The translations under genes and the position numbers were made by a program. From positions 1 to 64,000 of the forward strand of contig JAFWNM010000037.1 in assembly GCA_017510335.1 (NCBI GenBank): a stretch of DNA of 64,000 nucleotides, written 5' to 3'. Numbering within the stretch: position 1 is the stretch's first letter; every line of letters starts with the position of its first letter. Below the pieces are notes generated by a model. That model ran no database searches and was not told the DNA's origin. It saw nothing but the letters and a program-made list of their open reading frames with translations. Shown here piece after piece: positions 1-64,000 of this stretch. This stretch comes from Paracoccaceae bacterium. GTDB lineage: Bacteria > Pseudomonadota > Alphaproteobacteria > Rhodobacterales > Rhodobacteraceae.

Positions 1-99
1 CATGATGGTCAGCACCTCGCCGCCGGCCACTGTCAGGTCCAGTTGGGCCAACACGCGACCGGCCAGCGTGATGCACAGGTTTTCAAGGCGCAGGGTCAT
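1..99 (-). CDS. ABC transporter ATP-binding protein (YnjD-like), N-terminus only
   Basis: Only the first 33 codons are present; the gene runs off the left edge of the window. The fragment starts MTLRLENLCITLAGRV and contains the N-terminal beta-strand pattern that precedes the Walker A loop in ABC ATPases. Its ATG overlaps the stop of the upstream permease gene (ATGA, 96-99), so the two are translationally coupled. Together with the fused double permease and the binding protein upstream it makes a complete YnjBCD-type importer. The family call rests mostly on this context, because the nucleotide-binding motifs themselves lie outside the window. Confidence 0.75.
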   Translation of the reverse strand, partial: MTLRLENLCITLAGRVLAQLDLTVAGGEVLTIM

Positions 100-1784
100 G
101 TGATGCGCATGCCTTGGCGGTGGCGGAAAAGCAAGGCAGGCAACACAAGTGCCAGCGCGAACACCAGCATCGGAAGCGCCATTTGCACCACGGCCCAAAC
201 CCCGATCAGGCGGCGGTTGCCTGAACTGGCAAGGGCTATTGCTTCGGTCGTCACAGTCGTTACACGCCCTGCGCCGATCAGCAATGTGGGCAGGTATTGC
301 GCCACTGATGTGGCAAAGCCAACTGCGAATGCAATCAGCAAGGGCCGTGTCAGCATGGGCAGACGCACGGCCCACAGCACCCGCCATCGCCCCGCCCCCA
401 GCGCCTGCGCCGACAGGCCCGCGCGCGCGTCCCATGCGCGCCACGGATCGGCCAGCGCCAGATAGACATAGGGCAGCACGAACACCAGATGCAGCGCCAT
501 GACCGCCACGCGCGACCCGTCCAGCCCCAGAACCAGCGCGAAACTGGCAAGCCCCGGCAAAAACGCGATTTGCGGCGCAATCAGCGGCAGGTAAATCAGG
601 GCAATCACAGGGGTCTTGTGCCCGCGGGCCTCGGCCTCCAGGACCAGGACACTTAACGCCATGGCCATGGCGGTTGCGCCAAATGCAATCAGGGCCGTAT
701 CGCGTGTGATGGGGCCAAGGCTGCCCATCTGGCTTGTCCAGTTGCGCACCCCCCAGCTTTGCGGCAGCAGGTCGGGAAAACGCCACATGCTGGCAAAGGA
801 CCACACCACCAACCCCGCAAGCCCCAGCGCCACAGCCCCCCCGATCAGCAGCGCGCCCATGGCCGCTAGTGGCCGCAAGCTTCGGTCTGCCCTGACCCCG
901 CGCGCCCCGTCTGCCACCCATCTGCGCCCCCAACGCGCCACCATATGTTCCGCCAGCCGCCAAAGGGCCAGCACCCCCAGCACCAGCCCCAGTTGCACCA
1001 CAGCGCCTGCCGCCGCCTGAAAACGCAGGGCAAGATCGGGGCGCGTCATCCATTCCAGTATCTGCACGGCCAGTGTCGGCGGGCGCGTTGGTCCAAGGAT
1101 CAGCGCGACATCCACCACCGACATGGAATAGGCCAGCACGGCATAGACCGGCAGGCGGATTTGCGGGTAAACGCGCGGCAGAACGGTTTTCAGCCATCCC
1201 GTGACGCGCCCATAGCCCAATGCCCGCGCAACAAGCTGGCTGCGCAGGCTGTCGGATTGCCCCAGCGCGGCCAGCGTCATCAGCAGCAGAAACGGCACTT
1301 CCTTGACCACCAGCCCCGCGACAAGCGCCAGCCCCCAGGGGTCATTGACGATCAGCAAGTCGGGCGGGCGGTCCCAGCCCGTGATCGCAGGCGAAATGGC
1401 GCGCGCCACCCAGCCCGAAGGCGCAATCAAAAAGGCCAGCCCGAACGCGGCTGCCGCATGCGGCAGGGCCAGCAGCGGCGCCAAGGCGCGGGTAACCCAG
1501 ACAAAGCTGCGCGTGCCCTGCCATGCTGCCACAATCAACAGGGTCAGTGCCAGTGACAGCGCAGTGGCACTTACACCCGTGACAACAGACAGGCGCATCG
1601 CGGCAGGCAGGCCCGGCCAGCCAAGGGTCGCGCGCCATGCGTCCAGCGTGACAGCATGCCCCCCCAACGCGGGCATATACCCGAATGCAGGCGCAACCAC
1701 CCCAGCAAGGCCCGCCAGCACCGGCAGGGCCAGCACCGCTATGCTGACCCATGGCACCAGCGCCCAGCCGCGCAGATGGCGCAT
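96..1784 (-). CDS. ABC transporter permease, fused double-domain (YnjC/ThiP type)
   Basis: 562-residue inner-membrane protein with about twelve hydrophobic segments arranged as two binding-protein-dependent transport domains in one chain, as in YnjC and ThiP. Known family members form the whole membrane channel of an importer in a single polypeptide. The ATG at 1784 starts one base after the TAA of the upstream binding-protein gene (1786-1788), and the stop overlaps the ATPase start, giving a tight binding protein-permease-ATPase operon. An in-frame ATG 14 codons upstream lies inside the binding-protein gene and is less likely. The substrate is not known: YnjBCD is unassigned, and a thiamine- or metal-like ligand is only a guess. 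Confidence 0.88.
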   Translation of the reverse strand: MRHLRGWALVPWVSIAVLALPVLAGLAGVVAPAFGYMPALGGHAVTLDAWRATLGWPGLPAAMRLSVVTGVSATALSLALTLLIVAAWQGTRSFVWVTRALAPLLALPHAAAAFGLAFLIAPSGWVARAISPAITGWDRPPDLLIVNDPWGLALVAGLVVKEVPFLLLMTLAALGQSDSLRSQLVARALGYGRVTGWLKTVLPRVYPQIRLPVYAVLAYSMSVVDVALILGPTRPPTLAVQILEWMTRPDLALRFQAAAGAVVQLGLVLGVLALWRLAEHMVARWGRRWVADGARGVRADRSLRPLAAMGALLIGGAVALGLAGLVVWSFASMWRFPDLLPQSWGVRNWTSQMGSLGPITRDTALIAFGATAMAMALSVLVLEAEARGHKTPVIALIYLPLIAPQIAFLPGLASFALVLGLDGSRVAVMALHLVFVLPYVYLALADPWRAWDARAGLSAQALGAGRWRVLWAVRLPMLTRPLLIAFAVGFATSVAQYLPTLLIGAGRVTTVTTEAIALASSGNRRLIGVWAVVQMALPMLVFALALVLPALLFRHRQGMRIT

Positions 1785-1785
1785 G

Positions 1786-3003
1786 TTACTGGCCTGCGCC
1801 GTAGCGCGCGGCCCAGTCATCGGCAATGCGCGTCATCCATGTGGGGTGCGGCTCCAGCAGGCCCGCGCCCATCTGGTCGGGCGCAAGGGTGGCAATGCCA
1901 AGTTCCAGCGCATCGAACCGCGCGCGGTCCTGCGGGTCCAGCAAATGCAATCCCAGAACCGTCTGAAAGCCCAGCACATCGGGGTCTTGCGCGCGGGCCT
2001 GAATTTCAGGGTCAAGGATCAGGTTGGCCAGCACCAATGCGCCCGCCTTGTTCGCCGCATTATAGGGAATGGACAGATAGGATGAATTCGCCAGCGTCCC
2101 TTCGTCAAACACATAGGTGCGCACGCTGTCTTGCAATTCGCCATCTGCAATTGCAGCCGATGCACGCCCCGGATTGAACGCGAAGGCGATGTCGATTTCG
2201 CCATCCGCCAGCAATTGCCCAAGTGCGGGTTCATTGGCCGGGTAAGTGCGCCCCTGCCGCCACAGATTGGGCGTGATGTCATCCAGAAATGCCCAAAGGG
2301 GGGCTGTTGCTGCGTCATAATCCACATCATCTGCAGGGGCCAACAGAACGGCGGGATCGTCCAGCACGCCATATAGCGCCTGTTTCAGGAAACTGGTGCC
2401 CAGAAAATCCGGCGGTTGCGGATAGGTGAACCGCCCCGGATTGTCGGCAATCCATGCGCGCAGGTCGTCCAAGCTGCGCGGCGGTTCCGGCAGGGTGGCG
2501 CTGTCATATTCAAACACCATCTGGAACATGGCCCAAGGGCTGCCAAACCCTTCGACTGGCAAGGTGAAATCTACCAAGATGCTTGGGTTTGCATCTGTAT
2601 CGACCACCCCCCAGTTCGGCAAATCCTGCGCAAACGGGCCAAATAGCAGGCCCTGATCCTTCATTGAGGCGAAATTCGCGCCGTTTATCCAGATTACATC
2701 CACCGCGCCGCCGTCATCGCGGCCAGCGCTGCGTTCGGCAATAACACGGGTGACCGCATCAGCCGTATCGGCCAGCCGCACATGTTCCAGCGATATGCCA
2801 TAGCGCGCCTGCAGATCATCACCCACCGACGCGATGAAGGCATTGATGCGCGCATCCCCGCCCCATGCGTGCCAATACACCGTCTGGCCGCTTGCCTGTT
2901 GCAACACGCCCTCCCAATCCTTTGGGTCAATGTCCTGTGCTGCCGCAGGGCTGTGCAATATGCTGCCGCATGTGACCAGTGTTGCCAGTATCAAGGGGTT
3001 CAT
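1786..3003 (-). CDS. ABC transporter substrate-binding protein (YnjB family)
   Basis: 405-residue periplasmic binding protein and first gene of the YnjBCD-type operon. The start is the ATG at 3003, preceded by an AAAGGAC ribosome binding site; it gives a clean signal peptide (MNPLILATLV...SPAAAQ, cleavage near residue 22). An ATG 17 codons upstream would put charged residues before the signal sequence. The mature part has the alternating alpha/beta pattern of extracellular solute-binding proteins and matches YnjB in length and in segments such as DVIWING. The ligand cannot be read from the sequence. Confidence 0.87.
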   Translation of the reverse strand: MNPLILATLVTCGSILHSPAAAQDIDPKDWEGVLQQASGQTVYWHAWGGDARINAFIASVGDDLQARYGISLEHVRLADTADAVTRVIAERSAGRDDGGAVDVIWINGANFASMKDQGLLFGPFAQDLPNWGVVDTDANPSILVDFTLPVEGFGSPWAMFQMVFEYDSATLPEPPRSLDDLRAWIADNPGRFTYPQPPDFLGTSFLKQALYGVLDDPAVLLAPADDVDYDAATAPLWAFLDDITPNLWRQGRTYPANEPALGQLLADGEIDIAFAFNPGRASAAIADGELQDSVRTYVFDEGTLANSSYLSIPYNAANKAGALVLANLILDPEIQARAQDPDVLGFQTVLGLHLLDPQDRARFDALELGIATLAPDQMGAGLLEPHPTWMTRIADDWAARYGAGQ

Positions 3004-3051
3004 GGCGTGTCCTTTTTGTCCGGTTCTTTTCTGCATATACGCGCGGGAACG

Positions 3052-3079
3052 CAAACTGTTTCAGATAAAAAATAGTTTG
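3052..3079. promoter_or_regulatory. Possible operator: CAAACT/AGTTTG inverted repeat
   Basis: Within the divergent gap between the YnjB-like gene and the CDP-alcohol phosphatidyltransferase, 6-bp arms CAAACT (3052-3057) and AGTTTG (3074-3079) flank a 16-bp A+T-rich spacer. The surrounding stretch is clearly more A+T-rich than the neighbouring genes, which fits a promoter/operator region. No matching regulator was identified. Confidence 0.25.
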
Positions 3080-3255
3080 GCCCGAAGTGTAGCCGCATTA
3101 TTATTGAAACATTCTACATGGACCGTGCGTATCAGCACCTGAAGGAATGCCGCACTGCACATCATGACAGGGTCCCACACGCGAATGCGCATGTGCAAAC
3201 CCGTGCAGTCGGGTTACAGACAACCAGATGCCCCCGAAGGCGAAAGGCCAAAGAT

Positions 3256-3867
3256 ATGCTGGACCGTCATATCCGCCCGTTGATTGACCCGCCGCTGAAC
3301 CGGATCGGGGGGCGCATTGCCAGATGGGGGTTCAGCGCGAATACGGTTACCCTTGCGGGGCTTGCTTTCGGGGTGGCGGCAGCGGGGGCCGTGGTGGCGC
3401 AGGCCTTTGCTGTGGCGGTGCTGCTTATTGCGGCGTCGCGGCTGGCGGACGGGCTGGACGGGGCTGTTGCGCGTGCCCATGGTGTCAGCGATTTTGGCGG
3501 CTATCTGGACATAACCTGTGACTATGTTTTCTATGCCGCCATCCCGCTGGCTTTTGTAATGCTGGACCCGGCAGCGCACGGGGTGGCGGGGGCGTTTTTG
3601 TTGCTTAGCTTCTATGTGAATGCGGGGTCGTTTCTGGGCTTTTCCATCCTGGCAGAGCGGCGCAAGATGAACAGCACCACGCATGGTGTGAAATCGCTGT
3701 ATTTTACGGGCGGTCTGTTGGAAGGCACAGAAACAATTGCCTTCTTCGTTGTGCTGTGCCTGGCTCCGGGCTGGTTCGCACCGCTTGCTTTCGGGTTCGG
3801 GGTGTTGTGCCTTGTCACGGCTGTGGCGCGTGTTGGGCTGGCGTGGAAATTGTTCCGCCCGCAATAG
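3256..3867 (+). CDS. CDP-alcohol phosphatidyltransferase family protein
   Basis: 203-residue integral membrane enzyme that transfers a phosphatidyl or similar group from a CDP-activated donor to an alcohol. The family signature is complete: D68-G69-x2-A72-R73, then G81, D85 and D89 (DGAVAR...FGGYLDITCD). Several hydrophobic helices follow. The chosen ATG at 3256 begins the conserved N-terminus (MLDRHIRPLIDPPLNRI); the frame is open upstream but shows no conserved sequence there. It is divergent from the ABC importer and convergent with bpt. Which alcohol it uses (glycerol phosphate, inositol phosphate or other) cannot be decided here. Confidence 0.9.
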   Translation: MLDRHIRPLIDPPLNRIGGRIARWGFSANTVTLAGLAFGVAAAGAVVAQAFAVAVLLIAASRLADGLDGAVARAHGVSDFGGYLDITCDYVFYAAIPLAFVMLDPAAHGVAGAFLLLSFYVNAGSFLGFSILAERRKMNSTTHGVKSLYFTGGLLEGTETIAFFVVLCLAPGWFAPLAFGFGVLCLVTAVARVGLAWKLFRPQ

Positions 3868-3920
3868 GGCATGGTCCCCGCGCCGGGGTTACGACACCAT
3901 CGTGCGGGGCGCGCGCGCAA

Positions 3921-4781
3921 TCAGTCCAGTCGGGAAATGCGCTGCGACAATCCAACAGGGGCGGACATTTCACGCGGCATGACCAGTTGCGTGACCTGTT
4001 CCGCGATGGGGGGCACCGATAACGGATGCGTGGCGCTGGAATAATCAGACGGGTCGCCAATGTCGCGCCATTGCCCTTCGTGATACACTTCCAAGGCGCT
4101 GAAACCTGCCTTGTAGTCCATCTTCGGGCTGCCGGGCACCCAATATCCCAGATACACGAAGGGAAGGCCCGCAGCGCGTGCAAGTTCGATATGGTCCAGT
4201 ATCATGTATTGACCAAGCGACTGTTTTTCCATCGCCGGATTGAAAAAGGAATATACCAGACTTAGCCCGTCATCCAGAACATCCGTCAGGCACACGGCCG
4301 ACAGGGTTCTGCTGCTGGTGTCCGTGGGCCTGCGGTATTCGATCACGCGCGTGCGCACGGGGGTTTCCTCGATCATGGCCGCGAATTCGAAGACGTCCAT
4401 ATCGGCCATTCCGCCATCTGCATGGCGGTTGTCCAGATAGCTGCGGAACAGATCATATTGTTCTTTGGTGGCCCATGCACTCGTCACCTCGCGCGACAGA
4501 AGAGTGTTCCGTTTGCGGGTGCGCCGCTGGCTGCGCGATGGCGTGAAATCGGCCACGCGTATGCGCGCGGACAAACAGGCGCGGCAGTCAGAACATGACG
4601 GGCGATACAAAACATTCTGGGACCGCCGGAACCCTTGTTTGGACAAGGTGTCGTTCATCGCTTCTGCCTGATCGCCTTGCAGTGCGGTGAACAGCTTGCG
4701 TTCCATCCGTCCCTTCAAATAGGGGCACGGTTGCGGGGCTGTCACATAAAATTGTGGAATTGTCGGTAGACTATGGCGCAT
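3921..4781 (-). CDS. bpt: Aspartate/glutamate leucyltransferase (bacterial protein transferase)
   Basis: 286-residue cytoplasmic enzyme of the Ate1/Bpt family. In known members it transfers leucine from Leu-tRNA to proteins with N-terminal Asp or Glu, marking them for ClpS/ClpAP degradation by the N-degron pathway. The N-terminal cysteine-containing region ([12 protein letters not shown]) and the C-terminal GNAT-like half ([15 protein letters not shown]) typical of the family are both present. The length is normal for the family. The gene stands alone between a convergent CDP-alcohol phosphatidyltransferase and the RDD gene. Confidence 0.93.
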
Positions 4782-4866
4782 GAGTGTGGACTTGTTGGTA
4801 AATGGGTATCTGGCAGATTAGCAAGGCTTTGCATTAACGCCAAGCGATCATTGGCGTCAGGGCCTG

Positions 4867-5298
4867 TCAAGGTGCGATACGGTGCATCATTGTGGTATTC
4901 AGGACAAAATCATGCAGGCCCTGCCGATACGGCGTCAGCAGGATCATGACCATGGACGCAGCCTGCAGCGGCAGCACTGTCCACATGCCCGCATGCATCG
5001 CGCTATACCAGAACGCGGTCATAACATCGGGGGTGCGCCCGTCCAGACGGCGCCATTTCAGGGCAGTCGCCATCATCCCCAGGGTCGCGCCAAAGCGCGC
5101 CAGCATGATGGTTCGATACGCGATGGATGCTGTTGCAAACAGGACAGGCAGGAAAAAAATGCTGACAAACAGGGTCATGACCAGCCCGACCAAAGTAATC
5201 GCCAATGTCACCACCAGATCAATCGCCCATGCGCCCACACGCTTCAGGGGCACATCGGCGTAGAATTCCGGTTGTAATTCTGGGTCAGGCAGGGTCAT
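4867..5298 (-). CDS. RDD family membrane protein
   Basis: 143-residue small membrane protein with an RDD domain: a conserved Arg/Asp motif at the start of helix 1 (RVGAWAIDLVVTLAI), a second helix (FVSIFFLPVLF) and a C-terminal hydrophobic stretch. RDD proteins are poorly characterised; some are implicated in ion exchange. The start overlaps the stop of the upstream YbaK-family gene (ATGA, 5295-5298), so they are coupled, although no functional link is evident. Confidence 0.85.
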   Translation of the reverse strand: MTLPDPELQPEFYADVPLKRVGAWAIDLVVTLAITLVGLVMTLFVSIFFLPVLFATASIAYRTIMLARFGATLGMMATALKWRRLDGRTPDVMTAFWYSAMHAGMWTVLPLQAASMVMILLTPYRQGLHDFVLNTTMMHRIAP

Positions 5299-5762
5299 TC
5301 CACAAAATCCGCAAGTGTTGCATTCGTCAGGGACATAAGCACTTGCGGGTCAATTGAAAAGACGTGGCGCGGTGTTCCAGCAGCGGCCCACACAGTTTCG
5401 AACGCCATCAGGCGGGGATCAATCCATATCGGGTGCGGGGTCAGGTGACCTATGGGCGCGACGCCGCCAATGGCAAAGCCGGTTTTGGCGCGCACAATAC
5501 CGATATCCGCACGCCCAAGGTCCTCGGCCGCCAGTGCAGAGGCTTTTTGCGCACAGACACGGTTGCCCCCCGCTGTCAGGAACAGCCGCAGCGCACCCGA
5601 TGACACGCCACAAAACAGGATGGATTTCACAATCTGGTCCAGTGCGCAGCCGCAAGCGGCGGCGGCCTGTTCGGCGGTGCGGGTTTCGCCGGCTTCGATG
5701 ATTGTGTCAGGCAGGCCCGCATCCGACAGGGCGCGGGCCACACGTTTCAGGGATTTGCTCAT
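5295..5762 (-). CDS. YbaK/EbsC-family aminoacyl-tRNA deacylase
   Basis: 155-residue protein of the YbaK/ProX family, which in characterised members hydrolyses mischarged tRNAs such as Cys- or Ala-tRNA(Pro) in the cytoplasm. The conserved segments IVKSILF (with the family lysine) and GFAIGGVAPIGH are present, and the length is that of a stand-alone deacylase. It is followed by the overlapping RDD gene and preceded four bases away by an aminotransferase gene on the same strand, so the three are probably co-transcribed. The exact tRNA specificity is not readable. Confidence 0.87.
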   Translation of the reverse strand: MSKSLKRVARALSDAGLPDTIIEAGETRTAEQAAAACGCALDQIVKSILFCGVSSGALRLFLTAGGNRVCAQKASALAAEDLGRADIGIVRAKTGFAIGGVAPIGHLTPHPIWIDPRLMAFETVWAAAGTPRHVFSIDPQVLMSLTNATLADFVE

Positions 5763-5766
5763 CCCG

Positions 5767-7089
5767 TTAGTCCAGTGTGTCCAGAACCTCGGCCAGGGTG
5801 CCGATCAACTGGTCGATATGCGCCTTTTCGATGATCAGCGGCGGGGACATGGCAATGATGTCGCCGGTTGTGCGGATCAGCACGCCCTTGTCATAGGCTT
5901 TCAGGAACGCATTGAACGCGCGTTTCGTAGGCGCACCTGCAATCGGTTCCAGTTCCACCGCGCCGATAAGCCCCATATTGCGAATATCGATAACATGGCG
6001 GCGGCCCTTCAGGGAATGCACGGCCTCTTCCCAGTAGGGCGCAAGTTCTGCAGCGCGCTCAAACAACCCGTCCTCGCGGTAGGTTTCCAGCGTGGCCAGC
6101 CCCGCCGCAGAGGCAATCGGGCAGCCGGAATAGGTATAGCCGTGGAACAACTCTATCAGGTTTTCGGGGCCGGTCATGAAGGCGTCATGGATTTCCGCAG
6201 TCGTCAGCACCGCGCCCATGGGAATAACCCCGTTCGTCAGGCCCTTGGCACAGGCAATCATGTCAGGCATCACGTCAAAATGCTGCGCGGCAAAAGCGCT
6301 GCCCAAACGGCCAAATCCGGTGATCACCTCGTCAAAGATCAGCAAAATTCCATGCTTGCGGGTAATTTCGCGCAGGCGCTGCAAATACCCTTTGGGTGGG
6401 ATCAGAACGCCCGTGGACCCTGCCACAGGTTCCACGATGACCGCGGCAATCGTATCGGCCCCATGCAGGGCCACAATGCGTTCCAGTTCATCGGCCAGAT
6501 GCGCCCCATGTTCGGGCTGGCCGCGTGACCACTGGTTTTCAGGAATATGGGTGTGGGGCATATGGTCAACGCCAGCCATAAGCGTGCCGAAATGGCGGCG
6601 GTTATTGACAATCCCGCCCACGGAAATGCCGCCGAAATTCACCCCGTGATAGCCACGTTCCCGCCCGATCAGGCGGGTGCGGCTGGAATCACCCTTGGCG
6701 CGATGATAGGCCAGCGCGATTTTCAGCGCGGTTTCCACGCTTTCCGACCCCGAATTGGTGAAAAATGCGTGGTCAATGCCTTCGGGTGCCAGGTCCACCA
6801 GCCGGTTTGCCAGTTCAAACGCCTTCGGGTGGCCCATCTGGAAGGCGGGGGCGTAATCCAGTTCAGCAGCCTGTTTCTGGATGGCCTCGGTTATTTTCGG
6901 GCGCTTGTGGCCTGCGTTGCAGCACCACAGCCCGGCTGTGCCGTCCAGCACCTGCCGCCCGTCCGATGTGGTGTAGAACATTCCATCTGCGGCAACCAGC
7001 ATGCGCGGGGCTTGCTTGAACTGGCGGTTGGCCGTGAACGGCATCCAGAAGGCGCGCAGATCGTTGGGCGTTGTGCGGTCGAGGGCCAT
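5767..7089 (-). CDS. Class III aminotransferase (omega-amino acid:pyruvate type)
   Basis: 440-residue PLP-dependent fold type I aminotransferase. Typical segments are present: GSESVETALKIALAYHR, the substrate/PLP region RLIGRERGYHGVNFGG, LIFDEVITGFGRLG and the PLP lysine region CAKGLTNG, whose lysine forms the Schiff base. The ATG at 7089 follows a GGGAGAA ribosome binding site and is preferred to the in-frame ATG nine codons upstream. Close relatives are annotated as beta-alanine/omega-amino acid:pyruvate or polyamine transaminases. The substrate is an inference from the family; the neighbours do not narrow it. Confidence 0.88.
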   Translation of the reverse strand: MALDRTTPNDLRAFWMPFTANRQFKQAPRMLVAADGMFYTTSDGRQVLDGTAGLWCCNAGHKRPKITEAIQKQAAELDYAPAFQMGHPKAFELANRLVDLAPEGIDHAFFTNSGSESVETALKIALAYHRAKGDSSRTRLIGRERGYHGVNFGGISVGGIVNNRRHFGTLMAGVDHMPHTHIPENQWSRGQPEHGAHLADELERIVALHGADTIAAVIVEPVAGSTGVLIPPKGYLQRLREITRKHGILLIFDEVITGFGRLGSAFAAQHFDVMPDMIACAKGLTNGVIPMGAVLTTAEIHDAFMTGPENLIELFHGYTYSGCPIASAAGLATLETYREDGLFERAAELAPYWEEAVHSLKGRRHVIDIRNMGLIGAVELEPIAGAPTKRAFNAFLKAYDKGVLIRTTGDIIAMSPPLIIEKAHIDQLIGTLAEVLDTLD

Positions 7090-7163
7090 GGCAGTTTCTC
7101 CCGTGAATTTGATCAAAATACGCTACCAGATTTGCGCGCCATGACAAGGGGGCAGACACGGGG

Positions 7164-7760
7164 TCAGACAAACACCATCAGCGCAGACAGCGCAAGAAAC
7201 CCGGCCATGATGCGCATGAACACGCGCCAATGGGTCGGGTTGCGCAAAAGTGTTGTCAACAGCGCGCCGGCGCTGGTCCAGAACAGGCACACCCCCAGAT
7301 TGACGGAACTGAACGCAAGACCAAGGCGCAGCCCTTCCAACGCGGGGGTCATGCCTGCGCCGTAGCCTGCAGATGCGGCAAAAGCTATCGCCCAAACCTT
7401 GGGGTTGATCCATTGAAACAGCGCGCCTTGCAGCGTTGTCATGGGTTGGCCGCCATCGTGCGCGCCAGATGCGGGGCGGCGTGTCGCGTTGAAATACGAC
7501 CACGCCATATACAGGATCCATCCGGCGGCCAGCAGGCGCAACACCAGCCCCAATGCAGGATTGGCAAGCACCAGCGCGCCAACCCCAAGGCCGGTAATGC
7601 CTGCAGTTATGCCAACACCGATGACCACACCAAACAGATGCGGCAGCGTGCGCCTGAACCCGAAACGCGCCCCCGATGCTGTCAGCATGACAACATTCGG
7701 GCCGGGCGAAAACAGGCCAAGAAAGACAAAACTGTAGAGCAGCGGGTCAAGCAGGGTCAT
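7164..7760 (-). CDS. LysE family translocator
   Basis: 198-residue inner-membrane exporter of the LysE/RhtB family with six predicted hydrophobic helices and the signature FSPGPNVVMLTASGARFG near the N-terminus. Family members export amino acids or related small metabolites. It is divergent from glnE. A second LysE paralogue (42669-43265) occurs elsewhere in the window; the two share the PGPN and WINPK/WVNPK motifs but are clearly different proteins. Confidence 0.9.
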   Translation of the reverse strand: MTLLDPLLYSFVFLGLFSPGPNVVMLTASGARFGFRRTLPHLFGVVIGVGITAGITGLGVGALVLANPALGLVLRLLAAGWILYMAWSYFNATRRPASGAHDGGQPMTTLQGALFQWINPKVWAIAFAASAGYGAGMTPALEGLRLGLAFSSVNLGVCLFWTSAGALLTTLLRNPTHWRVFMRIMAGFLALSALMVFV

Positions 7761-7975
7761 GCGCGCATTCAGACAATGTTTTCAGTGCAATGACAAGCAT
7801 CTGAATCAGGGGATGTGCGCCCCGGTCAGGTGCCGGGCGGGCATACCAATGGCAGGCACATGGCGCTGTTGCCCCATCCCTGTCGTATCACGCCCCCAAG
7901 GTGCCGCAGAACCATCCGGCCGTTTTGCGAACTGGCCGAATTGACCTTGTGCGCAACGATAGGCAAAGTCGTCGG

Positions 7976-10795
7976 ATGACATTTTGGCCCATCACCCGTT
8001 CCCCGATTCCCTTTGACCGTGCCGCTGGCGCGGAAGCGCGCGCGCTTTTTCCTGCGCTGGCCCCAGCGCTGGCTGATCTGGTCGAAGGCGCGGCAGGGTG
8101 CAGCCCCTATCTGAAAGCGCTGATGACGCGCGAACGCGACTGGGTCGAAGGTGCGTTTGCCACTGACCCTTGGGCGTATCTGCAAGCGGAACTGGACGCG
8201 CTGGACGGGGTGGCGCTGCCGGAGATGTCAGCGCGCCTGCGGCAGTCGAAACGGCGCGTGGCCCTGCTGGCCGCGCTGGCCGATCTGGGCGGCGTGTGGT
8301 CGCTTGATCAGGTCACTGGCGCATTGACCGACCTGGCCGACCGCGCCACCCATGTGGCCCTGACCACGCTTGTGGCCGATGAAATCCGGCGCAAGAAGCT
8401 TCCCGGCGCCACGCCGGAAGATGCTGCCACTGGCGCGGGAATGGTCGTGCTGGCCATGGGCAAGATGGGCGCGCGCGAATTGAACTATTCGTCCGATATT
8501 GACCTGATTTGCCTGTTTGACGAAACCCGCTTCAGCGCGGATGCGTACCTGGATGCGCGCGCAAGCTTCATTCGTGTCACGCGCAAGCTGTGCGGGTTGT
8601 TGTCGGATTACACTGAAGAAGGCTATGTCTTCCGCACCGATCTGCGACTGCGGCCCGACCCGTCTGTAACGCCCGTGTGCCTGTCGATGGATGCGGCGGA
8701 ACGCTATTACGAAAGCGTGGGGCGGACATGGGAACGCGCGGCCTATATCAAGGCGCGGCCCTGCGCGGGCGATCTGGCCGCGGGGCAGCGGTTTCTGGAA
8801 ACCCTGCGCCCGTTTGTGTGGCGCAGGCATCTGGATTTCGCGGCCATTCAGGACGCCCATGACATGCGCCTGCGCATCAAGGCGCATAAGGGGCTTGGCG
8901 GTGCGTTGTGTCTGGAAGGGCATGACATCAAGCTGGGACAGGGCGGCATACGGGAGATCGAATTTTTCACCCAGACCCGCCAGTTGATTGCAGGCGGGCG
9001 CGATCCCGACTTGCGCAGTTCGCGCACGGTTGACGGGCTGGCCGCATTGGCGGCCAAAGGCTGGATTCCCCTGGATGTCGCTGAAAAACTGACAGCGCAT
9101 TACGTTGAGCACCGCGAAATCGAACACCGCTTGCAAATGGTTCAGGACGCGCAAACGCAGAAACTGCCCACCAGCACCGAAGCGCTGGACCGGATTGCGC
9201 GTTTCGTCGGGCTGAAGGACACGCAGAATTTCCGCGACCGCCTGTTGGCGCGGTTGCGTGATGTCGCGGAACTGACCGAAGGCTTTTTTGCCCCGGATGC
9301 GGGCCATAGCATTGACGAACCCGACCTGTCGCAGGGTCAGCAAGACATCATCGACGGTTGGCGCAGTTATGCTGCGCTGCGGTCCGAGCGGGCAAAGGAA
9401 TTGTTCAAACGCGTGCGCCCCGCATTGCTGACCCGATTGCAAGACGCCGCCGACCCCGAAGCGGCGCTTGTGCAATTCGACCATTTCCTGGGGGGGCTGC
9501 CTGCAGGTGTGCAGCTTTTCGCCCTGTTTGACGCCAACCCGCAACTTATTGATCTGATTGTGGATATTTGTGCCACTTCACCGCGGCTGGCAAGCTATCT
9601 GTCGCGCAATGCGGCTGTGTTCGACGCAGTCATCGGGGGCGGGTTCTTTGCCCCCTGGCCCGGGACCGCGTCCTTGCAACATGATCTGGCGGACCGCTTG
9701 GCGCAACTGGATGATTATGAACGCCAACTGGACGCCGCGCGCGTCTGGGCGCGGGAATGGCATTTCCGGGTGGGCGTGCATCACCTGCGCGGGTTGCTGG
9801 ACGCGTTCGAGGCGGGCACCGAATATGCCTCGCTGGGCGAAGCGACGCTTGGCGCGCTGTGGCCTGTGGTGGTGGCCGAATTCTCTCGTAAGCATGGCCC
9901 GCCACCCGGGCAGGGGGCCGTCGTGCTGGGCATGGGGTCACTTGGGGCGGGGCGGCTGAATGCGGCGTCTGATCTGGACCTGATCGTGATTTATGATGCC
10001 GATCCGTCACAGAATTCGGATGGCCCGCGTCCGCTGGACACGCGCAGCTATTACGCGCGGCTGACCAAGGCATATCTGGCCGCCATAAGTGCGCCAACGG
10101 CCGAAGGGCGCCTGTATGAAGTGGATATGCGGTTGCGCCCGTCGGGGCGCCAAGGCCCTGTTGCCACCAGCCTGACAGCGTTTCGCGATTACCAGTTCAA
10201 CGAGGCATGGACCTGGGAGCATATGGCGCTGACGCGCGCAAGGCGGGTCGCGGGGTCGGTGGCGCTTGGCGACACCATTGAAGGGGTGCGCCGGACCTTG
10301 CTGCAGGACAAATCCACCGGCGCGGGCATTCGCCGCGATGTGGCCGATATGCGCGCCAGATTGTCCGACGCCAAGCCCGCGCATGGAATCTGGGACGCCA
10401 AGGCCGGGCCGGGGCGGTTGATGGATATCGAACTGGCCGCACAATTCTGCGCGCTTGCCGCCGGGCATCATGGCCGCCGGGTCGAACAGCAGTTGCGTGC
10501 GGGCGTCAAGGCGGGGGTCATCAGCGCGGACGATGAAGCCTGCCTTCTGCGGGCCTATCGCCTGTGCTGGACGATGCAGGCCACAGGGCGGCTGCTGGCA
10601 GACCAGATTTCCGATGTCGCGGACCTTGGCCGGGGGGGGCAGAAGCTTATCTTGACGTCGGTGGGGTGTGACAGCGTGTCAGCGCTGGCCAGCCGTTTGA
10701 AAAACATGTGTACGCGGACCGCTTCGGTCATAGATTCAATTTTCGCCACAACTTCGGCAAACCAGGATGACGCAGAAAATGACAGCACATCATGA
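7976..10795 (+). CDS. glnE: Bifunctional glutamine synthetase adenylyltransferase/deadenylylase
   Basis: 939-residue cytoplasmic regulator that adds AMP to, or removes it from, the regulatory tyrosine of glutamine synthetase, under control of PII and glutamine. Two nucleotidyltransferase domains are visible: the N-terminal deadenylylase half (GKMGARELNYSSDIDLI) and the C-terminal adenylylase half (MGSLGAGRLNAASDLDLIVI), each with the paired catalytic aspartates. The ATG at 7976 is chosen because conserved sequence starts there; the open frame extends 25 codons further. Its target glnA (Tyr397 visible) and glnB lie at 45.9-47.7 kb. The 3' end overlaps a small downstream gene. Confidence 0.95.
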   Translation: MTFWPITRSPIPFDRAAGAEARALFPALAPALADLVEGAAGCSPYLKALMTRERDWVEGAFATDPWAYLQAELDALDGVALPEMSARLRQSKRRVALLAALADLGGVWSLDQVTGALTDLADRATHVALTTLVADEIRRKKLPGATPEDAATGAGMVVLAMGKMGARELNYSSDIDLICLFDETRFSADAYLDARASFIRVTRKLCGLLSDYTEEGYVFRTDLRLRPDPSVTPVCLSMDAAERYYESVGRTWERAAYIKARPCAGDLAAGQRFLETLRPFVWRRHLDFAAIQDAHDMRLRIKAHKGLGGALCLEGHDIKLGQGGIREIEFFTQTRQLIAGGRDPDLRSSRTVDGLAALAAKGWIPLDVAEKLTAHYVEHREIEHRLQMVQDAQTQKLPTSTEALDRIARFVGLKDTQNFRDRLLARLRDVAELTEGFFAPDAGHSIDEPDLSQGQQDIIDGWRSYAALRSERAKELFKRVRPALLTRLQDAADPEAALVQFDHFLGGLPAGVQLFALFDANPQLIDLIVDICATSPRLASYLSRNAAVFDAVIGGGFFAPWPGTASLQHDLADRLAQLDDYERQLDAARVWAREWHFRVGVHHLRGLLDAFEAGTEYASLGEATLGALWPVVVAEFSRKHGPPPGQGAVVLGMGSLGAGRLNAASDLDLIVIYDADPSQNSDGPRPLDTRSYYARLTKAYLAAISAPTAEGRLYEVDMRLRPSGRQGPVATSLTAFRDYQFNEAWTWEHMALTRARRVAGSVALGDTIEGVRRTLLQDKSTGAGIRRDVADMRARLSDAKPAHGIWDAKAGPGRLMDIELAAQFCALAAGHHGRRVEQQLRAGVKAGVISADDEACLLRAYRLCWTMQATGRLLADQISDVADLGRGGQKLILTSVGCDSVSALASRLKNMCTRTASVIDSIFATTSANQDDAENDSTS

Positions 10796-11030
10796 CCCGA
10801 AGGGGTTGATCCGCGAAAGCTACCGGATGGACGGGATCAGCATGGGGGAATGCCGATCCATCCTTGTGGACTGGGCGCTAAGCCTGCCTGCGGATCATGA
10901 TCCGATGCAGGCGTTGACGGCCCTGCTGGACGAGTATGGCACCCATGCGCCTGACCACCCCATGACCGCGCTTTTGCAAGAAGGGCTGGTGCCACGGCCG
11001 CAACGACCGCGCAGGGGGCGCAGCAAATGA
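10779..11030 (+). CDS. Small conserved hypothetical protein downstream of glnE
   Basis: 83-residue soluble protein beginning MTAHHDPKGLIRESYRMDG and ending in a strongly basic tail (RPQRPRRGRSK). It starts inside the last codons of glnE (overlap 10779-10795) and its own stop overlaps the ATG of the TusA-like gene (11027-11030), so it is the middle of a translationally coupled trio. The spacing of Tyr, Asp, Gly and Cys residues looks conserved rather than random, but I do not recognise a named domain. An ATG four codons upstream (10767) is an alternative start. Confidence 0.75.
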   Translation: MTAHHDPKGLIRESYRMDGISMGECRSILVDWALSLPADHDPMQALTALLDEYGTHAPDHPMTALLQEGLVPRPQRPRRGRSK

Positions 11031-11266
11031 CATGCCAGTTTGTCGCTGATCACGACGTTGATGCAACAGGCTTGCTGTGTCCGCTGCCGGTGCTGAAGGC
11101 GCGCAGATGCCTGCAGCATATGACATCGGGTCAGGTGTTGCGGGTGCTCGCGTCTGATCCGGCGGCGGTGGTTGATATTCCGCATTTCTGCCAGCAATCC
11201 GGGCACCACCTGCTGCATTCGGAAACAGCCGGGTCGACAACAGCCTATTTCATTCGCTGCGGTTGA
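11027..11266 (+). CDS. TusA-family sulfurtransferase
   Basis: 79-residue member of the TusA/SirA/YedF family. The active-site motif C18-P-L-P is intact in the family context DATGLLCPLPVLKAR. Characterised TusA proteins relay persulfide sulfur, for example to tRNA thiolation or molybdenum cofactor enzymes. This is one of several paralogues usually present in alphaproteobacteria, so a specific acceptor cannot be assigned. It is the last gene of the glnE chain and converges on the PopZ-like gene across a gap holding a dispersed repeat. Confidence 0.88.
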   Translation: MTCQFVADHDVDATGLLCPLPVLKARRCLQHMTSGQVLRVLASDPAAVVDIPHFCQQSGHHLLHSETAGSTTAYFIRCG

Positions 11267-11328
11267 TTTGCATCTCCTGCGTCGCCTTTAGGTGATCAGA
11301 TCAACACCCGCATTCGTGCATGGTTTTT

Positions 11329-11458
11329 GCCCTGAAGGGGAGATTGAAGGACTGCGCCATTGCGAAGCAAAGGCCGCAGCCCGCCGCACACTCGGCGGGC
11401 AGTCCCGCAGCGTGCCGAGTGTGCGTGCTTCATCCAAGGGCCAACGTCCCTTCAGGCC
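11329..11458 (-). repeat. Dispersed palindromic repeat, copy D (deleted derivative)
   Basis: About 130 bp flanked by near-perfect inverted ends (CCTGAAGGGGA at 11331 and CGTCCCTTCAGG ending at 11456). It aligns in reverse orientation with the three longer copies at 34.6, 45.6 and 57.4 kb. Both outer arms are kept (for example AAGGCCGCAGCCCGCCGCAC and the CGAGTGTGCG arm), but about 100 bp of the central segment is missing. The element would fold as an almost continuous hairpin. It occupies most of the gap between the convergent TusA-like and PopZ-like genes. Confidence 0.7.
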
Positions 11459-11499
11459 AGAACCAGCCAGCACAGGCACTCAATCTGAAAATGCTCAAC

Positions 11500-11535
11500 C
11501 CCTAGAGCTTCTCGAACATGCGACATGCTCTAGGG
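11500..11535. terminator. Hairpin CCCTAGAGC/GCTCTAGGG between convergent genes
   Basis: Perfect 9-bp stem (11500-11508 with 11527-11535) and an 18-bp loop containing TCGAACATGCGACATG. It lies between the repeat and the end of the PopZ-like gene; the right arm includes that gene's TAG stop (11530-11532). There is no long U-tract on either strand, so termination is uncertain; an mRNA-end stabiliser or part of a short palindromic repeat is equally possible. Seventeen of 18 bases of GAGCTTCTCGAACATGCG recur at 17498-17515. Confidence 0.4.
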
Positions 11536-12264
11536 TTTGCGCAGCTGCAATTCACGCGCCACTTCGGCGCGCACAAGCTTGCGGATATTGCGCGTGATCC
11601 GTTCGCCCAACTCGCCCTGCAATTCCTGACGTACGATATTTGCGACGATCTGATGCAGCATGGCTTCATCGATTACAGACTCATCCGGGGTGGTGTTCAC
11701 CCCTGTGGCCGCGTCGTGTGACTGCGCGACAGCGGCGGCTGGGGACGACGGGTGTTGTCCTTGGGCCAGCACATGTTCCAGACGCGCCAGTGTCGCTTCA
11801 AGCGCAACGTCGCCATCGGTGTCGGACGCGACGGATGGGCCAGCGCCGGAGGATGGGCCATGCACAGTGCTGGCCGCCGCTTTCTGGTCTGCGTCACGCT
11901 GGTTCATGACGCGCAGCATATGCACGGCGCTCGACGTAGCAGCAGGCGCGCCATCCCCACCGGCAAGGTCGGGATCATCGGACGCGCCAGGCTGGGCGGC
12001 AGGGCTTTGGGGGGGGGTGTCACCCTGTGCCGCAGCGGTCTGCACCGGCACTGTTTCAGGCTGTGCGGATTGCGATGCAGGCAGGTCGTCGGGCACGCGC
12101 AAGGCGGATGTCAAAATCAGCTTGCCGGGGCCGGTGTCACCGTCCTGTCGGGGTTCGGTCTGGTCCTGCGCGGGTTGGTCCTGTCGGGGTTGGTCCTGTG
12201 CAACCAGCCTGCGAATGGATGACAGAACATCCTCAATCTCGCGCCGTGACATTGCGTCTGTCAT
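11530..12264 (-). CDS. PopZ-like disordered protein (hypothetical)
   Basis: 244-residue acidic protein with three parts: a short conserved N-terminal helix (MSRREIEDVLSSIRRLVAQ), a long low-complexity middle rich in Pro, Gln, Asp and Ala (roughly residues 20-190), and a conserved helical C-terminus (DEAMLHQIVANIVRQELQGE, then ITRNIRKLVRAEVARELQLR). This organisation, helix-disorder-helix with an N-terminal EDVLSSIRRL-like segment, resembles the polar organising protein PopZ/DUF2497 of alphaproteobacteria. Identity with PopZ is an inference. The ATG at 12264 is preferred; upstream in-frame sequence lacks conservation. Confidence 0.65.
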   Translation of the reverse strand: MTDAMSRREIEDVLSSIRRLVAQDQPRQDQPAQDQTEPRQDGDTGPGKLILTSALRVPDDLPASQSAQPETVPVQTAAAQGDTPPQSPAAQPGASDDPDLAGGDGAPAATSSAVHMLRVMNQRDADQKAAASTVHGPSSGAGPSVASDTDGDVALEATLARLEHVLAQGQHPSSPAAAVAQSHDAATGVNTTPDESVIDEAMLHQIVANIVRQELQGELGERITRNIRKLVRAEVARELQLRKP

Positions 12265-12412
12265 AGTGCCCTGCCTTGTTCCATGCCCGCCCGACCCCTG
12301 CCCTGCGCACCTTCTGGTCGGGCGCATCAGGACCACTAACGATAACTTGTCCAGCAAGTCTTAACGCCTTGTGGCTTCTCGCACAATCATTCTGTTGCGC
12401 TTTGCACCCCCC

Positions 12413-13363
12413 TTAGCGCGCCAACGGCAAGGCACTGCACCACAGGTAGCGCACCAGTGCTGCCTGTCCGCGCAACCCCGTGCGCGCATAAATACGCTTG
12501 GAATAGTTGCGCGCGGTTTCGATGGTCAGGCCCAGTTGGGCTGCTGCTCCGGCAAGGCTCGCCCCTTCGCCCAAAGCGCGGGCAAGGCGCGCTTCGGCGC
12601 GTGAAATACCCAGCGCCGCTGCAAGAAATCCCGCATCCGGCAAGGGTGTCATGGTCTGGCGCAAATATGCGACCGCCTGCCCTGCGGCCGGTTCGCCAGA
12701 CAATACCAGCATATCCAACCCCGCGCCAAGCGGGACCAGCGCAGGCGCTGCGCGGGTTCTGGCGGCACTTAGCACAGTGGCCGTATCCAGCCCACTATCG
12801 GCCAGCAAACCCGCTGCCACCCTGTCCATATCGACAACGGCAGGTCTGGTCAGGTCCAGCACCAGCGCGCCAATGCCGATACGGCGCGCAAGATCCTGCG
12901 TCTGGCGCTGCTGTGCGGTGTTCGCCTGCACCATATGCCACAGGTCCAGCGCCTGCGCGATATGCGGACCAAACCCGGCAAGACGCGCTGTGTCGGCCGC
13001 GCGAAACGCGCCCTTGTCACGGCGCAGGACCATACAGGCCGGGCCATGGGTGCAGTTCAACCCGATCGCGCGGGTATCGGCCCCCAACCACACCAGATCG
13101 CGCGCAAGTGCGCGGTCATGAAGTTCATCGCCCGAATAGACCCGCCCCGCCCGCAAACCGGCAAACACCAGCGGCAACGGCACGGCCCCCATATGCGCGG
13201 CGCTGGTTCTGTCCCAGCCCCAATAGTGCTGAGACAAGAACAGCATGGCGGCGTCCGTCTGGAAAAACGCTGCGAAGCTGCGCAGAAAAACAGGCCAGTC
13301 AAGACGATGCGCACTTGCATCGCCCAAACCGAGCAACAAGGCGGATTCTTCGGGTTCCAGCAT
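12413..13363 (-). CDS. LuxR-type helix-turn-helix transcriptional regulator
   Basis: 316-residue protein whose last 60 or so residues form a LuxR/GerE DNA-binding domain (SLAGAAAQLGLTIETARNYSKRIYARTGLRGQ). The usual VKTH core is replaced by ARNYSKRIY, a common variant in this order. The N-terminal 240 residues look like a PAS/GAF-type sensory region but contain no motif that would name a ligand. It is divergent from the P-type ATPase gene across a 200-bp gap, so it may regulate that gene or itself; this is positional inference only. Confidence 0.75.
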   Translation of the reverse strand: MLEPEESALLLGLGDASAHRLDWPVFLRSFAAFFQTDAAMLFLSQHYWGWDRTSAAHMGAVPLPLVFAGLRAGRVYSGDELHDRALARDLVWLGADTRAIGLNCTHGPACMVLRRDKGAFRAADTARLAGFGPHIAQALDLWHMVQANTAQQRQTQDLARRIGIGALVLDLTRPAVVDMDRVAAGLLADSGLDTATVLSAARTRAAPALVPLGAGLDMLVLSGEPAAGQAVAYLRQTMTPLPDAGFLAAALGISRAEARLARALGEGASLAGAAAQLGLTIETARNYSKRIYARTGLRGQAALVRYLWCSALPLAR

Positions 13364-13563
13364 AATCGACCTTCAGCGTCACAAGATGCCGCGCAGCGCG
13401 CCCCCACTCCCATATGGCAGGGTTTTCCCAGGTTACGGGCAAACCTGCGCCATGTCGATTCCCGTCATCGTGAATTCTGCTTGCGGGGTTGCGCAGGATC
13501 AAGTCAATGGCCAGCATAAGGTGCTAGATACACCAGACCACCAAACTGAAGGAATGGACACCC

Positions 13564-16215
13564 ATGCGCGATACCGGCACCCCATGGGCCACCCCCGCCA
13601 AGGATGTTCTGACACGGCTTGACAGCCGCCCCGAAGGACTGACCCCCGATGATATACGCCGAAAGCTGCAAGAGCATGGCGAAAACAGGTTGCCCGACGC
13701 CCCCCGCCCCGGCCCGCTGAAGCGCCTTGCGCGGCAGTTCAACAACCTGTTGATTCTGGTGCTGGTCGGCGCGGCAGCAATTACCGCCGTGTTGGGCCAC
13801 TGGATTGATACCGGCGTCATCATGGCAGTGGTCATCCTGAACGCGGTCATCGGTTTCGTGCAAGAAGGCCGCGCCGAAGCGGCACTGGACGCGCTGCGGG
13901 ACATGCTGGCCCCCAAGGCAAACGTCATCCGCGCAGGCCAGCGCCAAACCGTTTCAGGGGCCGAACTGGTGCCTGGCGACATTGTGCTGCTGGATGCAGG
14001 CGACAAGGTGCCAGCTGATCTGCGCTTGCTGGATGTGGCGGGCCTGTCGGTGGAAGAAGCCATTCTGACAGGCGAATCCGTGCCAGTGCGCAAATCCAAA
14101 GCCCCCGTGGACGTCAATGCCGATTTGGGGGACCGCAGCCCAATGGCGTTCAGCGGCACAATGGTGGCGGAAGGCACGGCAACAGGGGTTGTCACCGCAA
14201 CGGGCAAAAACACCGAAATCGGGCGTATCAGCACCATGATGGGGCAGGTTCAGACGCTGAAAACCCCGTTGATCCGCCAGATGGAGGTATTTGCAAAATA
14301 CCTGACCGGGTTTGTCATGGTGTTGTCAGCGGCGATTCTGGGTTTCACGCTGGCCTTCCGCGACACCCCGTTTGCCGAAGCGTTCATGATTGTCGTGGGC
14401 CTGTTTGTCGCCGCCATCCCCGAAGGGCTGCCCGCTGTGCTGACCGTCACACTGGCGATTGGCGTGCAGACCATGGCGCGGCGCAACGCCATTATCCGCC
14501 GCCTGCCCATTATCGAAACACTGGGGGCCGTGTCCACCATCTGTTCGGACAAGACAGGCACATTGACGCGCAATGAAATGATGGTGGCAACATGCGTCAC
14601 CGCGACCGGCACCGTAGCAGTAACCGGCGAGGGGTATGCGCCTGAAGGCCAGATACAGGGCGCTGACCCCGCCACGCTGGACGCCATGGCAAGGATTGCT
14701 GCGCTGTGCAACACCGCAGCGCTGGTGCAGGGCGCGCAAGGCTGGCGTGTCGAAGGCGACCCGATGGAAGGGGCGCTGCTGGCATTCGCCGCGCGCGCCG
14801 GGCGCGACCCTGACCAGCGCCCCAAACCCCGCGCCAGTATCCCGTTTGATGCGCGCTATCGCTATATGGCGGTATTGCAGGACGGGCATATCCTGCTGAA
14901 GGGCGCGCCTGAACAGGTGATCGCGCATTGTGACCGGCACCTGGGACCGGACGGCCCGCAGACGCTGGACCGCGGTTACTGGAACGACGCGGCCCATGCC
15001 ATTGCCAACAATGGCCAGCGGGTTCTGGCGCTGGCCCAGATGGCCCATGACGGCGATGATCTGACACATGAGACTGTGGCCAGGGGGCTTGTTCTGGTAG
15101 GGCTTGTCGGCCTGATTGACCCGCCGCGCGAAGAAGCGATTGCCGCTGTTGCCGAATGCCACAGTGCGGGAATTTCCGTCAAGATGATCACGGGCGACCA
15201 CGCGGGCACGGCCGCCGCCATTGGCCGCCAGATCGGGCTAAAGCAGACTGATGCGCCCCTGACGGGTGCCGAAATCGACCAGATGGACGACCCGACACTG
15301 GAAGCCGCAATCCGGCGCACCGATATTTTTGCCCGCACCAGCCCTGAACATAAATTGCGACTGGTGCAGGCGCTTCAGGCAGGCGGGGCCGTCGTGGCCA
15401 TGACCGGCGACGGGGTGAATGACGCGCCAGCGCTGAAGCGCGCGGATGCAGGCATTGCCATGGGCCAAAAAGGGTCCGAGGCCGCGCGCGAAGCGTCCGA
15501 TTTCGTGCTGGCAGACGACAATTTCGCGTCTATAGCGGAGGCCGTGAAACAAGGGCGCGCAGTCTATGCGAACCTGAAGAAAGTCATCACCTTCTTGTTG
15601 CCGGTAAATGGCGGGGAATCGATTTCGCTGATCATTGCAGTTTTGTTCGGGCTGATGCTGCCCATCACGCCACTGCAGATCCTGTGGGTGAATATGGTCA
15701 GTTCGGTGGCGCTGGCGATGTCGCTGGCCTTTGAACGCGCCGAAGCCGGGATCATGCGCCAGCCGCCCCGCGCCGCCAATGCCCCCATCATGTCGCGCTT
15801 TATTTTGTGGCGGGTTTTTCTGGTGTCCATCTTGTTTGCAGTGGGCATATTCGGCCAGTTCGGGCTGGCACAGGCGCAGGGGGCGGGGCTGGATGAAGCG
15901 CGCACGATGGCATTGAACACGCTTGTCGCAATGGAAGTGTTCTATCTGTTTTCAGTGCGCTACCGGCATGGATTCTCGGTATCATGGGAAGGGGTCAAGG
16001 GCACCCCAGCCGTGCTGATTGCAATCGCGCTTGTCGTGGTGCTGCAAGCGGGGTTCACCTATCTGCCTGTCATGCAGGGCCTGTTTGACACAACACCGCT
16101 GAGCGCGTGGCAACTGGTGCAATGTGCGCTGGCAGGCGTGGCCTTGCTGCTGGTGCTGGAATTGGACAAACACGCCGCGCGCACATGGAAGAAGCTGGGA
16201 TCGGCCGAGAGATAG
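13564..16215 (+). CDS. Cation-transporting P-type ATPase (PacL/Ca2+/Na+ type)
   Basis: 883-residue P2-type ATPase of the inner membrane. All hallmarks are present: an N-terminal cation-ATPase domain (PEGLTPDDIRRKLQEHGENRL), the actuator motif ILTGESVPV, the phosphorylation site ICSDKTGTLT with Asp329, the nucleotide-binding KGAPE, and the hinge TGDGVNDAPALKRADAGIAMG, followed by four C-terminal helices. Membrane segment 4 carries AAIPEGLPAVLTV, typical of Ca2+ or Na+/K+ pumps rather than heavy-metal pumps. An AAGGA site precedes the ATG. Which ion is moved, and in which direction, is inferred from the family. Confidence 0.92.
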   Translation: MRDTGTPWATPAKDVLTRLDSRPEGLTPDDIRRKLQEHGENRLPDAPRPGPLKRLARQFNNLLILVLVGAAAITAVLGHWIDTGVIMAVVILNAVIGFVQEGRAEAALDALRDMLAPKANVIRAGQRQTVSGAELVPGDIVLLDAGDKVPADLRLLDVAGLSVEEAILTGESVPVRKSKAPVDVNADLGDRSPMAFSGTMVAEGTATGVVTATGKNTEIGRISTMMGQVQTLKTPLIRQMEVFAKYLTGFVMVLSAAILGFTLAFRDTPFAEAFMIVVGLFVAAIPEGLPAVLTVTLAIGVQTMARRNAIIRRLPIIETLGAVSTICSDKTGTLTRNEMMVATCVTATGTVAVTGEGYAPEGQIQGADPATLDAMARIAALCNTAALVQGAQGWRVEGDPMEGALLAFAARAGRDPDQRPKPRASIPFDARYRYMAVLQDGHILLKGAPEQVIAHCDRHLGPDGPQTLDRGYWNDAAHAIANNGQRVLALAQMAHDGDDLTHETVARGLVLVGLVGLIDPPREEAIAAVAECHSAGISVKMITGDHAGTAAAIGRQIGLKQTDAPLTGAEIDQMDDPTLEAAIRRTDIFARTSPEHKLRLVQALQAGGAVVAMTGDGVNDAPALKRADAGIAMGQKGSEAAREASDFVLADDNFASIAEAVKQGRAVYANLKKVITFLLPVNGGESISLIIAVLFGLMLPITPLQILWVNMVSSVALAMSLAFERAEAGIMRQPPRAANAPIMSRFILWRVFLVSILFAVGIFGQFGLAQAQGAGLDEARTMALNTLVAMEVFYLFSVRYRHGFSVSWEGVKGTPAVLIAIALVVVLQAGFTYLPVMQGLFDTTPLSAWQLVQCALAGVALLLVLELDKHAARTWKKLGSAER

Positions 16216-16359
16216 ACCACAGCCTGGCAAATTACCGGGGGCGCGCGCCGCTGCAGTGGCGGCATGCATACAATCCGGCACAAACGACATGCTTTGGCCA
16301 AATTGCAGCCAGATTCACCTGTCATTCGGCAGCCAGAGTTCTTGTGTCTGGAGCATGTC

Positions 16360-17466
16360 ATGAATAGTCAAATCATCATCCGCGGAACGGCCATTGCGAT
16401 TGCCGGAATTGCAGCATCCATCTTCGCTGCCAAGGAATTCATGGTGGAAGCCCCGCAATCGCACGCCCAGACACAGGTTTCGCCGCAAAATACCAACGGG
16501 GCGGTTGTCGGTGCCAGTTTGCTGGGCGCGGGGTCCGCGCCAGCCGAGATCAGTGCGCAACCGGCCAACAGTCAGGCTGAAGACACACTGATATTTGACG
16601 CTGACCTGGCCGATGGCACCGAAAATTCCACACAGCGCGAAACTGAGCTGGTGCTGGGCGCGCTGGACACAGTCGTGCCAAGCGATACCGCATCGCGTCT
16701 GGATGCCGATTTCCGCCCGGAACTGGCACTGGCCGAAACCAGCACGCGCGGCAATGACGCAAGCTGCGCGCCCGTCATGACACTGGAACCAAGCGTTGAT
16801 GCGCTGGTGAATCTGCGCGTGTCAGCGCCGTGCAACATGTCCGAACGCATTGTCATCAGCCATGACGACCTGGCCTTCAGTGCCTATACCGATGATGACG
16901 GGGTTCTGTCGGTCTATATTCCAGCGCTGTCCGAAAATGCCAGTGTCGACGCCTTTCTTGAAGATGGCACGATCTTGCAAGACAGTGTGACAGTGCCTGA
17001 TGTGGCGCTTCATCACCGTGTGATTGTGCAATGGACCGGGGATATCGGCCTAAGCCTGCACGCCTTTCATCGTGGTGCCGCTTATGACAGCAGCGGCCAT
17101 ATTCATGCCTCGCGCCCGTTTGACCCTGACCTTCAGGAAGCGTTTGTCATTGGTCTGGGCGAAGCGCGCGGCCCTGAACCGATGATGGCGCATATCTATT
17201 CGGTTCCAGTCAGCATGCTGGACCAATCGCGCATGGAACTGGAAGCCGTGCATGATATGCGCAGCTGCGGCAAGGATGTGTCCGCCTATATCGTGCAAAG
17301 CGGTGGCGGGTTGCGCGCCGAATTGAAGGAACTGTCGCTGGCTATGCCCGCATGTGGCATGGATCAGGGTTTGGCAGTCATCGCCCTGCCGTTCGAGCAT
17401 GCCCAGCACGCAGAACTGCTGGACCTGGGCGTTTCCCCCGTGACGCTGGCCGCCGATCAGGACTAG
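16360..17466 (+). CDS. Exported/membrane-anchored protein of unknown function (Rhodobacterales 'translocase'-annotated type)
   Basis: 368 residues. The N-terminal segment MNSQIIIRGTAIAIAGIAASIFAA is a single uncleaved or signal helix, followed by an Ala/Pro/Gln-rich linker to about residue 140. A folded region then has Cys residues (SCAPVMTLEP, SAPCNMSERI, RSCGKDV, PACGMDQG) that could form disulfides in the periplasm. Proteins of this layout recur in Rhodobacterales and are often labelled 'translocase' without evidence; I see no transporter or SecA motif. The ATG at 16360 is chosen because it begins the hydrophobic helix. Role unknown. Confidence 0.6.
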   Translation: MNSQIIIRGTAIAIAGIAASIFAAKEFMVEAPQSHAQTQVSPQNTNGAVVGASLLGAGSAPAEISAQPANSQAEDTLIFDADLADGTENSTQRETELVLGALDTVVPSDTASRLDADFRPELALAETSTRGNDASCAPVMTLEPSVDALVNLRVSAPCNMSERIVISHDDLAFSAYTDDDGVLSVYIPALSENASVDAFLEDGTILQDSVTVPDVALHHRVIVQWTGDIGLSLHAFHRGAAYDSSGHIHASRPFDPDLQEAFVIGLGEARGPEPMMAHIYSVPVSMLDQSRMELEAVHDMRSCGKDVSAYIVQSGGGLRAELKELSLAMPACGMDQGLAVIALPFEHAQHAELLDLGVSPVTLAADQD

Positions 17467-17467
17467 T

Positions 17468-17514
17468 GCATGTGGCCCAAAAGTGGGAACGGGTTTTGAG
17501 CTTTTCGAACATGC
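17468..17514. repeat. Short imperfect palindrome, alphaproteobacterial REP-like
   Basis: Immediately after the exported-protein gene, arms GCATGT (17468-17473) and ACATGC (17509-17514) bracket CCCAAAAG...GGGTTTTGAG, giving a 47-bp imperfect palindrome. Its layout resembles short palindromic repeats common in alphaproteobacterial intergenic DNA (GCATGTCG-CAAAAG...TTTTG-ACATGC type). The part GAGCTTTTCGAACATGCG is shared, with one mismatch, with the hairpin at 11500-11535. The rest of the 191-bp convergent gap (17515-17657) shows nothing I can name. Confidence 0.45.
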
Positions 17515-17657
17515 GCGATCATGGGATTTTGGCGTGCCGCTTGAATTCGAATGAACATGGACCGCCGTTTTGCGACACCTTGCCCGCAAGGGTGGCGCCA
17601 AAGCAGTGATCGGTCACTATGTGGGCGTTTCATAGTGCAAGACTGGTGGTATTGCAG

Positions 17658-18425
17658 CTATAGCAAGCCACTGCTGCGAAAGCTAAGTTCACAGGCCTGT
17701 CCAATCACAATATGGTCGTGAAGGGTGATCGACAACGCATCGCATGCTGCAAGAATGGTTTGTGTCATGTCAATATCCGCCTGCGACGGTGTGGGGTCAC
17801 CAGAGGGGTGGTTATGCACCAAAATCAGCGCCGAGGCGTTCAGTTCCAGTGCGCGGCGCAATATTTCACGCGGATAAACCGGCACATGATCAACAGTGCC
17901 CTGCCCCTGTGCCTCATCCGCGACAAGAACATTCTTGCGGTCCAGAAACAGCACGCGAAATTGTTCGGTGTCGCGGTGTGACATTGTGGTGTGGCAATAA
18001 TCCAGCAACGCGGCCCAACTGGAAATGATGGGCCTGTTCATGACCTTAGCGCGCGCCATGCGCTGCGCGCAGGCCCCCGCCAGCTTCAGTTCCACGATCA
18101 CGGCATCGCCCACACCGGGCACTGCGCGCAAGCGCCCTTCGGGGGCGGCGATCACGCGGTTCAAGTCGCCGAACATGTCCATCAACGCGCGCGCAAGCGG
18201 TTTGACGTCCTGCCGCGGGATGGCGCGAAACAGCAGCAGTTCCAGCAATTCGTAATCGGGCATTGCGTCCGCGCCACCATCAAGGAAACGCGCACGCAGT
18301 CTTTTGCGGTGGTCGCGCAGGTAAGATGGCACTGTCGCGCCCGATGGTTTGGTGGCGGCTGCAGCCGCCCCTTTGGCAAAAAGGGGCAAGGCCGCATCTG
18401 AAAACCCTGAACTTTCCTGTTCCAT
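17658..18425 (-). CDS. radC: RadC/JAB1-MPN domain protein
   Basis: 255-residue protein with an N-terminal helix-hairpin-helix part (LRAVPGVGDAVIVELKLA) and a C-terminal JAMM metalloprotease-like fold. The zinc motif is intact: H204-N-H206-P-S-G-D-P-T-P-S214-x2-D217. Despite the historical name, a DNA repair role for RadC is not established. The gene follows dnaJ on the same strand with a short gap. The length is slightly longer than E. coli RadC because of a poorly conserved N-terminal extension (residues 1-30). Confidence 0.92.
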   Translation of the reverse strand: MEQESSGFSDAALPLFAKGAAAAATKPSGATVPSYLRDHRKRLRARFLDGGADAMPDYELLELLLFRAIPRQDVKPLARALMDMFGDLNRVIAAPEGRLRAVPGVGDAVIVELKLAGACAQRMARAKVMNRPIISSWAALLDYCHTTMSHRDTEQFRVLFLDRKNVLVADEAQGQGTVDHVPVYPREILRRALELNASALILVHNHPSGDPTPSQADIDMTQTILAACDALSITLHDHIVIGQACELSFRSSGLL

Positions 18426-18482
18426 AGCCGGTATCTTGCCCCCAAAGGGCTAAGAAACCGTTAACCACGCCGTGGCCAGAGT

Positions 18483-19643
18483 TCAGTTTTTCATGCCATC
18501 CCAGAAGCTTTTGACCTTGTCAAAGAACCCGCTGCTTTCGGGGTTGTTTTCCGCACTCAGCTTCTCGAACTCTGCCAGCAATTCCTTCTGGCGCGTTGTC
18601 AGGTTGACAGGGGTTTCCACGGCCAGTTCGATCAGCATGTCCCCCTGCCCGGCGCCACGCAACGCGGGCATACCCTTGCCGCGCAGGCGCATTTGCCGCC
18701 CCGACTGGCTGCCTGCGGGAATTTTTACGCGAGAGCGGCCGCCGTCAATGGTGGGCACTTCCACTTCGCCCCCAAGGGCCGCGCGCGCCATGCTGACGGG
18801 CACATGACAATACAACGTCACACCGTCGCGCTTGAATATCTGGTGTTCGGCCACATTGACAAAGATATACAAATCCCCCGCCGGGCCACCGCGCAGTCCT
18901 GCCTCGCCTTCGCCTGACAGGCGGATGCGGGTGCCGGTTTCCACGCCTGCGGGTATGTTGACCGACAAGGTTGATTCCTTCTCGACACGCCCTGCCCCGC
19001 CACAGGCCGCGCAGGGGTTCTTGACGATCTGGCCATTGCCCCCACAGGTGGGACAGGTGCGTTCCACTGTGAAAAACCCTTGTTGCGCGCGCACTTTGCC
19101 CATGCCCGAACATGTCGGGCAGGTCACGGGTTCCGCGCCCCCTTCGGCCCCTGTGCCATTGCAGGACTCACATTGGGACAAGCGCGGCACACGAATGGTT
19201 TTGCGCGTCCCGCTGAACGCTTCTTCCAGCGTTATGCGCAGGTTATACCGCAGGTCCGACCCGCGGCTGGCGCGTGCGCGCGCCCCGCCCCGCCCACCAC
19301 CGACAAAATCCCCGAACAGGTCTTCGAACACATCGGAAAACGCGCTGGCAAAGTCGCCATTGCCCGCAAACCCGCCCCCACGCGCGCCGGGATTACCCCC
19401 GCCGCCGCCCATGCTGCCGTCAAATGCCGCATGGCCGAAACGGTCATAGGCGGCCTTGCGGTCGGGATCTTTCAGCGCGTCATAGGCTTCAGTGGCTTCC
19501 TTGAACTGCGCTTCGGCATTGGGGTTGTCGGAATTGCGGTCGGGATGTAATTCCTTGGCTTTTTTGCGATAGGCTTTCTTGATTTCCTCGCTCGATGCGG
19601 AACGGCTGACACCCAGAACTTCATAGAAATCGCGTTTGGCCAT
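18483..19643 (-). CDS. dnaJ: Chaperone DnaJ (Hsp40)
   Basis: 386-residue type I J-protein, co-chaperone that stimulates DnaK ATPase activity. Domains in order: J domain with HPD motif ([10 protein letters not shown]), Gly/Phe-rich linker (about 75-110), four CxxCxGxG zinc repeats ([32 protein letters not shown]), then the substrate-binding C-terminal domains. It lies 73 bp downstream of dnaK, the usual heat-shock pair. All key residues are intact. Confidence 0.97.
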
Positions 19644-19716
19644 GTGGGCTTACTTTCCAATGATGCAACCGGCCTGAACGGGCGTCAGACCGGCTGCGGG
19701 TTTCCTGCCAAGGGGT

Positions 19717-21630
19717 TTACTTGCGCTTGTTGTCGCCAAGATCTTCGAAATCGGCATCCACAATGTCATCATCAACGCTGCGCGGTTCATCCGAATCCGC
19801 ATCAGCCCCCTCTGCGGCGTCTGCCTGCGCCTTGTAGATGGCCTCGCCCAGTTTCATGGACGCTTCTGTGACATTCTGAATACCGGATTTGATCTTGCCG
19901 GCATCTTCGCTTTCGACAGTTTCCTTCAGCGCGGCAATCGCCAGTTCGATCGCTTCAACCGTGGTCGGGTCCACCTTGTCCTTGTGTTCTTCCACCGCTT
20001 TTTCGGTGGAGTGGATCAGGCTTTCGGCCTGGTTCTTGGCCTCGACCAGTTCGCGGCGTTTCTTGTCGGCTTCGGCATTGGCTTCGGCGTCCTTGACCAT
20101 TTTTTCAATATCGTCATCCGACCGACCGCCAGACGCCTGAATCGTGATCTTCTGCTCTTTGCCGGTGCCCTTGTCCTTGGCGGACACATTGACAATGCCG
20201 TTGGCGTCAATGTCGAATGTCACCTCGATCTGGGGCATCCCGCGCGGGGCTGGCGGAATATTCTCAAGGTTGAACTGGCCCAGCATCTTGTTGTCTGCGG
20301 CCATTTCGCGTTCGCCCTGGAACACGCGGATTGTCACAGCGCTTTGGTGGTCTTCGGCAGTTGAAAACACCTGGCTTTTCTTGGTCGGAATGGTGGTGTT
20401 GCGGTCGATCAGACGGGTAAACACCCCGCCCAGCGTTTCAATGCCCAGCGACAGCGGCGTGACATCCAGCAGCACCACATCCTTGACATCGCCTTGCAGC
20501 ACACCTGCCTGAATGGCCGCACCCATGGCCACAACTTCGTCAGGGTTCACGCCCTTATGGGGTTCCTTGCCAAAGAAGTTGGTCACTTCTTCAATCACCT
20601 TCGGCATGCGGGTCATACCGCCCACCAAGATCACCTCGTCAATGTCGCCCTTGGACAGGCCCGCATCTTTCAGCGCAGCCGCGCAGGGTTTCAGCGAGTT
20701 CTTGATCAGGTCGCCCACAAGCGATTCCAGCTTGGCGCGTGTCAGTTTCATGACAAGGTGCAACGGCTGGCCGGTATTCTTGTCCATGCTGATGAAGGGC
20801 TGGTTGATTTCTGTCTGGCTGGAACTGGACAGTTCAATCTTGGCCTTCTCGGCGGCTTCTTTCAGGCGCTGCAGGGCCATCTTGTCCAGCGTCAGGTCAA
20901 CGCCATTCTCTTTCTTGAACTCGTCCGCCAGATAATTGACGATGCGCATGTCAAAGTCTTCGCCGCCAAGGAACGTATCACCATTGGTGGATTTCACTTC
21001 AAACAGGCCGTCATCGATTTCCAGAATGGTAATGTCGAACGTGCCGCCACCAAGGTCATAGACCGCGATGGTGCGGGTTTCTTTCTTGTCCAGACCATAG
21101 GCCAGGGCCGCAGCGGTGGGTTCGTTGATGATGCGCAGCACTTCCAGACCGGCAATCTTGCCCGCGTCCTTGGTGGCCTGACGCTGGGCGTCGTTGAAAT
21201 AGGCGGGCACAGTGATCACGGCCTGGGTGACCTTTTCGCCAAGATAGCTTTCCGCGGTTTCCTTCATCTTTTGCAGGATGAAGGCGGAAATCTGGCTGGG
21301 GCTGTATTTTTCGCCGCGCGATTCGACCCACGCATCGCCATTGCCGCCATCGATGATGTTATAGGGGACAAGGTTCTTGTCCTTTTCCACCTCTGCATCA
21401 GTCAGGCGGCGCCCGATCAGGCGCTTGACGGCAAACACAGTGTTGGTGGGGTTGGTGACGGCCTGACGCTTGGCGGGCTGGCCGACAAGGCGCTCGTTTT
21501 CCGTAAACGCAACGATGGACGGCGTGGTGCGCGCGCCTTCGGCGTTTTCAATAACCCGTGCAGCTGCCCCGTCCATGATGGCAACGCAAGAGTTGGTGGT
21601 CCCAAGGTCAATCCCGATGACTTTAGCCAT
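19717..21630 (-). CDS. dnaK: Chaperone DnaK (Hsp70)
   Basis: 637-residue Hsp70 ATPase, full length. The N-terminal [17 protein letters not shown] phosphate loop, the [16 protein letters not shown] segment, the linker [16 protein letters not shown] and a C-terminal acidic tail ([18 protein letters not shown]) are all present. The ATG at 21630 begins the invariant N-terminus; the frame is open upstream by chance. A candidate RpoH-type promoter lies about 105 bp upstream (21735-21766). Transcribed toward dnaJ. Confidence 0.98.
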
Positions 21631-21734
21631 GATGTGCATCCTCTTCTTCAAGCGATGTGGCAGCGGGCTGGTCCGTGCAGGCCCCGGCCCATCTGTTTTT
21701 CGTTGCAACACCCCAGGTCGGGGTGACTTGATCG

Positions 21735-21766
21735 CTATATAGGAAGGGGGTTTGGGGGCTGCAACC
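21735..21766 (-). promoter_or_regulatory. Candidate heat-shock (RpoH-type) promoter of dnaK
   Basis: Read on the minus strand, a -35-like GGTTGCAG (TTGCAG at 21764-21759) is followed, 15 bases on, by CCTATATAG (21743-21735), which resembles the CCTATNT -10 of alphaproteobacterial RpoH promoters. It leaves a leader of about 100 nt before the dnaK ATG. The -35 is not a perfect CTTG. Confidence 0.5.
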
Positions 21767-21891
21767 GTAACAGAGCTGTGAATTGCATATCATTCAAGAA
21801 TTTCTTGGCGGAAACAGCCGCGCCACCGGCACTGACGGCGCGGGCAAGGCGCAACTGCGCGCAGCGGGGCGAATGTTTCCGTGGCACCCAA

Positions 21892-23898
21892 TCAGGCCGC
21901 CAGCCCGCGCCCTTTCAGCAGCGCCTCAACGCCCGGCATGCGCCCGCGAAACGCGGTGTAAAGCGCCTCTGCTTCGTCACTGCCACCGGCGGACAGGATG
22001 AAGCGTTCCAGCTTCTTCGCCGTGTCGCTATCGAAGGCATCGCCAGCGTCACGAAATGCCTCGAACGCGTCGGCATCCATTACTTCGGACCACATGTAAC
22101 TGTAATACCCGCTGGAATAGCCGTCGCCCGAAAACACATGCGCGAAATGCGGGGTTGCGTGGCGCATGCGGATCGCGCGCGGCATGCCCAAGCCGTCCAG
22201 CACCTGCGCCTGTTTCTGCATGGGGTCGGCGGGGGGCGGGCCATCATGGAAGTCAAGATCCACCAGCGCAGAGGCCACATATTCCACTGTGGCAAAGCCC
22301 TGATCGAAATTCTGCGCGGCCAGCAGACGGTCCAGCATGTCCTGGGGCATTGGGGCGCCCGTGTCCACATGGCGGGCATGTTGGGCCAGCACTTCGGGCA
22401 CTTCCAGCCAGTGTTCATACAACTGGCTGGGCAGTTCCACGAAATCGCGCGCCACAGAAGTGCCGGAAATCAGCCCATAGGTGACATCTGACAGCATCTG
22501 GTGCAGCGCGTGCCCGAATTCGTGAAACAGTGTGCGCGCATCGTCATAGGACAACAGCGCGGGCGCGCCTTTGGCAAAATTGCAGATATTCACGACAATC
22601 GGCCGCACATCACCGCCCAGCTTGCGCTGGCTGCGCATGGTCGAACACCACGCCCCCGACCGTTTGGACCCGCGCGCGAAATAATCGCCAATAAACACGG
22701 CCATATGCCTGCCATTGCGCGTCACCTCCCATGCGCGGGCATCAGGGTGGTATAGGGGCACATCCAGCGCGCGGAATTCCAGCCCGAACAGGCGGTTCGC
22801 GCAGTCAAACGCGGCCGCGATCATGCTGTCCAGCGCAAGATAGGGTTTCAGTGCGGCCTCATCCAGATCATGTTCCGCGCGGCGCAGTTTTTCCGCATAG
22901 AACCGCCAGTCCCACGGCTCCAGCGGGCCATCATACCCGTCAGCGTGCAGCATCGCTTCCAGCTTGGCGGCATCGGCCATGGCCTTGGCGCGGGCGGGTG
23001 CCCAGACCTGCATCAGCAAATCGCGCACCGCGTCTGGCGTGCGGGCCATTTCGGTTTCCAGCTTGTAGCGCGCGAAACTGTCATAGCCCAGCAGGTTCGC
23101 GCGTTCACTGCGCAGGGCCAGAATTTCAGCGGCAATCGCGCGGTTGTCCGTTTCGCCACCATTTGCGCCGCGCGCGGTCCATGCCTGATAGGCTTTTTCG
23201 CGCAAGTCGCGGCGTGTGGAAAACTGCAAGAACGGCACAATCAGCGAGCGGTTCAGCGTAACGACATATCCATCGCGGCCACGCTCCTCGGCGGCGGCTT
23301 TTGCACTGGCCACCGCAAAATCCGGCAGGCCCGAAAGATCGTCCAGTGCCATGACCCAATCGCGTTCATCGGCCAGCAGGTTCTGGGTAAATTGCGTGCC
23401 CAATGTGGCAAGGCGGGATTTCACATCGGTCAGGCGGGCGGCATCCGCCCCGTCCAGCGCGGCGCCTGCGCGCACGAACATACGCCGATACAGCATCAGA
23501 ACCCGCGCCTGTTCGGCGTTCAGGTCCAACTGGTCGCGGCTGGTCCACAGCGTTTCAATCCGGTCAAACAGCTTGCGATTATTGATGATTTCCGACGAAT
23601 AGGCCGACAGTTTGGGCGACAGGTCGCGTTGTAGCGCGTCGCGCGCCGGGTTGGAATCACTGCCCGACAGGTTGAAAAACACCCCCGCCACACGGTCCAG
23701 CAGGTCATCGGCGCGTTCCATCGCCTCAATGGTGTTGGCGAAGCTCGGTGCGTCGGGATTGTCGGCAATCGTGGCATAGGCCGCGCGCCCTGCGTGCATG
23801 GCGGCATCAAAGGCGGGGGCGAAATCCGCATCTTCAATATCAGCGAATGGTGGAAGCTGGAAATCGGTATGCCATTGGGCAAGAAGCGGGTTTGTCAT
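21892..23898 (-). CDS. M3 family metallopeptidase (oligopeptidase A/peptidyl-dipeptidase type)
   Basis: 668-residue zinc peptidase of the thimet oligopeptidase (M3A) family. The HEFGHALHQML zinc motif (HExxH) sits in its usual place about two thirds of the way along, with the family segments RTLFHEFGHAL and GYYSYMWSEVMDADAF; a second, downstream glutamate ligand is expected. There is no signal peptide, so it is cytoplasmic and would hydrolyse short peptides left by proteases. It sits on the same strand as dnaK but upstream, with the dnaK promoter in between. Confidence 0.9.
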   Translation of the reverse strand: MTNPLLAQWHTDFQLPPFADIEDADFAPAFDAAMHAGRAAYATIADNPDAPSFANTIEAMERADDLLDRVAGVFFNLSGSDSNPARDALQRDLSPKLSAYSSEIINNRKLFDRIETLWTSRDQLDLNAEQARVLMLYRRMFVRAGAALDGADAARLTDVKSRLATLGTQFTQNLLADERDWVMALDDLSGLPDFAVASAKAAAEERGRDGYVVTLNRSLIVPFLQFSTRRDLREKAYQAWTARGANGGETDNRAIAAEILALRSERANLLGYDSFARYKLETEMARTPDAVRDLLMQVWAPARAKAMADAAKLEAMLHADGYDGPLEPWDWRFYAEKLRRAEHDLDEAALKPYLALDSMIAAAFDCANRLFGLEFRALDVPLYHPDARAWEVTRNGRHMAVFIGDYFARGSKRSGAWCSTMRSQRKLGGDVRPIVVNICNFAKGAPALLSYDDARTLFHEFGHALHQMLSDVTYGLISGTSVARDFVELPSQLYEHWLEVPEVLAQHARHVDTGAPMPQDMLDRLLAAQNFDQGFATVEYVASALVDLDFHDGPPPADPMQKQAQVLDGLGMPRAIRMRHATPHFAHVFSGDGYSSGYYSYMWSEVMDADAFEAFRDAGDAFDSDTAKKLERFILSAGGSDEAEALYTAFRGRMPGVEALLKGRGLAA

Positions 23899-23970
23899 GG
23901 GCTGGCCTTTGCGTGTCGGGTTGACTACAAGCTAGGCCCGATACGGGGCAGGTTCAATGGGCACTGTCAG

Positions 23971-24408
23971 CTACGGCATGGATGCGGCCTGTCGTGCCAC
24001 GGCGGCCACATCAAGGCTAAGCTGCAGCCAATGTTCCATATCCGTGACAGGAACCCAACGCGCGTCCAGCGCGTCATCGGCGGCAACAGGGTCGCCAGCT
24101 TGCCAGTCGCATTGCACCGCAATCAGGGCGAAATGTTGCACCATCACGCCGTTTTCATCGTGGCCATAGGCATCAAGGGCCGTGAAGACCCGCCGCGCAA
24201 CCGCCCGCACGCCGGTTTCTTCAAACAATTCCCGTTCGGCAGCCGCCAGCAGGGTTTCGCCAAATTCCAGCTTGCCCCCGGGGAAGCCCCAAAGGCCCGC
24301 GTCAGGCGGGTTGGCGCGCTGGATCAACAGCACCTGCCCGTCACGGATAACCACCGCCAGAACGGCGGGGATGGGACGCATAGGCGGGGCGGGCGGGTTG
24401 TGGGCCAT
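23971..24408 (-). CDS. NUDIX hydrolase
   Basis: 145-residue Nudix protein. The catalytic box G-x5-E-x7-REUxEExGU is complete (GGKLEFGETLLAAAERELFEETGV). Family members hydrolyse nucleoside diphosphate derivatives, for example ADP-ribose or oxidised nucleotides; the WxxPGGK-like lead (LWGFPGGK) is seen in the ADP-ribose/8-oxo-dGTP branches. The ATG at 24408 (MAHNPPAPPMRPIPAVL) is used; both a start 12 codons upstream and MRPIPAVL are possible. Substrate not assignable. Confidence 0.85.
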   Translation of the reverse strand: MAHNPPAPPMRPIPAVLAVVIRDGQVLLIQRANPPDAGLWGFPGGKLEFGETLLAAAERELFEETGVRAVARRVFTALDAYGHDENGVMVQHFALIAVQCDWQAGDPVAADDALDARWVPVTDMEHWLQLSLDVAAVARQAASMP

Positions 24409-24462
24409 GACACGCAAGGTAGCGCCCGCCAGCACGCGCCGCAAGCCGCCGTTGTGCCCCTT

Positions 24463-26949
24463 TTACCCGTCCTTGCGGATGGTTGCATTCTCCGGGTCAT
24501 AGGGGCTGTCAGCGGTGACAGTCGCATCCCAAAGCTGGTTGAACATCCGCACCTTCAGCCGTGTTCCTTCTACGGCCAGATCGGGGCGCACATAGCCCAT
24601 GCCAATGGATTTGCCAAACACCACTGAATACCCGCCCGAAGTCAGGCGGCCCACCTTGGTGTCACCGTCATAAAGCGCTTCGCGGCCCCATGGGTCGGCA
24701 TCTGGTGGCCCGTCAATCAACAGGGTGCAGCATTTGGCGCGAATGCCGGTTTGTTCCATCGCGGATTTGCCGTGGAATTCCTTGTTCATATCGACAAAGC
24801 GCGGCAGATCCGCTTCCAGCGGCGTTGCGTCGCGGCCCAGTTCATTGCCGAACGCACGGTAGGATTTTTCCTGCCGCAGCCAGTTTTGTGCCCGCGCGCC
24901 CACCAGTTTCAACCCCACATCTTCACCTGCGGCCATAAGCTGGTCGAACAGGTAATTCTGCATTTCAATCGGGTGGTGCAGTTCCCAGCCCAATTCGCCC
25001 GTATAGGCCACGCGCACTGCGCGCACCGGGCACATGCCCAATTCGATATTGCGCATCGACAGCCACGGGAAGCGCTTGTTCGACAGCACAGTAGCGGGGT
25101 CGGCATCCTTGACCAGTTTGCCCAGCAGATCGCGCGATTTGGGGCCGGCCACGGCAAAAACGCCCCATTGCGTCGTCACGTCATGAATGTCGATCCAGCC
25201 AAATTCCGCCAGTTTATCTTCAGCCGCCTTGCGCAGGTAATCCCCGTCATAGGCGGTCCATGCGCCAGCGGAAATCAGGTAATATTCATCCTGTGCCAAC
25301 CGCACGATGGTATATTCAGTGCGGGTGGTGCCGGTTTCGGTCAGCGCATAGGTCAGGTTGATGCGCCCCACCTTGGGCAGTTTGTTGCAGGTAAACCAGT
25401 CCAGAAACGCGGTCGCGCCGGGGCCGCGCACAAGGTGTTTGGTAAACGCGGTGGCGTCGATCATGCCCACCCCTTCGCGGATGGCCTTAGCCTCGTCCAC
25501 CGCATATTGCCACCAGCCGCCACGGCGGAAACTGCGCGCGGCGTGGTCGTCAAACCCTTGCGGCGCGTAATAATTCGGGCGTTCCCAGCCGTTCACGCAA
25601 CCAAATTGCGCGCCCTGCGCTTTTACGCGGTCATAGCAAGGTGCTGTGCGCAGCGGGCGGCAGGCTTCGCGTTCCTCATCCGGGTGGTGCAGGATGAACA
25701 CATGCTCATAACATTCTTCATTCTTTCGCGCGGCATATTCCGTGGTCATCCATGACCCGTAGCGCTTGGGGTCAAGGGCGGCCATATCGATTTCTGCCTC
25801 GCCCTGAACCATCATCTGGGCAAGGTAATGGCCGGTGCCGCCCGCGGCGGTAATGCCAAAACTGAACCCCTCGGCCAGCCACATGTTGCGCAGGCCCGGC
25901 GCGGGGCCAACCAGCGGGTTGCCGTCCGGCGTGTAGCAGATGGGGCCATTATAGTCGTCCTTCAGGCCCACAGTTTCCGAACTGGGAATCCGGTGGATCA
26001 TGGACATGTATTCTTCTTCAATCCGGTCCAGATCCAGCGGGAACAGATCGGCGCGGAAGGATTGGGGCACGTCATATTCAAAACACGCGGGCGCATTTCG
26101 TTCATAGGGGCCAAGTATCCAGCCGCCGCGTTCTTCGCGGACATACCATTTTGCATCCGCATCGCGCAAAACGGGGTGTTCGGGGTGGTTTTTGCGGTAT
26201 TCCACCAGCATCGGGTCGGGTTCGGTGACGATATACTGGTGTTCCACGGGAATGGCCGGAATTTTTATGCCCAACAGGCGCGCGGTGCGCTGGGCATGGT
26301 TGCCGGTCGCGGTGACGACATGTTCGGCCGTGATTTCAAACTGCTCGTCAGACGGGACCAGATTGCCGCCCTTTTCCACCATCCGCGTGCAGGACACCAC
26401 CCATTCGGAACCCGTCCAGCGGTAGCCGTCCACCTGCACGCGCCGCACAATTTCCGCCCCGAACTGGCGCGCGCCCTTGGCCATGGCCTGCGTCACATCG
26501 GCGGGGTTTATGTAGCCGTCTGTCGGGTGATAGATCGCGCCTTGCAAATCTTCGGTGCGCACCAGCGGCCAGCGGTCCTTGATCTGGGCAGGGGTCATCC
26601 ATTCATAGGGAATGCCCACCGATTCCGCCGTGGTCGCATAGACCATATATTCATCCATGCGCGCCTGTGTTTGTGCCATGCGCAGGTTGCCCACGACATA
26701 GAACCCCGCATTCAGGCCGGTCTCTGCCTCCAGCTGTTTATAGAATTTTACACTGTAGTCATGAATATGGCTGGTCGCGTAGCCCATGTTGAACAGCGGC
26801 AGCAGCCCCGCCGCATGCCATGTGGAACCTGATGTCAATTCATCGCGTTCCAGCAGCATCGTCTCCCAGCCTGCCTTGGCCAGATGATACGCGATGGACG
26901 CGCCCACTGCGCCGCCGCCCACAACAAGCGATTTGACATGAGTTTTCAT
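24463..26949 (-). CDS. FAD-dependent dimethylglycine/sarcosine dehydrogenase-like protein with GcvT domain
   Basis: 828-residue fusion. The N-terminus has the FAD-binding GxGxxG-type motif (LVVGGGAVGASIAYHLAKAGW) and a DAO fold (to about residue 380). Beyond it come a linker domain and a GcvT/aminomethyltransferase C-terminal domain that in relatives binds tetrahydrofolate (about 430-828; RKNEECYEHV, YTGELGWELHHPIEMQ). Such proteins oxidise N-methyl groups of glycine derivatives and pass the one-carbon unit to folate. STWHAAG, seen near the N-terminus, contains the histidine that carries covalent FAD in DMGDH/SDH. Substrate choice among dimethylglycine, sarcosine and related compounds is open. 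Confidence 0.88.
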   Translation of the reverse strand: MKTHVKSLVVGGGAVGASIAYHLAKAGWETMLLERDELTSGSTWHAAGLLPLFNMGYATSHIHDYSVKFYKQLEAETGLNAGFYVVGNLRMAQTQARMDEYMVYATTAESVGIPYEWMTPAQIKDRWPLVRTEDLQGAIYHPTDGYINPADVTQAMAKGARQFGAEIVRRVQVDGYRWTGSEWVVSCTRMVEKGGNLVPSDEQFEITAEHVVTATGNHAQRTARLLGIKIPAIPVEHQYIVTEPDPMLVEYRKNHPEHPVLRDADAKWYVREERGGWILGPYERNAPACFEYDVPQSFRADLFPLDLDRIEEEYMSMIHRIPSSETVGLKDDYNGPICYTPDGNPLVGPAPGLRNMWLAEGFSFGITAAGGTGHYLAQMMVQGEAEIDMAALDPKRYGSWMTTEYAARKNEECYEHVFILHHPDEEREACRPLRTAPCYDRVKAQGAQFGCVNGWERPNYYAPQGFDDHAARSFRRGGWWQYAVDEAKAIREGVGMIDATAFTKHLVRGPGATAFLDWFTCNKLPKVGRINLTYALTETGTTRTEYTIVRLAQDEYYLISAGAWTAYDGDYLRKAAEDKLAEFGWIDIHDVTTQWGVFAVAGPKSRDLLGKLVKDADPATVLSNKRFPWLSMRNIELGMCPVRAVRVAYTGELGWELHHPIEMQNYLFDQLMAAGEDVGLKLVGARAQNWLRQEKSYRAFGNELGRDATPLEADLPRFVDMNKEFHGKSAMEQTGIRAKCCTLLIDGPPDADPWGREALYDGDTKVGRLTSGGYSVVFGKSIGMGYVRPDLAVEGTRLKVRMFNQLWDATVTADSPYDPENATIRKDG

Positions 26950-26960
26950 TGCCGGCCTCC

Positions 26961-27000
26961 GCGCAAGGATGATTTGCGCCTAGATTGCAAATCCTGCGCG
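26961..27000. promoter_or_regulatory. Imperfect inverted repeat upstream of the GcvT fusion gene
   Basis: Perfect arms GATTTGC (26971-26977) and GCAAATC (26987-26993) with a 9-bp spacer, extended outward as GCGCAAGGAT.../...CCTGCGC. It lies 12 to 50 bp upstream of the start of the GcvT-fusion gene, which reads away on the minus strand, and is divergent from panC. This fits an operator or a leader hairpin; no regulator is known. Confidence 0.35.
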
Positions 27001-27125
27001 GTCATGGGCAAGCCCCGCCGACATGCAAGGGCGGAAAAACGACGCCTTGCCCAAAAGCTGCGGCATCTTGCGTGCCTGTCCGCAACCGCCTAAGAAATTG
27101 GCAGGTTTTCAACGAAAGGCCCTGC

Positions 27126-27995
27126 ATGCATATCTGCCGCACCAAAGCTGCAATCCGCGCCACGGTCCAAGACTGGCGCAGCACCGGCGCGCCTGTGGTT
27201 CTGGTGCCCACGATGGGGTTCTTGCATGACGGGCACCTGTCGCTGATGCGGCGCGCGCGCGAACGGGCGGGCATGCAGGGGCGGGTCGTCGCCACAATTT
27301 TCGTCAATCCCACGCAATTCGGCCCCGGCGAGGATCTGGACAGCTACCCCCGCGATGAAGCGCGCGATTTCGACCTGCTGCGCAATGTGGGTGTTGATGC
27401 GGTTTTTGCCCCCGACGCGCGCGAAATCTATGATCCGCAGGCGCAAACCATCGTGGAAACCACAGAACTGGCGCGCATGCTAATCGGCAAGCTGCGGCCC
27501 GGTCATTTTCGCGGCGTGGCCACGATTGTGGCCAAATTGTTCAACATCATCCGCCCCGATGCGGCCGTGTTCGGCGAAAAGGACTATCAGCAACTGGCCG
27601 TGATACGAACCATGGTGCGCGATCTGGACATGGATATCGACATCATCGGCGCGCCAATACTGCGCGAACCGGACGGGCTGGCCATGTCGTCGCGCAATGT
27701 CCGGCTGGCCACAGAAGACCGCACAGCCGCCCCTGTTCTGGCCCGTGCCCTGGATGAGGCCGAAACCATGGCCCCCACCGGCATCACCGCATCGCGCCTG
27801 CGCTCGCATGTGCGCGCCACGCTGGAACGCGAACCGCGTGCGCAGGTCCAGTCCGTCGATATTCGTGACGCTGCATCGCTGGACAGTATTTCCGGCCCCC
27901 TGACGCGGCCAGCCGTGATATTGCTGGCCGTCAAATTCGGCACGGTTTTCCTGATTGATAACCGCGTCGTCCACCCCGCGAAGGAGACAACATGA
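27126..27995 (+). CDS. panC: Pantothenate synthetase
   Basis: 289-residue ATP-dependent ligase joining pantoate and beta-alanine in coenzyme A synthesis. The HIGH-like motif region [19 protein letters not shown], the [11 protein letters not shown] equivalent ([16 protein letters not shown]) and the KMSKS-like MSSRNVRL are present. The ATG at 27126 gives the conserved start; upstream in-frame sequence is not conserved. Its 3' end overlaps panB (ATGA, 27992-27995). Confidence 0.97.
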
Positions 27996-28801
27996 GCATC
28001 ACCGCACCGATCCGCCGCATGACTGTGCCACAAATCCGCGCCAGAAAAGGCGGCGATCCGATTGTGTCGCTGACATCCTATCACGCGCATACCGCGGCCA
28101 TTGTGGACAAATACGCCGATTTCATTCTGGTGGGTGACAGTCTTGGCATGGTGATGCATGGCATGGACAGCACCATTGGCGTGCCGCTGGATTTGATGAT
28201 CATGCATGGCCGTGCCGTTGTGCGCGGCACCAAGCGCGCGCTGGTGGTGGTGGACATGCCCTTTGGCACCTATGAAGAAAGCCCCAATGTGGCCTTTCGA
28301 AATGCCGCCAAGATCATGAAGGAAACCGGCTGTGGCGCGGTCAAGCTGGAAGGCGGCGCGCGTATGGCCGAAACCATCCATTTCCTGACCGAACGCGGCA
28401 TTCCGGTCATGGCGCATATCGGGCTGACCCCGCAATCCAGCCATGTCATGGGCGGGTTCAAGACGCAGGGCCGCAATGAGGACACATGGGCCGCCCATAT
28501 CAATGACGCGGTCGCCGTCGCCGAGGCAGGCGCATTCGCGATGGTGGTCGAAGGGGTGGTCGAACCGCTGGCCGACAAGATTACCGCCGCAGTGGATATT
28601 CCCACAATCGGCATCGGTGCATCGGCGCAATGCGACGGGCAAATTCTGGTTCTGGAAGATATGCTTGGCCTGAACCCATGGGTGCCCAAATTCGTCAAGA
28701 AATACGGCGATCTTGGCCCCGCTATTGAACAGGCCGTATCCGACTACGCTGACGAAGTGAAATCGCGCAGCTTTCCGGGCGAAGACAACATCTATCGCTG
28801 A
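27992..28801 (+). CDS. panB: 3-methyl-2-oxobutanoate hydroxymethyltransferase
   Basis: 269-residue enzyme of pantothenate synthesis that adds a hydroxymethyl group from methylene-tetrahydrofolate to ketoisovalerate. The metal-binding [11 protein letters not shown] motif, [10 protein letters not shown] and the catalytic glutamate region [17 protein letters not shown] are present. It is coupled to panC by a 4-bp overlap. Confidence 0.97.
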
Positions 28802-28873
28802 ATGCGCAGCTTTCGGGTCGCGGTCATGCGCCCCGAAAGCCAGACTTTGCCCGACACGCAGAAAGGGCGCAGG

Positions 28874-29791
28874 ATGGATGACCAAAACAACTCTGAGCAG
28901 GGCTATCATTACCGGGTGATGGAACGCGCGATTGCCCTGATTGACGCACCGGGCGGGCGCACGCGCCCGCTGGAAGACCTGGCGCGCGACATGGGCATGA
29001 GTGCGGCGCATTTTCAACGCCTGTTCAGCCAATGGGTGGGGGTGTCGCCAAAGCGCTATCAGCAATACCTGACATTGGGGCATGCACGCGCGCTTATGGA
29101 TGCGCGCTTTACCACACTGGGGGCCGCGCTGGAACTGGGCCTGTCGGGGTCCGCGCGGTTGCATGACCTGTTTATCCGCTGGGAAGCCATGTCGCCGGGG
29201 GAATATGCGCGCAAGGGCGCGGGGCTGGTCATACGCTATGGCTGGTTCGACACGCCGTTCGGGCAGGCGCTGGCCATGGCCACACCAAAGGGGCTGTGCG
29301 GGCTGGCATTCACGGATGCGGGCGCGCAAGCACAGACCCTCGCCGACATGACACGGCGCTGGCCGCTGGCAGATTACATCCATGACGCCGCCGCCCCTGC
29401 CCCGCATATTACCGCTGTCTTCGGCCAGAAGGGCGACGGGCATCTGCACCTGATCGGCACACCCTTTCAGATAAAGGTCTGGGAAGCACTGCTGCATATT
29501 CCGCCGGGCCATGTCAGCAGTTACAGTGAAATTGCGCGCCGTGTCTGTTCGTCAAAGGCCGCGCGCGCCGTGGGCAGTGCGGTCGGGCGCAACCCGTTGG
29601 GATTCGTCATTCCCTGCCATCGGTGCTTGCAGGGGAACGGCGCGTTGGGCGGCTATCATTGGGGGCTGGCCAGAAAGCGCGCGATGCTGGCGCGCGAAGC
29701 CGCGCGCCATGATGCGGGCACGCCCCCCGCCCCTGCCCATGACGAACACAATTCCGTTGACTGCGGAACTAACACTGACGCTGTGCGTTAA
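28874..29791 (+). CDS. Ada-like AraC-HTH/O6-methylguanine-DNA methyltransferase fusion
   Basis: 305 residues: an AraC-type HTH at the N-terminus (about 15-105; LEDLARDMGMSAAHFQRLFSQWVGVSPKRYQQY) followed by the ribonuclease-like and DNA-methyltransferase domains, with the suicidal cysteine Cys248 in VIPCHRC. It transfers alkyl groups from O6-alkylguanine to itself. The zinc-binding Cys4 domain of E. coli Ada (phosphotriester sensing) is absent, so methyl-dependent auto-activation of the Ada type is not expected. The ATG at 28874 follows AAAGGGCGCAGG. It lies 72 bp after panB. Confidence 0.92.
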   Translation: MDDQNNSEQGYHYRVMERAIALIDAPGGRTRPLEDLARDMGMSAAHFQRLFSQWVGVSPKRYQQYLTLGHARALMDARFTTLGAALELGLSGSARLHDLFIRWEAMSPGEYARKGAGLVIRYGWFDTPFGQALAMATPKGLCGLAFTDAGAQAQTLADMTRRWPLADYIHDAAAPAPHITAVFGQKGDGHLHLIGTPFQIKVWEALLHIPPGHVSSYSEIARRVCSSKAARAVGSAVGRNPLGFVIPCHRCLQGNGALGGYHWGLARKRAMLAREAARHDAGTPPAPAHDEHNSVDCGTNTDAVR

Positions 29792-29839
29792 GGGGATGTA
29801 TAAAACGCAAATAATCGTCTGACGTCTGAAAGGTGTATC

Positions 29840-30487
29840 ATGAAACTGTCTGCAACTGCACTTCCGCTGGCCGCCGCTGCATTGGCGCTTGCAGCCTGCG
29901 CACCTGACCCTAACAACATGCAAAACCGCACCATGACCGGCGCCCTGACGGGGGCTGCGGTGGGTGGTGTCATAGGTGCCGCAACTGGCGACGGTGGCGG
30001 GCGACGCGCGGCGGCAGGTGCCCTGATTGGCGGGGCGACAGGTGCCTTGGTCGGCCAGCAACTGGACCGGCAGGCCGCCGAACTGCGCCGCCAGCTTGGC
30101 AGTGATGTCAGCATCCGCAACACCGGGCAGGAACTGATCCTGACCTTGCCGCAGGACGTGCTTTTTGCAACTGACAGCGCGACGTTGCGCCCGGATCTGC
30201 AACAGGATTTGCGCATCATTGCCCAGAACCTTGTGAACTATCCGCGCAGCGATGTGGTTGTCGTGGGCCATACCGACAATGTTGGTGCGGCTTCCTATAA
30301 CCAAGGGCTGTCCGAACGCCGTGCGGCGTCTGTGGCGCAGGTGTTGCGCAGCGCGGGCGTGGCATCCAACCGCATTCAGACAATCGGGCGCGGCCTGACG
30401 CAGCCTGTGGCCGACAACAGTTCGGCTGCGGGACGCCAGCAAAACCGCCGCGTCGAAATTTTCATTCGTCCGCATCAACCTGCATAA
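29840..30487 (+). CDS. OmpA-family outer membrane lipoprotein
   Basis: 215 residues with a lipoprotein signal peptide and lipobox (LALAAC, Cys near residue 20), a Gly-rich zipper-like segment (GALTGAAVGGVIGAATG and a second GALIGGATGALVG, about 35-75), and a C-terminal OmpA/MotB peptidoglycan-binding domain (VVVGHTDNVGAASYNQGLSERRA, ending NRRVEIFI). It probably links the outer membrane to the cell wall. A strong terminator follows. Confidence 0.92.
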   Translation: MKLSATALPLAAAALALAACAPDPNNMQNRTMTGALTGAAVGGVIGAATGDGGGRRAAAGALIGGATGALVGQQLDRQAAELRRQLGSDVSIRNTGQELILTLPQDVLFATDSATLRPDLQQDLRIIAQNLVNYPRSDVVVVGHTDNVGAASYNQGLSERRAASVAQVLRSAGVASNRIQTIGRGLTQPVADNSSAAGRQQNRRVEIFIRPHQPA

Positions 30488-30504
30488 GCGGGCGATGGCG
30501 GAAC

Positions 30505-30535
30505 AAAAAGGGCCAGCCAGTCTGGCCCTTTTTTT
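30505..30535 (+). terminator. Intrinsic terminator of the OmpA lipoprotein gene
   Basis: A-rich lead, stem AAAGGGCCA/TGGCCCTTT with an 8-base loop (GCCAGTCT) and a T7 tract. It lies 18 bp after the stop codon on the plus strand. Confidence 0.9.
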
Positions 30536-30629
30536 ATTGCGCGCCAAGGGTGGCGATCCTATTCAGTGAAGGTAGTCACGCGCGCCGGATCTGCCCCGCC
30601 CGGTCCGGTCCCTCGCCGCAGGAGGCGCA

Positions 30630-31397
30630 ATGCCGTTTCAACGTATTCAACCAGAAAAACTGTCGCATAGCGTGGAGCGCCAGATTGAATTGCTGTTGCT
30701 GCGCGGCATCCTGTGGCCCGGCGAACGCCTGCCATCAGAACGCGACCTGGCCGAGAAACTGGGCGTATCGCGCCCGTCACTGCGCGACGCGCTGGCCAAG
30801 CTGCAAGGGCGCGGACTGCTGACCACACGCGCTGGCGCGGGCGTTTATGTAGAACAATTGCTGGATTCCGCGTTTTCCGACACGTTGGTTCAACTGTTCG
30901 CGGCACATGACGAAGCGCTGTTTGATTACATCAGCTTTCGCCGCGATCTGGAAGGCATGTCTGCAGAACGCGCCGCGCGCCATGGGTCCGACACGGATTT
31001 GCAGATTATCGACACCATATTCAGAAAGATGGAAGCCGCGCACCAGAAACGCGACCCAAGCGAGGAAGCGCAACTTGATGCGGAATTCCACCTGTCCATT
31101 GTCGAAGCGTCCCACAACATCATCATGCTGCACATGATGCGCGCCATGTTCAATTTGTTGCATGAGGGGGTGTTCTATAACCGCCAGATCATCTTCCGCA
31201 AACCCGCATTGCGCGATGATCTGCTAAACCAGCACAAACAGATAAATGACGCCCTGCAAGCCCGCGATGCCCCGCGCGCCAAACAGGCCGCCGAAGCCCA
31301 TCTGAACTTCGTAGAACAAATCATGACAGACATGAAGCGCAGCCAGAAGAACGAGCAAATCGCCCGATTGCGGTTTGAACATGCGCAAACCAGATAG
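30630..31397 (+). CDS. GntR-family regulator, FadR/FCD type
   Basis: 255 residues. An N-terminal winged helix (PSERDLAEKLGVSRPSLRDALAKLQGRGLL) is followed by an all-helical FCD ligand-binding domain (about 95-240) with the metal-binding pattern DAEFHLSIVEASHN. It resembles PdhR/LldR/GlcC-type regulators of pyruvate, lactate or glycolate genes. No target operon is adjacent: the OmpA gene is upstream and the ATP synthase genes converge from the right. Confidence 0.9.
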   Translation: MPFQRIQPEKLSHSVERQIELLLLRGILWPGERLPSERDLAEKLGVSRPSLRDALAKLQGRGLLTTRAGAGVYVEQLLDSAFSDTLVQLFAAHDEALFDYISFRRDLEGMSAERAARHGSDTDLQIIDTIFRKMEAAHQKRDPSEEAQLDAEFHLSIVEASHNIIMLHMMRAMFNLLHEGVFYNRQIIFRKPALRDDLLNQHKQINDALQARDAPRAKQAAEAHLNFVEQIMTDMKRSQKNEQIARLRFEHAQTR

Positions 31398-31411
31398 CGC
31401 GCTTGCTGCAC

Positions 31412-31443
31412 AAAAAAACCCGGCACCAAGGCCGGGTTTTTTA
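31412..31443. terminator. Bidirectional intrinsic terminator (GntR / atpF)
   Basis: Stem AAAACCCGGC/GCCGGGTTTT around a 6-base loop, with A7 on the left and T6 on the right, so it can terminate both the plus-strand GntR gene and the minus-strand F0 operon. It fills most of the 67-bp convergent gap. Confidence 0.9.
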
Positions 31444-31464
31444 ATTTCGTGTCACGCCAAAAAT

Positions 31465-32028
31465 TTAGTGCAGCCGGTCGTTGACTGTCTGAATGGCGTT
31501 CTGGATCAGGGCATTGCTGCGCTCTGCATCCATTTTCTTGGCAATCAGGTCACCAGCCGCCGCGATCGAAATCGCTGTGGCTTGATCCCGGACATCGCGT
31601 ATTGCCGCAGCTTCCGCCGAAGCGATCTGATCTTCTGCCGCTTTCAGACGACGTGTGATCGAGGCTGCGATTTCGGCCTTGGCGTTGTCTGCCGCGATCT
31701 GGGCATCCGCCTTGGCTTTTTCAACAATGCGCGCAGCCTGATCGTTCACTTCTGCACGCTTCCTTTCGAAGGACGCATGCAGTTCCAGCGCTTCCTCGCG
31801 CAGGCGGCGGGCATCTTCAAGTTCAGCCTTGATGGTCTGTCCACGCTGGTCCAACAAACCAGTGATTTTCGCGGGAACCTTGAAATAGACCAAGATACCC
31901 ACAAAAATGATGAAGGCCATCAGCACAATCAGATCGGTGTTATACAACGAAAAGAAGGGCTTGCCCTCGACCGCAGCAAAAGCAGGGCTGGCCAGCGCGA
32001 TGGTGGCCAATGAAAGACGCAGCATCAT
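31465..32028 (-). CDS. atpF: F0F1 ATP synthase subunit b
   Basis: 187-residue stator subunit: an N-terminal hydrophobic helix (LYNTDLIVLMAFIIFVGILVYF, about 28-50) and a long charged helix rich in Ala, Glu and Lys. It dimerises with b' and connects F0 to F1. It is the last gene of the F0 operon and its start overlaps the atpF' stop by 4 bp. Confidence 0.95.
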   Translation of the reverse strand: MMLRLSLATIALASPAFAAVEGKPFFSLYNTDLIVLMAFIIFVGILVYFKVPAKITGLLDQRGQTIKAELEDARRLREEALELHASFERKRAEVNDQAARIVEKAKADAQIAADNAKAEIAASITRRLKAAEDQIASAEAAAIRDVRDQATAISIAAAGDLIAKKMDAERSNALIQNAIQTVNDRLH

Positions 32029-32546
32029 GCAGCCCCCCCTTTCAAACGCGCGGACACAGCCGCAGTAACACTGCGCGCATCTGCCTTCACGTCAAATGCA
32101 GACAGAATTTCCTTCGTAACATCGCCGGAAACTTCTGTGACCATCGCCAGTGCATTGTCCCGAATCTCTGCGATGTGGCGCTCGGATTCTGCAGACCGTG
32201 CTGCAATTTCGGCGTTTGCCTTGGCAAGCTGCACGTCCAGTTCTGCCTGCATTTCTGCTTTTGCAGCCTCGACAATACGGTTTGCTTCGGTGCGCGCGTC
32301 GGCAAGTGCCTGATTATAGGCTGCCTCGGCCTCTTGGGCCTTCAGCTTGAAATCTTCGGCTGCGGCAATGTCACTGGTAATCGTGCCGCGACGGTCTGCC
32401 AGAACGGCAGCAATACGCGGCAGGGCCACGCGCGACATGATAAAATAGAGCACCACCATTGTGACCACGAGCCAGAATATCTGGTTCGAGAAGGTGGTTA
32501 GGTCCAGTTGGGGCATTCCCGGCCCCGAAGTGGCAGCGTCTGCCAT
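32025..32546 (-). CDS. atpF': F0F1 ATP synthase subunit b'
   Basis: 173-residue b' subunit, recognised by the N-terminal PQLDLTTFSNQIFWLVVTM membrane helix and long amphipathic helix (RGTITSDIAAAEDFKLKAQE). Distinct b and b' genes are typical of alphaproteobacteria and photosynthetic lineages. It lies between atpE and atpF. Confidence 0.95.
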   Translation of the reverse strand: MADAATSGPGMPQLDLTTFSNQIFWLVVTMVVLYFIMSRVALPRIAAVLADRRGTITSDIAAAEDFKLKAQEAEAAYNQALADARTEANRIVEAAKAEMQAELDVQLAKANAEIAARSAESERHIAEIRDNALAMVTEVSGDVTKEILSAFDVKADARSVTAAVSARLKGGAA

Positions 32547-32619
32547 GTCGTCCCCCTAAGCCCTGAATTGACCGAAGGGGCCACATGGCCCCCCCGGAGG
32601 AGTAACTATCGGGGTCAGA

Positions 32620-32856
32620 TCAGACAGCGAACATCAGCAGCAGAGCAACGAGGAACGAGAAGATCCCCAGCGCTTCTGCGAATGCGATGCCGATGAACAG
32701 CATGGCGGTCTGGCCAGCAGCTGCCGAAGGGTTGCGCAGGGCACCCGACAGGAAGTTGCCTGCAATGTTGCCCACACCGATTGCCGCGCCGCCCATACCG
32801 ATGGCGGTCAGACCAACACCGATGTATTTGCCCATTTCTGCGATATCGCCTTCCAT
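32620..32856 (-). CDS. atpE: F0F1 ATP synthase subunit c
   Basis: 78-residue proteolipid with two membrane helices and a polar loop (RNPSAAAG). The proton-carrying glutamate is in the second helix ([13 protein letters not shown]). The Gly-rich first helix ([19 protein letters not shown]) packs the c-ring. Confidence 0.97.
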
Positions 32857-32919
32857 GTCGTCTCTCCTTGAGTTTTGGAATTGGCTGGATTGGTATTCGA
32901 CCCCTGCGCCCCGCGCGTC

Positions 32920-33663
32920 TTAGTGCGACGGATGCAATGCGTCACGAAGATAGACGCAGGTCAGAATGGTGAAAACATACGCCTGGATTACGGCCACCAG
33001 AAGTTCCAGCGCATACAGCGCCGTCACGGCCAGCACAGGCACAAAGAAGATGGCACCAAGCGCGCTGGCAAAGCCTGCAAACACCTTGGCCACAGCGTGG
33101 CCTGCCATCATCGCACCGGCCAGACGAATGGAATGGCTGATGGGACGTGCGAAATACGAAATAAGTTCGATCAGCGCCAACACCGGACGCAGCGCCAGCG
33201 GGGCTGAACTTACCCAGAACAAGCCCAGAAATTTGGTGCCGTTCAGGATGAAACCCAGCGCTGTAACCGACAAAAACACCGTCAGTGCCAGCACAGCCGT
33301 AACCGCAATATGCGATGTGGTGGTGAAGGCAAACGGGATCAGGCCCAGAAGGTTGGCAAACAATACGAACATGAACAGCGTGAACACATGCGGGAAAAAG
33401 CGCACAGCGTCATGACCGGCCACATCTTCGACCATCTTGTAGATGAAACCATAGGCCATTTCGGCAGCGGATTGGCCGCGCGACGGAATGATAGCCCGCT
33501 TGCGTGCGCCCAGAACCATCAGCGCTGTTGCCGCCAGAACCGTCAGTGCCATCCAAAGCGTGACATTGGTTGGCGTATACCAAGCAATATCGCCACCGAA
33601 CAGCGCCTTAACCTCGAACTGGTCCATTGGCCTGATTGAGAGGCCACCATTTTCATCCGCCAC
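32920..33663 (-). CDS. atpB: F0F1 ATP synthase subunit a
   Basis: 247-residue channel subunit with the essential arginine in the fourth conserved helix ([15 protein letters not shown]). A GTG at 33663 is taken as start: it follows AAGGGGAC and gives [16 protein letters not shown], matching relatives, while the upstream frame lacks homology. The internal ATG at [11 protein letters not shown] is an alternative. It overlaps the end of atpI by 11 bp. Confidence 0.93.
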
Positions 33664-34006
33664 TGGTCTTGTCCCCTTTTTCCGCACCCGTATCATATGG
33701 GGCAGTGTTTTCCGCCTGCGCCTGCAACGCGTGCGCCGAACGCATCATGGTCTTCACGCCGGCCGCAAAGCCCAGCAATGTAAAGAACACCAGCAAGAAG
33801 GGTCGGGTGTCCAAAAGAACATCCAGCCCGTAGCCAATGCCTGCACCGATGCCAAGCCCTGACACCAGTTCGATCACCATACGCCAGCCCACCTGGGCCA
33901 TTGAATGGTGATCCTGTTTCGCCCTTGGCGGGTTTATCGCGGCCTTCGCCCTCGCGATCCGATCTTCAAGGGCCTTCAGCCGCTCCAATTCGTCACGCTG
34001 GTCCAA
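33653..34006 (-). CDS. atpI: ATP synthase accessory protein I
   Basis: 117-residue AtpI with a charged N-terminal helix and two membrane segments ([23 protein letters not shown] and [15 protein letters not shown]). It is thought to help c-ring assembly or Mg2+ uptake. No ATG fits: a TTG at 34006 ([17 protein letters not shown]) follows a strong GGAGGTGG ribosome binding site 5 bp away. It is the first gene of the F0 operon. Confidence 0.85.
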
Positions 34007-34222
34007 GCCTGCCACCTCCGGCTGCAAGTTGGGCGGAAATTAGGCAGGCACGCGCACAGAGTCAAGCATCTAAAGCACGCCACATGCCGCCACAACTATC
34101 TGATAATAATACATAAAAATTATTCACCCCAAGATCGCAATGTCACGCGGGTGGATTTCGCGCCAAATGCCATATTCAACCATTCAGTTGACCTTTTGCC
34201 GTTAGCGCGTGACAAGGCAGAT

Positions 34223-34573
34223 ATGACACACGCCCCTGCCCCATCGCTTGATCAGGTTTTCATGGCCCTCGCGGACCCGACACGACGGGCCATTCTGGCC
34301 ATGCTGCTGGAAGATGACATGGCGGTGACCGATGTGGCGGACCCGTTCGACATGTCGCTTGCGGCCATTTCCAAGCATCTGGGCATATTGGCAATGGCAG
34401 GGCTTATCAGTCAGGAAAAGCGCGGGCGGGTCAAATGGTGCAAGCTGGAACCAGACGCCCTGCGAGAAGCCAGTATCTGGATGCAGGCATTCGGCCAGTT
34501 TGAAGCGGTCAATCTGGACGCGTTTGAACGGTTTCTGGCGCAAGAGTTGCAAACCCCACCGCCCGAGGCATAG
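34223..34573 (+). CDS. ArsR-family (winged-helix) transcriptional regulator
   Basis: 116-residue regulator with the ArsR HTH (LDQVFMALADPTRRAILAMLL, MSLAAISKHLGILAMAGLIS). The metal-binding ELCVCDL motif of ArsR/SmtB is absent (here VTDVADPFDM), so a non-metal signal is likely. The ATG at 34223 begins the conserved N-terminus. It is divergent from the ATP synthase operon and converges with the Anbu cluster across a gap occupied by repeat copy A. Confidence 0.88.
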   Translation: MTHAPAPSLDQVFMALADPTRRAILAMLLEDDMAVTDVADPFDMSLAAISKHLGILAMAGLISQEKRGRVKWCKLEPDALREASIWMQAFGQFEAVNLDAFERFLAQELQTPPPEA

Positions 34574-34622
34574 GCGCCACGCGGCACTTCGGCACAGTAT
34601 GCGTCATCAGGTAGCCCAAAGC

Positions 34623-34840
34623 GGCCTCAAGGGGACGTTCGAGCTTGGATCAAGCCCGCACCAGCGGCGGGCCGGGGTCTGCCGGTCCCACATTTTAGGG
34701 GCGCAGTTTATGCAGGCGGCATACTCCTGAGTTCAAAGGCTTGGCGTGGAACTGGCGAAATCGGCAGGCCGCGGGACGGCCCGCCGATGGTGCGGCGGCC
34801 TGCGGCCTTTGCTCCGCACCTTGGGTGACTGCTTCAGGCC
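34623..34840 (+). repeat. Dispersed palindromic repeat, copy A
   Basis: 218 bp with inverted ends (GGCCTCAAGGGGACGT at 34623 and GCTTCAGGCC ending at 34840). The two halves are imperfect reverse complements (for example CGGCGGGCCGGGGTCTGCCG versus TCGGCAGGCCGCGGGACGGC), separated by about 70 bp of conserved centre (TTTAGGGGCGC...GCAGGCGGCATACTCCTG...TTCAAAGGCTTGG). It aligns along its length with copies B and C. It lies between the convergent ArsR and Anbu genes; the remaining 299-bp gap holds nothing else I can name. Confidence 0.85.
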
Positions 34841-34872
34841 AAAACCGCCTTATGCCGCCTTGTTACACGATC

Positions 34873-35595
34873 TTATGCAATCTGTGCGAAGGCATCGCGC
34901 AGTGCTTGCGACCACGCTGCCGACATTGCCGCGAAATCTTCGTCATTGGCTTCGATGCGGCGCTGTTCGCTGACGCGCAGATCGTTGGCTTCGATCAGCG
35001 CAAGGTCCAGCGGCATGCCCACACTAAGGTTCGACCGCAACGTGGAATCCATCGATAGCAAAACCGCCTTGCGCGCTTCTTCCAGCGGGGTGTCGACGGT
35101 GATAACACGGTCCAGAATGGGCTTGCCGTATTTATGCTCGCCGATCTGCAGATAGGGCGTGTCATCTGTGGCTTCAATGAAATTGCCTTCGGGATAGATC
35201 AGAAACAGGCGCATGCGCCCGCCCTTGCGCTGGCCTGCCACAATCATGGATGCAGTCGCCGCCTGCGTCATCCGGTCCATGCGGGCCTTTGTTTCTGCCG
35301 TCACCCGTGACAGCATTTCGCCGGTAATGGTGGCCACGTCCAGCATGCTTTCTGCCAGCATGATGGATGTGGCAGGCGTGGCATCTTCATCGTCGACCGC
35401 TTCATTCAGGCGCGCAAGCGTGGTTTGCGTGACCGACAGATTGCCTGCCGTCATCATGACGATCACACGCTCACCGGGTTGCTCAAACGTGAACATCTTC
35501 CGGTAAACCGATATATTGTCCAGACCCGCATTGGTGCGCGTGTCGGACAATAGAACCAAACCTGCCTTCAGCAACAGCCCTACGCAGTATGTCAT
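34873..35595 (-). CDS. Anbu-type proteasome-like peptidase
   Basis: 240-residue Ntn-hydrolase related to HslV and 20S beta subunits, of the Anbu (ancestral beta subunit) type. The N-terminal MTYCVGLLLKAGLVLLSDTRTNAG places Thr2 as the expected nucleophile after Met removal, with the conserved Asp and Lys nearby. It is the last gene of a four-gene set with transglutaminase, alpha-E and ATP-grasp proteins that accompanies Anbu in many bacteria. The physiological substrate is unknown; a peptide-tagging and degradation pathway has been proposed for such clusters. Confidence 0.88.
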   Translation of the reverse strand: MTYCVGLLLKAGLVLLSDTRTNAGLDNISVYRKMFTFEQPGERVIVMMTAGNLSVTQTTLARLNEAVDDEDATPATSIMLAESMLDVATITGEMLSRVTAETKARMDRMTQAATASMIVAGQRKGGRMRLFLIYPEGNFIEATDDTPYLQIGEHKYGKPILDRVITVDTPLEEARKAVLLSMDSTLRSNLSVGMPLDLALIEANDLRVSEQRRIEANDEDFAAMSAAWSQALRDAFAQIA

Positions 35596-35660
35596 CGCGC
35601 CTTTCCCTGCAAACCCGTCAACCCGCCAGTGTTAGCGCTGTGCCCAAGGCACTGCAAGGC

Positions 35661-36479
35661 TCATTGCTGCTGCGCTTCGATAACCACGGTGACATCAAGG
35701 GCCTCGGCAGCACCGCCCAGAACCAGCCCGCGCAACGGGGCGGCATCCTGCGCGTCCAACCCGGACCCAAGCCGGATATACTGGTCATTGGGGCAGCATT
35801 TGTTCGACGCATCAAACCCGACCCAGCCAAGGCCATCAACAAAAATCTCGGCCCAGGCGTGGCTGGCTTCATGCGCGCCCCCGTCTTCCGTGGCATTCAG
35901 GTAACCGCTGACATAGCGTGCTGGCAGATCGGCCAGATGCGCGCAGGCAATCAATACCTGCGTGTGGTCCTGACACACACCTGCGCCTTCATTCATCGCC
36001 TCGGCGGCGGTGGTATGGGCGTGGGTGGCACCGGGGCGATAGGGCAGCGCGTCCGACACGGCGGCAGCTAACAGATGTGCGCGCTCCAGTGCGGTGGCCG
36101 AACCGGCCTCGCGCAAGGTTTCTTGCACAAGATCCACAATCGCGCGGTTGGGTTCAGTGCGCACAGTGTTGCGCATATAGGCACGCGGTGGCACACGTTC
36201 GCGGTGGCCACGCAAAACGCCAGCGGTGTCAATGGTTTCGATTGTGCCTCGAACAGTCACTTCAATATGCTCCACCCGTTTGCGCAGGGAAACAGTCTGG
36301 ATGTAATCCCCCGCCCCGTCGCGGAACGCTTCGCCCATCACAGCATCGGGCACGTCAACCGACCAGTCGATCACCTTCTGGCTGTCGCATTTGGCCGGGA
36401 TCAGGCGCAGGCTTTGGATGATGCCGGCCACAGGATTTGCGAATTCATAGCGGGTCTTGTGGAAAACCGTCAGAATCAT
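35661..36479 (-). CDS. Transglutaminase-family protein
   Basis: 272 residues: an N-terminal transglutaminase beta-barrel domain (about 1-85) and a papain-like core with a complete Cys-His-Asp triad (Cys169 in GAGVCQDHT, His207 in ASHAW, Asp223 in GFDASN). Such proteins hydrolyse or form isopeptide bonds. Its start overlaps the alpha-E stop (ATGA, 36476-36479). There is no signal peptide, so it is probably cytoplasmic. It belongs to the Anbu cluster. Confidence 0.9.
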   Translation of the reverse strand: MILTVFHKTRYEFANPVAGIIQSLRLIPAKCDSQKVIDWSVDVPDAVMGEAFRDGAGDYIQTVSLRKRVEHIEVTVRGTIETIDTAGVLRGHRERVPPRAYMRNTVRTEPNRAIVDLVQETLREAGSATALERAHLLAAAVSDALPYRPGATHAHTTAAEAMNEGAGVCQDHTQVLIACAHLADLPARYVSGYLNATEDGGAHEASHAWAEIFVDGLGWVGFDASNKCCPNDQYIRLGSGLDAQDAAPLRGLVLGGAAEALDVTVVIEAQQQ

Positions 36480-37429
36480 CGCGCTTCCCCTGTCAGATAC
36501 TGGTCATGGATGGATTGCGCCAACACGGCGTTTTCATTGATCATGCGTGTCAGGAATTCGTGCAACCCTTCGTCGAACACATCGTCAATGCGCGCTTCGG
36601 CCAATTCACCCAGAAGCGCACGCGCGGATTCCTGTGCCGGCGTGGACCGGCCATAAACACGCGCCAGCTGGTCCAGATGTTCATTCGCTTCCGCATAACA
36701 TGACAGCAAGGATCGCGGAAATTTCGGGTTCAGCAACAGGAAATGCGCAATCTGCACCGAACTTAGTTCGCCACCATAGGCCCAGTTATAGGCCCGGTGC
36801 GCGGACAAAGCCCGCAGAAGCGTGGTCCATTGATAATTGTCCAGCCCCGACCCCACATAGGCCACGGATGGCAACAGCACATAATATTTCACGTCCAGCA
36901 GGCGCGCAGTATTGTCGGCACGTTCCACCGCATAGCCCAGATTCATGAAACTGTAGCCGTCAATGCGCAACTGCGTGGATTCAATCGCGCCGCGGATCAG
37001 GGAACTGGTGCGGATTGTCCAGTCAGTCAGATCGGGGATGGACAGTTTGGACCGTTCCAGCCGCTGCATGGCCATCAGTTCCTGATAGCTGGTATTGATG
37101 GCGTCCCACACCTGAGAGGTCAGCGCAGTGCGCACAATGCGCGCGTTTTCACGCGCAGAACGAATGCAACTGGCAACTGAGGAAGGGTTTTCCATGTCGA
37201 AGAACAGGAAACTTTCGACATTGCGCTGGACAATCTCGCCGTATTTGTCGGTGAAGGATTGCAACACCCCCTTGCTTTGCAAGATGGCACCCCATTCATT
37301 GCGATACCCCCCGCCCGCATTGGGCAAAAGCGCATTGCGAAAGCCCATATCCATCAGGCGGGCGGTGGTTTCGGACCGTTCCAGAAAACGGGTCATCCAG
37401 AACAGATTGGCGGCTGTGCGGCTTAACAT
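36476..37429 (-). CDS. Alpha-E (DUF403) domain protein
   Basis: 317-residue all-helical protein with the alpha-E signature (LSRTAANLFWMTRFLERSE; NLGYAVERADNTARLLDVKYY; LLLNPKFPRSLLSCY). The fold is found beside ATP-grasp ligases in the Anbu clusters and may act as an adaptor or modified substrate; its function is not proven. It lies one base after the ATP-grasp stop. Confidence 0.9.
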   Translation of the reverse strand: MLSRTAANLFWMTRFLERSETTARLMDMGFRNALLPNAGGGYRNEWGAILQSKGVLQSFTDKYGEIVQRNVESFLFFDMENPSSVASCIRSARENARIVRTALTSQVWDAINTSYQELMAMQRLERSKLSIPDLTDWTIRTSSLIRGAIESTQLRIDGYSFMNLGYAVERADNTARLLDVKYYVLLPSVAYVGSGLDNYQWTTLLRALSAHRAYNWAYGGELSSVQIAHFLLLNPKFPRSLLSCYAEANEHLDQLARVYGRSTPAQESARALLGELAEARIDDVFDEGLHEFLTRMINENAVLAQSIHDQYLTGEAR

Positions 37430-37430
37430 G

Positions 37431-38849
37431 TCATTCCTCTGCGATAACCCATGTATCCTTGACGCCGCCGCCCTGACTGGAATTCACCACCAGCGACCCA
37501 TTGGTAAGGGCAACACGCGTCAATGCGCCGGGCACCAGTTCGACATCCCGTCCAACAAGGCAATAGGGCCGCAAGTCCACATGACGCGGCGCAATGCCTT
37601 CATCAACGAAAGTCGGGCAGGTTGACAGCGCCAATGTGGGTTGGGCGATGTAATTCGACGGGTTGGCCGCCACTTTTGCCGCGAATGTGTCTATTGTCGC
37701 GCGATCAGATGCAGGGCCGACCAGCATGCCGTACCCGCCCGATCCATGCACTTCCTTGACCACCAGTTCGGATATGTTTTCCAGCACATATTTCAAATCA
37801 TCGGATTTGGCGCATTGCCATGTCGGCACATTGTCCAGAAGCGGTGTTTCCCCCAGATAGAAGCGCACCATTTCAGGCACATAGGTATAGATGGCCTTGT
37901 CATCGGCCACACCGGCACCGGGCGCGGAACAGATTGTCACCCCCCCCGAACGATACACATTCATCAGACCGGGAACACCCAGCGTGGAATCAGGGCGGAA
38001 ACACAGCGGGTCCAGAAAGGCATCATCAATGCGCCGATAGATGACATCCACCTTGCGCGGCCCTTCTGTGGTGCGCATCCAGCAAAAATCGCCATCGACA
38101 AACAGATCCTGCCCTTCCACCAGTTCAATGCCCATCAGGTCGGCCAGAAAGGAATGTTCATAATAGGCCGAATTGTAATGCCCCGGTGTCAACAACACCA
38201 CACACGGGTCGCGCTCGCATTTTGCGGGTGCCACGGACGCCAATGTGCGCTTCAGCAGCCGCGCATAGCCGTCCACAGGGGCCACGCGGTTTTCCTGAAA
38301 CAAATGCGGGAACATGCGCATCATGACTTCGCGGTTTTCCAGCATGTAGGACACGCCCGACGGGGTGCGGCAATTGTCTTCCAGCACATAGAATTGTTCG
38401 GCCCCTGTGCGCACCAGATCAATGCCCACGATATGGCTGAACACCCCCAAAGGCGGCCGGAACCCTGCCACGGCAATTTCATAGGCGTCATTGCGATACA
38501 CCAGATCGGCGGGAATAAGCCCTGCGCGAATAATCTCGCCACGGTCATACACATCGGACAAAAACGCATTCAGGGCGCGCGCACGTTGTTTGATGCCCCG
38601 TTCCAGCCTGCGCCATTCATGTGCGGTGAAAACACGCGGAAACATGTCAAACGGGATCAACCTATCAGGGTCGCCCCCTTCGCCATACACTGCAAATGTA
38701 ATGCCATAGCGCCGAAACAGATCCTCGGCCTCGGCCTGTTTCAGGGCACGGAACTCGGCGGGCATGTTCTGATACCAGCCTTCCAGCATTTGATAAGGGG
38801 CGCGCAACCCGTCGGACGCATACATCTCGTTGAAAAAATTGGCCGCCAT
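37431..38849 (-). CDS. Circularly permuted type 2 ATP-grasp protein
   Basis: 472 residues with the permuted ATP-grasp arrangement known beside alpha-E proteins (VLEDNCRTPSGVSYMLENREVMMRMFP, LTPGHYNSAYYEHSFLADLMGIELVEGQDL, VVKEVHGSGGYGMLVGP). Such enzymes are predicted to ligate amino acids or peptides with ATP. It is the first gene of the four-gene operon. The start (MAANFFNEMYASDGLRAPY) fits the family. Confidence 0.9.
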   Translation of the reverse strand: MAANFFNEMYASDGLRAPYQMLEGWYQNMPAEFRALKQAEAEDLFRRYGITFAVYGEGGDPDRLIPFDMFPRVFTAHEWRRLERGIKQRARALNAFLSDVYDRGEIIRAGLIPADLVYRNDAYEIAVAGFRPPLGVFSHIVGIDLVRTGAEQFYVLEDNCRTPSGVSYMLENREVMMRMFPHLFQENRVAPVDGYARLLKRTLASVAPAKCERDPCVVLLTPGHYNSAYYEHSFLADLMGIELVEGQDLFVDGDFCWMRTTEGPRKVDVIYRRIDDAFLDPLCFRPDSTLGVPGLMNVYRSGGVTICSAPGAGVADDKAIYTYVPEMVRFYLGETPLLDNVPTWQCAKSDDLKYVLENISELVVKEVHGSGGYGMLVGPASDRATIDTFAAKVAANPSNYIAQPTLALSTCPTFVDEGIAPRHVDLRPYCLVGRDVELVPGALTRVALTNGSLVVNSSQGGGVKDTWVIAEE

Positions 38850-38967
38850 TGCGCAGAAACTCCGTTATTTTCAGACATCAAAACAGGTCTGTATAGAAAG
38901 TAAAGACCACCAGAAGTCAGTGCCCAAATTATAGGCATGCAGGCGGGCACCACGCTGTGCAACGCTG

Positions 38968-41004
38968 TCAAGCCATGCCTTCGCGCGCCTGTCGGGCATT
39001 CAGCCAGTTCAGTGTCAGCACCACCAGCAACACCCCCGCCCCCATCAGTTCCACCGTGAAGGACGGCCAGAACAGCGCGACCACCGCAGGCACCGCCACC
39101 AAACGCGAGGCCACGTCCATACGCGCGAACAAATACCCCTCAATCGCGGCAGCAAACGCCACCAGCCCCAGAATGGCGGTAAACCCTGTCCACAGCACAT
39201 GCAGCAGTGGCCCACCATAGATGATTTCGGGATTGAACACCATGAACAGCGGAATCAGATACAGGCCCTTGGCGAATTTCCACGCCTGCATGCTGGTTTC
39301 CATGGGTTTTGCCCCCGCCACTGCCGCCCCTGCAAACCCCGCAAGCGCGACGGGGGGCGTCACATTGCTGTCCTGACTATACCAGAACACCACCAGATGC
39401 GCGATCAGCAGGGGAATGCCGAATTCATTATGCAGCGCAGGCCCCACCAGCACGATCAGCACGATATAGCTGGCCGTCACCGGCAGCCCCAGACCCAGCA
39501 CCAGCGACGCAATCAGCACCAGCCCCAGCGCCAGCACGATATTGCCGCCCGACAGCGCCACCATCATGGAACTGAATTTCAGCCCCAGCCCCGTCAGCCC
39601 CACAACCCCCACGATAATGCCAGCCACCGCACAGGCAATGGACACTGCCACCGCATTGCGCGCGCCCAGTTCAAGCGACTCGAATATCATGCGCAGCCCG
39701 CGCAGAATGGACGCTTGCACCCGCTGGGATGTGACTGGCCCATCGGCCCAGACCGACCACGCCCCGCGCAGCCCCGCCACGCCGACAACCGACAAAATGG
39801 CCCAAAACCCCACCCGCATGGGCGAGATGTTGTTGACCAGAAGCACTACCAGCAGCACCAGCGGCACGATGAACTGCCACCCCGCCTTCAGCACATGGCG
39901 CACAATGGGCAATTCAGCGGCGGACAGCCCCTTCATGCCCTGTTTCATCGCCACGATATGCACGAACAGATAAACCGTGCCCAAGTAAAGGATCGCCGGA
40001 AAGATCGACACCAGCACAATGTCGATATAGGGCACTTGCGTGTATTCCGAAATCAGGAACGCGCCCGCGCCCATCAGCGGCGGGGTGATCTGCCCGCCGG
40101 TGGAGGCTGCCGCTTCAATCCCGCCCGCCTGCTTGGGCTTGTAGCCAAGGCGTTTCATCAGCGGAATGGTGAAGGCCCCCGTGGTCACCACATTTGCAAT
40201 CGCTGACCCCGAAATCGACCCCATGCCGGCGCTGGCAATCACTGCCGCCTTCGCAGGGCCGCCCGGTTTGCGCCCCGTCGCAGCAAAGGCCAGATCGATG
40301 AAGAACTTGCCCGCGCCGGTCTTTTCCAGAAACGCCCCGAACAGCACGAACATGAACACGAATGTCGCAGCCACCCCCAAAGGCAGGCCGAATATGCCTT
40401 CCTGCCCCAGATATAGCTGGCCCACCAGCCGGTCCACGCTGGCGCCGCGATGCGACAGAATGCCCGGCATCCATTCACCCACCTGCGGCAAGGCCCCGCG
40501 CGGGCCTGCCAGCGCATAGATGATGGCCAGCGCGCCAATGATGGTCATGCCCAACCCCACCGCGCGGCGGCTGGCTTCCAGCACGGCAATAATGCAGATG
40601 ATGCCCACGGCAATATCCGTGCCCGTCCACCACCCGGCGCGCGCGATGATGTCATCCAGATACCAGATGATATAAAACCCGCTTAGAAACGCCGCTGTCA
40701 GAAACCCTGCATCAATGATCCAGCCAAGAGGACCGCGCGGGCGCGTCTGCCCGAAGGCGGGGAAAACAAGGAATGCCAGAAACAGCACAAAGCCCAGATG
40801 CGCAGTGCGTTGGTAAAACAGGCCCAGCGGCTGGATACCTGCGGTGTATAGCTGGAACAGCGACAGCATGACCGCCACCGCCGTGATTACCCACAGCACC
40901 GGGCGCGGTTGCATCGCGTCCGCAGATCGCAGGTTTGACGGAATAACCCCGCCATCCACCTGATCGGGGTTTATGCTGTCAGTGATGCTTTTGGTTGATG
41001 CCAT
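38968..41004 (-). CDS. TRAP transporter permease, 4TM/12TM fusion (TAXI type)
   Basis: 678-residue membrane protein fusing the small and large TRAP subunits, with about sixteen hydrophobic segments. The DctM-like part shows GAFLEKTGAGKFFIDLA and AASTGGQITPPLMGAGAFLISEY. The ATG at 41004 is chosen; the open frame extends 22 codons upstream. It takes up a solute with Na+ or H+ gradients together with the TAXI binding protein; DUF1850 lies between them. Confidence 0.92.
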   Translation of the reverse strand: MASTKSITDSINPDQVDGGVIPSNLRSADAMQPRPVLWVITAVAVMLSLFQLYTAGIQPLGLFYQRTAHLGFVLFLAFLVFPAFGQTRPRGPLGWIIDAGFLTAAFLSGFYIIWYLDDIIARAGWWTGTDIAVGIICIIAVLEASRRAVGLGMTIIGALAIIYALAGPRGALPQVGEWMPGILSHRGASVDRLVGQLYLGQEGIFGLPLGVAATFVFMFVLFGAFLEKTGAGKFFIDLAFAATGRKPGGPAKAAVIASAGMGSISGSAIANVVTTGAFTIPLMKRLGYKPKQAGGIEAAASTGGQITPPLMGAGAFLISEYTQVPYIDIVLVSIFPAILYLGTVYLFVHIVAMKQGMKGLSAAELPIVRHVLKAGWQFIVPLVLLVVLLVNNISPMRVGFWAILSVVGVAGLRGAWSVWADGPVTSQRVQASILRGLRMIFESLELGARNAVAVSIACAVAGIIVGVVGLTGLGLKFSSMMVALSGGNIVLALGLVLIASLVLGLGLPVTASYIVLIVLVGPALHNEFGIPLLIAHLVVFWYSQDSNVTPPVALAGFAGAAVAGAKPMETSMQAWKFAKGLYLIPLFMVFNPEIIYGGPLLHVLWTGFTAILGLVAFAAAIEGYLFARMDVASRLVAVPAVVALFWPSFTVELMGAGVLLVVLTLNWLNARQAREGMA

Positions 41005-41123
41005 CGGGGCCGCCCTGTCACTTTTTTCGTTTGGCGCTACCGGCAAGGCCGTATCGGCCCGCCGGGACATGCGCTGTCAAATGGTTGGTGAACGGCGCGC
41101 CATGTGCGGCCCTGCGCCATTCA

Positions 41124-41597
41124 TCAGGGTGTCAAGTTCAACTGCAACCGGACGCGTGCCCCGCGGTCCACATGGTCCAATAACGCCAGATCATGATCTG
41201 CGGTGGTCAGTCTGTGGCCAACATGGCCGGATCCCGCGCGCAAGGTCAGGCCGTTATCTGGCAAGGCTTCGTCAATTCCCATGATCCAGTAGCCCCCGCC
41301 CTGCGCAGATACCAGCATGCCACGCCCTGCCACCTCGCCCAGACCTGCGGCAAAATCATGCAGGAAACTGCGTGTCAGGGTCAGGGTGCCGGACCGGTTT
41401 TCAAAACAATCGGCCACAGCCCCCCCCGTCACGGAATGCGCCCAGCGCAAACAGATTTCCGCACCCGCCGACATGGGCAGTTGTGCCAGAACCGCGCCGC
41501 CCGCGTCTTGCAGTTGCAACGTGGCGGGGTCGGCGCAGGCCAAGCCCGGCACAAACAGGGCGGCAAAACACAACCGCCCCGTTGCCCGGCCCGTCAC
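41124..41597 (-). CDS. DUF1850 domain protein of TAXI-TRAP systems
   Basis: 157 residues with a signal-like N-terminus (MTGRATGRLCFAALFVPGLACA) and the DUF1850 core (WAHSVTGGAVADCFENRSGTL...TRSFLHDFAAGLGE). DUF1850 genes recur next to TAXI TRAP genes, implying a transport accessory. The start overlaps the binding-protein stop by 4 bp. Function unknown. Confidence 0.88.
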   Translation of the reverse strand: MTGRATGRLCFAALFVPGLACADPATLQLQDAGGAVLAQLPMSAGAEICLRWAHSVTGGAVADCFENRSGTLTLTRSFLHDFAAGLGEVAGRGMLVSAQGGGYWIMGIDEALPDNGLTLRAGSGHVGHRLTTADHDLALLDHVDRGARVRLQLNLTP

Positions 41598-42553
41598 GGG
41601 CGCTGGTGGTCCTGCGGTGTCGCGCCCATTTCTTCCAGATAGCGCAGCGCGCCGGGGTGGAAGGGGATGGGCGTCGAATCAACACTGAAGTCAACTGTCG
41701 TGTCATTCGCGGCAGGGTGAATGGCGATCAGTTCTTCAACATTTTCATACATCGCCTTGGTGATGTTATAGGCCAGTTCCTCATCCATATCCGCGTGAAC
41801 AATCAGCACATTGGGCGTGGAAATGGTCAAAACCGGCTCTGCCATCCCCTCATACAACCCTTCGCGCAGGGTATAGGGGGCAAATGTCGGTTCCGCCGCG
41901 ATGGAGGCGGCAATTTCATCTGTGCTCAGCGCGACCAGACTGATGGCCCGCGTGGTGGCAAGGTTCATGATGGAACTGGTGGGCGGTCCCACACTCCAGA
42001 ACCCGGCCGCAATGTCCCCATCGCGCAGCGCATCTGCGGTTTCATTGAAGTTCAGGCGCTGGGGGTCGAAATCATCATAGGTTATGCCATTGGCCGCCAG
42101 CAGGGTTTGCGCGCTGACTTCGGTGCCCGACCCCGGCGCGCCAACAGACACACGCTTGCCGCGCAGGTCTTCAAGGCTGGTGATCCCGCTATCGGCCAGT
42201 GTGACAAGCTGAACGGCATTGGGATAAATCGACGCAATGGCGCGCAATTCATCGACCTGACGCCCTTCAAATGCGCCTTCGCCGTGGAATGCCTGATACA
42301 CCGTGTCGGCCAGCGCCAGCGCCAGATCGGAATCAAAACGCGACACCAGCGCCACGTTTTCCACCGATGCGCCGGTTACTTCCGCACTGGCGGATGCGCC
42401 ATCCACATGGCGGTTGATCACTTCGGCCAGGCCCCCGCCATAGGGAAAGTAAACCCCGCCGGTGCCGCCGGTGGCAATGGACAGTTCCTGCGCCTGTATG
42501 GGCGCAGCCATAAGCACCGTTGCCGCAGCAATGGCTGCAAATCTGTAAGTCAT
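41594..42553 (-). CDS. TAXI-family TRAP transporter solute-binding protein
   Basis: 319-residue periplasmic protein with a signal peptide (MTYRFAAIAAATVLMAAPIQAQ) and the TAXI signature (LSIATGGTGGVYFPYGGGLAEVIN; LRGKRVSVGAPGSGTE). It delivers substrate to the fused permease. Relatives bind glutamate or other small acids, but the ligand here cannot be read. The ATG at 42553 is preceded by GGGAGGATAC; an ATG seven codons upstream is less likely. Confidence 0.92.
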   Translation of the reverse strand: MTYRFAAIAAATVLMAAPIQAQELSIATGGTGGVYFPYGGGLAEVINRHVDGASASAEVTGASVENVALVSRFDSDLALALADTVYQAFHGEGAFEGRQVDELRAIASIYPNAVQLVTLADSGITSLEDLRGKRVSVGAPGSGTEVSAQTLLAANGITYDDFDPQRLNFNETADALRDGDIAAGFWSVGPPTSSIMNLATTRAISLVALSTDEIAASIAAEPTFAPYTLREGLYEGMAEPVLTISTPNVLIVHADMDEELAYNITKAMYENVEELIAIHPAANDTTVDFSVDSTPIPFHPGALRYLEEMGATPQDHQRP

Positions 42554-42668
42554 GTGTATCCTCCCAAGGATCATTGTTTTTGTTTTTTTCAGATCGCACG
42601 CGATCCATGGGAAAGACTAGCGGCGCATTTCGTATCGCGCAAGCATTGTAGGGCCGTGTTGCGCAGGG

Positions 42669-43265
42669 TCACCCCGTGAAAACCACCGGCACAAGCGATG
42701 CCACCAGCAACGCCGCCATGGAATAGTTGAACAGCCGTAGCCAGCGGGGGCGTTGCAGCAACCGCCGCACCCCCAGTCCAAGGCCCGTCCAGATAACCGT
42801 TGATGTCCAGCCGACACATAAAAACCCCGCAGCGACCCACGCCACAGCCCCCCAATCCTGCGTTGGCGCATAAATCGACACGGCCCCAAGCGAGATGACC
42901 CATGCCTTCGGGTTGACCCATTGGAACGCGGCGGCCTGCAGGAATGTCAGCGGGTTGCCCTTCGCGCCCGCCCCATCGGGGGGCGCAGCATGGGCAATTT
43001 TCCACGCCAGCCACAGCATATAGACCACGGACACCACCTTCAGCGCCAGTTGCGCGGGCGGGTAGCTGATGAAAATGCCCATCAACCCCACGCCCACCAG
43101 AAACACCATTCCCGCATGGCCAAGTGCAATGCCCGCCATATGCGGCAGCGACCGGCGGAACCCGAAATTCACCCCCGAGGCCAGCAGCATGACATTATTT
43201 GGCCCCGGTGTGGCCGACGTGACAAACGCGAAGGCAAGCAGCGCAAGGAAAACGTCTGGTGTCAT
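42669..43265 (-). CDS. LysE family translocator
   Basis: 198-residue exporter with six helices and the signature TSATPGPNNVMLLASGVNFGFRR. The start at 43265 (MTPDVFLALLAF) is the family start; 48 upstream codons are open by chance. It is a paralogue of the protein at 7164-7760. It is divergent from the ParA gene. Substrate not known. Confidence 0.9.
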   Translation of the reverse strand: MTPDVFLALLAFAFVTSATPGPNNVMLLASGVNFGFRRSLPHMAGIALGHAGMVFLVGVGLMGIFISYPPAQLALKVVSVVYMLWLAWKIAHAAPPDGAGAKGNPLTFLQAAAFQWVNPKAWVISLGAVSIYAPTQDWGAVAWVAAGFLCVGWTSTVIWTGLGLGVRRLLQRPRWLRLFNYSMAALLVASLVPVVFTG

Positions 43266-43479
43266 TGTTCTTGGTGTCCTTGTGCGCGCGAAAACCGCGG
43301 CGGGGTTGGGAAAACGGGGCAGCGCATGCGCAAGCCCCCCCCATACTGACAACATGGGCGGGAATTCAACCGCCTGTGTGGGTATACCTCGCCACCCACG
43401 GGCAAACACGCCGCAGGTTTTTACGCGTGCATCCGGTCGGAAAACCCGCTATGCTGCAGCGCAGCAAAAGGGGTGAACC

Positions 43480-44124
43480 ATGCCAAAAGGGAAAGTCATC
43501 ACAGTGGCGCAGCAAAAAGGCGGGTCTGGCAAGACCACGCTTGCCGTCAATCTGGGGGCCATGCTGCAGCGCGCGGGCCATAAGGTGGCATTTCTGGACA
43601 CGGACCCCCAAGGGTCATTGGGGCGCTGGTTCATGACCCGCCATCAGGCCGGACGCAGCGACGGGCTGGAATTTTCCACCGCCTCTGCATGGGGTGTGGG
43701 CTATGAGGTGGGCAAACTGCGCGACATCGCAGAATTCGTCATCATCGACACGCCCCCCAAGGCCGATGCAGACCTGCGCCCAGCGCTGCGAGAGGCCGAT
43801 CTGGTGGTGGTGCCTGTAGCGTCCAGCCATGTGGACCTGTGGGCCACCGAAGGGGTGCTGGACCTTGCACGGCGCGAAGGGCGTGATGTGCTGGTCGTGC
43901 TGAACCGCGCGCGCGCTGGCACCCGGCTGGGCACCGAAATTGCCGAAGCGGCTGGCGCATTGGACGCGGCCCTTGCCCATACCCAGATCGCCAATCGCGT
44001 GGCCTATGCTGAAACGCTGGGTCAGGGCATGGCCGGGCATGAGGGCGCGCGCAACCCCGCCATCCGCGCGGAACTGGACGCGCTGCTTGCCGAAATACTG
44101 GACCGGCTGCAACAGCAAGACTAA
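43480..44124 (+). CDS. ParA-family ATPase (orphan)
   Basis: 214-residue MinD/ParA-type P-loop ATPase with a deviant Walker A ([14 protein letters not shown]) containing both lysines, the [10 protein letters not shown] switch and a C-terminal helix. The length is that of small plasmid-type ParA or of orphan ParA-like proteins that position cell components (for example chemotaxis or carboxysome clusters). No ParB gene or parS-like site is nearby; aroA follows after 76 bp, probably independently. Confidence 0.87.
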
Positions 44125-44200
44125 GCACACCGCTTGCCCATGGACGGGGCACGGCGCTTGCGCTATCAGCGACGCGTATTCCGTCAAGAAAGGTGCGCGC

Positions 44201-45550
44201 ATGTCCGGCCACGGCCCCGCAATTCCAATGACCGCCCGCAAATCCGCGCCATTGCGCGGTGTGGCGCAAATTCCCGGTGACAAGTCCATTTCCCACCGCG
44301 CGCTGATCCTTGGCGCGCTGTCGGTGGGTGAAACCCATGTGACGGGGCTGCTGGAAGGACAGGATGTGCTGGACACCGCGCGCGCCATGCGCGCCTTCGG
44401 GGCCGAGGTCATTCAGAACGGACCGGGCGACTGGACCGTGCATGGCGTGGGCGTGGGCGGTTTCCGCGAACCCGATAGCGTCATCGATTGCGGCAATTCC
44501 GGCACCGGCGTGCGGCTGATCATGGGGGCGATGGCCACCACTTCCATCACCGCCACCTTCACCGGCGATGCCAGCCTGAACAAACGCCCCATGGGGCGCG
44601 TGACCGACCCGCTGGCGCTGTTTGGCGCGCAGTCCGTCGGGCGCAGCGGCGGGCGCTTGCCGATGACCGTCACGGGCGCGCAAGACCCCGTGCCAGTGCG
44701 CTACCGCGTGCCCATGCCGTCGGCGCAGGTCAAGTCAGCGGTGTTGTTGGCGGGGCTGAACGCGCCGGGACAGACTGTGGTTATCGAAGCCGAGCCAACC
44801 CGCGACCATTCCGAACGCATGCTGCGCGGCTTCGGTGCCGAAATCACGGTTCAGGATACAGATGAAGGCCGCGTCATCACCCTGACCGGCCAGCCGGAAT
44901 TGCGGGGCCAGTCCGTGGCCGTTCCGCGCGACCCCAGTTCCGCCGCCTTCCCGGTTTGCGCCGCGCTGATGGTGCAGAATTCCGACATTCTGGTGCCGGG
45001 TGTCAGCCAAAACCCCACAAGAAACGGCATTTTCACAACATTGCAGGAAATGGGGGCCGATCTGGTCATGGAAAACCCCCGCGTTGAAGGCGGTGAACCC
45101 GTGGCCGATTTGCGCGTGCGGTTTTCCACGCTGAAAGGGGTTGATGTGCCCCCCGAACGCGCCGCGAGCATGATTGACGAATACCCCATCCTGTCAGCAC
45201 TTGCAGCCACGGCAGACGGGGTAACCACGATGCGCGGCGTCAAGGAATTGCGCGTCAAGGAATCCGACCGACTGGATGCCATGGCGCGCGGTCTGGAAGC
45301 CTGCGGTGTGCGTGTGAGTGAGACAGAAGACAGCCTGACTGTATATGGCATGGGCGCGGGTGGCGTTCCGGGCGGCGCCACTGTCCAGACCCATCTGGAC
45401 CACCGCATTGCCATGGCGTTTCTGTGCCTTGGGCTTGTTACGCAAAAGCCGGTGACAATTGATGATGCGTCCCCCATCGCCACATCCTTCCCCGCGTTCG
45501 AGGGGTTGATGGCCGATCTGGGCGCGCAAATCACGCGCGACAATTCCTGA
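44201..45550 (+). CDS. aroA: 3-phosphoshikimate 1-carboxyvinyltransferase (EPSP synthase), class II-like
   Basis: 449-residue enzyme of the shikimate pathway that joins PEP and shikimate-3-phosphate. Typical motifs: [62 protein letters not shown] and [10 protein letters not shown]. The sequence follows the class II (Agrobacterium CP4-like) pattern, but where CP4 has Ala100 (GNAATG) this protein has Gly (GNSGTG). The ATG at 44201 follows AAGAAAGG; the frame is open upstream. Confidence 0.96.
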
Positions 45551-45588
45551 CACCAGTTCAGTGGCCGCTAAAACGGCTGAATGAAACT

Positions 45589-45807
45589 GGCCTGAAGGGG
45601 ATGTTGGCACTTGGCTGAAGCCCGCGCACTCGGCGGGCCGGGGGCTGCCGGTCCGGCGGTATAGGGGACGCCCTTTTTCCAGGCGGCATAGTCCTGCCTT
45701 CAAAAGCATGAGCTGCGCGTGGGTCATCGGCAGGCCGCGGGACGGCCCGCCAAGTGTGCGGCGGCCTGCGGCCTTGATTGCGCACTGGGGCATTTCCCCC
45801 AACGTCC
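45589..45807 (+). repeat. Dispersed palindromic repeat, copy B
   Basis: 219 bp starting GGCCTGAAGGGGATGTTGG and carrying the same arms and centre as copies A and C (ACTCGGCGGGCCGGGGGCTG; TATAGGGGACGCC; CCAGGCGGCATAGTCCTG; the 49-nt core around GGCCGCGGGACGGCCCGCC). The right terminus is degenerate: it ends AACGTCC and lacks CTTCAGGCC. It lies between the convergent aroA and glnA genes and fills most of the 345-bp gap; the rest holds the glnA terminator. Confidence 0.85.
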
Positions 45808-45845
45808 GAAAAAGACCACAGTCAGCAGTTCCAAGCATTTCCCAA

Positions 45846-45877
45846 AACAAAAAAGCCCCCGCGCAAGCGGGGGCTTT
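45846..45877 (-). terminator. Intrinsic terminator of glnBA
   Basis: On the minus strand a stem AAAGCCCCCGC/GCGGGGGCTTT with a 4-base loop is followed by a T6 tract (TTTTTTG), 18 bp after the glnA stop. Its U-tract faces the glnA transcript. Confidence 0.9.
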
Positions 45878-45895
45878 AAGTGCCAATTCAGCGGA

Positions 45896-47302
45896 TCAGC
45901 AGCTGTAATACATCGCATATTCGATGGGGTGGGGTGTGTGCTCATAGGCATACACTTCTTCCCATTTCAGATCGATATAGGCGATGATCTGGTCCTTGGT
46001 GAACACATCACCGGCCAGCAGGAAGTCATGATCCGCAGCAAGGTTCTCCAGTGCTTCACGCAGGCTTGCGCAAACGGTGGGGATGCCTTCCAACTCTTCG
46101 GGCGGCAGATCATACAGGTCCTTGTCAGATGCGGGGCCGGGATCGATCTTGTTCTTGATACCGTCAAGACCGGCCATCAGCAGCGCCGCAAATGCCAGAT
46201 AAGGGTTTGCAGACGGGTCGGGGAAGCGGGCTTCCACGCGCTTGGCCTTGGGGCTTTCGGTCCATGGAATGCGAATGCAGCCCGACCGGTTGCGTGCGGA
46301 ATATGCGCGCAGAACAGGTGCTTCAAACCCGGGGATCAGCCGCTTGTAGCTGTTGGTTGTGGGGTTGGTAAACGCATTCAGCGTCTTGGCATGTTTCAGA
46401 ATGCCGCCAATGAACCACAGCGCTTCTTGGCTAAGGTCAGCGTATTTATCGCCTGCAAACAGTGGCTTGCCATCTTTCCAGATGGACATGTTCACATGCA
46501 TGCCGGTGCCGTTGTCACCTTTGACAGGTTTCGGCATGAAGGTTGCCGTTTTGCCATAGGCGTCAGCGACGTTGCGCACGACATATTTGTATTTCATGAT
46601 CTCGTCAGCTTGCTTGGTCAGCGACCCGAAGATCAGGCCAAGTTCATGCTGTGCGGATGCAACTTCGGTATGGTGCTTGTCGACCTTCATGCCCATGTCT
46701 TTCATGGTGGTCAACATTTCAGAACGCATGTCCTGATTGGCATCCATCGGGTTCATCGCGAAATAGTGACCCTTGACGCCCGGACGGTGGCCGGTATTGC
46801 CAGTGTCATAGTCGGTGTCGGAATTCCACGCGGCTTCTTCGGCATCCACCTCGAAGCTGACCTTGTTGATCTTGTCGCTGAATTTCACGCTGTCGAAAAC
46901 GAAGAATTCCGCTTCCGGGCCGAAATAGGCCGCATCACCAATGCCCGACGATTTCAGATAGGCTTCGGCCTTCTCGGCGGTGCCGCGCGGGTCGCGCTCA
47001 TAGGCTTCGTTGGTGTCGGGTTCGACGATAGACGCATGAATGGCCAGCGTCTTTTCAGCATAGAACGGATCGACGTAAACACTGTCCAGATCGAAGACCA
47101 GTTTCATGTCCGATGCTTCAATGCCCTTCCAGCCCGGCACGGAAGACCCGTCGAACATGAAGCCTTCTTCAAGGAAATCCTCGTCAACCAGATCGCCTAC
47201 GATGGTCACATGCAGCATGCGCCCGCGCGGATCTGTGAAGCGGATATCAAGATAGGCGATATCTTCGTCTTTCATAAGCTTGAGAACGTCAGCAGAACTC
47301 AT
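45896..47302 (-). CDS. glnA: Glutamine synthetase type I
   Basis: 468-residue ATP-dependent ligase making glutamine from glutamate and ammonia, a cytoplasmic dodecamer. Signature segments: DLDSVYVDPFYAEKTL, the metal-ligand region AYFGPEAEFFVFDSV, KGDNGTGMHVNMSIWK and the adenylylation loop KDLYDLPPEE with Tyr397, target of the GlnE encoded at 7976-10795. It lies 60 bp downstream of glnB, the usual glnBA operon. Confidence 0.97.
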   Translation of the reverse strand: MSSADVLKLMKDEDIAYLDIRFTDPRGRMLHVTIVGDLVDEDFLEEGFMFDGSSVPGWKGIEASDMKLVFDLDSVYVDPFYAEKTLAIHASIVEPDTNEAYERDPRGTAEKAEAYLKSSGIGDAAYFGPEAEFFVFDSVKFSDKINKVSFEVDAEEAAWNSDTDYDTGNTGHRPGVKGHYFAMNPMDANQDMRSEMLTTMKDMGMKVDKHHTEVASAQHELGLIFGSLTKQADEIMKYKYVVRNVADAYGKTATFMPKPVKGDNGTGMHVNMSIWKDGKPLFAGDKYADLSQEALWFIGGILKHAKTLNAFTNPTTNSYKRLIPGFEAPVLRAYSARNRSGCIRIPWTESPKAKRVEARFPDPSANPYLAFAALLMAGLDGIKNKIDPGPASDKDLYDLPPEELEGIPTVCASLREALENLAADHDFLLAGDVFTKDQIIAYIDLKWEEVYAYEHTPHPIEYAMYYSC

Positions 47303-47362
47303 GTCTTTTTCCTTTTCTTTGGGAATTCGGTCCAGGGCAGCGCCCCGGTAAATTGCATCAGG

Positions 47363-47752
<390 letters not shown>

Positions 47753-47824
47753 TCATGTTCAGACCTTCCTCACAATCTGATAGACTGCAACTTGGAAGGA
47801 ACAAAACACCCAATCAACACCTCG

Positions 47825-47859
47825 GCACAAATAATAGTCAATACGCATATTTTTTGTGC
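47825..47859. promoter_or_regulatory. Candidate operator in the glnB/nnr intergenic region
   Basis: Inverted repeat GCACAAA (47825-47831)/TTTGTGC (47853-47859) with a 21-bp A+T-rich spacer in the divergent gap before glnB and the NAD(P)HX repair gene. The half-sites share GCAC/GTGC with NtrC boxes (TGCACnnnnnnnGTGCA), but the spacing is longer than usual, so assignment to NtrC is weak. Confidence 0.3.
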
Positions 47860-47885
47860 AATTTATGAAAAGTAGGTTCGCAAAA

Positions 47886-49433
47886 ATGGTCGAAATACTG
47901 ACATCCGCCCAAATGCGCGCCATTGAACGCGCCGCTATCGATTCTGCTGCGGTGACTGGACTGGAATTGATGGAGCATGCGGGCCAGAAGGTCGTCCAGG
48001 CCCTGCAGGAGCGTTGGAATATCCAGCGCGACTCCTACTGTACTGCCCTAATTTTGTGCGGTCCGGGCAATAACGGGGGCGACGGGTTTGTGGTGGCGCG
48101 GCTGCTGGCCGAATGCGGCTGGCGCGTGACCGTCTGCCTGTACGGGGATGCGGACGCCCTGCCCCGGGATGCACGCCACAACCATGACAGATGGGCGCGA
48201 CTGGGCGCGGTTCATGCGCTGACAGCGGCGGTGGCGGACCTGCTGCCCCCTGATGCTTTCATCATTGACGCGCTGTTTGGCACCGGGCTGACGCGTGCGT
48301 TGCCCGAACCACTTGTTACAGCGCTTGCGCCACTGGCCCAGCGGCCCGCACAGGGACGGGTGGCGGTCGATGCGCCCAGCGGCCTGTGTCTGGATAGCGG
48401 GCGCGCGTTGGGATATGTGTTTGCCGCAGATCTGACCGTGACATTCCACCGCGCCAAGATCGGGCATTATCTGGCGCAAGGGCCGGAATATTGTGGCGCG
48501 CTTGCCATTGCCGATATCGGGTTGGCACAAAACAGTGGCGGCCCGGACCAGACAGACCTGTTGACCGGCAGCCTTGCGGGGGGCTTGGGCAAACGGGCAA
48601 CAGGGCATAAATACACGCATGGGCACGCGCTTGTTCTGGCGGGGGGACCGGCCAAGGGGGGGGCGGCCCGCCTTGCGGCACGCGCGGCGTTGCGCATTGG
48701 CGCAGGCGTGGTGACACTGGCCTGCCCGCCTGCCGCCCTGCAGGAAAACGCCTGCCGTCTGGATGCAGTGATGCTGCGCGCCGTGCGCGACCAGGGCGCG
48801 GTGACGCAGCTTTTGCAAGATACGCGCGTGAATGCGCTGTGCCTTGGTCCGGGCGGGGGCGTATCACCGCGCGAGGCCGGCATATTGCGCGCGGCCCTTG
48901 CTGCAGGCAGGCCCGTTGTCCTGGACGCGGATGCACTGACCTTGCTGGCGCAGGGCGCAGCGGGGTTTGACGCGCTTGGCCCGCAGATGGTCCTGACCCC
49001 GCATGCAGGCGAATTTGCGCGGCTGTTTCCTGATATCGCGGCGAAACTGCATGCCACACCGACACGCGGTCCGGCCTATTCCAAACGCGACGCAACACGC
49101 GATGCCGCCCTGCGCGCCGGATGCGTGGTGCTGTTCAAAGGGCCAGACACCATAATCGCCGCGCCGGACGGGCGCTGTGCCCTGAACGGGGCGGCGTATG
49201 ACCGCGCAGTGCCATGGTTGGCCACTGCCGGATCAGGCGATGTGCTTGCGGGCATGATTGCGGGATTGCTGGCGCGCGGGTTTCCGGCCTTCGAGGCGGC
49301 CTGCGCGGCGGCATGGCTGCATGTGGAAACCGCGCTGCATTTCGGCGCTGGCCTGATTGCCGAAGATTTGCCCGAAACACTGCCGCAAGTGCTGAACAAG
49401 GTGACGGTGAAACCGCGCGGGAATGCGCCATAA
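47886..49433 (+). CDS. Bifunctional NAD(P)HX epimerase / ADP-dependent NAD(P)HX dehydratase
   Basis: 515 residues in two domains. The N-terminal epimerase (about 1-215; LILCGPGNNGGDGFVVARLLAE) interconverts R- and S-NAD(P)HX. The C-terminal dehydratase (about 220-505; LCLGPGGG, LDADALTLL, LTPHAGEFARLF, the GSGDVLAGMIAGLLARG motif) removes water from NAD(P)HX using ADP. It is a repair enzyme for damaged NAD(P)H. The ATG at 47886 (MVEILTSAQMRAIE) matches relatives; two upstream in-frame ATGs are less likely. Confidence 0.92.
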   Translation: MVEILTSAQMRAIERAAIDSAAVTGLELMEHAGQKVVQALQERWNIQRDSYCTALILCGPGNNGGDGFVVARLLAECGWRVTVCLYGDADALPRDARHNHDRWARLGAVHALTAAVADLLPPDAFIIDALFGTGLTRALPEPLVTALAPLAQRPAQGRVAVDAPSGLCLDSGRALGYVFAADLTVTFHRAKIGHYLAQGPEYCGALAIADIGLAQNSGGPDQTDLLTGSLAGGLGKRATGHKYTHGHALVLAGGPAKGGAARLAARAALRIGAGVVTLACPPAALQENACRLDAVMLRAVRDQGAVTQLLQDTRVNALCLGPGGGVSPREAGILRAALAAGRPVVLDADALTLLAQGAAGFDALGPQMVLTPHAGEFARLFPDIAAKLHATPTRGPAYSKRDATRDAALRAGCVVLFKGPDTIIAAPDGRCALNGAAYDRAVPWLATAGSGDVLAGMIAGLLARGFPAFEAACAAAWLHVETALHFGAGLIAEDLPETLPQVLNKVTVKPRGNAP

Positions 49434-49525
49434 AGCCGTCAGACATGCAGGCCTGTCCGCGTGCACTGGCCGTAATGCGGTTTCCCCGTCCTTGTCGGGC
49501 GCGTTTCCGCGTCATCCCCCCCCTG

Positions 49526-50635
49526 TCAGTCTGGCGCGCGATCAGTGCTGTGCTGTCGCAAGGTGCCCACATCTTCGGGGGCTGTCGCAACGGATTTCAG
49601 AACCGCATGACAGGTCTGGCCGGGGGCAAGACCCAGGATTGTGGCAGATCGTCGTGTGATGCGCGCAGTCAACGTGTCATCCCCGAACGCCAGCGTGACC
49701 AGCGCACCGGGACCATTGCCCAGATGAATGTCGCGAATCGTTCCAGCAAGAATGTTCAGCGCTGACAAGCCTTGTGGCCGGTCGCGCGACAAGATCACGT
49801 CATGCGCGGCAATGCGCAGGCGGATCGCCGCACCGGGCGCGCCATCCAGCCGGGGCAGCCACAATGCACCGGCCGCAGTGGCAAGTTCGGTCAGCCCATC
49901 GTCATGATGGGCAACAACGCGCGCGCGGATAACAGATGCAGCGCCGCGCGCGCCCACGGCACCCACATCGCCAAGCACCTGCGCGGCGGGGCCGATGGCC
50001 GCCACCTTGCCCCCCTTCAGGGCGACCACTGTGGTGGCCAGTCGTGCAACTTCCGCTGGGGAATGGCTGACATAGACGATGGGCACTGACACCTCGTCGC
50101 GCAATCGTTCAAAATAGGGCAGGATTTCAGCCTTGCGCCCCTCGTCCAGCGCGGCCAATGGTTCGTCTGCCAAAATAAGTTTCGGCGCGGCCAGCAGGGC
50201 GCGGCCAATGGCCACGCGCTGCTTCTCGCCACCTGAAAGTGCGCCGGGGCGGCGGTCCAGCAGGTGACCAATGCCCAGCATATCCACCACATGCGCCATA
50301 GGTTCACTGCGCGCATAACGCGGCGCGAACCAGCGCCCATAGGCAAGATTCTGGCGCACACTAAGATGCGGGAACAACCGCCCTTCCTGAAAGATATAGC
50401 CCAACCTGCGCCGGTGCGGGGGCAGGAACCGGCGCGCTTGCGTATCCATCAGCACCCAGTCCCCCGCCGCAATGCGCCCGCTATCGGGGCGCAAAAGCCC
50501 TGCCACAGCATTGATCAAGGTGGTTTTGCCCGAACCGGACGGGCCAAACAGCACTGTCACACCCGGCGGCGCGTCAAAGTTGACGTCCAGCGCGAACCCC
50601 TTGAACCTGTGCTGAATGGCGATTGAAAGTGTCAT
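49526..50635 (-). CDS. modC: Molybdate ABC transporter ATP-binding protein
   Basis: 369 residues. The N-terminal ATPase has Walker A (GPSGSGKTT), the signature LSGGEKQRVAIGRAL and Walker B (LILADEPLAALD); the C-terminus carries a Mop/TOBE molybdate-binding domain (GTIRDIHLGNGPGAL...). It energises ModB. The start overlaps the modB stop (50632-50635), completing an A-B-C operon. An open frame continues upstream but is not coding. Confidence 0.95.
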   Translation of the reverse strand: MTLSIAIQHRFKGFALDVNFDAPPGVTVLFGPSGSGKTTLINAVAGLLRPDSGRIAAGDWVLMDTQARRFLPPHRRRLGYIFQEGRLFPHLSVRQNLAYGRWFAPRYARSEPMAHVVDMLGIGHLLDRRPGALSGGEKQRVAIGRALLAAPKLILADEPLAALDEGRKAEILPYFERLRDEVSVPIVYVSHSPAEVARLATTVVALKGGKVAAIGPAAQVLGDVGAVGARGAASVIRARVVAHHDDGLTELATAAGALWLPRLDGAPGAAIRLRIAAHDVILSRDRPQGLSALNILAGTIRDIHLGNGPGALVTLAFGDDTLTARITRRSATILGLAPGQTCHAVLKSVATAPEDVGTLRQHSTDRAPD

Positions 50636-51342
50636 GATCCGGCCACCCGCCGCGCCACCCGCCGCGCCAGAACTTCTGACACCACAAGTGCGGTCATCGC
50701 AATGACAACGGCAATTATGACAAGACGGCTTGCTGCGCTTTCGCCGCCGGGCACCTGCAAGAACGCATATATTGCCGAAGGGATTGTCTGTGTCTGGCCG
50801 GGAATATTGGACACGAAAGTGATTGTCGCGCCAAATTCGCCTATGGCCTTGGCGAAGGCCAGAATGGCCCCCGCAATAATACCGGACAGGATCAGCGGTA
50901 GCGTGACAGTGGCAAATACCCACAGTTTCGATGCGCCCAGCGTGCTGGCGGCTGCTTCAAGTTTGGGGTCCACGGCCTCAATCGCCAGCCGGATGGCGCG
51001 GACCATCAGCGGACAGGCCATGATCGCTGCGGCCACGGCGGCCCCGGTCCAGCGAAACGACAGCACAATGCCGAACCATTGGTCCAGAAACTGCCCCACG
51101 GCCCCGCGACGCCCGAACACCATCAGCAACAGATACCCCGTCACCACAGGCGGCAGGATCAGCGGCAGATGCACAAGACCGTTCAAAACCTGCTTGCCCC
51201 AGAAGTCCCATCGCGCCAGCGCATAAGCCACCAGAACCCCCAGCGGCAGGCTGCAGATTGTCGCCCAGAAGGACACGCGCAGCGACAGCCGCACGGCCTG
51301 CCATTCGGCGGGGCCAAGCCAGTTTGCCCACTCGCCCCCCAT
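50632..51342 (-). CDS. modB: Molybdate ABC transporter permease
   Basis: 236-residue inner-membrane channel with five or six helices and the EAA-like loop (AIEAVDPKLEAAASTLGASKLWVFATVTLP). Its start codon shares one base with the modA stop (51342), and its stop overlaps modC. Confidence 0.95.
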   Translation of the reverse strand: MGGEWANWLGPAEWQAVRLSLRVSFWATICSLPLGVLVAYALARWDFWGKQVLNGLVHLPLILPPVVTGYLLLMVFGRRGAVGQFLDQWFGIVLSFRWTGAAVAAAIMACPLMVRAIRLAIEAVDPKLEAAASTLGASKLWVFATVTLPLILSGIIAGAILAFAKAIGEFGATITFVSNIPGQTQTIPSAIYAFLQVPGGESAASRLVIIAVVIAMTALVVSEVLARRVARRVAGS

Positions 51343-52121
51343 CAGTGCAAAACGCTGAAACCGAACTGTGCCCAGATGGTGCGGGCGGTGCCGGATGTCA
51401 GGTAATCATGGAACGCTTGCGCGGCAGCGCTTGTCGATTGCGCGGTAATTGCAGCGGGATAAGTGATTGGCGCATGGCTGTCGGCTGGAAAAGTGCCGAT
51501 GACAGTGACATTGTCGGTCACCGCCGCATCTGTCGCATAGACAATGCCCAAGGGTGCCTCTGCGCGCGCAACGAAGGAAAGCGCGGTGCGCACATTGTCG
51601 GATTGCGCCACCAGCGGGGCCACGCTGTCCCAAAGCCCCAGCGATGCCAGCGCTTGCCTGCCGTAAATGCCTGCGGGCACCGCATCAACCAGCGCCATGG
51701 ACAGCCGCCCATCGCCCAGCAGGCCCACCATGTCCAGCGTGGCATCAAGCGTGACGGGTGCCACATCGCGGCCATGCGCGACAAGCACAAGCGTATTGCC
51801 AAGTATATCCGCGCGCGTGCCGCTACGCAGGTCGCCGGAATGTTCAAGTGCATCCATCCAGTCCACGCTGGACAGGATCACCACATCAGCGGGGGCGCCA
51901 TGTTGAATCTGGCGTGCAAGTGCAGAAGACCCGGCATAGGACATTACGGCCGTATACCCGGTTTCCAGCGTCCAGGCCGCGGCAACACGGTCAAGGGCGT
52001 TGGTCAGGCTTGCGGCTGCAAATACCGTGACATCATCTGCCACAGCGCGCGCGGGCACGGCGACGGCTGCCAAAGCCGCAATCACCATGGCGGCCATCTG
52101 GCAGGTCACGACAGTCCGCAT
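51342..52121 (-). CDS. modA: Molybdate ABC transporter substrate-binding protein
   Basis: 259-residue periplasmic protein with a signal peptide (MRTVVTCQMAAMVIAALAAVAVPARA) and the ModA signature (VTVFAAASLTNALDRVAAAW, SYAGSSALARQI, DVVILSSVDWMDAL). It binds molybdate or tungstate. The ATG at 52121 follows GGAAGAAGC. The region upstream (to 52319) contains an imperfect CGCTTTTACAGCAAGCG palindrome but no clear ModE box. Confidence 0.93.
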   Translation of the reverse strand: MRTVVTCQMAAMVIAALAAVAVPARAVADDVTVFAAASLTNALDRVAAAWTLETGYTAVMSYAGSSALARQIQHGAPADVVILSSVDWMDALEHSGDLRSGTRADILGNTLVLVAHGRDVAPVTLDATLDMVGLLGDGRLSMALVDAVPAGIYGRQALASLGLWDSVAPLVAQSDNVRTALSFVARAEAPLGIVYATDAAVTDNVTVIGTFPADSHAPITYPAAITAQSTSAAAQAFHDYLTSGTARTIWAQFGFSVLH

Positions 52122-52319
52122 AAGCTTCTTCCTGATGATATGTTTGACAAAACACATCGCACAGGCATCGCTTTTACAGCAAGCGTTATTTTTGTTCGGG
52201 TATCTGCCTGCGCGCGGCCACAGGTCTGCACGGCTTACAATGTGTGCCCGCCGCAGCGGCTTTGCGCCAGAAAGCAAGGCCGCACCACGCCAAACCCCGT
52301 CCCGTGTTCCCCACCACGG

Positions 52320-53522
52320 TCACGCCAGCGCGCCGGCCCGCGACAGCACCGCAATTGCGCCGCGCAGTTCGGCCAGCCCGACATGACGCCCGACAAGCGG
52401 GTAGCCCGGTTGCCCGCCACGACTGCGATCGTCGGTCATGTGCAGGCCGTGATCAGGGCGGAAGGGGATATTGTCATCGGAACGCCCCAAAGCGCGGCGG
52501 CGCGCTTCTTGTTGCAACACCGCGCCAAGAAGCGCCACCATGTCCACATCGCCATCCAGATGGCCGCTTTCATAAAAGGAAACCGGCCATCCGCGCCCTT
52601 CGCGGCGCACATTGCGCAAATGCAGGAAATGCACACGATCGCCCAACCGCGCCATCATGCCCGGCAGATCGTTGTCAGGGCGCGCGCCCAGCGACCCCGA
52701 ACACAGCGTTACCCCGTTGGCTGGCAGATCGACCGCATCCAGAATGGCGGCATAATCTGCCTCGGTGGACATGACACGCGGCAACCCGAGCAGCGGAAAG
52801 GGCGGGTCGTCAGGATGACAGCACAGACGCAAGCCCAGTTCTTGCGCGACAGGCGCCACCTGTTCCAGAAAATCGACCAGATGCGCGCGCAAGCGTTGCG
52901 CATCTATGCCGCGATATAGCGACAGACAGTCCCGCACACCGTCCACTGTCAGCGCTTCGGCCGCACCCGGCAGGCCATAACCGACAGTGCGCGCCAGTTC
53001 GCTGCGGCGCGCATCTGGCATGTCGGTGAAACGCGCCTGCGCGGCCTGCATCAGTTCTGGCGCGAAGTCTGCATCAGGCCGGCGCAGGATGAACAGATCA
53101 TAGGCCGCAAAATCAACCAGATCGAACCGCATGCAACTGGACCCGTCGGCCAGCGCGTAATCGATATGCGTGCGCGTCCAGTCCAAGACTGGCATGAAAT
53201 TGTAGCAAATCACCTTCAACCCGGCATCGGCAAGGTGATGCAGGCTTTGAATCCAGTTCGCAATATGGGCACGCCAGTCACCAGTCTGGCGCTTGATATC
53301 TTCGGATACCGGCAAACTTTCGACCACACCCCAATGCAGCCCCGTGGGGCCCCCCTCCGGCCCGGCAATCAGCGCCTGGCGGGCCGCGATCTGCGCCCTT
53401 GGCCACACGTCCCCGGTGGGAATGTGATGCAGCGCCGAAACAATCGCCTTCGCACCTGTCTGGCGCACGGCCTCCAGCCTTACCGGGTCTTGTGGCCCGA
53501 ACCAACGCCAGCCTTCCTGCAT
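52320..53522 (-). CDS. uxuA: Mannonate dehydratase
   Basis: 400-residue enzyme that dehydrates D-mannonate to 2-keto-3-deoxygluconate in glucuronate catabolism. Family features: MQEGWRWFGPQDPVRLEAV, ALHHIPTGDVWP, CYNFMPVLDWTRT, LRLCCHPDDPPFPLLGLPRVMS and LHLRNVRREG, carrying the metal-binding Cys/His residues. The ATG at 53522 follows AGGAGGATGGA. It is divergent from the GntR-DctPQM genes, suggesting one regulon for uronate uptake and breakdown. Confidence 0.94.
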   Translation of the reverse strand: MQEGWRWFGPQDPVRLEAVRQTGAKAIVSALHHIPTGDVWPRAQIAARQALIAGPEGGPTGLHWGVVESLPVSEDIKRQTGDWRAHIANWIQSLHHLADAGLKVICYNFMPVLDWTRTHIDYALADGSSCMRFDLVDFAAYDLFILRRPDADFAPELMQAAQARFTDMPDARRSELARTVGYGLPGAAEALTVDGVRDCLSLYRGIDAQRLRAHLVDFLEQVAPVAQELGLRLCCHPDDPPFPLLGLPRVMSTEADYAAILDAVDLPANGVTLCSGSLGARPDNDLPGMMARLGDRVHFLHLRNVRREGRGWPVSFYESGHLDGDVDMVALLGAVLQQEARRRALGRSDDNIPFRPDHGLHMTDDRSRGGQPGYPLVGRHVGLAELRGAIAVLSRAGALA

Positions 53523-53658
53523 TCCATCCTCCTGCCTGTGTGAACGTCGCGCGCAAGGGTGCAGGCAAGCACATCGCAATCGCGGCCACAATCGCCCAAA
53601 TCAAAACTGTTGACTAGTATGGTAGATAATGCCAACAGTGGCAACAGGGAGTTTTCAC

Positions 53659-54384
53659 ATGCCGCCACTTGGACCAAGGCCAGACACACTTTTGGAAACC
53701 CAGCCATTGGGCAGCCAATTGCTGATGATCCTGCGCGGAAGAATCATCCGGGGCGAATTGCTGCCCGGAACGCGCCTGTCCGAAGCCGGGTTGGCCGCAG
53801 AACTGGGTGTCAGCCGCCAACCCATCCGCGAAGCATTCATAAAGCTGGCCGATGAAGGGCTGTTGGAAATCCGCCCCCAGCGCGCAACAATCGTGCCGAA
53901 GATATCCACCCAGATGGTGGAAGACGCGCGCTTCGTGCGCGAAGCCATCGAGGCAGATGTGATTCGCCTTGCCGCGCGCGATTTCGATGCCGGACGCATC
54001 ACGCAGCTGGATGATTTGCTTGTGGCACAGAACCGCGCCTCGGATGTGCAGGGGTTTATCGAACTGGATGACCGGTTCCACCGCCTGCTGGCCGAAGGTG
54101 TCGGGCGCGTCCACGCCTGGACCGTGATCGAAGCCCTGAAGGCACAGCTGGACAGGGTGCGCTACCTGAGTTTGCAGCAGTTCCCCAAGGCAAAGCTGGT
54201 CGAGCAGCATGCCGCCGTGGTGGACGCCATCCGCGCCCGCGACCCCAACGCCGCCGAAACGGCGATGCGCCAGCATCTGCGCGAAATCATCAGCGACCTG
54301 CCGAAAATCGCGTCCGAACGCGCAGAATTTTTCGACACAAAAACCCACGCGTCAATAGGCGCGCCAACAGCGACAGGAGGATAG
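53659..54384 (+). CDS. GntR/FCD-type transcriptional regulator
   Basis: 241 residues: an N-terminal winged helix (LSEAGLAAELGVSRQPIREAFIKLADEGLL) and a helical FCD domain with metal-ligand residues (DDRFHRLLAEG; RQHLREI). Likely repressor of the adjacent TRAP genes and of divergent uxuA, by position. The ATG at 53659 follows AGGGAG; an ATG ten codons upstream is also open. It is 1 bp from dctP, so co-transcribed. Confidence 0.88.
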   Translation: MPPLGPRPDTLLETQPLGSQLLMILRGRIIRGELLPGTRLSEAGLAAELGVSRQPIREAFIKLADEGLLEIRPQRATIVPKISTQMVEDARFVREAIEADVIRLAARDFDAGRITQLDDLLVAQNRASDVQGFIELDDRFHRLLAEGVGRVHAWTVIEALKAQLDRVRYLSLQQFPKAKLVEQHAAVVDAIRARDPNAAETAMRQHLREIISDLPKIASERAEFFDTKTHASIGAPTATGG

Positions 54385-54385
54385 T

Positions 54386-55378
54386 ATGTTGGACTTTGCC
54401 TGGACTGGAAAGATGACCACAGCCACGCTTGCAGCCGGCGTTGCCCTTTGGGGGACAACGGCGCCTGGTCAGGATTTCACACTGAATATCAACACTGCAT
54501 TATCCACATCAGACCCGCTTTATGCAGGATTGGAGGCCCTGCAGGAAAACATCGCGCAAGCGTCCGGCGGGCGTATGGAAATCGTGCTTTACCCGAATTC
54601 GCAGCTTGGCCCGGATGAAGATGTGCTGGAACAGGCACGGGCTGGCGCACCTGTGGCGGTGGTTGTGGATGGCGGGCGACTGGCTGTGTGGCAGCCCGAA
54701 TTCGGTGTGCTTGGGGCACCCTATCTGGCATCGGGCTATGACGGCATCCGCAAGGTTGTCACATCCGATATGTTCGAAGGCTGGGTGCAGGCCTTGGCCG
54801 ACAATGCCGATTTGCAGGTGCTAAGCTTCAACTGGTGGCAGGGCGAGCGGCACATGCTGACGCAGCGCCCCATCGCCACCCCAGCCGATCTGGCAGGGAT
54901 TCGCGTGCGCACCCCCGGCGCGCCCGTCTGGACCGGCACTGTCACGGCCATGGGGGCCACGCCCACCCCCCTGCCTTGGGGCGAGGTGTATTCCGCGCTG
55001 TCGGCCAATGTCATCGATGGGGCCGAGGCACAGTTTCCCGCCATTCTGGGCGCAAACCTGCACGAGGTGGTGAGCCATATCACCAAGACATCGCATATCA
55101 ACCTGATCACGGGCCTTGTGACATCCGGCCCCTGGTTCGCCAGCCTGCCAGAGGATTTGCAAGCTATCCTGCGCGAGGAATCTTTGCGCGCTGGCGATAT
55201 CGCATCCTACGGAACCCGCGATTCCCTGGAGGAGATCGAGGCCGCGCTGGTCGCAGCAGGTGTCAGCGTGGACGAAGTGGACCTGACCCCGTTTCAGGAC
55301 GCGACCGCGGTTGTCTATGACAACCTTGGATACGGCGAATTGCGCGATGTGCTGCGCGACATGGCTGCCGCAGACTGA
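54386..55378 (+). CDS. TRAP transporter solute-binding protein (DctP type)
   Basis: 330-residue periplasmic DctP-family protein with an N-terminal hydrophobic export region (MTTATLAAGVALWGTTAPGQ) and the arginine region that holds carboxylates (ATPADLAGIRVRTPGAPVW). It follows the GntR gene and AGGAGGA. With the uxuA neighbour, a uronate or related sugar acid ligand is likely (inference). Confidence 0.92.
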   Translation: MLDFAWTGKMTTATLAAGVALWGTTAPGQDFTLNINTALSTSDPLYAGLEALQENIAQASGGRMEIVLYPNSQLGPDEDVLEQARAGAPVAVVVDGGRLAVWQPEFGVLGAPYLASGYDGIRKVVTSDMFEGWVQALADNADLQVLSFNWWQGERHMLTQRPIATPADLAGIRVRTPGAPVWTGTVTAMGATPTPLPWGEVYSALSANVIDGAEAQFPAILGANLHEVVSHITKTSHINLITGLVTSGPWFASLPEDLQAILREESLRAGDIASYGTRDSLEEIEAALVAAGVSVDEVDLTPFQDATAVVYDNLGYGELRDVLRDMAAAD

Positions 55379-55403
55379 CACCCGTTGCATGGGCACGCGA
55401 AGC

Positions 55404-55434
55404 GGGTTTGCCGCCTGAACCGGGCGGCAAACCC
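55404..55434 (+). promoter_or_regulatory. Perfect 12-bp hairpin after dctP
   Basis: GGGTTTGCCGCC (55404-55415) pairs exactly with GGCGGCAAACCC (55423-55434) around a 7-base loop, 26 bp after the dctP stop. No U-tract follows, so it more likely protects the dctP transcript or attenuates read-through into dctQM than terminates fully. Confidence 0.7.
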
Positions 55435-55508
55435 CAAAACAGCAGGGCCGGCACGCGGAAGGGTGATCCGCGCAGCCGCCGCGCGCCCCGGGCGCGAAGC
55501 TGTTGACC

Positions 55509-55532
55509 ATGGGGGCCACATAAAGCCCCCAT
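55509..55532 (+). promoter_or_regulatory. Second hairpin in the dctP-dctQ gap
   Basis: ATGGGGGC (55509-55516) pairs with GCCCCCAT (55525-55532) around CACATAAA. It lies 41 bp before the dctQ start, downstream of the 12-bp hairpin; together they fill the only long gap in this operon. Confidence 0.6.
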
Positions 55533-55573
55533 CGCGGCGTCATATCTGTTCAAGAAAAAAAAGGGGGGGGCGC

Positions 55574-56071
55574 ATGCCGGAATTTTACAACAAGGCCGAA
55601 TTCGCGGTCGGCATGACGATTCTGGCCGCGATAACCGGGCTGGTTTTCAGTGCGGCAGTGATGCGTTTTTTCGGCAAACCCCTGATCTGGTCCGTTGACC
55701 TTGCGCAGCTGTTGTTCATATGGCTGTGCTTTCTGGGGGCCACGCGCGCCTTGCGCAAACGCGGGCATCTGGGAATTGATCTTCTGGTGCGCTATCTGCC
55801 CCACCGCCCGCGCCTGTGGCTGGAAACGGCTATTGCCGTTGTGTCGCTGGTTTTCCTTGGGGCGCTGATTTTCTATGGCATCCGCCTGACAATGGCCAAT
55901 CTTGCGCGTCAGTTCGGCGACAGCGGGCTAAGTTATGCATGGGTGACAGGGGCTGTGCCTTTTGGGTCGGCCATGCTGGCCGTATCGCTTCTGGCCAATC
56001 TGAACGAAGCGTGGCGAACCCCCGGCAGCCTGATCTTCACACGCACGCCAAAGGAAGCCCCCACAACATGA
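55574..56071 (+). CDS. TRAP transporter small permease (DctQ)
   Basis: 165-residue protein with four membrane helices (WSVDLAQLLFIWLCFLGATRALRKRGHLGIDLL is the family core). The ATG at 55574 (MPEFYNKAEFAVG) follows a homopolymeric A8-G8 tract that acts as its ribosome binding site. The stop overlaps dctM by 4 bp. Confidence 0.92.
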   Translation: MPEFYNKAEFAVGMTILAAITGLVFSAAVMRFFGKPLIWSVDLAQLLFIWLCFLGATRALRKRGHLGIDLLVRYLPHRPRLWLETAIAVVSLVFLGALIFYGIRLTMANLARQFGDSGLSYAWVTGAVPFGSAMLAVSLLANLNEAWRTPGSLIFTRTPKEAPTT

Positions 56072-57348
56072 CCCCGATCGCGCTTGTATTTCTGGTCTTG
56101 ATGCTGATCGGTGCCCCGGTGGCATTGGCCATTGGCATGGCAGGATTCACGTTTTTCCTGAATTCCCCGATTATGCCCATGTCCATCGGGGTGCAGAAGA
56201 TTGCCGCAGTCAGCCAAAGCTTTCCACTGCTGGCGGTGCCGTTTTTCGTACTGGCGGGGCATTTGATGAATGCAAGCGACATTACCGAACGGTTGTTCCG
56301 CTTCGCGCGCATTTCCGTCAGCTGGATGAGTGGCGGGCTGGCGCAAGTGTCCATCCTGCTGTCAACGCTGATGGGCGGGGTCAGTGGCTCGGCTGTTGCC
56401 GATGCCGCCATGCAAAGCCGCGTTGTCGGCCCGCAAATGCTGGCGCAGGGATATGGGCGTGGCTATACAGCAGCGGTAATTGCGCTAAGTTCGCTGATCA
56501 CTGCGACGATCCCCCCTTCTATCGGATTGATCCTGTATGGGTTCGTCGGGCAGGTGTCCATTGGCAGGCTGTTCATGGCCGGCATTGTGCCGGGGCTGTT
56601 GATGATGGCCTTGATGATGTGTGCCGCAGCCCTTGTCGCGCGCCGTCGCGGGTATGGCGCCGCCCCTGCCGAGGCCACAGGCGCACGCGCCCTTGCCCGC
56701 GCGGCATGGGATGCGAAATGGGCGCTGCTGTTTCCGGTGCTGTTGATGCTGGCCATCCGTGGCGGGGTTTTCACCCCGTCCGAGGTAGGGGCTTTTGCCG
56801 TGGTTTATGCAATTGCCATCGGCACGCTGGGCCACCGGGTGCTGACATGGGAAAAGCTCAAGCGCGCCTTTGGCGATGCGTTATCGGATATCGGAATGAT
56901 CATGCTGATCATCCTGATGTCGGGGATGCTGGGCTTTGCCATCATTTTCTTGCGATTGCCGCAAGAAGTGTCGGGTTTCTTGCTGAACGGGCTTTCGAAC
57001 CCTGTCGCGGTCATCACGGTGGTTTTGCTTGGATTGTTCATCGCGGGGCTGATCATCGAAAGCACGATTCTGGTTTTGTTGCTCACACCGATCCTTGTGC
57101 CTGTCGTCCAAAGCGTGGGTGTGGACCCTGTGCATTTCGGCATTCTTATGATGACGATTGTTACGCTGGGATCGATGACGCCCCCGGTCGGGGTTGCGAT
57201 GTATACGGTCTGTTCGCTGCTGAACACCCCGCTGGAAGATTACATACGCGACAGCCTGCCCTTTCTGGCCTGTGTTCTTGTGCTGATCATCATTCTTGTG
57301 GCCTTTCCGGGGCTGGTCCTGTTCCTGCCGAACCTGATGTTCGGCTGA
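56068..57348 (+). CDS. TRAP transporter large permease (DctM)
   Basis: 426-residue permease with about twelve helices and family segments FPLLAVPFFVLAGHLMNASD, LSTLMGGVSGSAVADAAMQ and IPPSIGLILYGFVGQVS. It forms the transport channel with DctQ and is fed by DctP. It ends before repeat copy C and converges with the SDR gene. Confidence 0.93.
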   Translation: MTPIALVFLVLMLIGAPVALAIGMAGFTFFLNSPIMPMSIGVQKIAAVSQSFPLLAVPFFVLAGHLMNASDITERLFRFARISVSWMSGGLAQVSILLSTLMGGVSGSAVADAAMQSRVVGPQMLAQGYGRGYTAAVIALSSLITATIPPSIGLILYGFVGQVSIGRLFMAGIVPGLLMMALMMCAAALVARRRGYGAAPAEATGARALARAAWDAKWALLFPVLLMLAIRGGVFTPSEVGAFAVVYAIAIGTLGHRVLTWEKLKRAFGDALSDIGMIMLIILMSGMLGFAIIFLRLPQEVSGFLLNGLSNPVAVITVVLLGLFIAGLIIESTILVLLLTPILVPVVQSVGVDPVHFGILMMTIVTLGSMTPPVGVAMYTVCSLLNTPLEDYIRDSLPFLACVLVLIIILVAFPGLVLFLPNLMFG

Positions 57349-57418
57349 CAGCCGCAGGCCCAAAGGGACCGGCGCCGGTTTCATATTTGCACACGCGTAT
57401 CGGGCTTTTGGCAATGTC

Positions 57419-57649
57419 GGGCCTGAAAGGGACTATCGCACTTGGCTTGAGTCCGCGCACTCGGCGGGCCGGGGTCTGCCGATCCGGCGTTATAGGGGAA
57501 GCGCTTTATCCAGGCGGTATAATCCTGGCTTCAAAGGCTTGGCACAGCTTCAGGTCATCGGCAGGCCGCGGGACGGCCCGCCGATGGTGCGGCGGCCTGC
57601 GGCCTTGATTCCGCACCGGGGCATTCCGCCAGACGTCCCCTTCAGGCCC
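57419..57649 (+). repeat. Dispersed palindromic repeat, copy C (most complete)
   Basis: 231 bp with the best-preserved inverted ends (GGCCTGAAAGGGACT at left, AGACGTCCCCTTCAGGCCC at right). The left arm (CGCACTCGGCGGGCCGGGGTCTGCCGAT) pairs imperfectly with the right arm (ATCGGCAGGCCGCGGGACGG CCCGCCGATGGTGCGG), around about 70 bp that includes a CCAGG/CCTGG mini-hairpin (57511-57529). It lies between the convergent DctM and SDR genes, in a 347-bp gap with nothing else recognisable. Confidence 0.88.
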
Positions 57650-57695
57650 AAATGCGCCCCCTCAGGCACAGGTTTCACCCCAACCGCATCAGGCA

Positions 57696-58586
57696 TCAGC
57701 GCCCCAGAACATCCCGCCAGTCATGTTGCGGATTGAACCCCAACAGCGCTTTTGCCTTGGCGTTGGAATAGAATGTCTCCTGCTCGTCCATCTGGCGCGT
57801 CAAGGGCACATCCGCATAATATTCGGCAATCAGATCCGATGTGCTGGTCGCCACAGAATGGGTGTCATTTGACACATTGAAAACCTGATATCCCAGCCCG
57901 TCAACTTGCACGCACCGCTCCACCATATGCCCCAGATCGCGCGCGTCGATATAGGCAAAGAAATTGCGCCGCCGAAGCGACGGGTTTTGCATATAGTCGG
58001 GGAATTGCGCGGCGTAGTCTTCCGGCTCGATCACGTTATTGATGCGCAAACCGTAGATATCTGCACCACTTCTGCGCTGGAAACACTGCGCTGTCGCTTC
58101 GTTGACCACCTTGGACATGGCATAGCTGTCTTCAGGAACAGTGGGGTGGTTTTCATCCAGCGGCAGGTAGTCGGGCTTGCGTTCGCCATCCGCAAAGCAC
58201 ACGCCATAAGTCGTTTCCGAGGATGCGAACACGATCTTGCACACGCCAAGCTTCAACGCGGCATCAATGACATTATAGGTGCCCAGCGTATTCACGCGGA
58301 AACATTCATTATCGCTTTTCAACAAGATACGCGGGACGGCTGCGAAATGGACGACAGCATCGAAACGAGGCACACCTGTGCCCGGGTCCAGTTCGTCAAA
58401 CCCGGCATAGCTGGACATGACGTCAAACATCTGCCCCGCATCGGTAATATCGGCAATGCGGTTATCCACACCCGCCAGCGCCAGCGGCGCAAGATCCACG
58501 TTCAGCACGCGGTGGCCCTGTTGCAGCAAATAGGCTATTGCGTGGCGCCCTGCCTTGCCAGCACCCCCAGTGAACAGAATACGCAT
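57696..58586 (-). CDS. NAD(P)-dependent SDR/epimerase-dehydratase family protein
   Basis: 296-residue extended SDR. N-terminal Rossmann motif TGGAGKAGRHAIAYLL, catalytic Ser in SSETTYG and the Tyr-x3-Lys pair (SYAMSKV) are intact. Related SDRs include uronate dehydrogenase and sugar epimerases. It is the last gene of a minus-strand operon after the Gfo/Idh/MocA gene (24-bp gap). Its role in the sulfoquinovose-like cluster, or in uronate use, is an open question. Confidence 0.85.
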   Translation of the reverse strand: MRILFTGGAGKAGRHAIAYLLQQGHRVLNVDLAPLALAGVDNRIADITDAGQMFDVMSSYAGFDELDPGTGVPRFDAVVHFAAVPRILLKSDNECFRVNTLGTYNVIDAALKLGVCKIVFASSETTYGVCFADGERKPDYLPLDENHPTVPEDSYAMSKVVNEATAQCFQRRSGADIYGLRINNVIEPEDYAAQFPDYMQNPSLRRRNFFAYIDARDLGHMVERCVQVDGLGYQVFNVSNDTHSVATSTSDLIAEYYADVPLTRQMDEQETFYSNAKAKALLGFNPQHDWRDVLGR

Positions 58587-58610
58587 GGCCGCTTCCTTCT
58601 TATGTGACTG

Positions 58611-59741
58611 TCACGCAGTGTCAGGTGCCGGGGCGCTGGTGTCAATGCGTCCGTCAGCGTGCAGCCGCACAGCCTGCCCTGTCAGCGCGGAATGCTGCGC
58701 GGCCAACCCCATCTGGACGGCCCACAGACCATCCGACAAGGTGACATCGACCTTGCCGCGCCCGCGCACCACATCGGCAAAGCGGGCATGCTGGTAGAAG
58801 GTTGATCCATTGTGGTCCCCTGCTTCCAGAAGCGCGGGGTCAACGGGAACAGCCATCTGGCGTGGTCCTTTGGGGCTGCGCGGGCTGACGATCAGCTGCG
58901 GGACGGGCGGCGCCCCCAGATGCGGCGGCCAGAACCGCCCCGGACCGGGCACAAGGCATTCGATGCGTGCATCGGGACCGACGGCAGTGATCTCTTCCTG
59001 GTAGCGCGCCCCTTCCGCGAACATGCACAATTCCAACATTGCCCGCGCGCCACGCGCAAAATCCACAATCACATAGGCATTGTCCCAAATGTCTGGCTGC
59101 ACGCCGTCATAGCGTTCCTCCAGATGGTTCACATCCTGCCCGCCCGACGCCATGATGCGAACCGGGTTATCATTCATAATCAACCGCATAAGGTCAAAAA
59201 AGTGACAGCATTTTTCAACCAGCGTGCCGCCGGTGTTGCGGTTGAAGCGATTCCAGTCGCCAATTTTCGGCAGAAAGGGAAAGCGGTGTTCGCGGATGCT
59301 GAGCATCTTTATACCGCCAGTCACCTGTTGGGCCTGTTGCACAAATTCTGCAACAGGCGGCATATAGCGGTATTCCATCGCAACCCAAAGCGGCGCGCCA
59401 TAGTCCAGCGCCAGCAACGTGTCGAAATGCGCAGGGTCCGTGAAGACAGGCTTTTCCACCAGCAGCGGCAGCGGGCGGTTGGCCGCGATCTGCGCCATCT
59501 GGGTGACGTGCAGGTGGTTCGGGCTGGCGATCAGCAGCGCATCCAGCGTGTCCGTGGCAAGCAGGCTGTCGATTGTGTCGTGAAACTGCGCCATGGGGGC
59601 CAGTGCCTGCGCTTGCGCGCGCATGCCCGCGTCGGGTTCAAAAATCGCGGCGACCTGTGCCCCGTCGATCAGGGCGATATTGCGCAAGTGTTCCTGCCCC
59701 ATCATGCCGCAGCCGATGATGCCGTATCGTATTTTTTCCAA
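58611..59741 (-). CDS. Gfo/Idh/MocA family protein
   Basis: 376 residues: an NAD(P)-binding Rossmann domain (RYGIIGCGMMGQEHLRNIALIDG) with the EKP motif (LLVEKPVF), and a C-terminal catalytic domain (GTLVEKCCHFFDLMRLI with the usual His). The family contains sugar oxidoreductases and also NAD-dependent glycosidases (GH109 and, for sulfoquinovosides, GH188). It sits between the GntR/UTRA regulator (11-bp gap) and the SDR. Given the Smo-like genes next door, a sulfoquinovoside-processing role is plausible but unproven. Confidence 0.85.
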   Translation of the reverse strand: MEKIRYGIIGCGMMGQEHLRNIALIDGAQVAAIFEPDAGMRAQAQALAPMAQFHDTIDSLLATDTLDALLIASPNHLHVTQMAQIAANRPLPLLVEKPVFTDPAHFDTLLALDYGAPLWVAMEYRYMPPVAEFVQQAQQVTGGIKMLSIREHRFPFLPKIGDWNRFNRNTGGTLVEKCCHFFDLMRLIMNDNPVRIMASGGQDVNHLEERYDGVQPDIWDNAYVIVDFARGARAMLELCMFAEGARYQEEITAVGPDARIECLVPGPGRFWPPHLGAPPVPQLIVSPRSPKGPRQMAVPVDPALLEAGDHNGSTFYQHARFADVVRGRGKVDVTLSDGLWAVQMGLAAQHSALTGQAVRLHADGRIDTSAPAPDTA

Positions 59742-59752
59742 CGCAGATGTCC

Positions 59753-60454
59753 TTATTTCAGTCTGACAGTGTAGCGAACGCGCACCGGGTCATACCATGT
59801 CCAGGACGCTTCAACGGGTGTGCCCTGGTGGCTGTGGCTGATGCGGGTGATCATGGGCAGGGGCGTGCCCGGCGGGTGGGGGAATTCCGCAGGCGCCCAG
59901 TCGGGAACCGGCCCTTGGCCCACGCTGTCCACTGCACGCGCGATGCGCAGGTTCAACCGCGTGCGGTAGAAATAATACAACGATTCTGACAATTCCGGCA
60001 CTGACAGCGTGGCGGCCTGACCTGCATCAAGCCAAATCTCCTCGACTGCGGCGACGATACCGGACAGGAAGCGCAACCGCCGGATACGGTGACCATGACT
60101 GTGGGGGCCGAAATCAGGCAATGCAGGGTCTTTGGGCAAGCGGTCAACCGACAGCACGCGCGCCTTGGGCAACCCGCCCCCGCAGGCCAGTTCCAGCCGC
60201 AAGAACGCATAGACCGAGTCTGTCTCGGCCCGCGCGCGGATGTAATTGCCAGACCCCTGCACGCGTTCCAGAAGGTGTTTTTCCTGCAACGCCGCAAGCG
60301 CCTTGCGCAGGGTGCCCACGGAAATTCCATGCGCGGCCGCCATATGGCGTTCGGGGGGCAGACGTTCCCCATCGACCAGCCGGCCCGCAGCAATATCGCG
60401 GATCAGAAGTTCTGCTATCTGCATGTGAAGCGGCAGTGATCCAGTATCAGACAT
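59753..60454 (-). CDS. GntR-family regulator with UTRA domain
   Basis: 233 residues: a winged helix (LPPERHMAAAHGISVGTLRKALAALQEKHLLERVQGSGNYI) and a C-terminal UTRA ligand domain (about 75-230). HutC-subfamily members sense sugars, sugar phosphates or amino acids. It is divergent from the SmoC-like gene (102-bp gap) and heads the minus-strand operon, so it probably controls both directions. Confidence 0.9.
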   Translation of the reverse strand: MSDTGSLPLHMQIAELLIRDIAAGRLVDGERLPPERHMAAAHGISVGTLRKALAALQEKHLLERVQGSGNYIRARAETDSVYAFLRLELACGGGLPKARVLSVDRLPKDPALPDFGPHSHGHRIRRLRFLSGIVAAVEEIWLDAGQAATLSVPELSESLYYFYRTRLNLRIARAVDSVGQGPVPDWAPAEFPHPPGTPLPMITRISHSHQGTPVEASWTWYDPVRVRYTVRLK

Positions 60455-60474
60455 AGCCCCCCCCTCTGGCCGCT

Positions 60475-60511
60475 GAAAATAAAATTGATACTCTATTGAT
60501 TTACTATTTTC
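60475..60511. promoter_or_regulatory. Candidate operator between the divergent operons
   Basis: Inverted repeat GAAAATA (60475-60481)/TATTTTC (60505-60511) with a 23-bp spacer holding two ATTGAT direct repeats (60484-60489 and 60495-60500). It lies in the A+T-rich centre of the GntR/SmoC-like gap, so it is a candidate site for the UTRA regulator and overlaps the likely promoters. Confidence 0.4.
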
Positions 60512-60556
60512 GACCTGCTAGCAAGTCCAAAAGATACATGTGGGATGGAGATTTTC

Positions 60557-61714
60557 ATGAGCATCGTGCCCGTCACTTCGGCCGATCTGGATGGCGCAGA
60601 GGTAAGCTGGTTCGCGGCGCTGTGTTCGGATGATTACGAATTCCTGGGCGTGCCGGACGGGCGCTTGCGGTCAAGCTGGGCGCATTGTTCCAGCATTGTC
60701 AAAACGGCCGAACGCAACGGGTTTCGCAACATCTTGTGCCCGTCCAGTTTTCAGGTCGGACAGGACACGCTGTCTTTCGTGGCGGGCTGCGCGCCCATCA
60801 CCGAACATATCAATTTTCTGGCCGCAATCCGCTGCGGGGAAATGCAGCCTGTCATGCTGGCGCGCACTGTGGCGACACTGGATCATATGTTGCAGGGGCG
60901 TTTGACCCTGAATGTCATTTCGTCGGATTTCCCCGGCGAAGTTGCCGAAAGTGCGTATCGCTACAAGCGCAGCCATGAAGTGGTCGAAATCCTGCGGCAG
61001 GCATGGACACGCGAGCATATTGAGTATTCCGGCGAGATTTATCAGATCAGCAAGTTGAATGCCGATCCTGCGCGCCCCTATCAGCAATACGGCGGTCCGC
61101 TTTTGTATTTTGGCGGCTATTCCCCCGATGCGCTGGAACTGTGCGGGGCGCATTGCGATGTCTACCTGATGTGGCCCGAACCCAAAGAGGTTCTTGCCCA
61201 GCGCATGCGCGATGTTCACGCCCGCGCACAGGCCCATGGCCGCACGCTGGATTACGGGCTGCGCGTGCATGTCATCGTGCGCGACACCGAGGCCGAGGCG
61301 CGGGATTATGCCGAACATATCGCCAGCAAGCTGGATGACGAATACGGCAAGCTGATCCGCGAGCGCGCGCATGACAGCATCAGCCTGGGTGTGGCGCATC
61401 AGGCCCGCGCGCGCGAACTGGCCGACAAGTTCGGCTACGCGGAACCCAACCTGTGGACAGGCGTGGGGCGCGCGCGGTCCGGCTGCGGTGCCGCGCTGGT
61501 GGGGTCGGTGGATCAGGTCCTGAGCAAGCTGGAAGACTACCGCGCCATGGGCATCCGCGCCTTCATCCTGTCAGGATACCCCCATCATGACGAAGCCGAC
61601 ATTTTCGGCCAGAAGGTTATGCCGCATCTGAAAACCGTGTCACTGCCGCATGAATATGGCCGCGTGCCCGCCCAGACCCCTGCAACCCCCCTTGGAACCG
61701 GAGAGCGTCGCTGA
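60557..61714 (+). CDS. LLM-class flavin-dependent monooxygenase, SmoC-like (probable sulfoquinovose monooxygenase)
   Basis: 385-residue bacterial-luciferase-like enzyme of the SsuD branch, which uses FMNH2 and O2 to cleave C-S bonds of sulfonates with release of sulfite. Family segments: YQVGQDTLSFVAG-like FQVGQDTLSFVAGCAPIT, ARTVATLDHMLQGRLTLNVISSD, LLYFGGYSPDALELCG, GYPHHDEADIFG. The immediate neighbours, an aldo/keto reductase and a flavin reductase, reproduce the Smo trio, so sulfoquinovose is the best substrate guess, ahead of simple alkanesulfonates. The ATG at 60557 follows GGAG; an ATG 12 bases upstream is also possible. Confidence 0.82.
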   Translation: MSIVPVTSADLDGAEVSWFAALCSDDYEFLGVPDGRLRSSWAHCSSIVKTAERNGFRNILCPSSFQVGQDTLSFVAGCAPITEHINFLAAIRCGEMQPVMLARTVATLDHMLQGRLTLNVISSDFPGEVAESAYRYKRSHEVVEILRQAWTREHIEYSGEIYQISKLNADPARPYQQYGGPLLYFGGYSPDALELCGAHCDVYLMWPEPKEVLAQRMRDVHARAQAHGRTLDYGLRVHVIVRDTEAEARDYAEHIASKLDDEYGKLIRERAHDSISLGVAHQARARELADKFGYAEPNLWTGVGRARSGCGAALVGSVDQVLSKLEDYRAMGIRAFILSGYPHHDEADIFGQKVMPHLKTVSLPHEYGRVPAQTPATPLGTGERR

Positions 61715-62607
61715 TGGAAAAAATAGCGCTGACCCCTGATCTGGCCCTGTCGCGGCTGGTCTATGGAATGTGGCGTCTGGGGGATGATGCCGACACCAGC
61801 CCCGCCCATGTTCAGGCCAAGGTTGAAGCCTGCCTGCAGCAGGGCATAACCACGATGGATCAGGCCGATATTTACGGCGGCTATACAGCTGAAGCAATTT
61901 TTGGCGCCGCGCTGCGCCAAGCCCCGCATTTGCGTGACCAGATCCAGATTGTCACCAAATGCGACATCATAGCCCCTGCAGGCCGGCATTCCGGCGCACG
62001 GGTAAAATATTATGACACCAGCGCCGCGCATATTTCCGCGTCAGTTGAGGCCAGCTTGCGCGACATGGCCACGGACCATATCGATGTGTTGTTGATCCAT
62101 CGTCCTGATCCGCTGATGAACCCCGACGAAACCGGCGCGGAACTGGACCGGCTGGTGACCAGTGGCAAGGTCCGCGCGGTCGGTGTGTCGAATTTCCGGC
62201 CCTTCGACATGGACTTGCTGCAATCGCGCATGTCCACACGTTTGGTCACCAACCAGATTGAAATCAGTCTGATGGCACATGACGCGCTGACAAACGGGGA
62301 CCTGGCCTATCTGCATCAGCACAAGATCGCGCCCATGGCCTGGAGTCCCCTGGCAGGGGGCGCGTTGCAAACCGCTGCCCCTGACGAGTTGCGCGCGCGG
62401 CTGGAAGCCTTGGGGGCAGAGGCAAATGCAGATTGGAGCGCGGTGGCCATTGCATGGCTGCTGCACCATCCGGCAGGCATTTTGCCGGTTCTGGGCACCA
62501 ATAGCCTGGGGCGTATTGCGCGTATATCGGACGCGCTGCGCGTTCCCATGGACCGCCAGACATGGTTCGAGCTGTATACGCTGGCGCGCGGGCAAGAGGT
62601 TGCATGA
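61714..62607 (+). CDS. Aldo/keto reductase, SmoB-like (probable 6-oxoglucose reductase)
   Basis: 297-residue AKR of the YdhF/SmoB type. The catalytic tetrad is visible: Asp49 (TTMDQADIYGG), Tyr54, Lys82 (VTKCD) and His129 (LLIHRPDP), with the NADPH-binding VGVSNFRP and PMAWSPLAGG segments. In the Smo pathway this enzyme reduces 6-oxoglucose to glucose. Its ATG overlaps the last base of the SmoC-like stop, and its stop overlaps the flavin reductase start, so the three are coupled. The assignment is from family and context. Confidence 0.85.
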   Translation: MEKIALTPDLALSRLVYGMWRLGDDADTSPAHVQAKVEACLQQGITTMDQADIYGGYTAEAIFGAALRQAPHLRDQIQIVTKCDIIAPAGRHSGARVKYYDTSAAHISASVEASLRDMATDHIDVLLIHRPDPLMNPDETGAELDRLVTSGKVRAVGVSNFRPFDMDLLQSRMSTRLVTNQIEISLMAHDALTNGDLAYLHQHKIAPMAWSPLAGGALQTAAPDELRARLEALGAEANADWSAVAIAWLLHHPAGILPVLGTNSLGRIARISDALRVPMDRQTWFELYTLARGQEVA

Positions 62608-63125
62608 TGGCCGATGGCGCATTGATGCCCCCCAAGGAATTCGTGCCCGGACGCGATAGCACGCGCCCTTTTCGGGATGCCTTGGGCTGTTTTGCGACCG
62701 GGGTTACGCTTGTCACAATCGCAGGCAAGGACGGCCCCATGGGGTTTGCCGCCAATAGTTTCGCCGCCGTGTCGCTGGACCCGCCGCTGGTGTTGTGGTC
62801 GCCCGCGAAGTCATCGCGCCGCTTTGCGCAATATGTGGGCGCGCGCCATTACGCAATTCACGTCCTGCCCCGTGACGGGCAGGATTTGCTGGCGCGTTTT
62901 GCCCGCGACGGTGCGGGGTTTGACGGGTTGGCACACCGGCACAATGCCGAAAATGTGCCGGTGCTGGATCATGCGCTGGCGCGGTTCGATTGCGTTCAAT
63001 ACGCCACGCATGACGGCGGGGACCATGTCATCATCGTAGGAAAAGTGCTGCGGGCGGCGCATCGGGGGGGTGCGCCGCTTGTGTTCAGCCAGGGGGGCTA
63101 CGGCACTTTCGGCCCGTTAGACTGA
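62604..63125 (+). CDS. Flavin reductase family protein, SmoA-like
   Basis: 173-residue flavin reductase-like FMN-binding protein (split barrel): FRDALGCFATGVTLVTI, GFAANSFAAVSLDPPLVLWSPAKSS and FDCVQYATHDGGDHVIIVGKV are family-typical. It would supply FMNH2 to the SmoC-like monooxygenase. The ATG at 62604 overlaps the AKR stop (ATGA); 62607 is the alternative. It belongs to the operon with the TRAP genes downstream. Confidence 0.88.
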   Translation: MMADGALMPPKEFVPGRDSTRPFRDALGCFATGVTLVTIAGKDGPMGFAANSFAAVSLDPPLVLWSPAKSSRRFAQYVGARHYAIHVLPRDGQDLLARFARDGAGFDGLAHRHNAENVPVLDHALARFDCVQYATHDGGDHVIIVGKVLRAAHRGGAPLVFSQGGYGTFGPLD

Positions 63126-63180
63126 CATAGTGACAGATGGCCTGACACTGACGGGCCAAGCAAAGGGAGGGGGGCGAAAC

Positions 63181-63771
63181 ATGCGCATGCTTATCGCGCT
63201 GTCAGAACTGCTGGCAGTGGTAAATTCGGCTACCCTGACCCTGGGGCGCTGGCTGGGGGCTGTGTGCATCCTGCTGATGGTGTGTTTCATTCTGACGCAA
63301 GTGTTTTGCCGCTATGTGCTGGGCAGCGCCCTGCCCTGGCCAGAAGAAGCGTCGCGGTTTCTGATGCTGTGGTCTGCAGGGCTGATGATCGGCACGGCCT
63401 ACCGGCGCGGTGGTTTCGTGGCAATCGAACTTCTGACAATTCTGCTGCCGCGGCTGCTGCGCCATGTGCTGACGCTGGTGCTGTTGTCATTGGCGATGAT
63501 CATTTTGTGGAAGGCATGGCAGATTGGCCTGCGCGAAGTCACCGGCCTGGCGGGCCGGTTCGGCACTGACAGCCTGAATGTGCCCACAAGCCTTGATCTG
63601 TCCACATGGCGCAAGGTGCCCAAGGGCTGGCAGATGATGTCCATGCTGGTGGGAATTGGCGCATTGATGGCCGTGTCAGTGGAACTGATGCTGCGCGAAA
63701 TCATCGCCCTTCTGGGGCGCGCTGACGATTTGCCGGAAATCACCGATCAGGTCACTTTGGGGGCGGAATGA
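63181..63771 (+). CDS. TRAP transporter small permease (DctQ)
   Basis: 196-residue four-helix protein with the family core PWPEEASRFLMLWSAGLMIGTAYRRGG. The ATG at 63181 follows GGGAGGGGG; an earlier in-frame start is weaker. It lies 55 bp after the flavin reductase gene, in the same direction, so the TRAP system is likely co-transcribed with the Smo-like enzymes. It differs from the DctQ at 55574. Confidence 0.9.
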   Translation: MRMLIALSELLAVVNSATLTLGRWLGAVCILLMVCFILTQVFCRYVLGSALPWPEEASRFLMLWSAGLMIGTAYRRGGFVAIELLTILLPRLLRHVLTLVLLSLAMIILWKAWQIGLREVTGLAGRFGTDSLNVPTSLDLSTWRKVPKGWQMMSMLVGIGALMAVSVELMLREIIALLGRADDLPEITDQVTLGAE

Positions 63772-63772
63772 C

Positions 63773-64000
63773 ATGCTAAGCTTTTTTCTGCCGGTATTTC
63801 TTGTCTTTCTGTTTCTGGGCCTGCCTGTATTCTTCGCGCTTCTGGCCGCGCCGGGACTGCTGCTGTGGGCGGCGGGAATGGAACGCGATATCACGCTGCT
63901 ATATCGCAATGTCTATACCGGGATGGACAGTTTCCCGCTGATGGCGATACCGTTCTTCATGCTGGCGGGGGAATTGATGAACCGTTCCGGCATCACCTTG
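63773..64000 (+). CDS. TRAP transporter large permease (DctM), 5' part
   Basis: 76 codons before the window ends: MLSFFLPVFLVFLFLGLPVFF, then the family segment DSFPLMAIPFFMLAGELMNRSG. It starts 1 bp after the small permease stop. The binding protein that would complete this TRAP system was not found in the window and is expected beyond it. Confidence 0.9.
   Translation, partial: MLSFFLPVFLVFLFLGLPVFFALLAAPGLLLWAAGMERDITLLYRNVYTGMDSFPLMAIPFFMLAGELMNRSGITL

Follow-up and report, generated by a model that had tools for sequence, protein, structure and literature searches.

We find that a 64,000-nucleotide stretch of a Paracoccaceae genome (the window) ends in a gene cluster for the degradation of sulfoquinovose (SQ), a plant and algal sulfo-sugar produced at about 10 billion tons per year (PMC10755693). 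Judged by its genes, the locus is of the sulfo-SMO (sulfo-ASMO) type, which is widespread in alphaproteobacteria and encodes the known O2-dependent breakdown of SQ. The reading that accounts for it best combines this pathway with a family GH188 sulfoquinovosidase, tripartite TRAP import of a sulfoquinovosyl glycoside (SQGro) or of SQ itself, and a dctM gene split by a Mu-like element. We consider this reading very probable. It is also probable, with somewhat less confidence, that a dedicated TRAP family imports SQ glycosides across alphaproteobacteria, acting as a plug-in module that accompanies GH188 in both oxygenolytic and sulfoglycolytic clusters and that has been swapped several times with an ABC importer.

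The initial annotation described overlapping genes for an LLM monooxygenase, an aldo/keto reductase, and a flavin reductase, followed by a TRAP transporter. This arrangement is real (Table 1): smoC, smoB, and smoA overlap end to start on the plus strand, and Pfam backs these three and dctQ, the four complete genes, while dctM only begins within the window. Among the genes sought past position 64000, dctP and a gene for a putative YeiH-type exporter are indeed there; the sulfoquinovosidase gene lies instead upstream, on the opposite strand. A downstream gene set for a different substrate, named in advance as evidence against the pathway, did not appear.

Table 1. Features of the predicted sulfoquinovose locus, in window coordinates continued along the contig.
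Feature	Position	Strand	Basis
Predicted GH188 NAD+-dependent sulfoquinovosidase (SqgA-like; Gfo/Idh/MocA fold)	58611..59741	-	phmmer, contact residues
GntR/UTRA-family regulator, divergent from smoC	59753..60454	-	Pfam
Conserved direct repeat AATTGATAC..TATTGATTTAC, candidate regulator site/promoter element	60483..60504	+	locus comparison
smoC, predicted FMNH2-dependent sulfoquinovose monooxygenase	60557..61714 (ORF start possible at 60545)	+	phmmer
smoB, aldo/keto reductase, predicted 6-dehydroglucose to glucose	61714..62607	+	phmmer
smoA, putative; flavin reductase (start may be near 62604)	62562..63125	+	Pfam, position
dctQ, TRAP small permease	63130..63771	+	Pfam DctQ 1.3e-18
dctM, first part	63773..64116, contig C33 (window holds 63773..64000, 228 bases)	+	tblastn
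Mu-like element, 8142 bp, splits dctM	64117-72258, beyond window
dctM, remainder	72259-73208, beyond window
dctP	73205-74296, beyond window		Pfam DctP
YeiH-type gene, putative exporter	74414-75448, beyond window		PF03601 1.2e-59

The divergent gene next to the regulator is, on sequence evidence, a GH188 NAD+-dependent sulfoquinovosidase. Its product matches 8zn9 (phmmer, 1.5e-165), 8qc2 (3.1e-117), and 8qc3 (3e-115), the 8qc entries being what we take to be SqgA. ArSqgA has eight SQ-contacting residues, of which R166, L170, and K172 bind the sulfonate, L170 via its backbone (PMC10755693). All eight are matched here: K107, Y136, R166, L170, K172, E189, H193, and H321 align with K97, Y124, R153, L157, K159, E176, H180, and H310, respectively, in a pairwise alignment with gaps of one to two residues between some of them. 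GH188 homologues are present in all 80 named SmoC loci that we compared, and near-universal GH188 is likewise described for Roseobacter-clade sulfo-SMO clusters with SqgA (PMC10755693). The GH188 gene narrows the substrate, previously left as sulfoquinovose or another sulfonate, to SQ and its glycosides. The gene itself had been overlooked in the initial annotation. The sole GH31 match in the genome (C23:43814) lies in a locus that looks glucuronide-type by eye and is thus not counted as the sulfoquinovosidase of the smo locus.

TRAP genes are recurrent companions of the smo genes. They stand behind smoA in 41 of the 80 named SmoC loci, and all three TRAP genes are found there in 38, so the grouping is not a matter of chance. 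An ABC importer is present in 17 of these loci, and neither importer type occurs within the fetched sequence in 18. Across 295 genomes of the family, 123 have SmoC, and 48 of these lack a match to the DctP of this locus. Taken together, these counts indicate that TRAP is one option of several. Where SmoC and DctP are both present (75 genomes), dctP lies 3.2 to 7.1 kb behind smoC in 70. As a small control, the DctP of a second TRAP system in the window (TRAP#1, 54386-57348) was matched in 18 of the 295 genomes; three of the 17 others have SmoC, none of them on the same contig.

A further 28 genomes carry dctP without a SmoC match. In 18 of these, the neighborhood of dctP (up to about 8 kb away) holds GH188 together with sulfoglycolysis-type genes, namely one for an SQ-isomerase-like protein and one for a PfkB kinase; a LacD-like aldolase gene is also present in 16. 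No aldolase was found in the other two (L125 and L139), where the TRAP genes are on the other strand. Four of the 28 have neither pathway nearby. Like our locus, these EMP-type sulfoglycolysis-like clusters (e.g., L134) have GH188 and a TRAP system of the same family (DctP 62%), with the isomerase-like, kinase, and aldolase genes standing in place of smoCBA.

With dctP placed after smoC in 70 of the 75 genomes that have both, and close to GH188 and sulfoglycolysis-type genes in 18 of 28 others, gene context predicts that the ligand of this TRAP system is most likely SQ or its glycoside. Homology to solved structures is distant: the best match of DctP reaches only 1.9e-34, and no sulfosugar binder is named among the best 60 of 88 matches. 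These 60 include an isethionate-binding DctP (8t9t, 1.4e-25) and sialic-acid binders. Such relatives, and the absence of this DctP from the 48 SmoC genomes mentioned above, would fit a TRAP system that is a mere neighbor of correctly assigned Smo enzymes and imports another sulfonate, a hexuronate, or an organic acid. We regard this as unlikely, given that the TRAP family keeps a fixed place behind smoC, recurs beside GH188 in a second cluster type, and, in one locus (L131), has dctQMP directly after the GH188, GntR, and repeat unit with no smoCBA at all. Uptake of SQ or its glycosides thus remains our preferred assignment, and, if it is true, no earlier TRAP system will have been assigned to a sulfosugar, as far as our searches show.

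TauKLM and HpsKLM are known TRAP systems for C2/C3 sulfonates. The isethionate-binding DctP likewise illustrates sulfonate uptake by DctP-DctQ-DctM, but for substrates of this C2/C3 class. Uptake of SQ and its glycosides is described via ABC systems in the portions of the open-access literature searched, and no paper linking TRAP to the SQ pathway was found there; two studies, Sharma 2022 (PNAS) and Liu 2023 (ISME J), fell outside that scope. In existing annotated records, e.g., that of Ruegeria sp. TM1040, TRAP genes can already be seen behind smo genes. With a TRAP family that marks SQ loci, metagenomes could be searched for uptake of this sugar, and a binding assay would be ready to hand. 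Ion gradients, often of Na+, drive TRAP transport, which would suit saline habitats.

In this particular genome, the importer is probably inactive, since a Mu-like element splits dctM. DctP, DctQ, and DctM are all encoded (Pfam, for DctM on the second part), but dctM is not uninterrupted. In tblastn comparison with the DctM of a related locus (L008), 102 of 117 residues (87%) of the first part are identical, as are 84% over residues 115-430. The element has TG..CA ends flanked on both sides by ATGT, a 4-bp duplication; the target duplication of Mu itself is 5 bp. Its proteins include GemA, Mu-like_gpT, and Mu-like_Pro (I protein) by Pfam and a transposase by PHROGs (3e-37); for the transposase, tblastn against phage records gave nothing at 1e-5. 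At only 8.1 kb, and with no tail gene among the eight element proteins scanned, it is a shortened element.

Restoring the empty site in silico yields an open dctM frame of 429 amino acids, colinear with the intact gene of a congener, and dctM is uninterrupted in congener G003. The enzyme genes are uninterrupted, while the element probably separates dctP and yeiH from the promoter of the operon. The proposal that this organism itself takes up its substrate by this TRAP system is therefore unsupported as worded: dctM is split, and the closest dctM match elsewhere in the genome shows only 48% identity. The ABC binding protein of congeners had no match in this genome; although the same query does find the congeners' own copies, we treat this as a weak negative.

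The observed interruption could also stem from faulty assembly, or be present in only a minority of the cultured cells, with the operon whole in most. The assembly is a draft of 43 contigs, and two of the other contigs start with a segment 82% similar to one close to the right end of the element. We nevertheless find this improbable: the ends are clean (TG..CA), the same 4 bp are duplicated at each junction, no N occurs in the 20-kb stretch inspected, and the empty site gives an open frame. We thus favor a genuine insertion into dctM.

The smoC product matches 7olf (phmmer, 5.7e-218) and 7oh2 (8.9e-213), labeled in the PDB as methanesulfonate sulfonatase and alkanesulfonate monooxygenase and taken by us to be SmoC, far more strongly than SsuD (1nqk, 6.8e-59). 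The smoB product matches 7bby (5.1e-139; PDB label aryl-alcohol dehydrogenase, presumably SmoB) more strongly than YdhF (8e-65). This orthology supports oxygenolytic desulfonation of SQ as first proposed. A general SsuD-type alkanesulfonate-desulfonating enzyme for sulfur scavenging, suggested by the shared superfamily and by SsuD being the best NCBIfam model, is very improbable and was rejected on the scores (by phmmer, 726.8 bits with 7olf and 203.1 with SsuD; 239 bits against an NCBIfam cut-off of 518.2), and the aldo/keto reductase and GH188 partners suit a sulfosugar, not simple alkanesulfonates. The grouping with SsuD that the initial annotation named as contrary evidence did not occur, the 7olf score being far above that of SsuD; our phylogenetic tree covered SmoC relatives only, without SsuD rows, and omitted L090-L093 (taken as duplicates) and L102 (partial). 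The claimed SmoC-SmoB-SmoA trio holds by orthology for its first two members, while the flavin reductase is matched by family and position. It carries a Flavin_Reduct domain (Pfam, 2.1e-31), its best solved relative is 4xhy (2.1e-42), and its best NCBIfam model, FerA, is below the model cut-off. Homologues are also present in related loci, and we assign it as a putative SmoA.

The regulator has GntR (4.4e-16) and UTRA (6.8e-17) domains, and most of the 80 named loci have a homologue close to smoC, though none was seen in L067. The repeat between the divergent genes consists of two ATTGAT copies 11 bp apart (ATTGAT-N5-ATTGAT). It occurs once in the window, against an expectation of 0.00, and a genome-wide search allowing ≤2 mismatches gives no second site. 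The exact motif lies in the 200 bp before smoC in 63 of the 80 loci and a relaxed form in 76, marking it as a candidate operator at which the GntR protein would probably act.

In the proposed pathway, periplasmic DctP would bind SQGro or free SQ for import by DctQM, and cytoplasmic GH188 with NAD+ would free SQ, as its orthology and residues suggest. By analogy with published homologues, SmoA would supply FMNH2, with which SmoC and O2 would split the C-S bond to give 6-dehydroglucose and sulfite, and SmoB would reduce 6-dehydroglucose to glucose. Sulfite might exit via the YeiH-type protein or be oxidized. The latter protein scores above the cut-off for PF03601 and below the NCBIfam cut-off for TIGR00698, and homologues occur in only 15 of the 80 loci.

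Three neighbors were rejected as parts of the locus: TRAP#1, with SmoC on the same contig in no genome besides the window; an epimerase gene (57696-58586) with no match at 1e-10 in the 80 loci; and a UxuA gene (52320-53591), which suggests hexuronate use.

The Agrobacterium sulfo-SMO (smo) cluster, as described in PMC9594981, encodes an SQ monooxygenase, a 6-dehydroglucose reductase, and often a flavin reductase, with sulfite and glucose as products; our locus has orthologues of the first two and a flavin reductase that is a putative SmoA. Agrobacterium, however, uses an ABC transporter for SQGro and a sulfoquinovosidase that was reported separately (PMC9594981), whereas TRAP and GH188 genes are found here. 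For Roseobacter-clade sulfo-SMO clusters, the main text of PMC10755693 contains no word beginning "transport" or "importer", and the link to TRAP comes from the present analysis. SmoC matches occur in 24 plasmid records, of which we examined two, those of Ruegeria sp. TM1040 and Roseicitreum antarcticum. Each has Gfo/Idh/MocA and GntR genes, then LLM, aldo/keto reductase, flavin reductase, and DctQMP genes, plus a "putative sulfate exporter". On the TM1040 megaplasmid (TM1040_RS02240-RS02185), dctM is annotated as a single gene, the TRAP genes are not annotated as a sulfosugar importer, and Dabb, TPR, and cytochrome c peroxidase genes lie between dctP and the exporter gene. A cytochrome c peroxidase-like gene is also seen by eye in L134, so GH188 and TRAP may not be all that the two cluster types have in common.

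The initial annotation proposed oxygenolytic desulfonation of sulfoquinovose (SQ), and comparison with solved structures bears this out for the monooxygenase and the aldo/keto reductase. The monooxygenase best matches 7olf (phmmer, E = 5.7e-218) and 7oh2 (8.9e-213), far above SsuD (6.8e-59), and the reductase matches 7bby (5.1e-139) far better than YdhF (8e-65). The depositors' labels are generic; we take 7olf and 7oh2 to be SmoC, and 7bby to be SmoB. The window's SmoC and SmoB orthologues would thus convert SQ to 6-dehydroglucose and sulfite, and then to glucose, in the order reviewed in PMC9594981 (SQ to sulfite and 6-dehydroglucose; 6-dehydroglucose to glucose).

The adjacent Gfo/Idh/MocA protein matches the solved structures 8zn9 (1.5e-165), 8qc2, and 8qc3. 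Passages of the paper defining GH188, the NAD+-dependent sulfoquinovosidases (PMC10755693), list the ArSqgA residues that touch SQ (K107, Y136, R166, L170, K172, E189, H193, and H321), and 8/8 have counterparts in the window protein (K97, Y124, R153, L157, K159, E176, H180, and H310), matched in a pairwise alignment with gaps of 1-2 residues between some; the protein's own positions and the H321 offset were computed and the rest counted by eye. The same passages describe GH188 as near-universal in Roseobacter-clade clusters for this pathway (sulfo-SMO), and we find a homologue at 80/80 named SmoC loci (best 80 of at least 583 relatives). Since the window GH188 has no signal peptide by eye, the intact SQ glycoside is probably the imported form. 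Ma 2025, on GH188, is cited in the passages of PMC12890257.

The window covers bases 1-64000 of an 89.9-kb contig; the genome assembly has 43 contigs and totals 3.6 Mb. On the forward strand, smoC, smoB, smoA, and dctQ are consecutive, overlapping or separated by a few bases. Beyond 64,000, the expected TRAP binding-protein gene, dctP, is present; where a sulfoquinovosidase and an exporter had been anticipated, there is a YeiH-type gene, and the sulfoquinovosidase is instead the GH188 gene upstream. A probable hexuronate locus adjoins the operon (52320-58586: UxuA, a GntR-type regulator by eye, a separate TRAP, TRAP#1, and an epimerase-like dehydrogenase). An apparent glucuronide locus, by eye, lies elsewhere in the genome (L110, G000:C23:36001-54000: GH2, UxuA, GntR, TRAP, and a GH31 protein matching PF01055).

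Features of the smo locus on contig JAFWNM010000037.1
Feature	Position	Strand	Remark
Gfo/Idh/MocA protein gene (GH188)	58611-59741	-	
GntR/UTRA regulator gene	59753-60454	-	
repeat AATTGATACTCTATTGATTTAC	60483-60504		between GntR gene and smoC
smoC, luciferase-like monooxygenase	60557-61714	+	
smoB, aldo/keto reductase	61714-62607	+	
smoA, flavin reductase	62562-63125	+	
dctQ	63130-63771	+	
dctM	start 63773; remainder 72259-73208	+	cut at 64117; extends beyond window
dctP	73205-74296		beyond window
YeiH-type membrane protein gene	74414-75448		beyond window

The smo-operon TRAP transporter co-occurs with SmoC in many genomes. Among 295 genomes drawn evenly across the family, SmoC (E <= 1e-120) occurs in 123 and the smo-operon DctP (E <= 1e-60) in 103, with both in 75 and SmoC alone in 48 (Fisher 1.5e-15, relatedness ignored). 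In 70/75 genomes with both, dctP follows smoC on the same strand, the two gene starts being 3.2-7.1 kb apart; four of the remaining five have the two genes on different contigs, and the fifth is the window's own genome, where an insertion accounts for a distance of 12.6 kb. As a control, the DctP of TRAP#1 occurs in 18/295 genomes; of the 17 besides the window's own, 3 have SmoC, 0 on the same contig.

We fetched the surroundings of dctP for all 28 genomes with DctP and without a SmoC match. In 18/28, dctP has GH188, a PfkB kinase gene, and an SQ-isomerase-like gene nearby, joined in 16/18 by a LacD-like aldolase; L125 and L139 are weaker cases, with no aldolase found and the TRAP on the other strand. 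Of the remainder, 5/28 retain smo genes but SmoC is missing, split, or outside the contig, 1/28 has GH188 alone, and 4/28 have neither. One of the 18-type clusters, L134 (G231:C1, 5432-15784), encodes PfkB, DeoC/LacD aldolase, Fucose_iso_C, GFO_IDH_MocA, and aldose epimerase proteins (family scan) beside the same TRAP family; the sole NCBIfam match of its isomerase is sulfoquinovose isomerase SftI (2.5e-77, below the model cut-off). We read this arrangement as an EMP-type sulfoglycolysis cluster. Because a sulfosugar, GH188, and this TRAP family are common to both kinds of cluster, SQ or SQ glycosides are the likely ligands of the TRAP, with the reservation that a cytochrome c peroxidase-like gene is likewise present in both TM1040 and, by eye, L134. 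DctP has only distant relatives among solved structures, and its ligand cannot be proved from sequence by itself.

Several individual loci depart from these arrangements. At L131 (G203:C14, 3653-8913), GH188, GntR, and an ATTGAT repeat are followed directly by dctQMP; smoCBA are missing, and the genome has no SmoC match at 1e-30. L122 (G100:C37, 7853-9722) retains smoB, smoA, GntR, and GH188, but smoC is missing from its place between smoB and GntR and the genome gives no match to it at 1e-30, which points to a lost or replaced monooxygenase. A cytochrome c peroxidase-like gene follows dctP at several loci: L145:15843-17072 (TM1040), where it is annotated, and L134:8628-10445 and L131:9696-11576, where CXXCH motifs were seen by eye in both.

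Importers vary among SmoC loci. Within the best 80 of at least 583 confirmed SmoC relatives in a named-genome collection, one or more TRAP genes of the window's family stand behind smoA at 41/80 loci and all three at 38/80 (tblastn); L019, L062, and L065 lie on contigs that stop early, and one or more of the three genes were not found there. Another 17/80 loci carry an ABC importer resembling the one in Roseinatronobacter (L004), 18/80 show neither importer, and 4/80 are too short, with all labels hinging on the chosen identity thresholds. On a 92-row SmoC tree (quick method, SH-aLRT support only), the labels require 6 changes, of which well-supported branches impose at least 3, against 20.5 in shuffles, which argues that TRAP and ABC importers have been swapped repeatedly, near relatives included. 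Within the window's genus, a search at 1e-100 matches SmoC in 14/37 genomes; congener G003 carries the same TRAP with dctM uninterrupted, and the ABC importer takes its place in G012, G018, G024, and G029. Passages of PMC12421959 describe SQ uptake via ABC transporters, and those of PMC13372026, PMC12890257, and PMC9594981 contain no TRAP transporter. A literature search on sulfoquinovose and TRAP found no title or abstract joining both, with key studies outside its coverage, so we claim no priority; it also brought up two papers on taurine, one of them PMC10507020.

Upstream of smoC, AATTGATACTCTATTGATTTAC is unique in the whole genome with up to two mismatches allowed. A pattern derived from 20 aligned intergenic regions, ATTGAT-N5-ATTGAT, occurs exactly within 200 bp upstream of smoC at 63/80 loci and in relaxed form at 76/80 (best 80 of at least 583), and in 0/100 mononucleotide shuffles for each locus. 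Other places where the repeat occurs are in front of the ABC binding-protein gene of L004 (17398-17414, - strand) and, at L131, ahead of dctQ. We infer that it is a candidate binding site for the GntR protein.

In the sequenced strain, dctM is split by an 8142-bp Mu-like element (64117-72258; L002:10117-18258) with TG..CA ends and ATGT flanking both sides. With the element removed, dctM reads through as 429 open codons and is colinear with its G003 counterpart. The genome holds 31 DctM matches, among them the two halves of the split gene; the best of the others is 48% identical. Uptake by this TRAP has therefore probably been lost here, and the earlier proposal that the organism itself imports its substrate this way is not supported. 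The smo enzyme genes are uninterrupted.

The element is short and present as a single full copy; it carries genes for a repressor-like protein, a transposase (PHROG 310, 3e-37), an AAA protein, GemA, a late activator, gpT, and I protein; no tail gene was found among the eight proteins scanned, and the transposase has no tblastn match at 1e-5 in 50,697 phage records. Its head genes gpT and I come straight after the late activator, in the reverse of their order in phage Mu. Two other contigs of the genome start with sequence (C11:6-104 and C17:6-104) 82% like element positions 8010-8108, near its right end; a further Mu-like element may lie at these contig ends.
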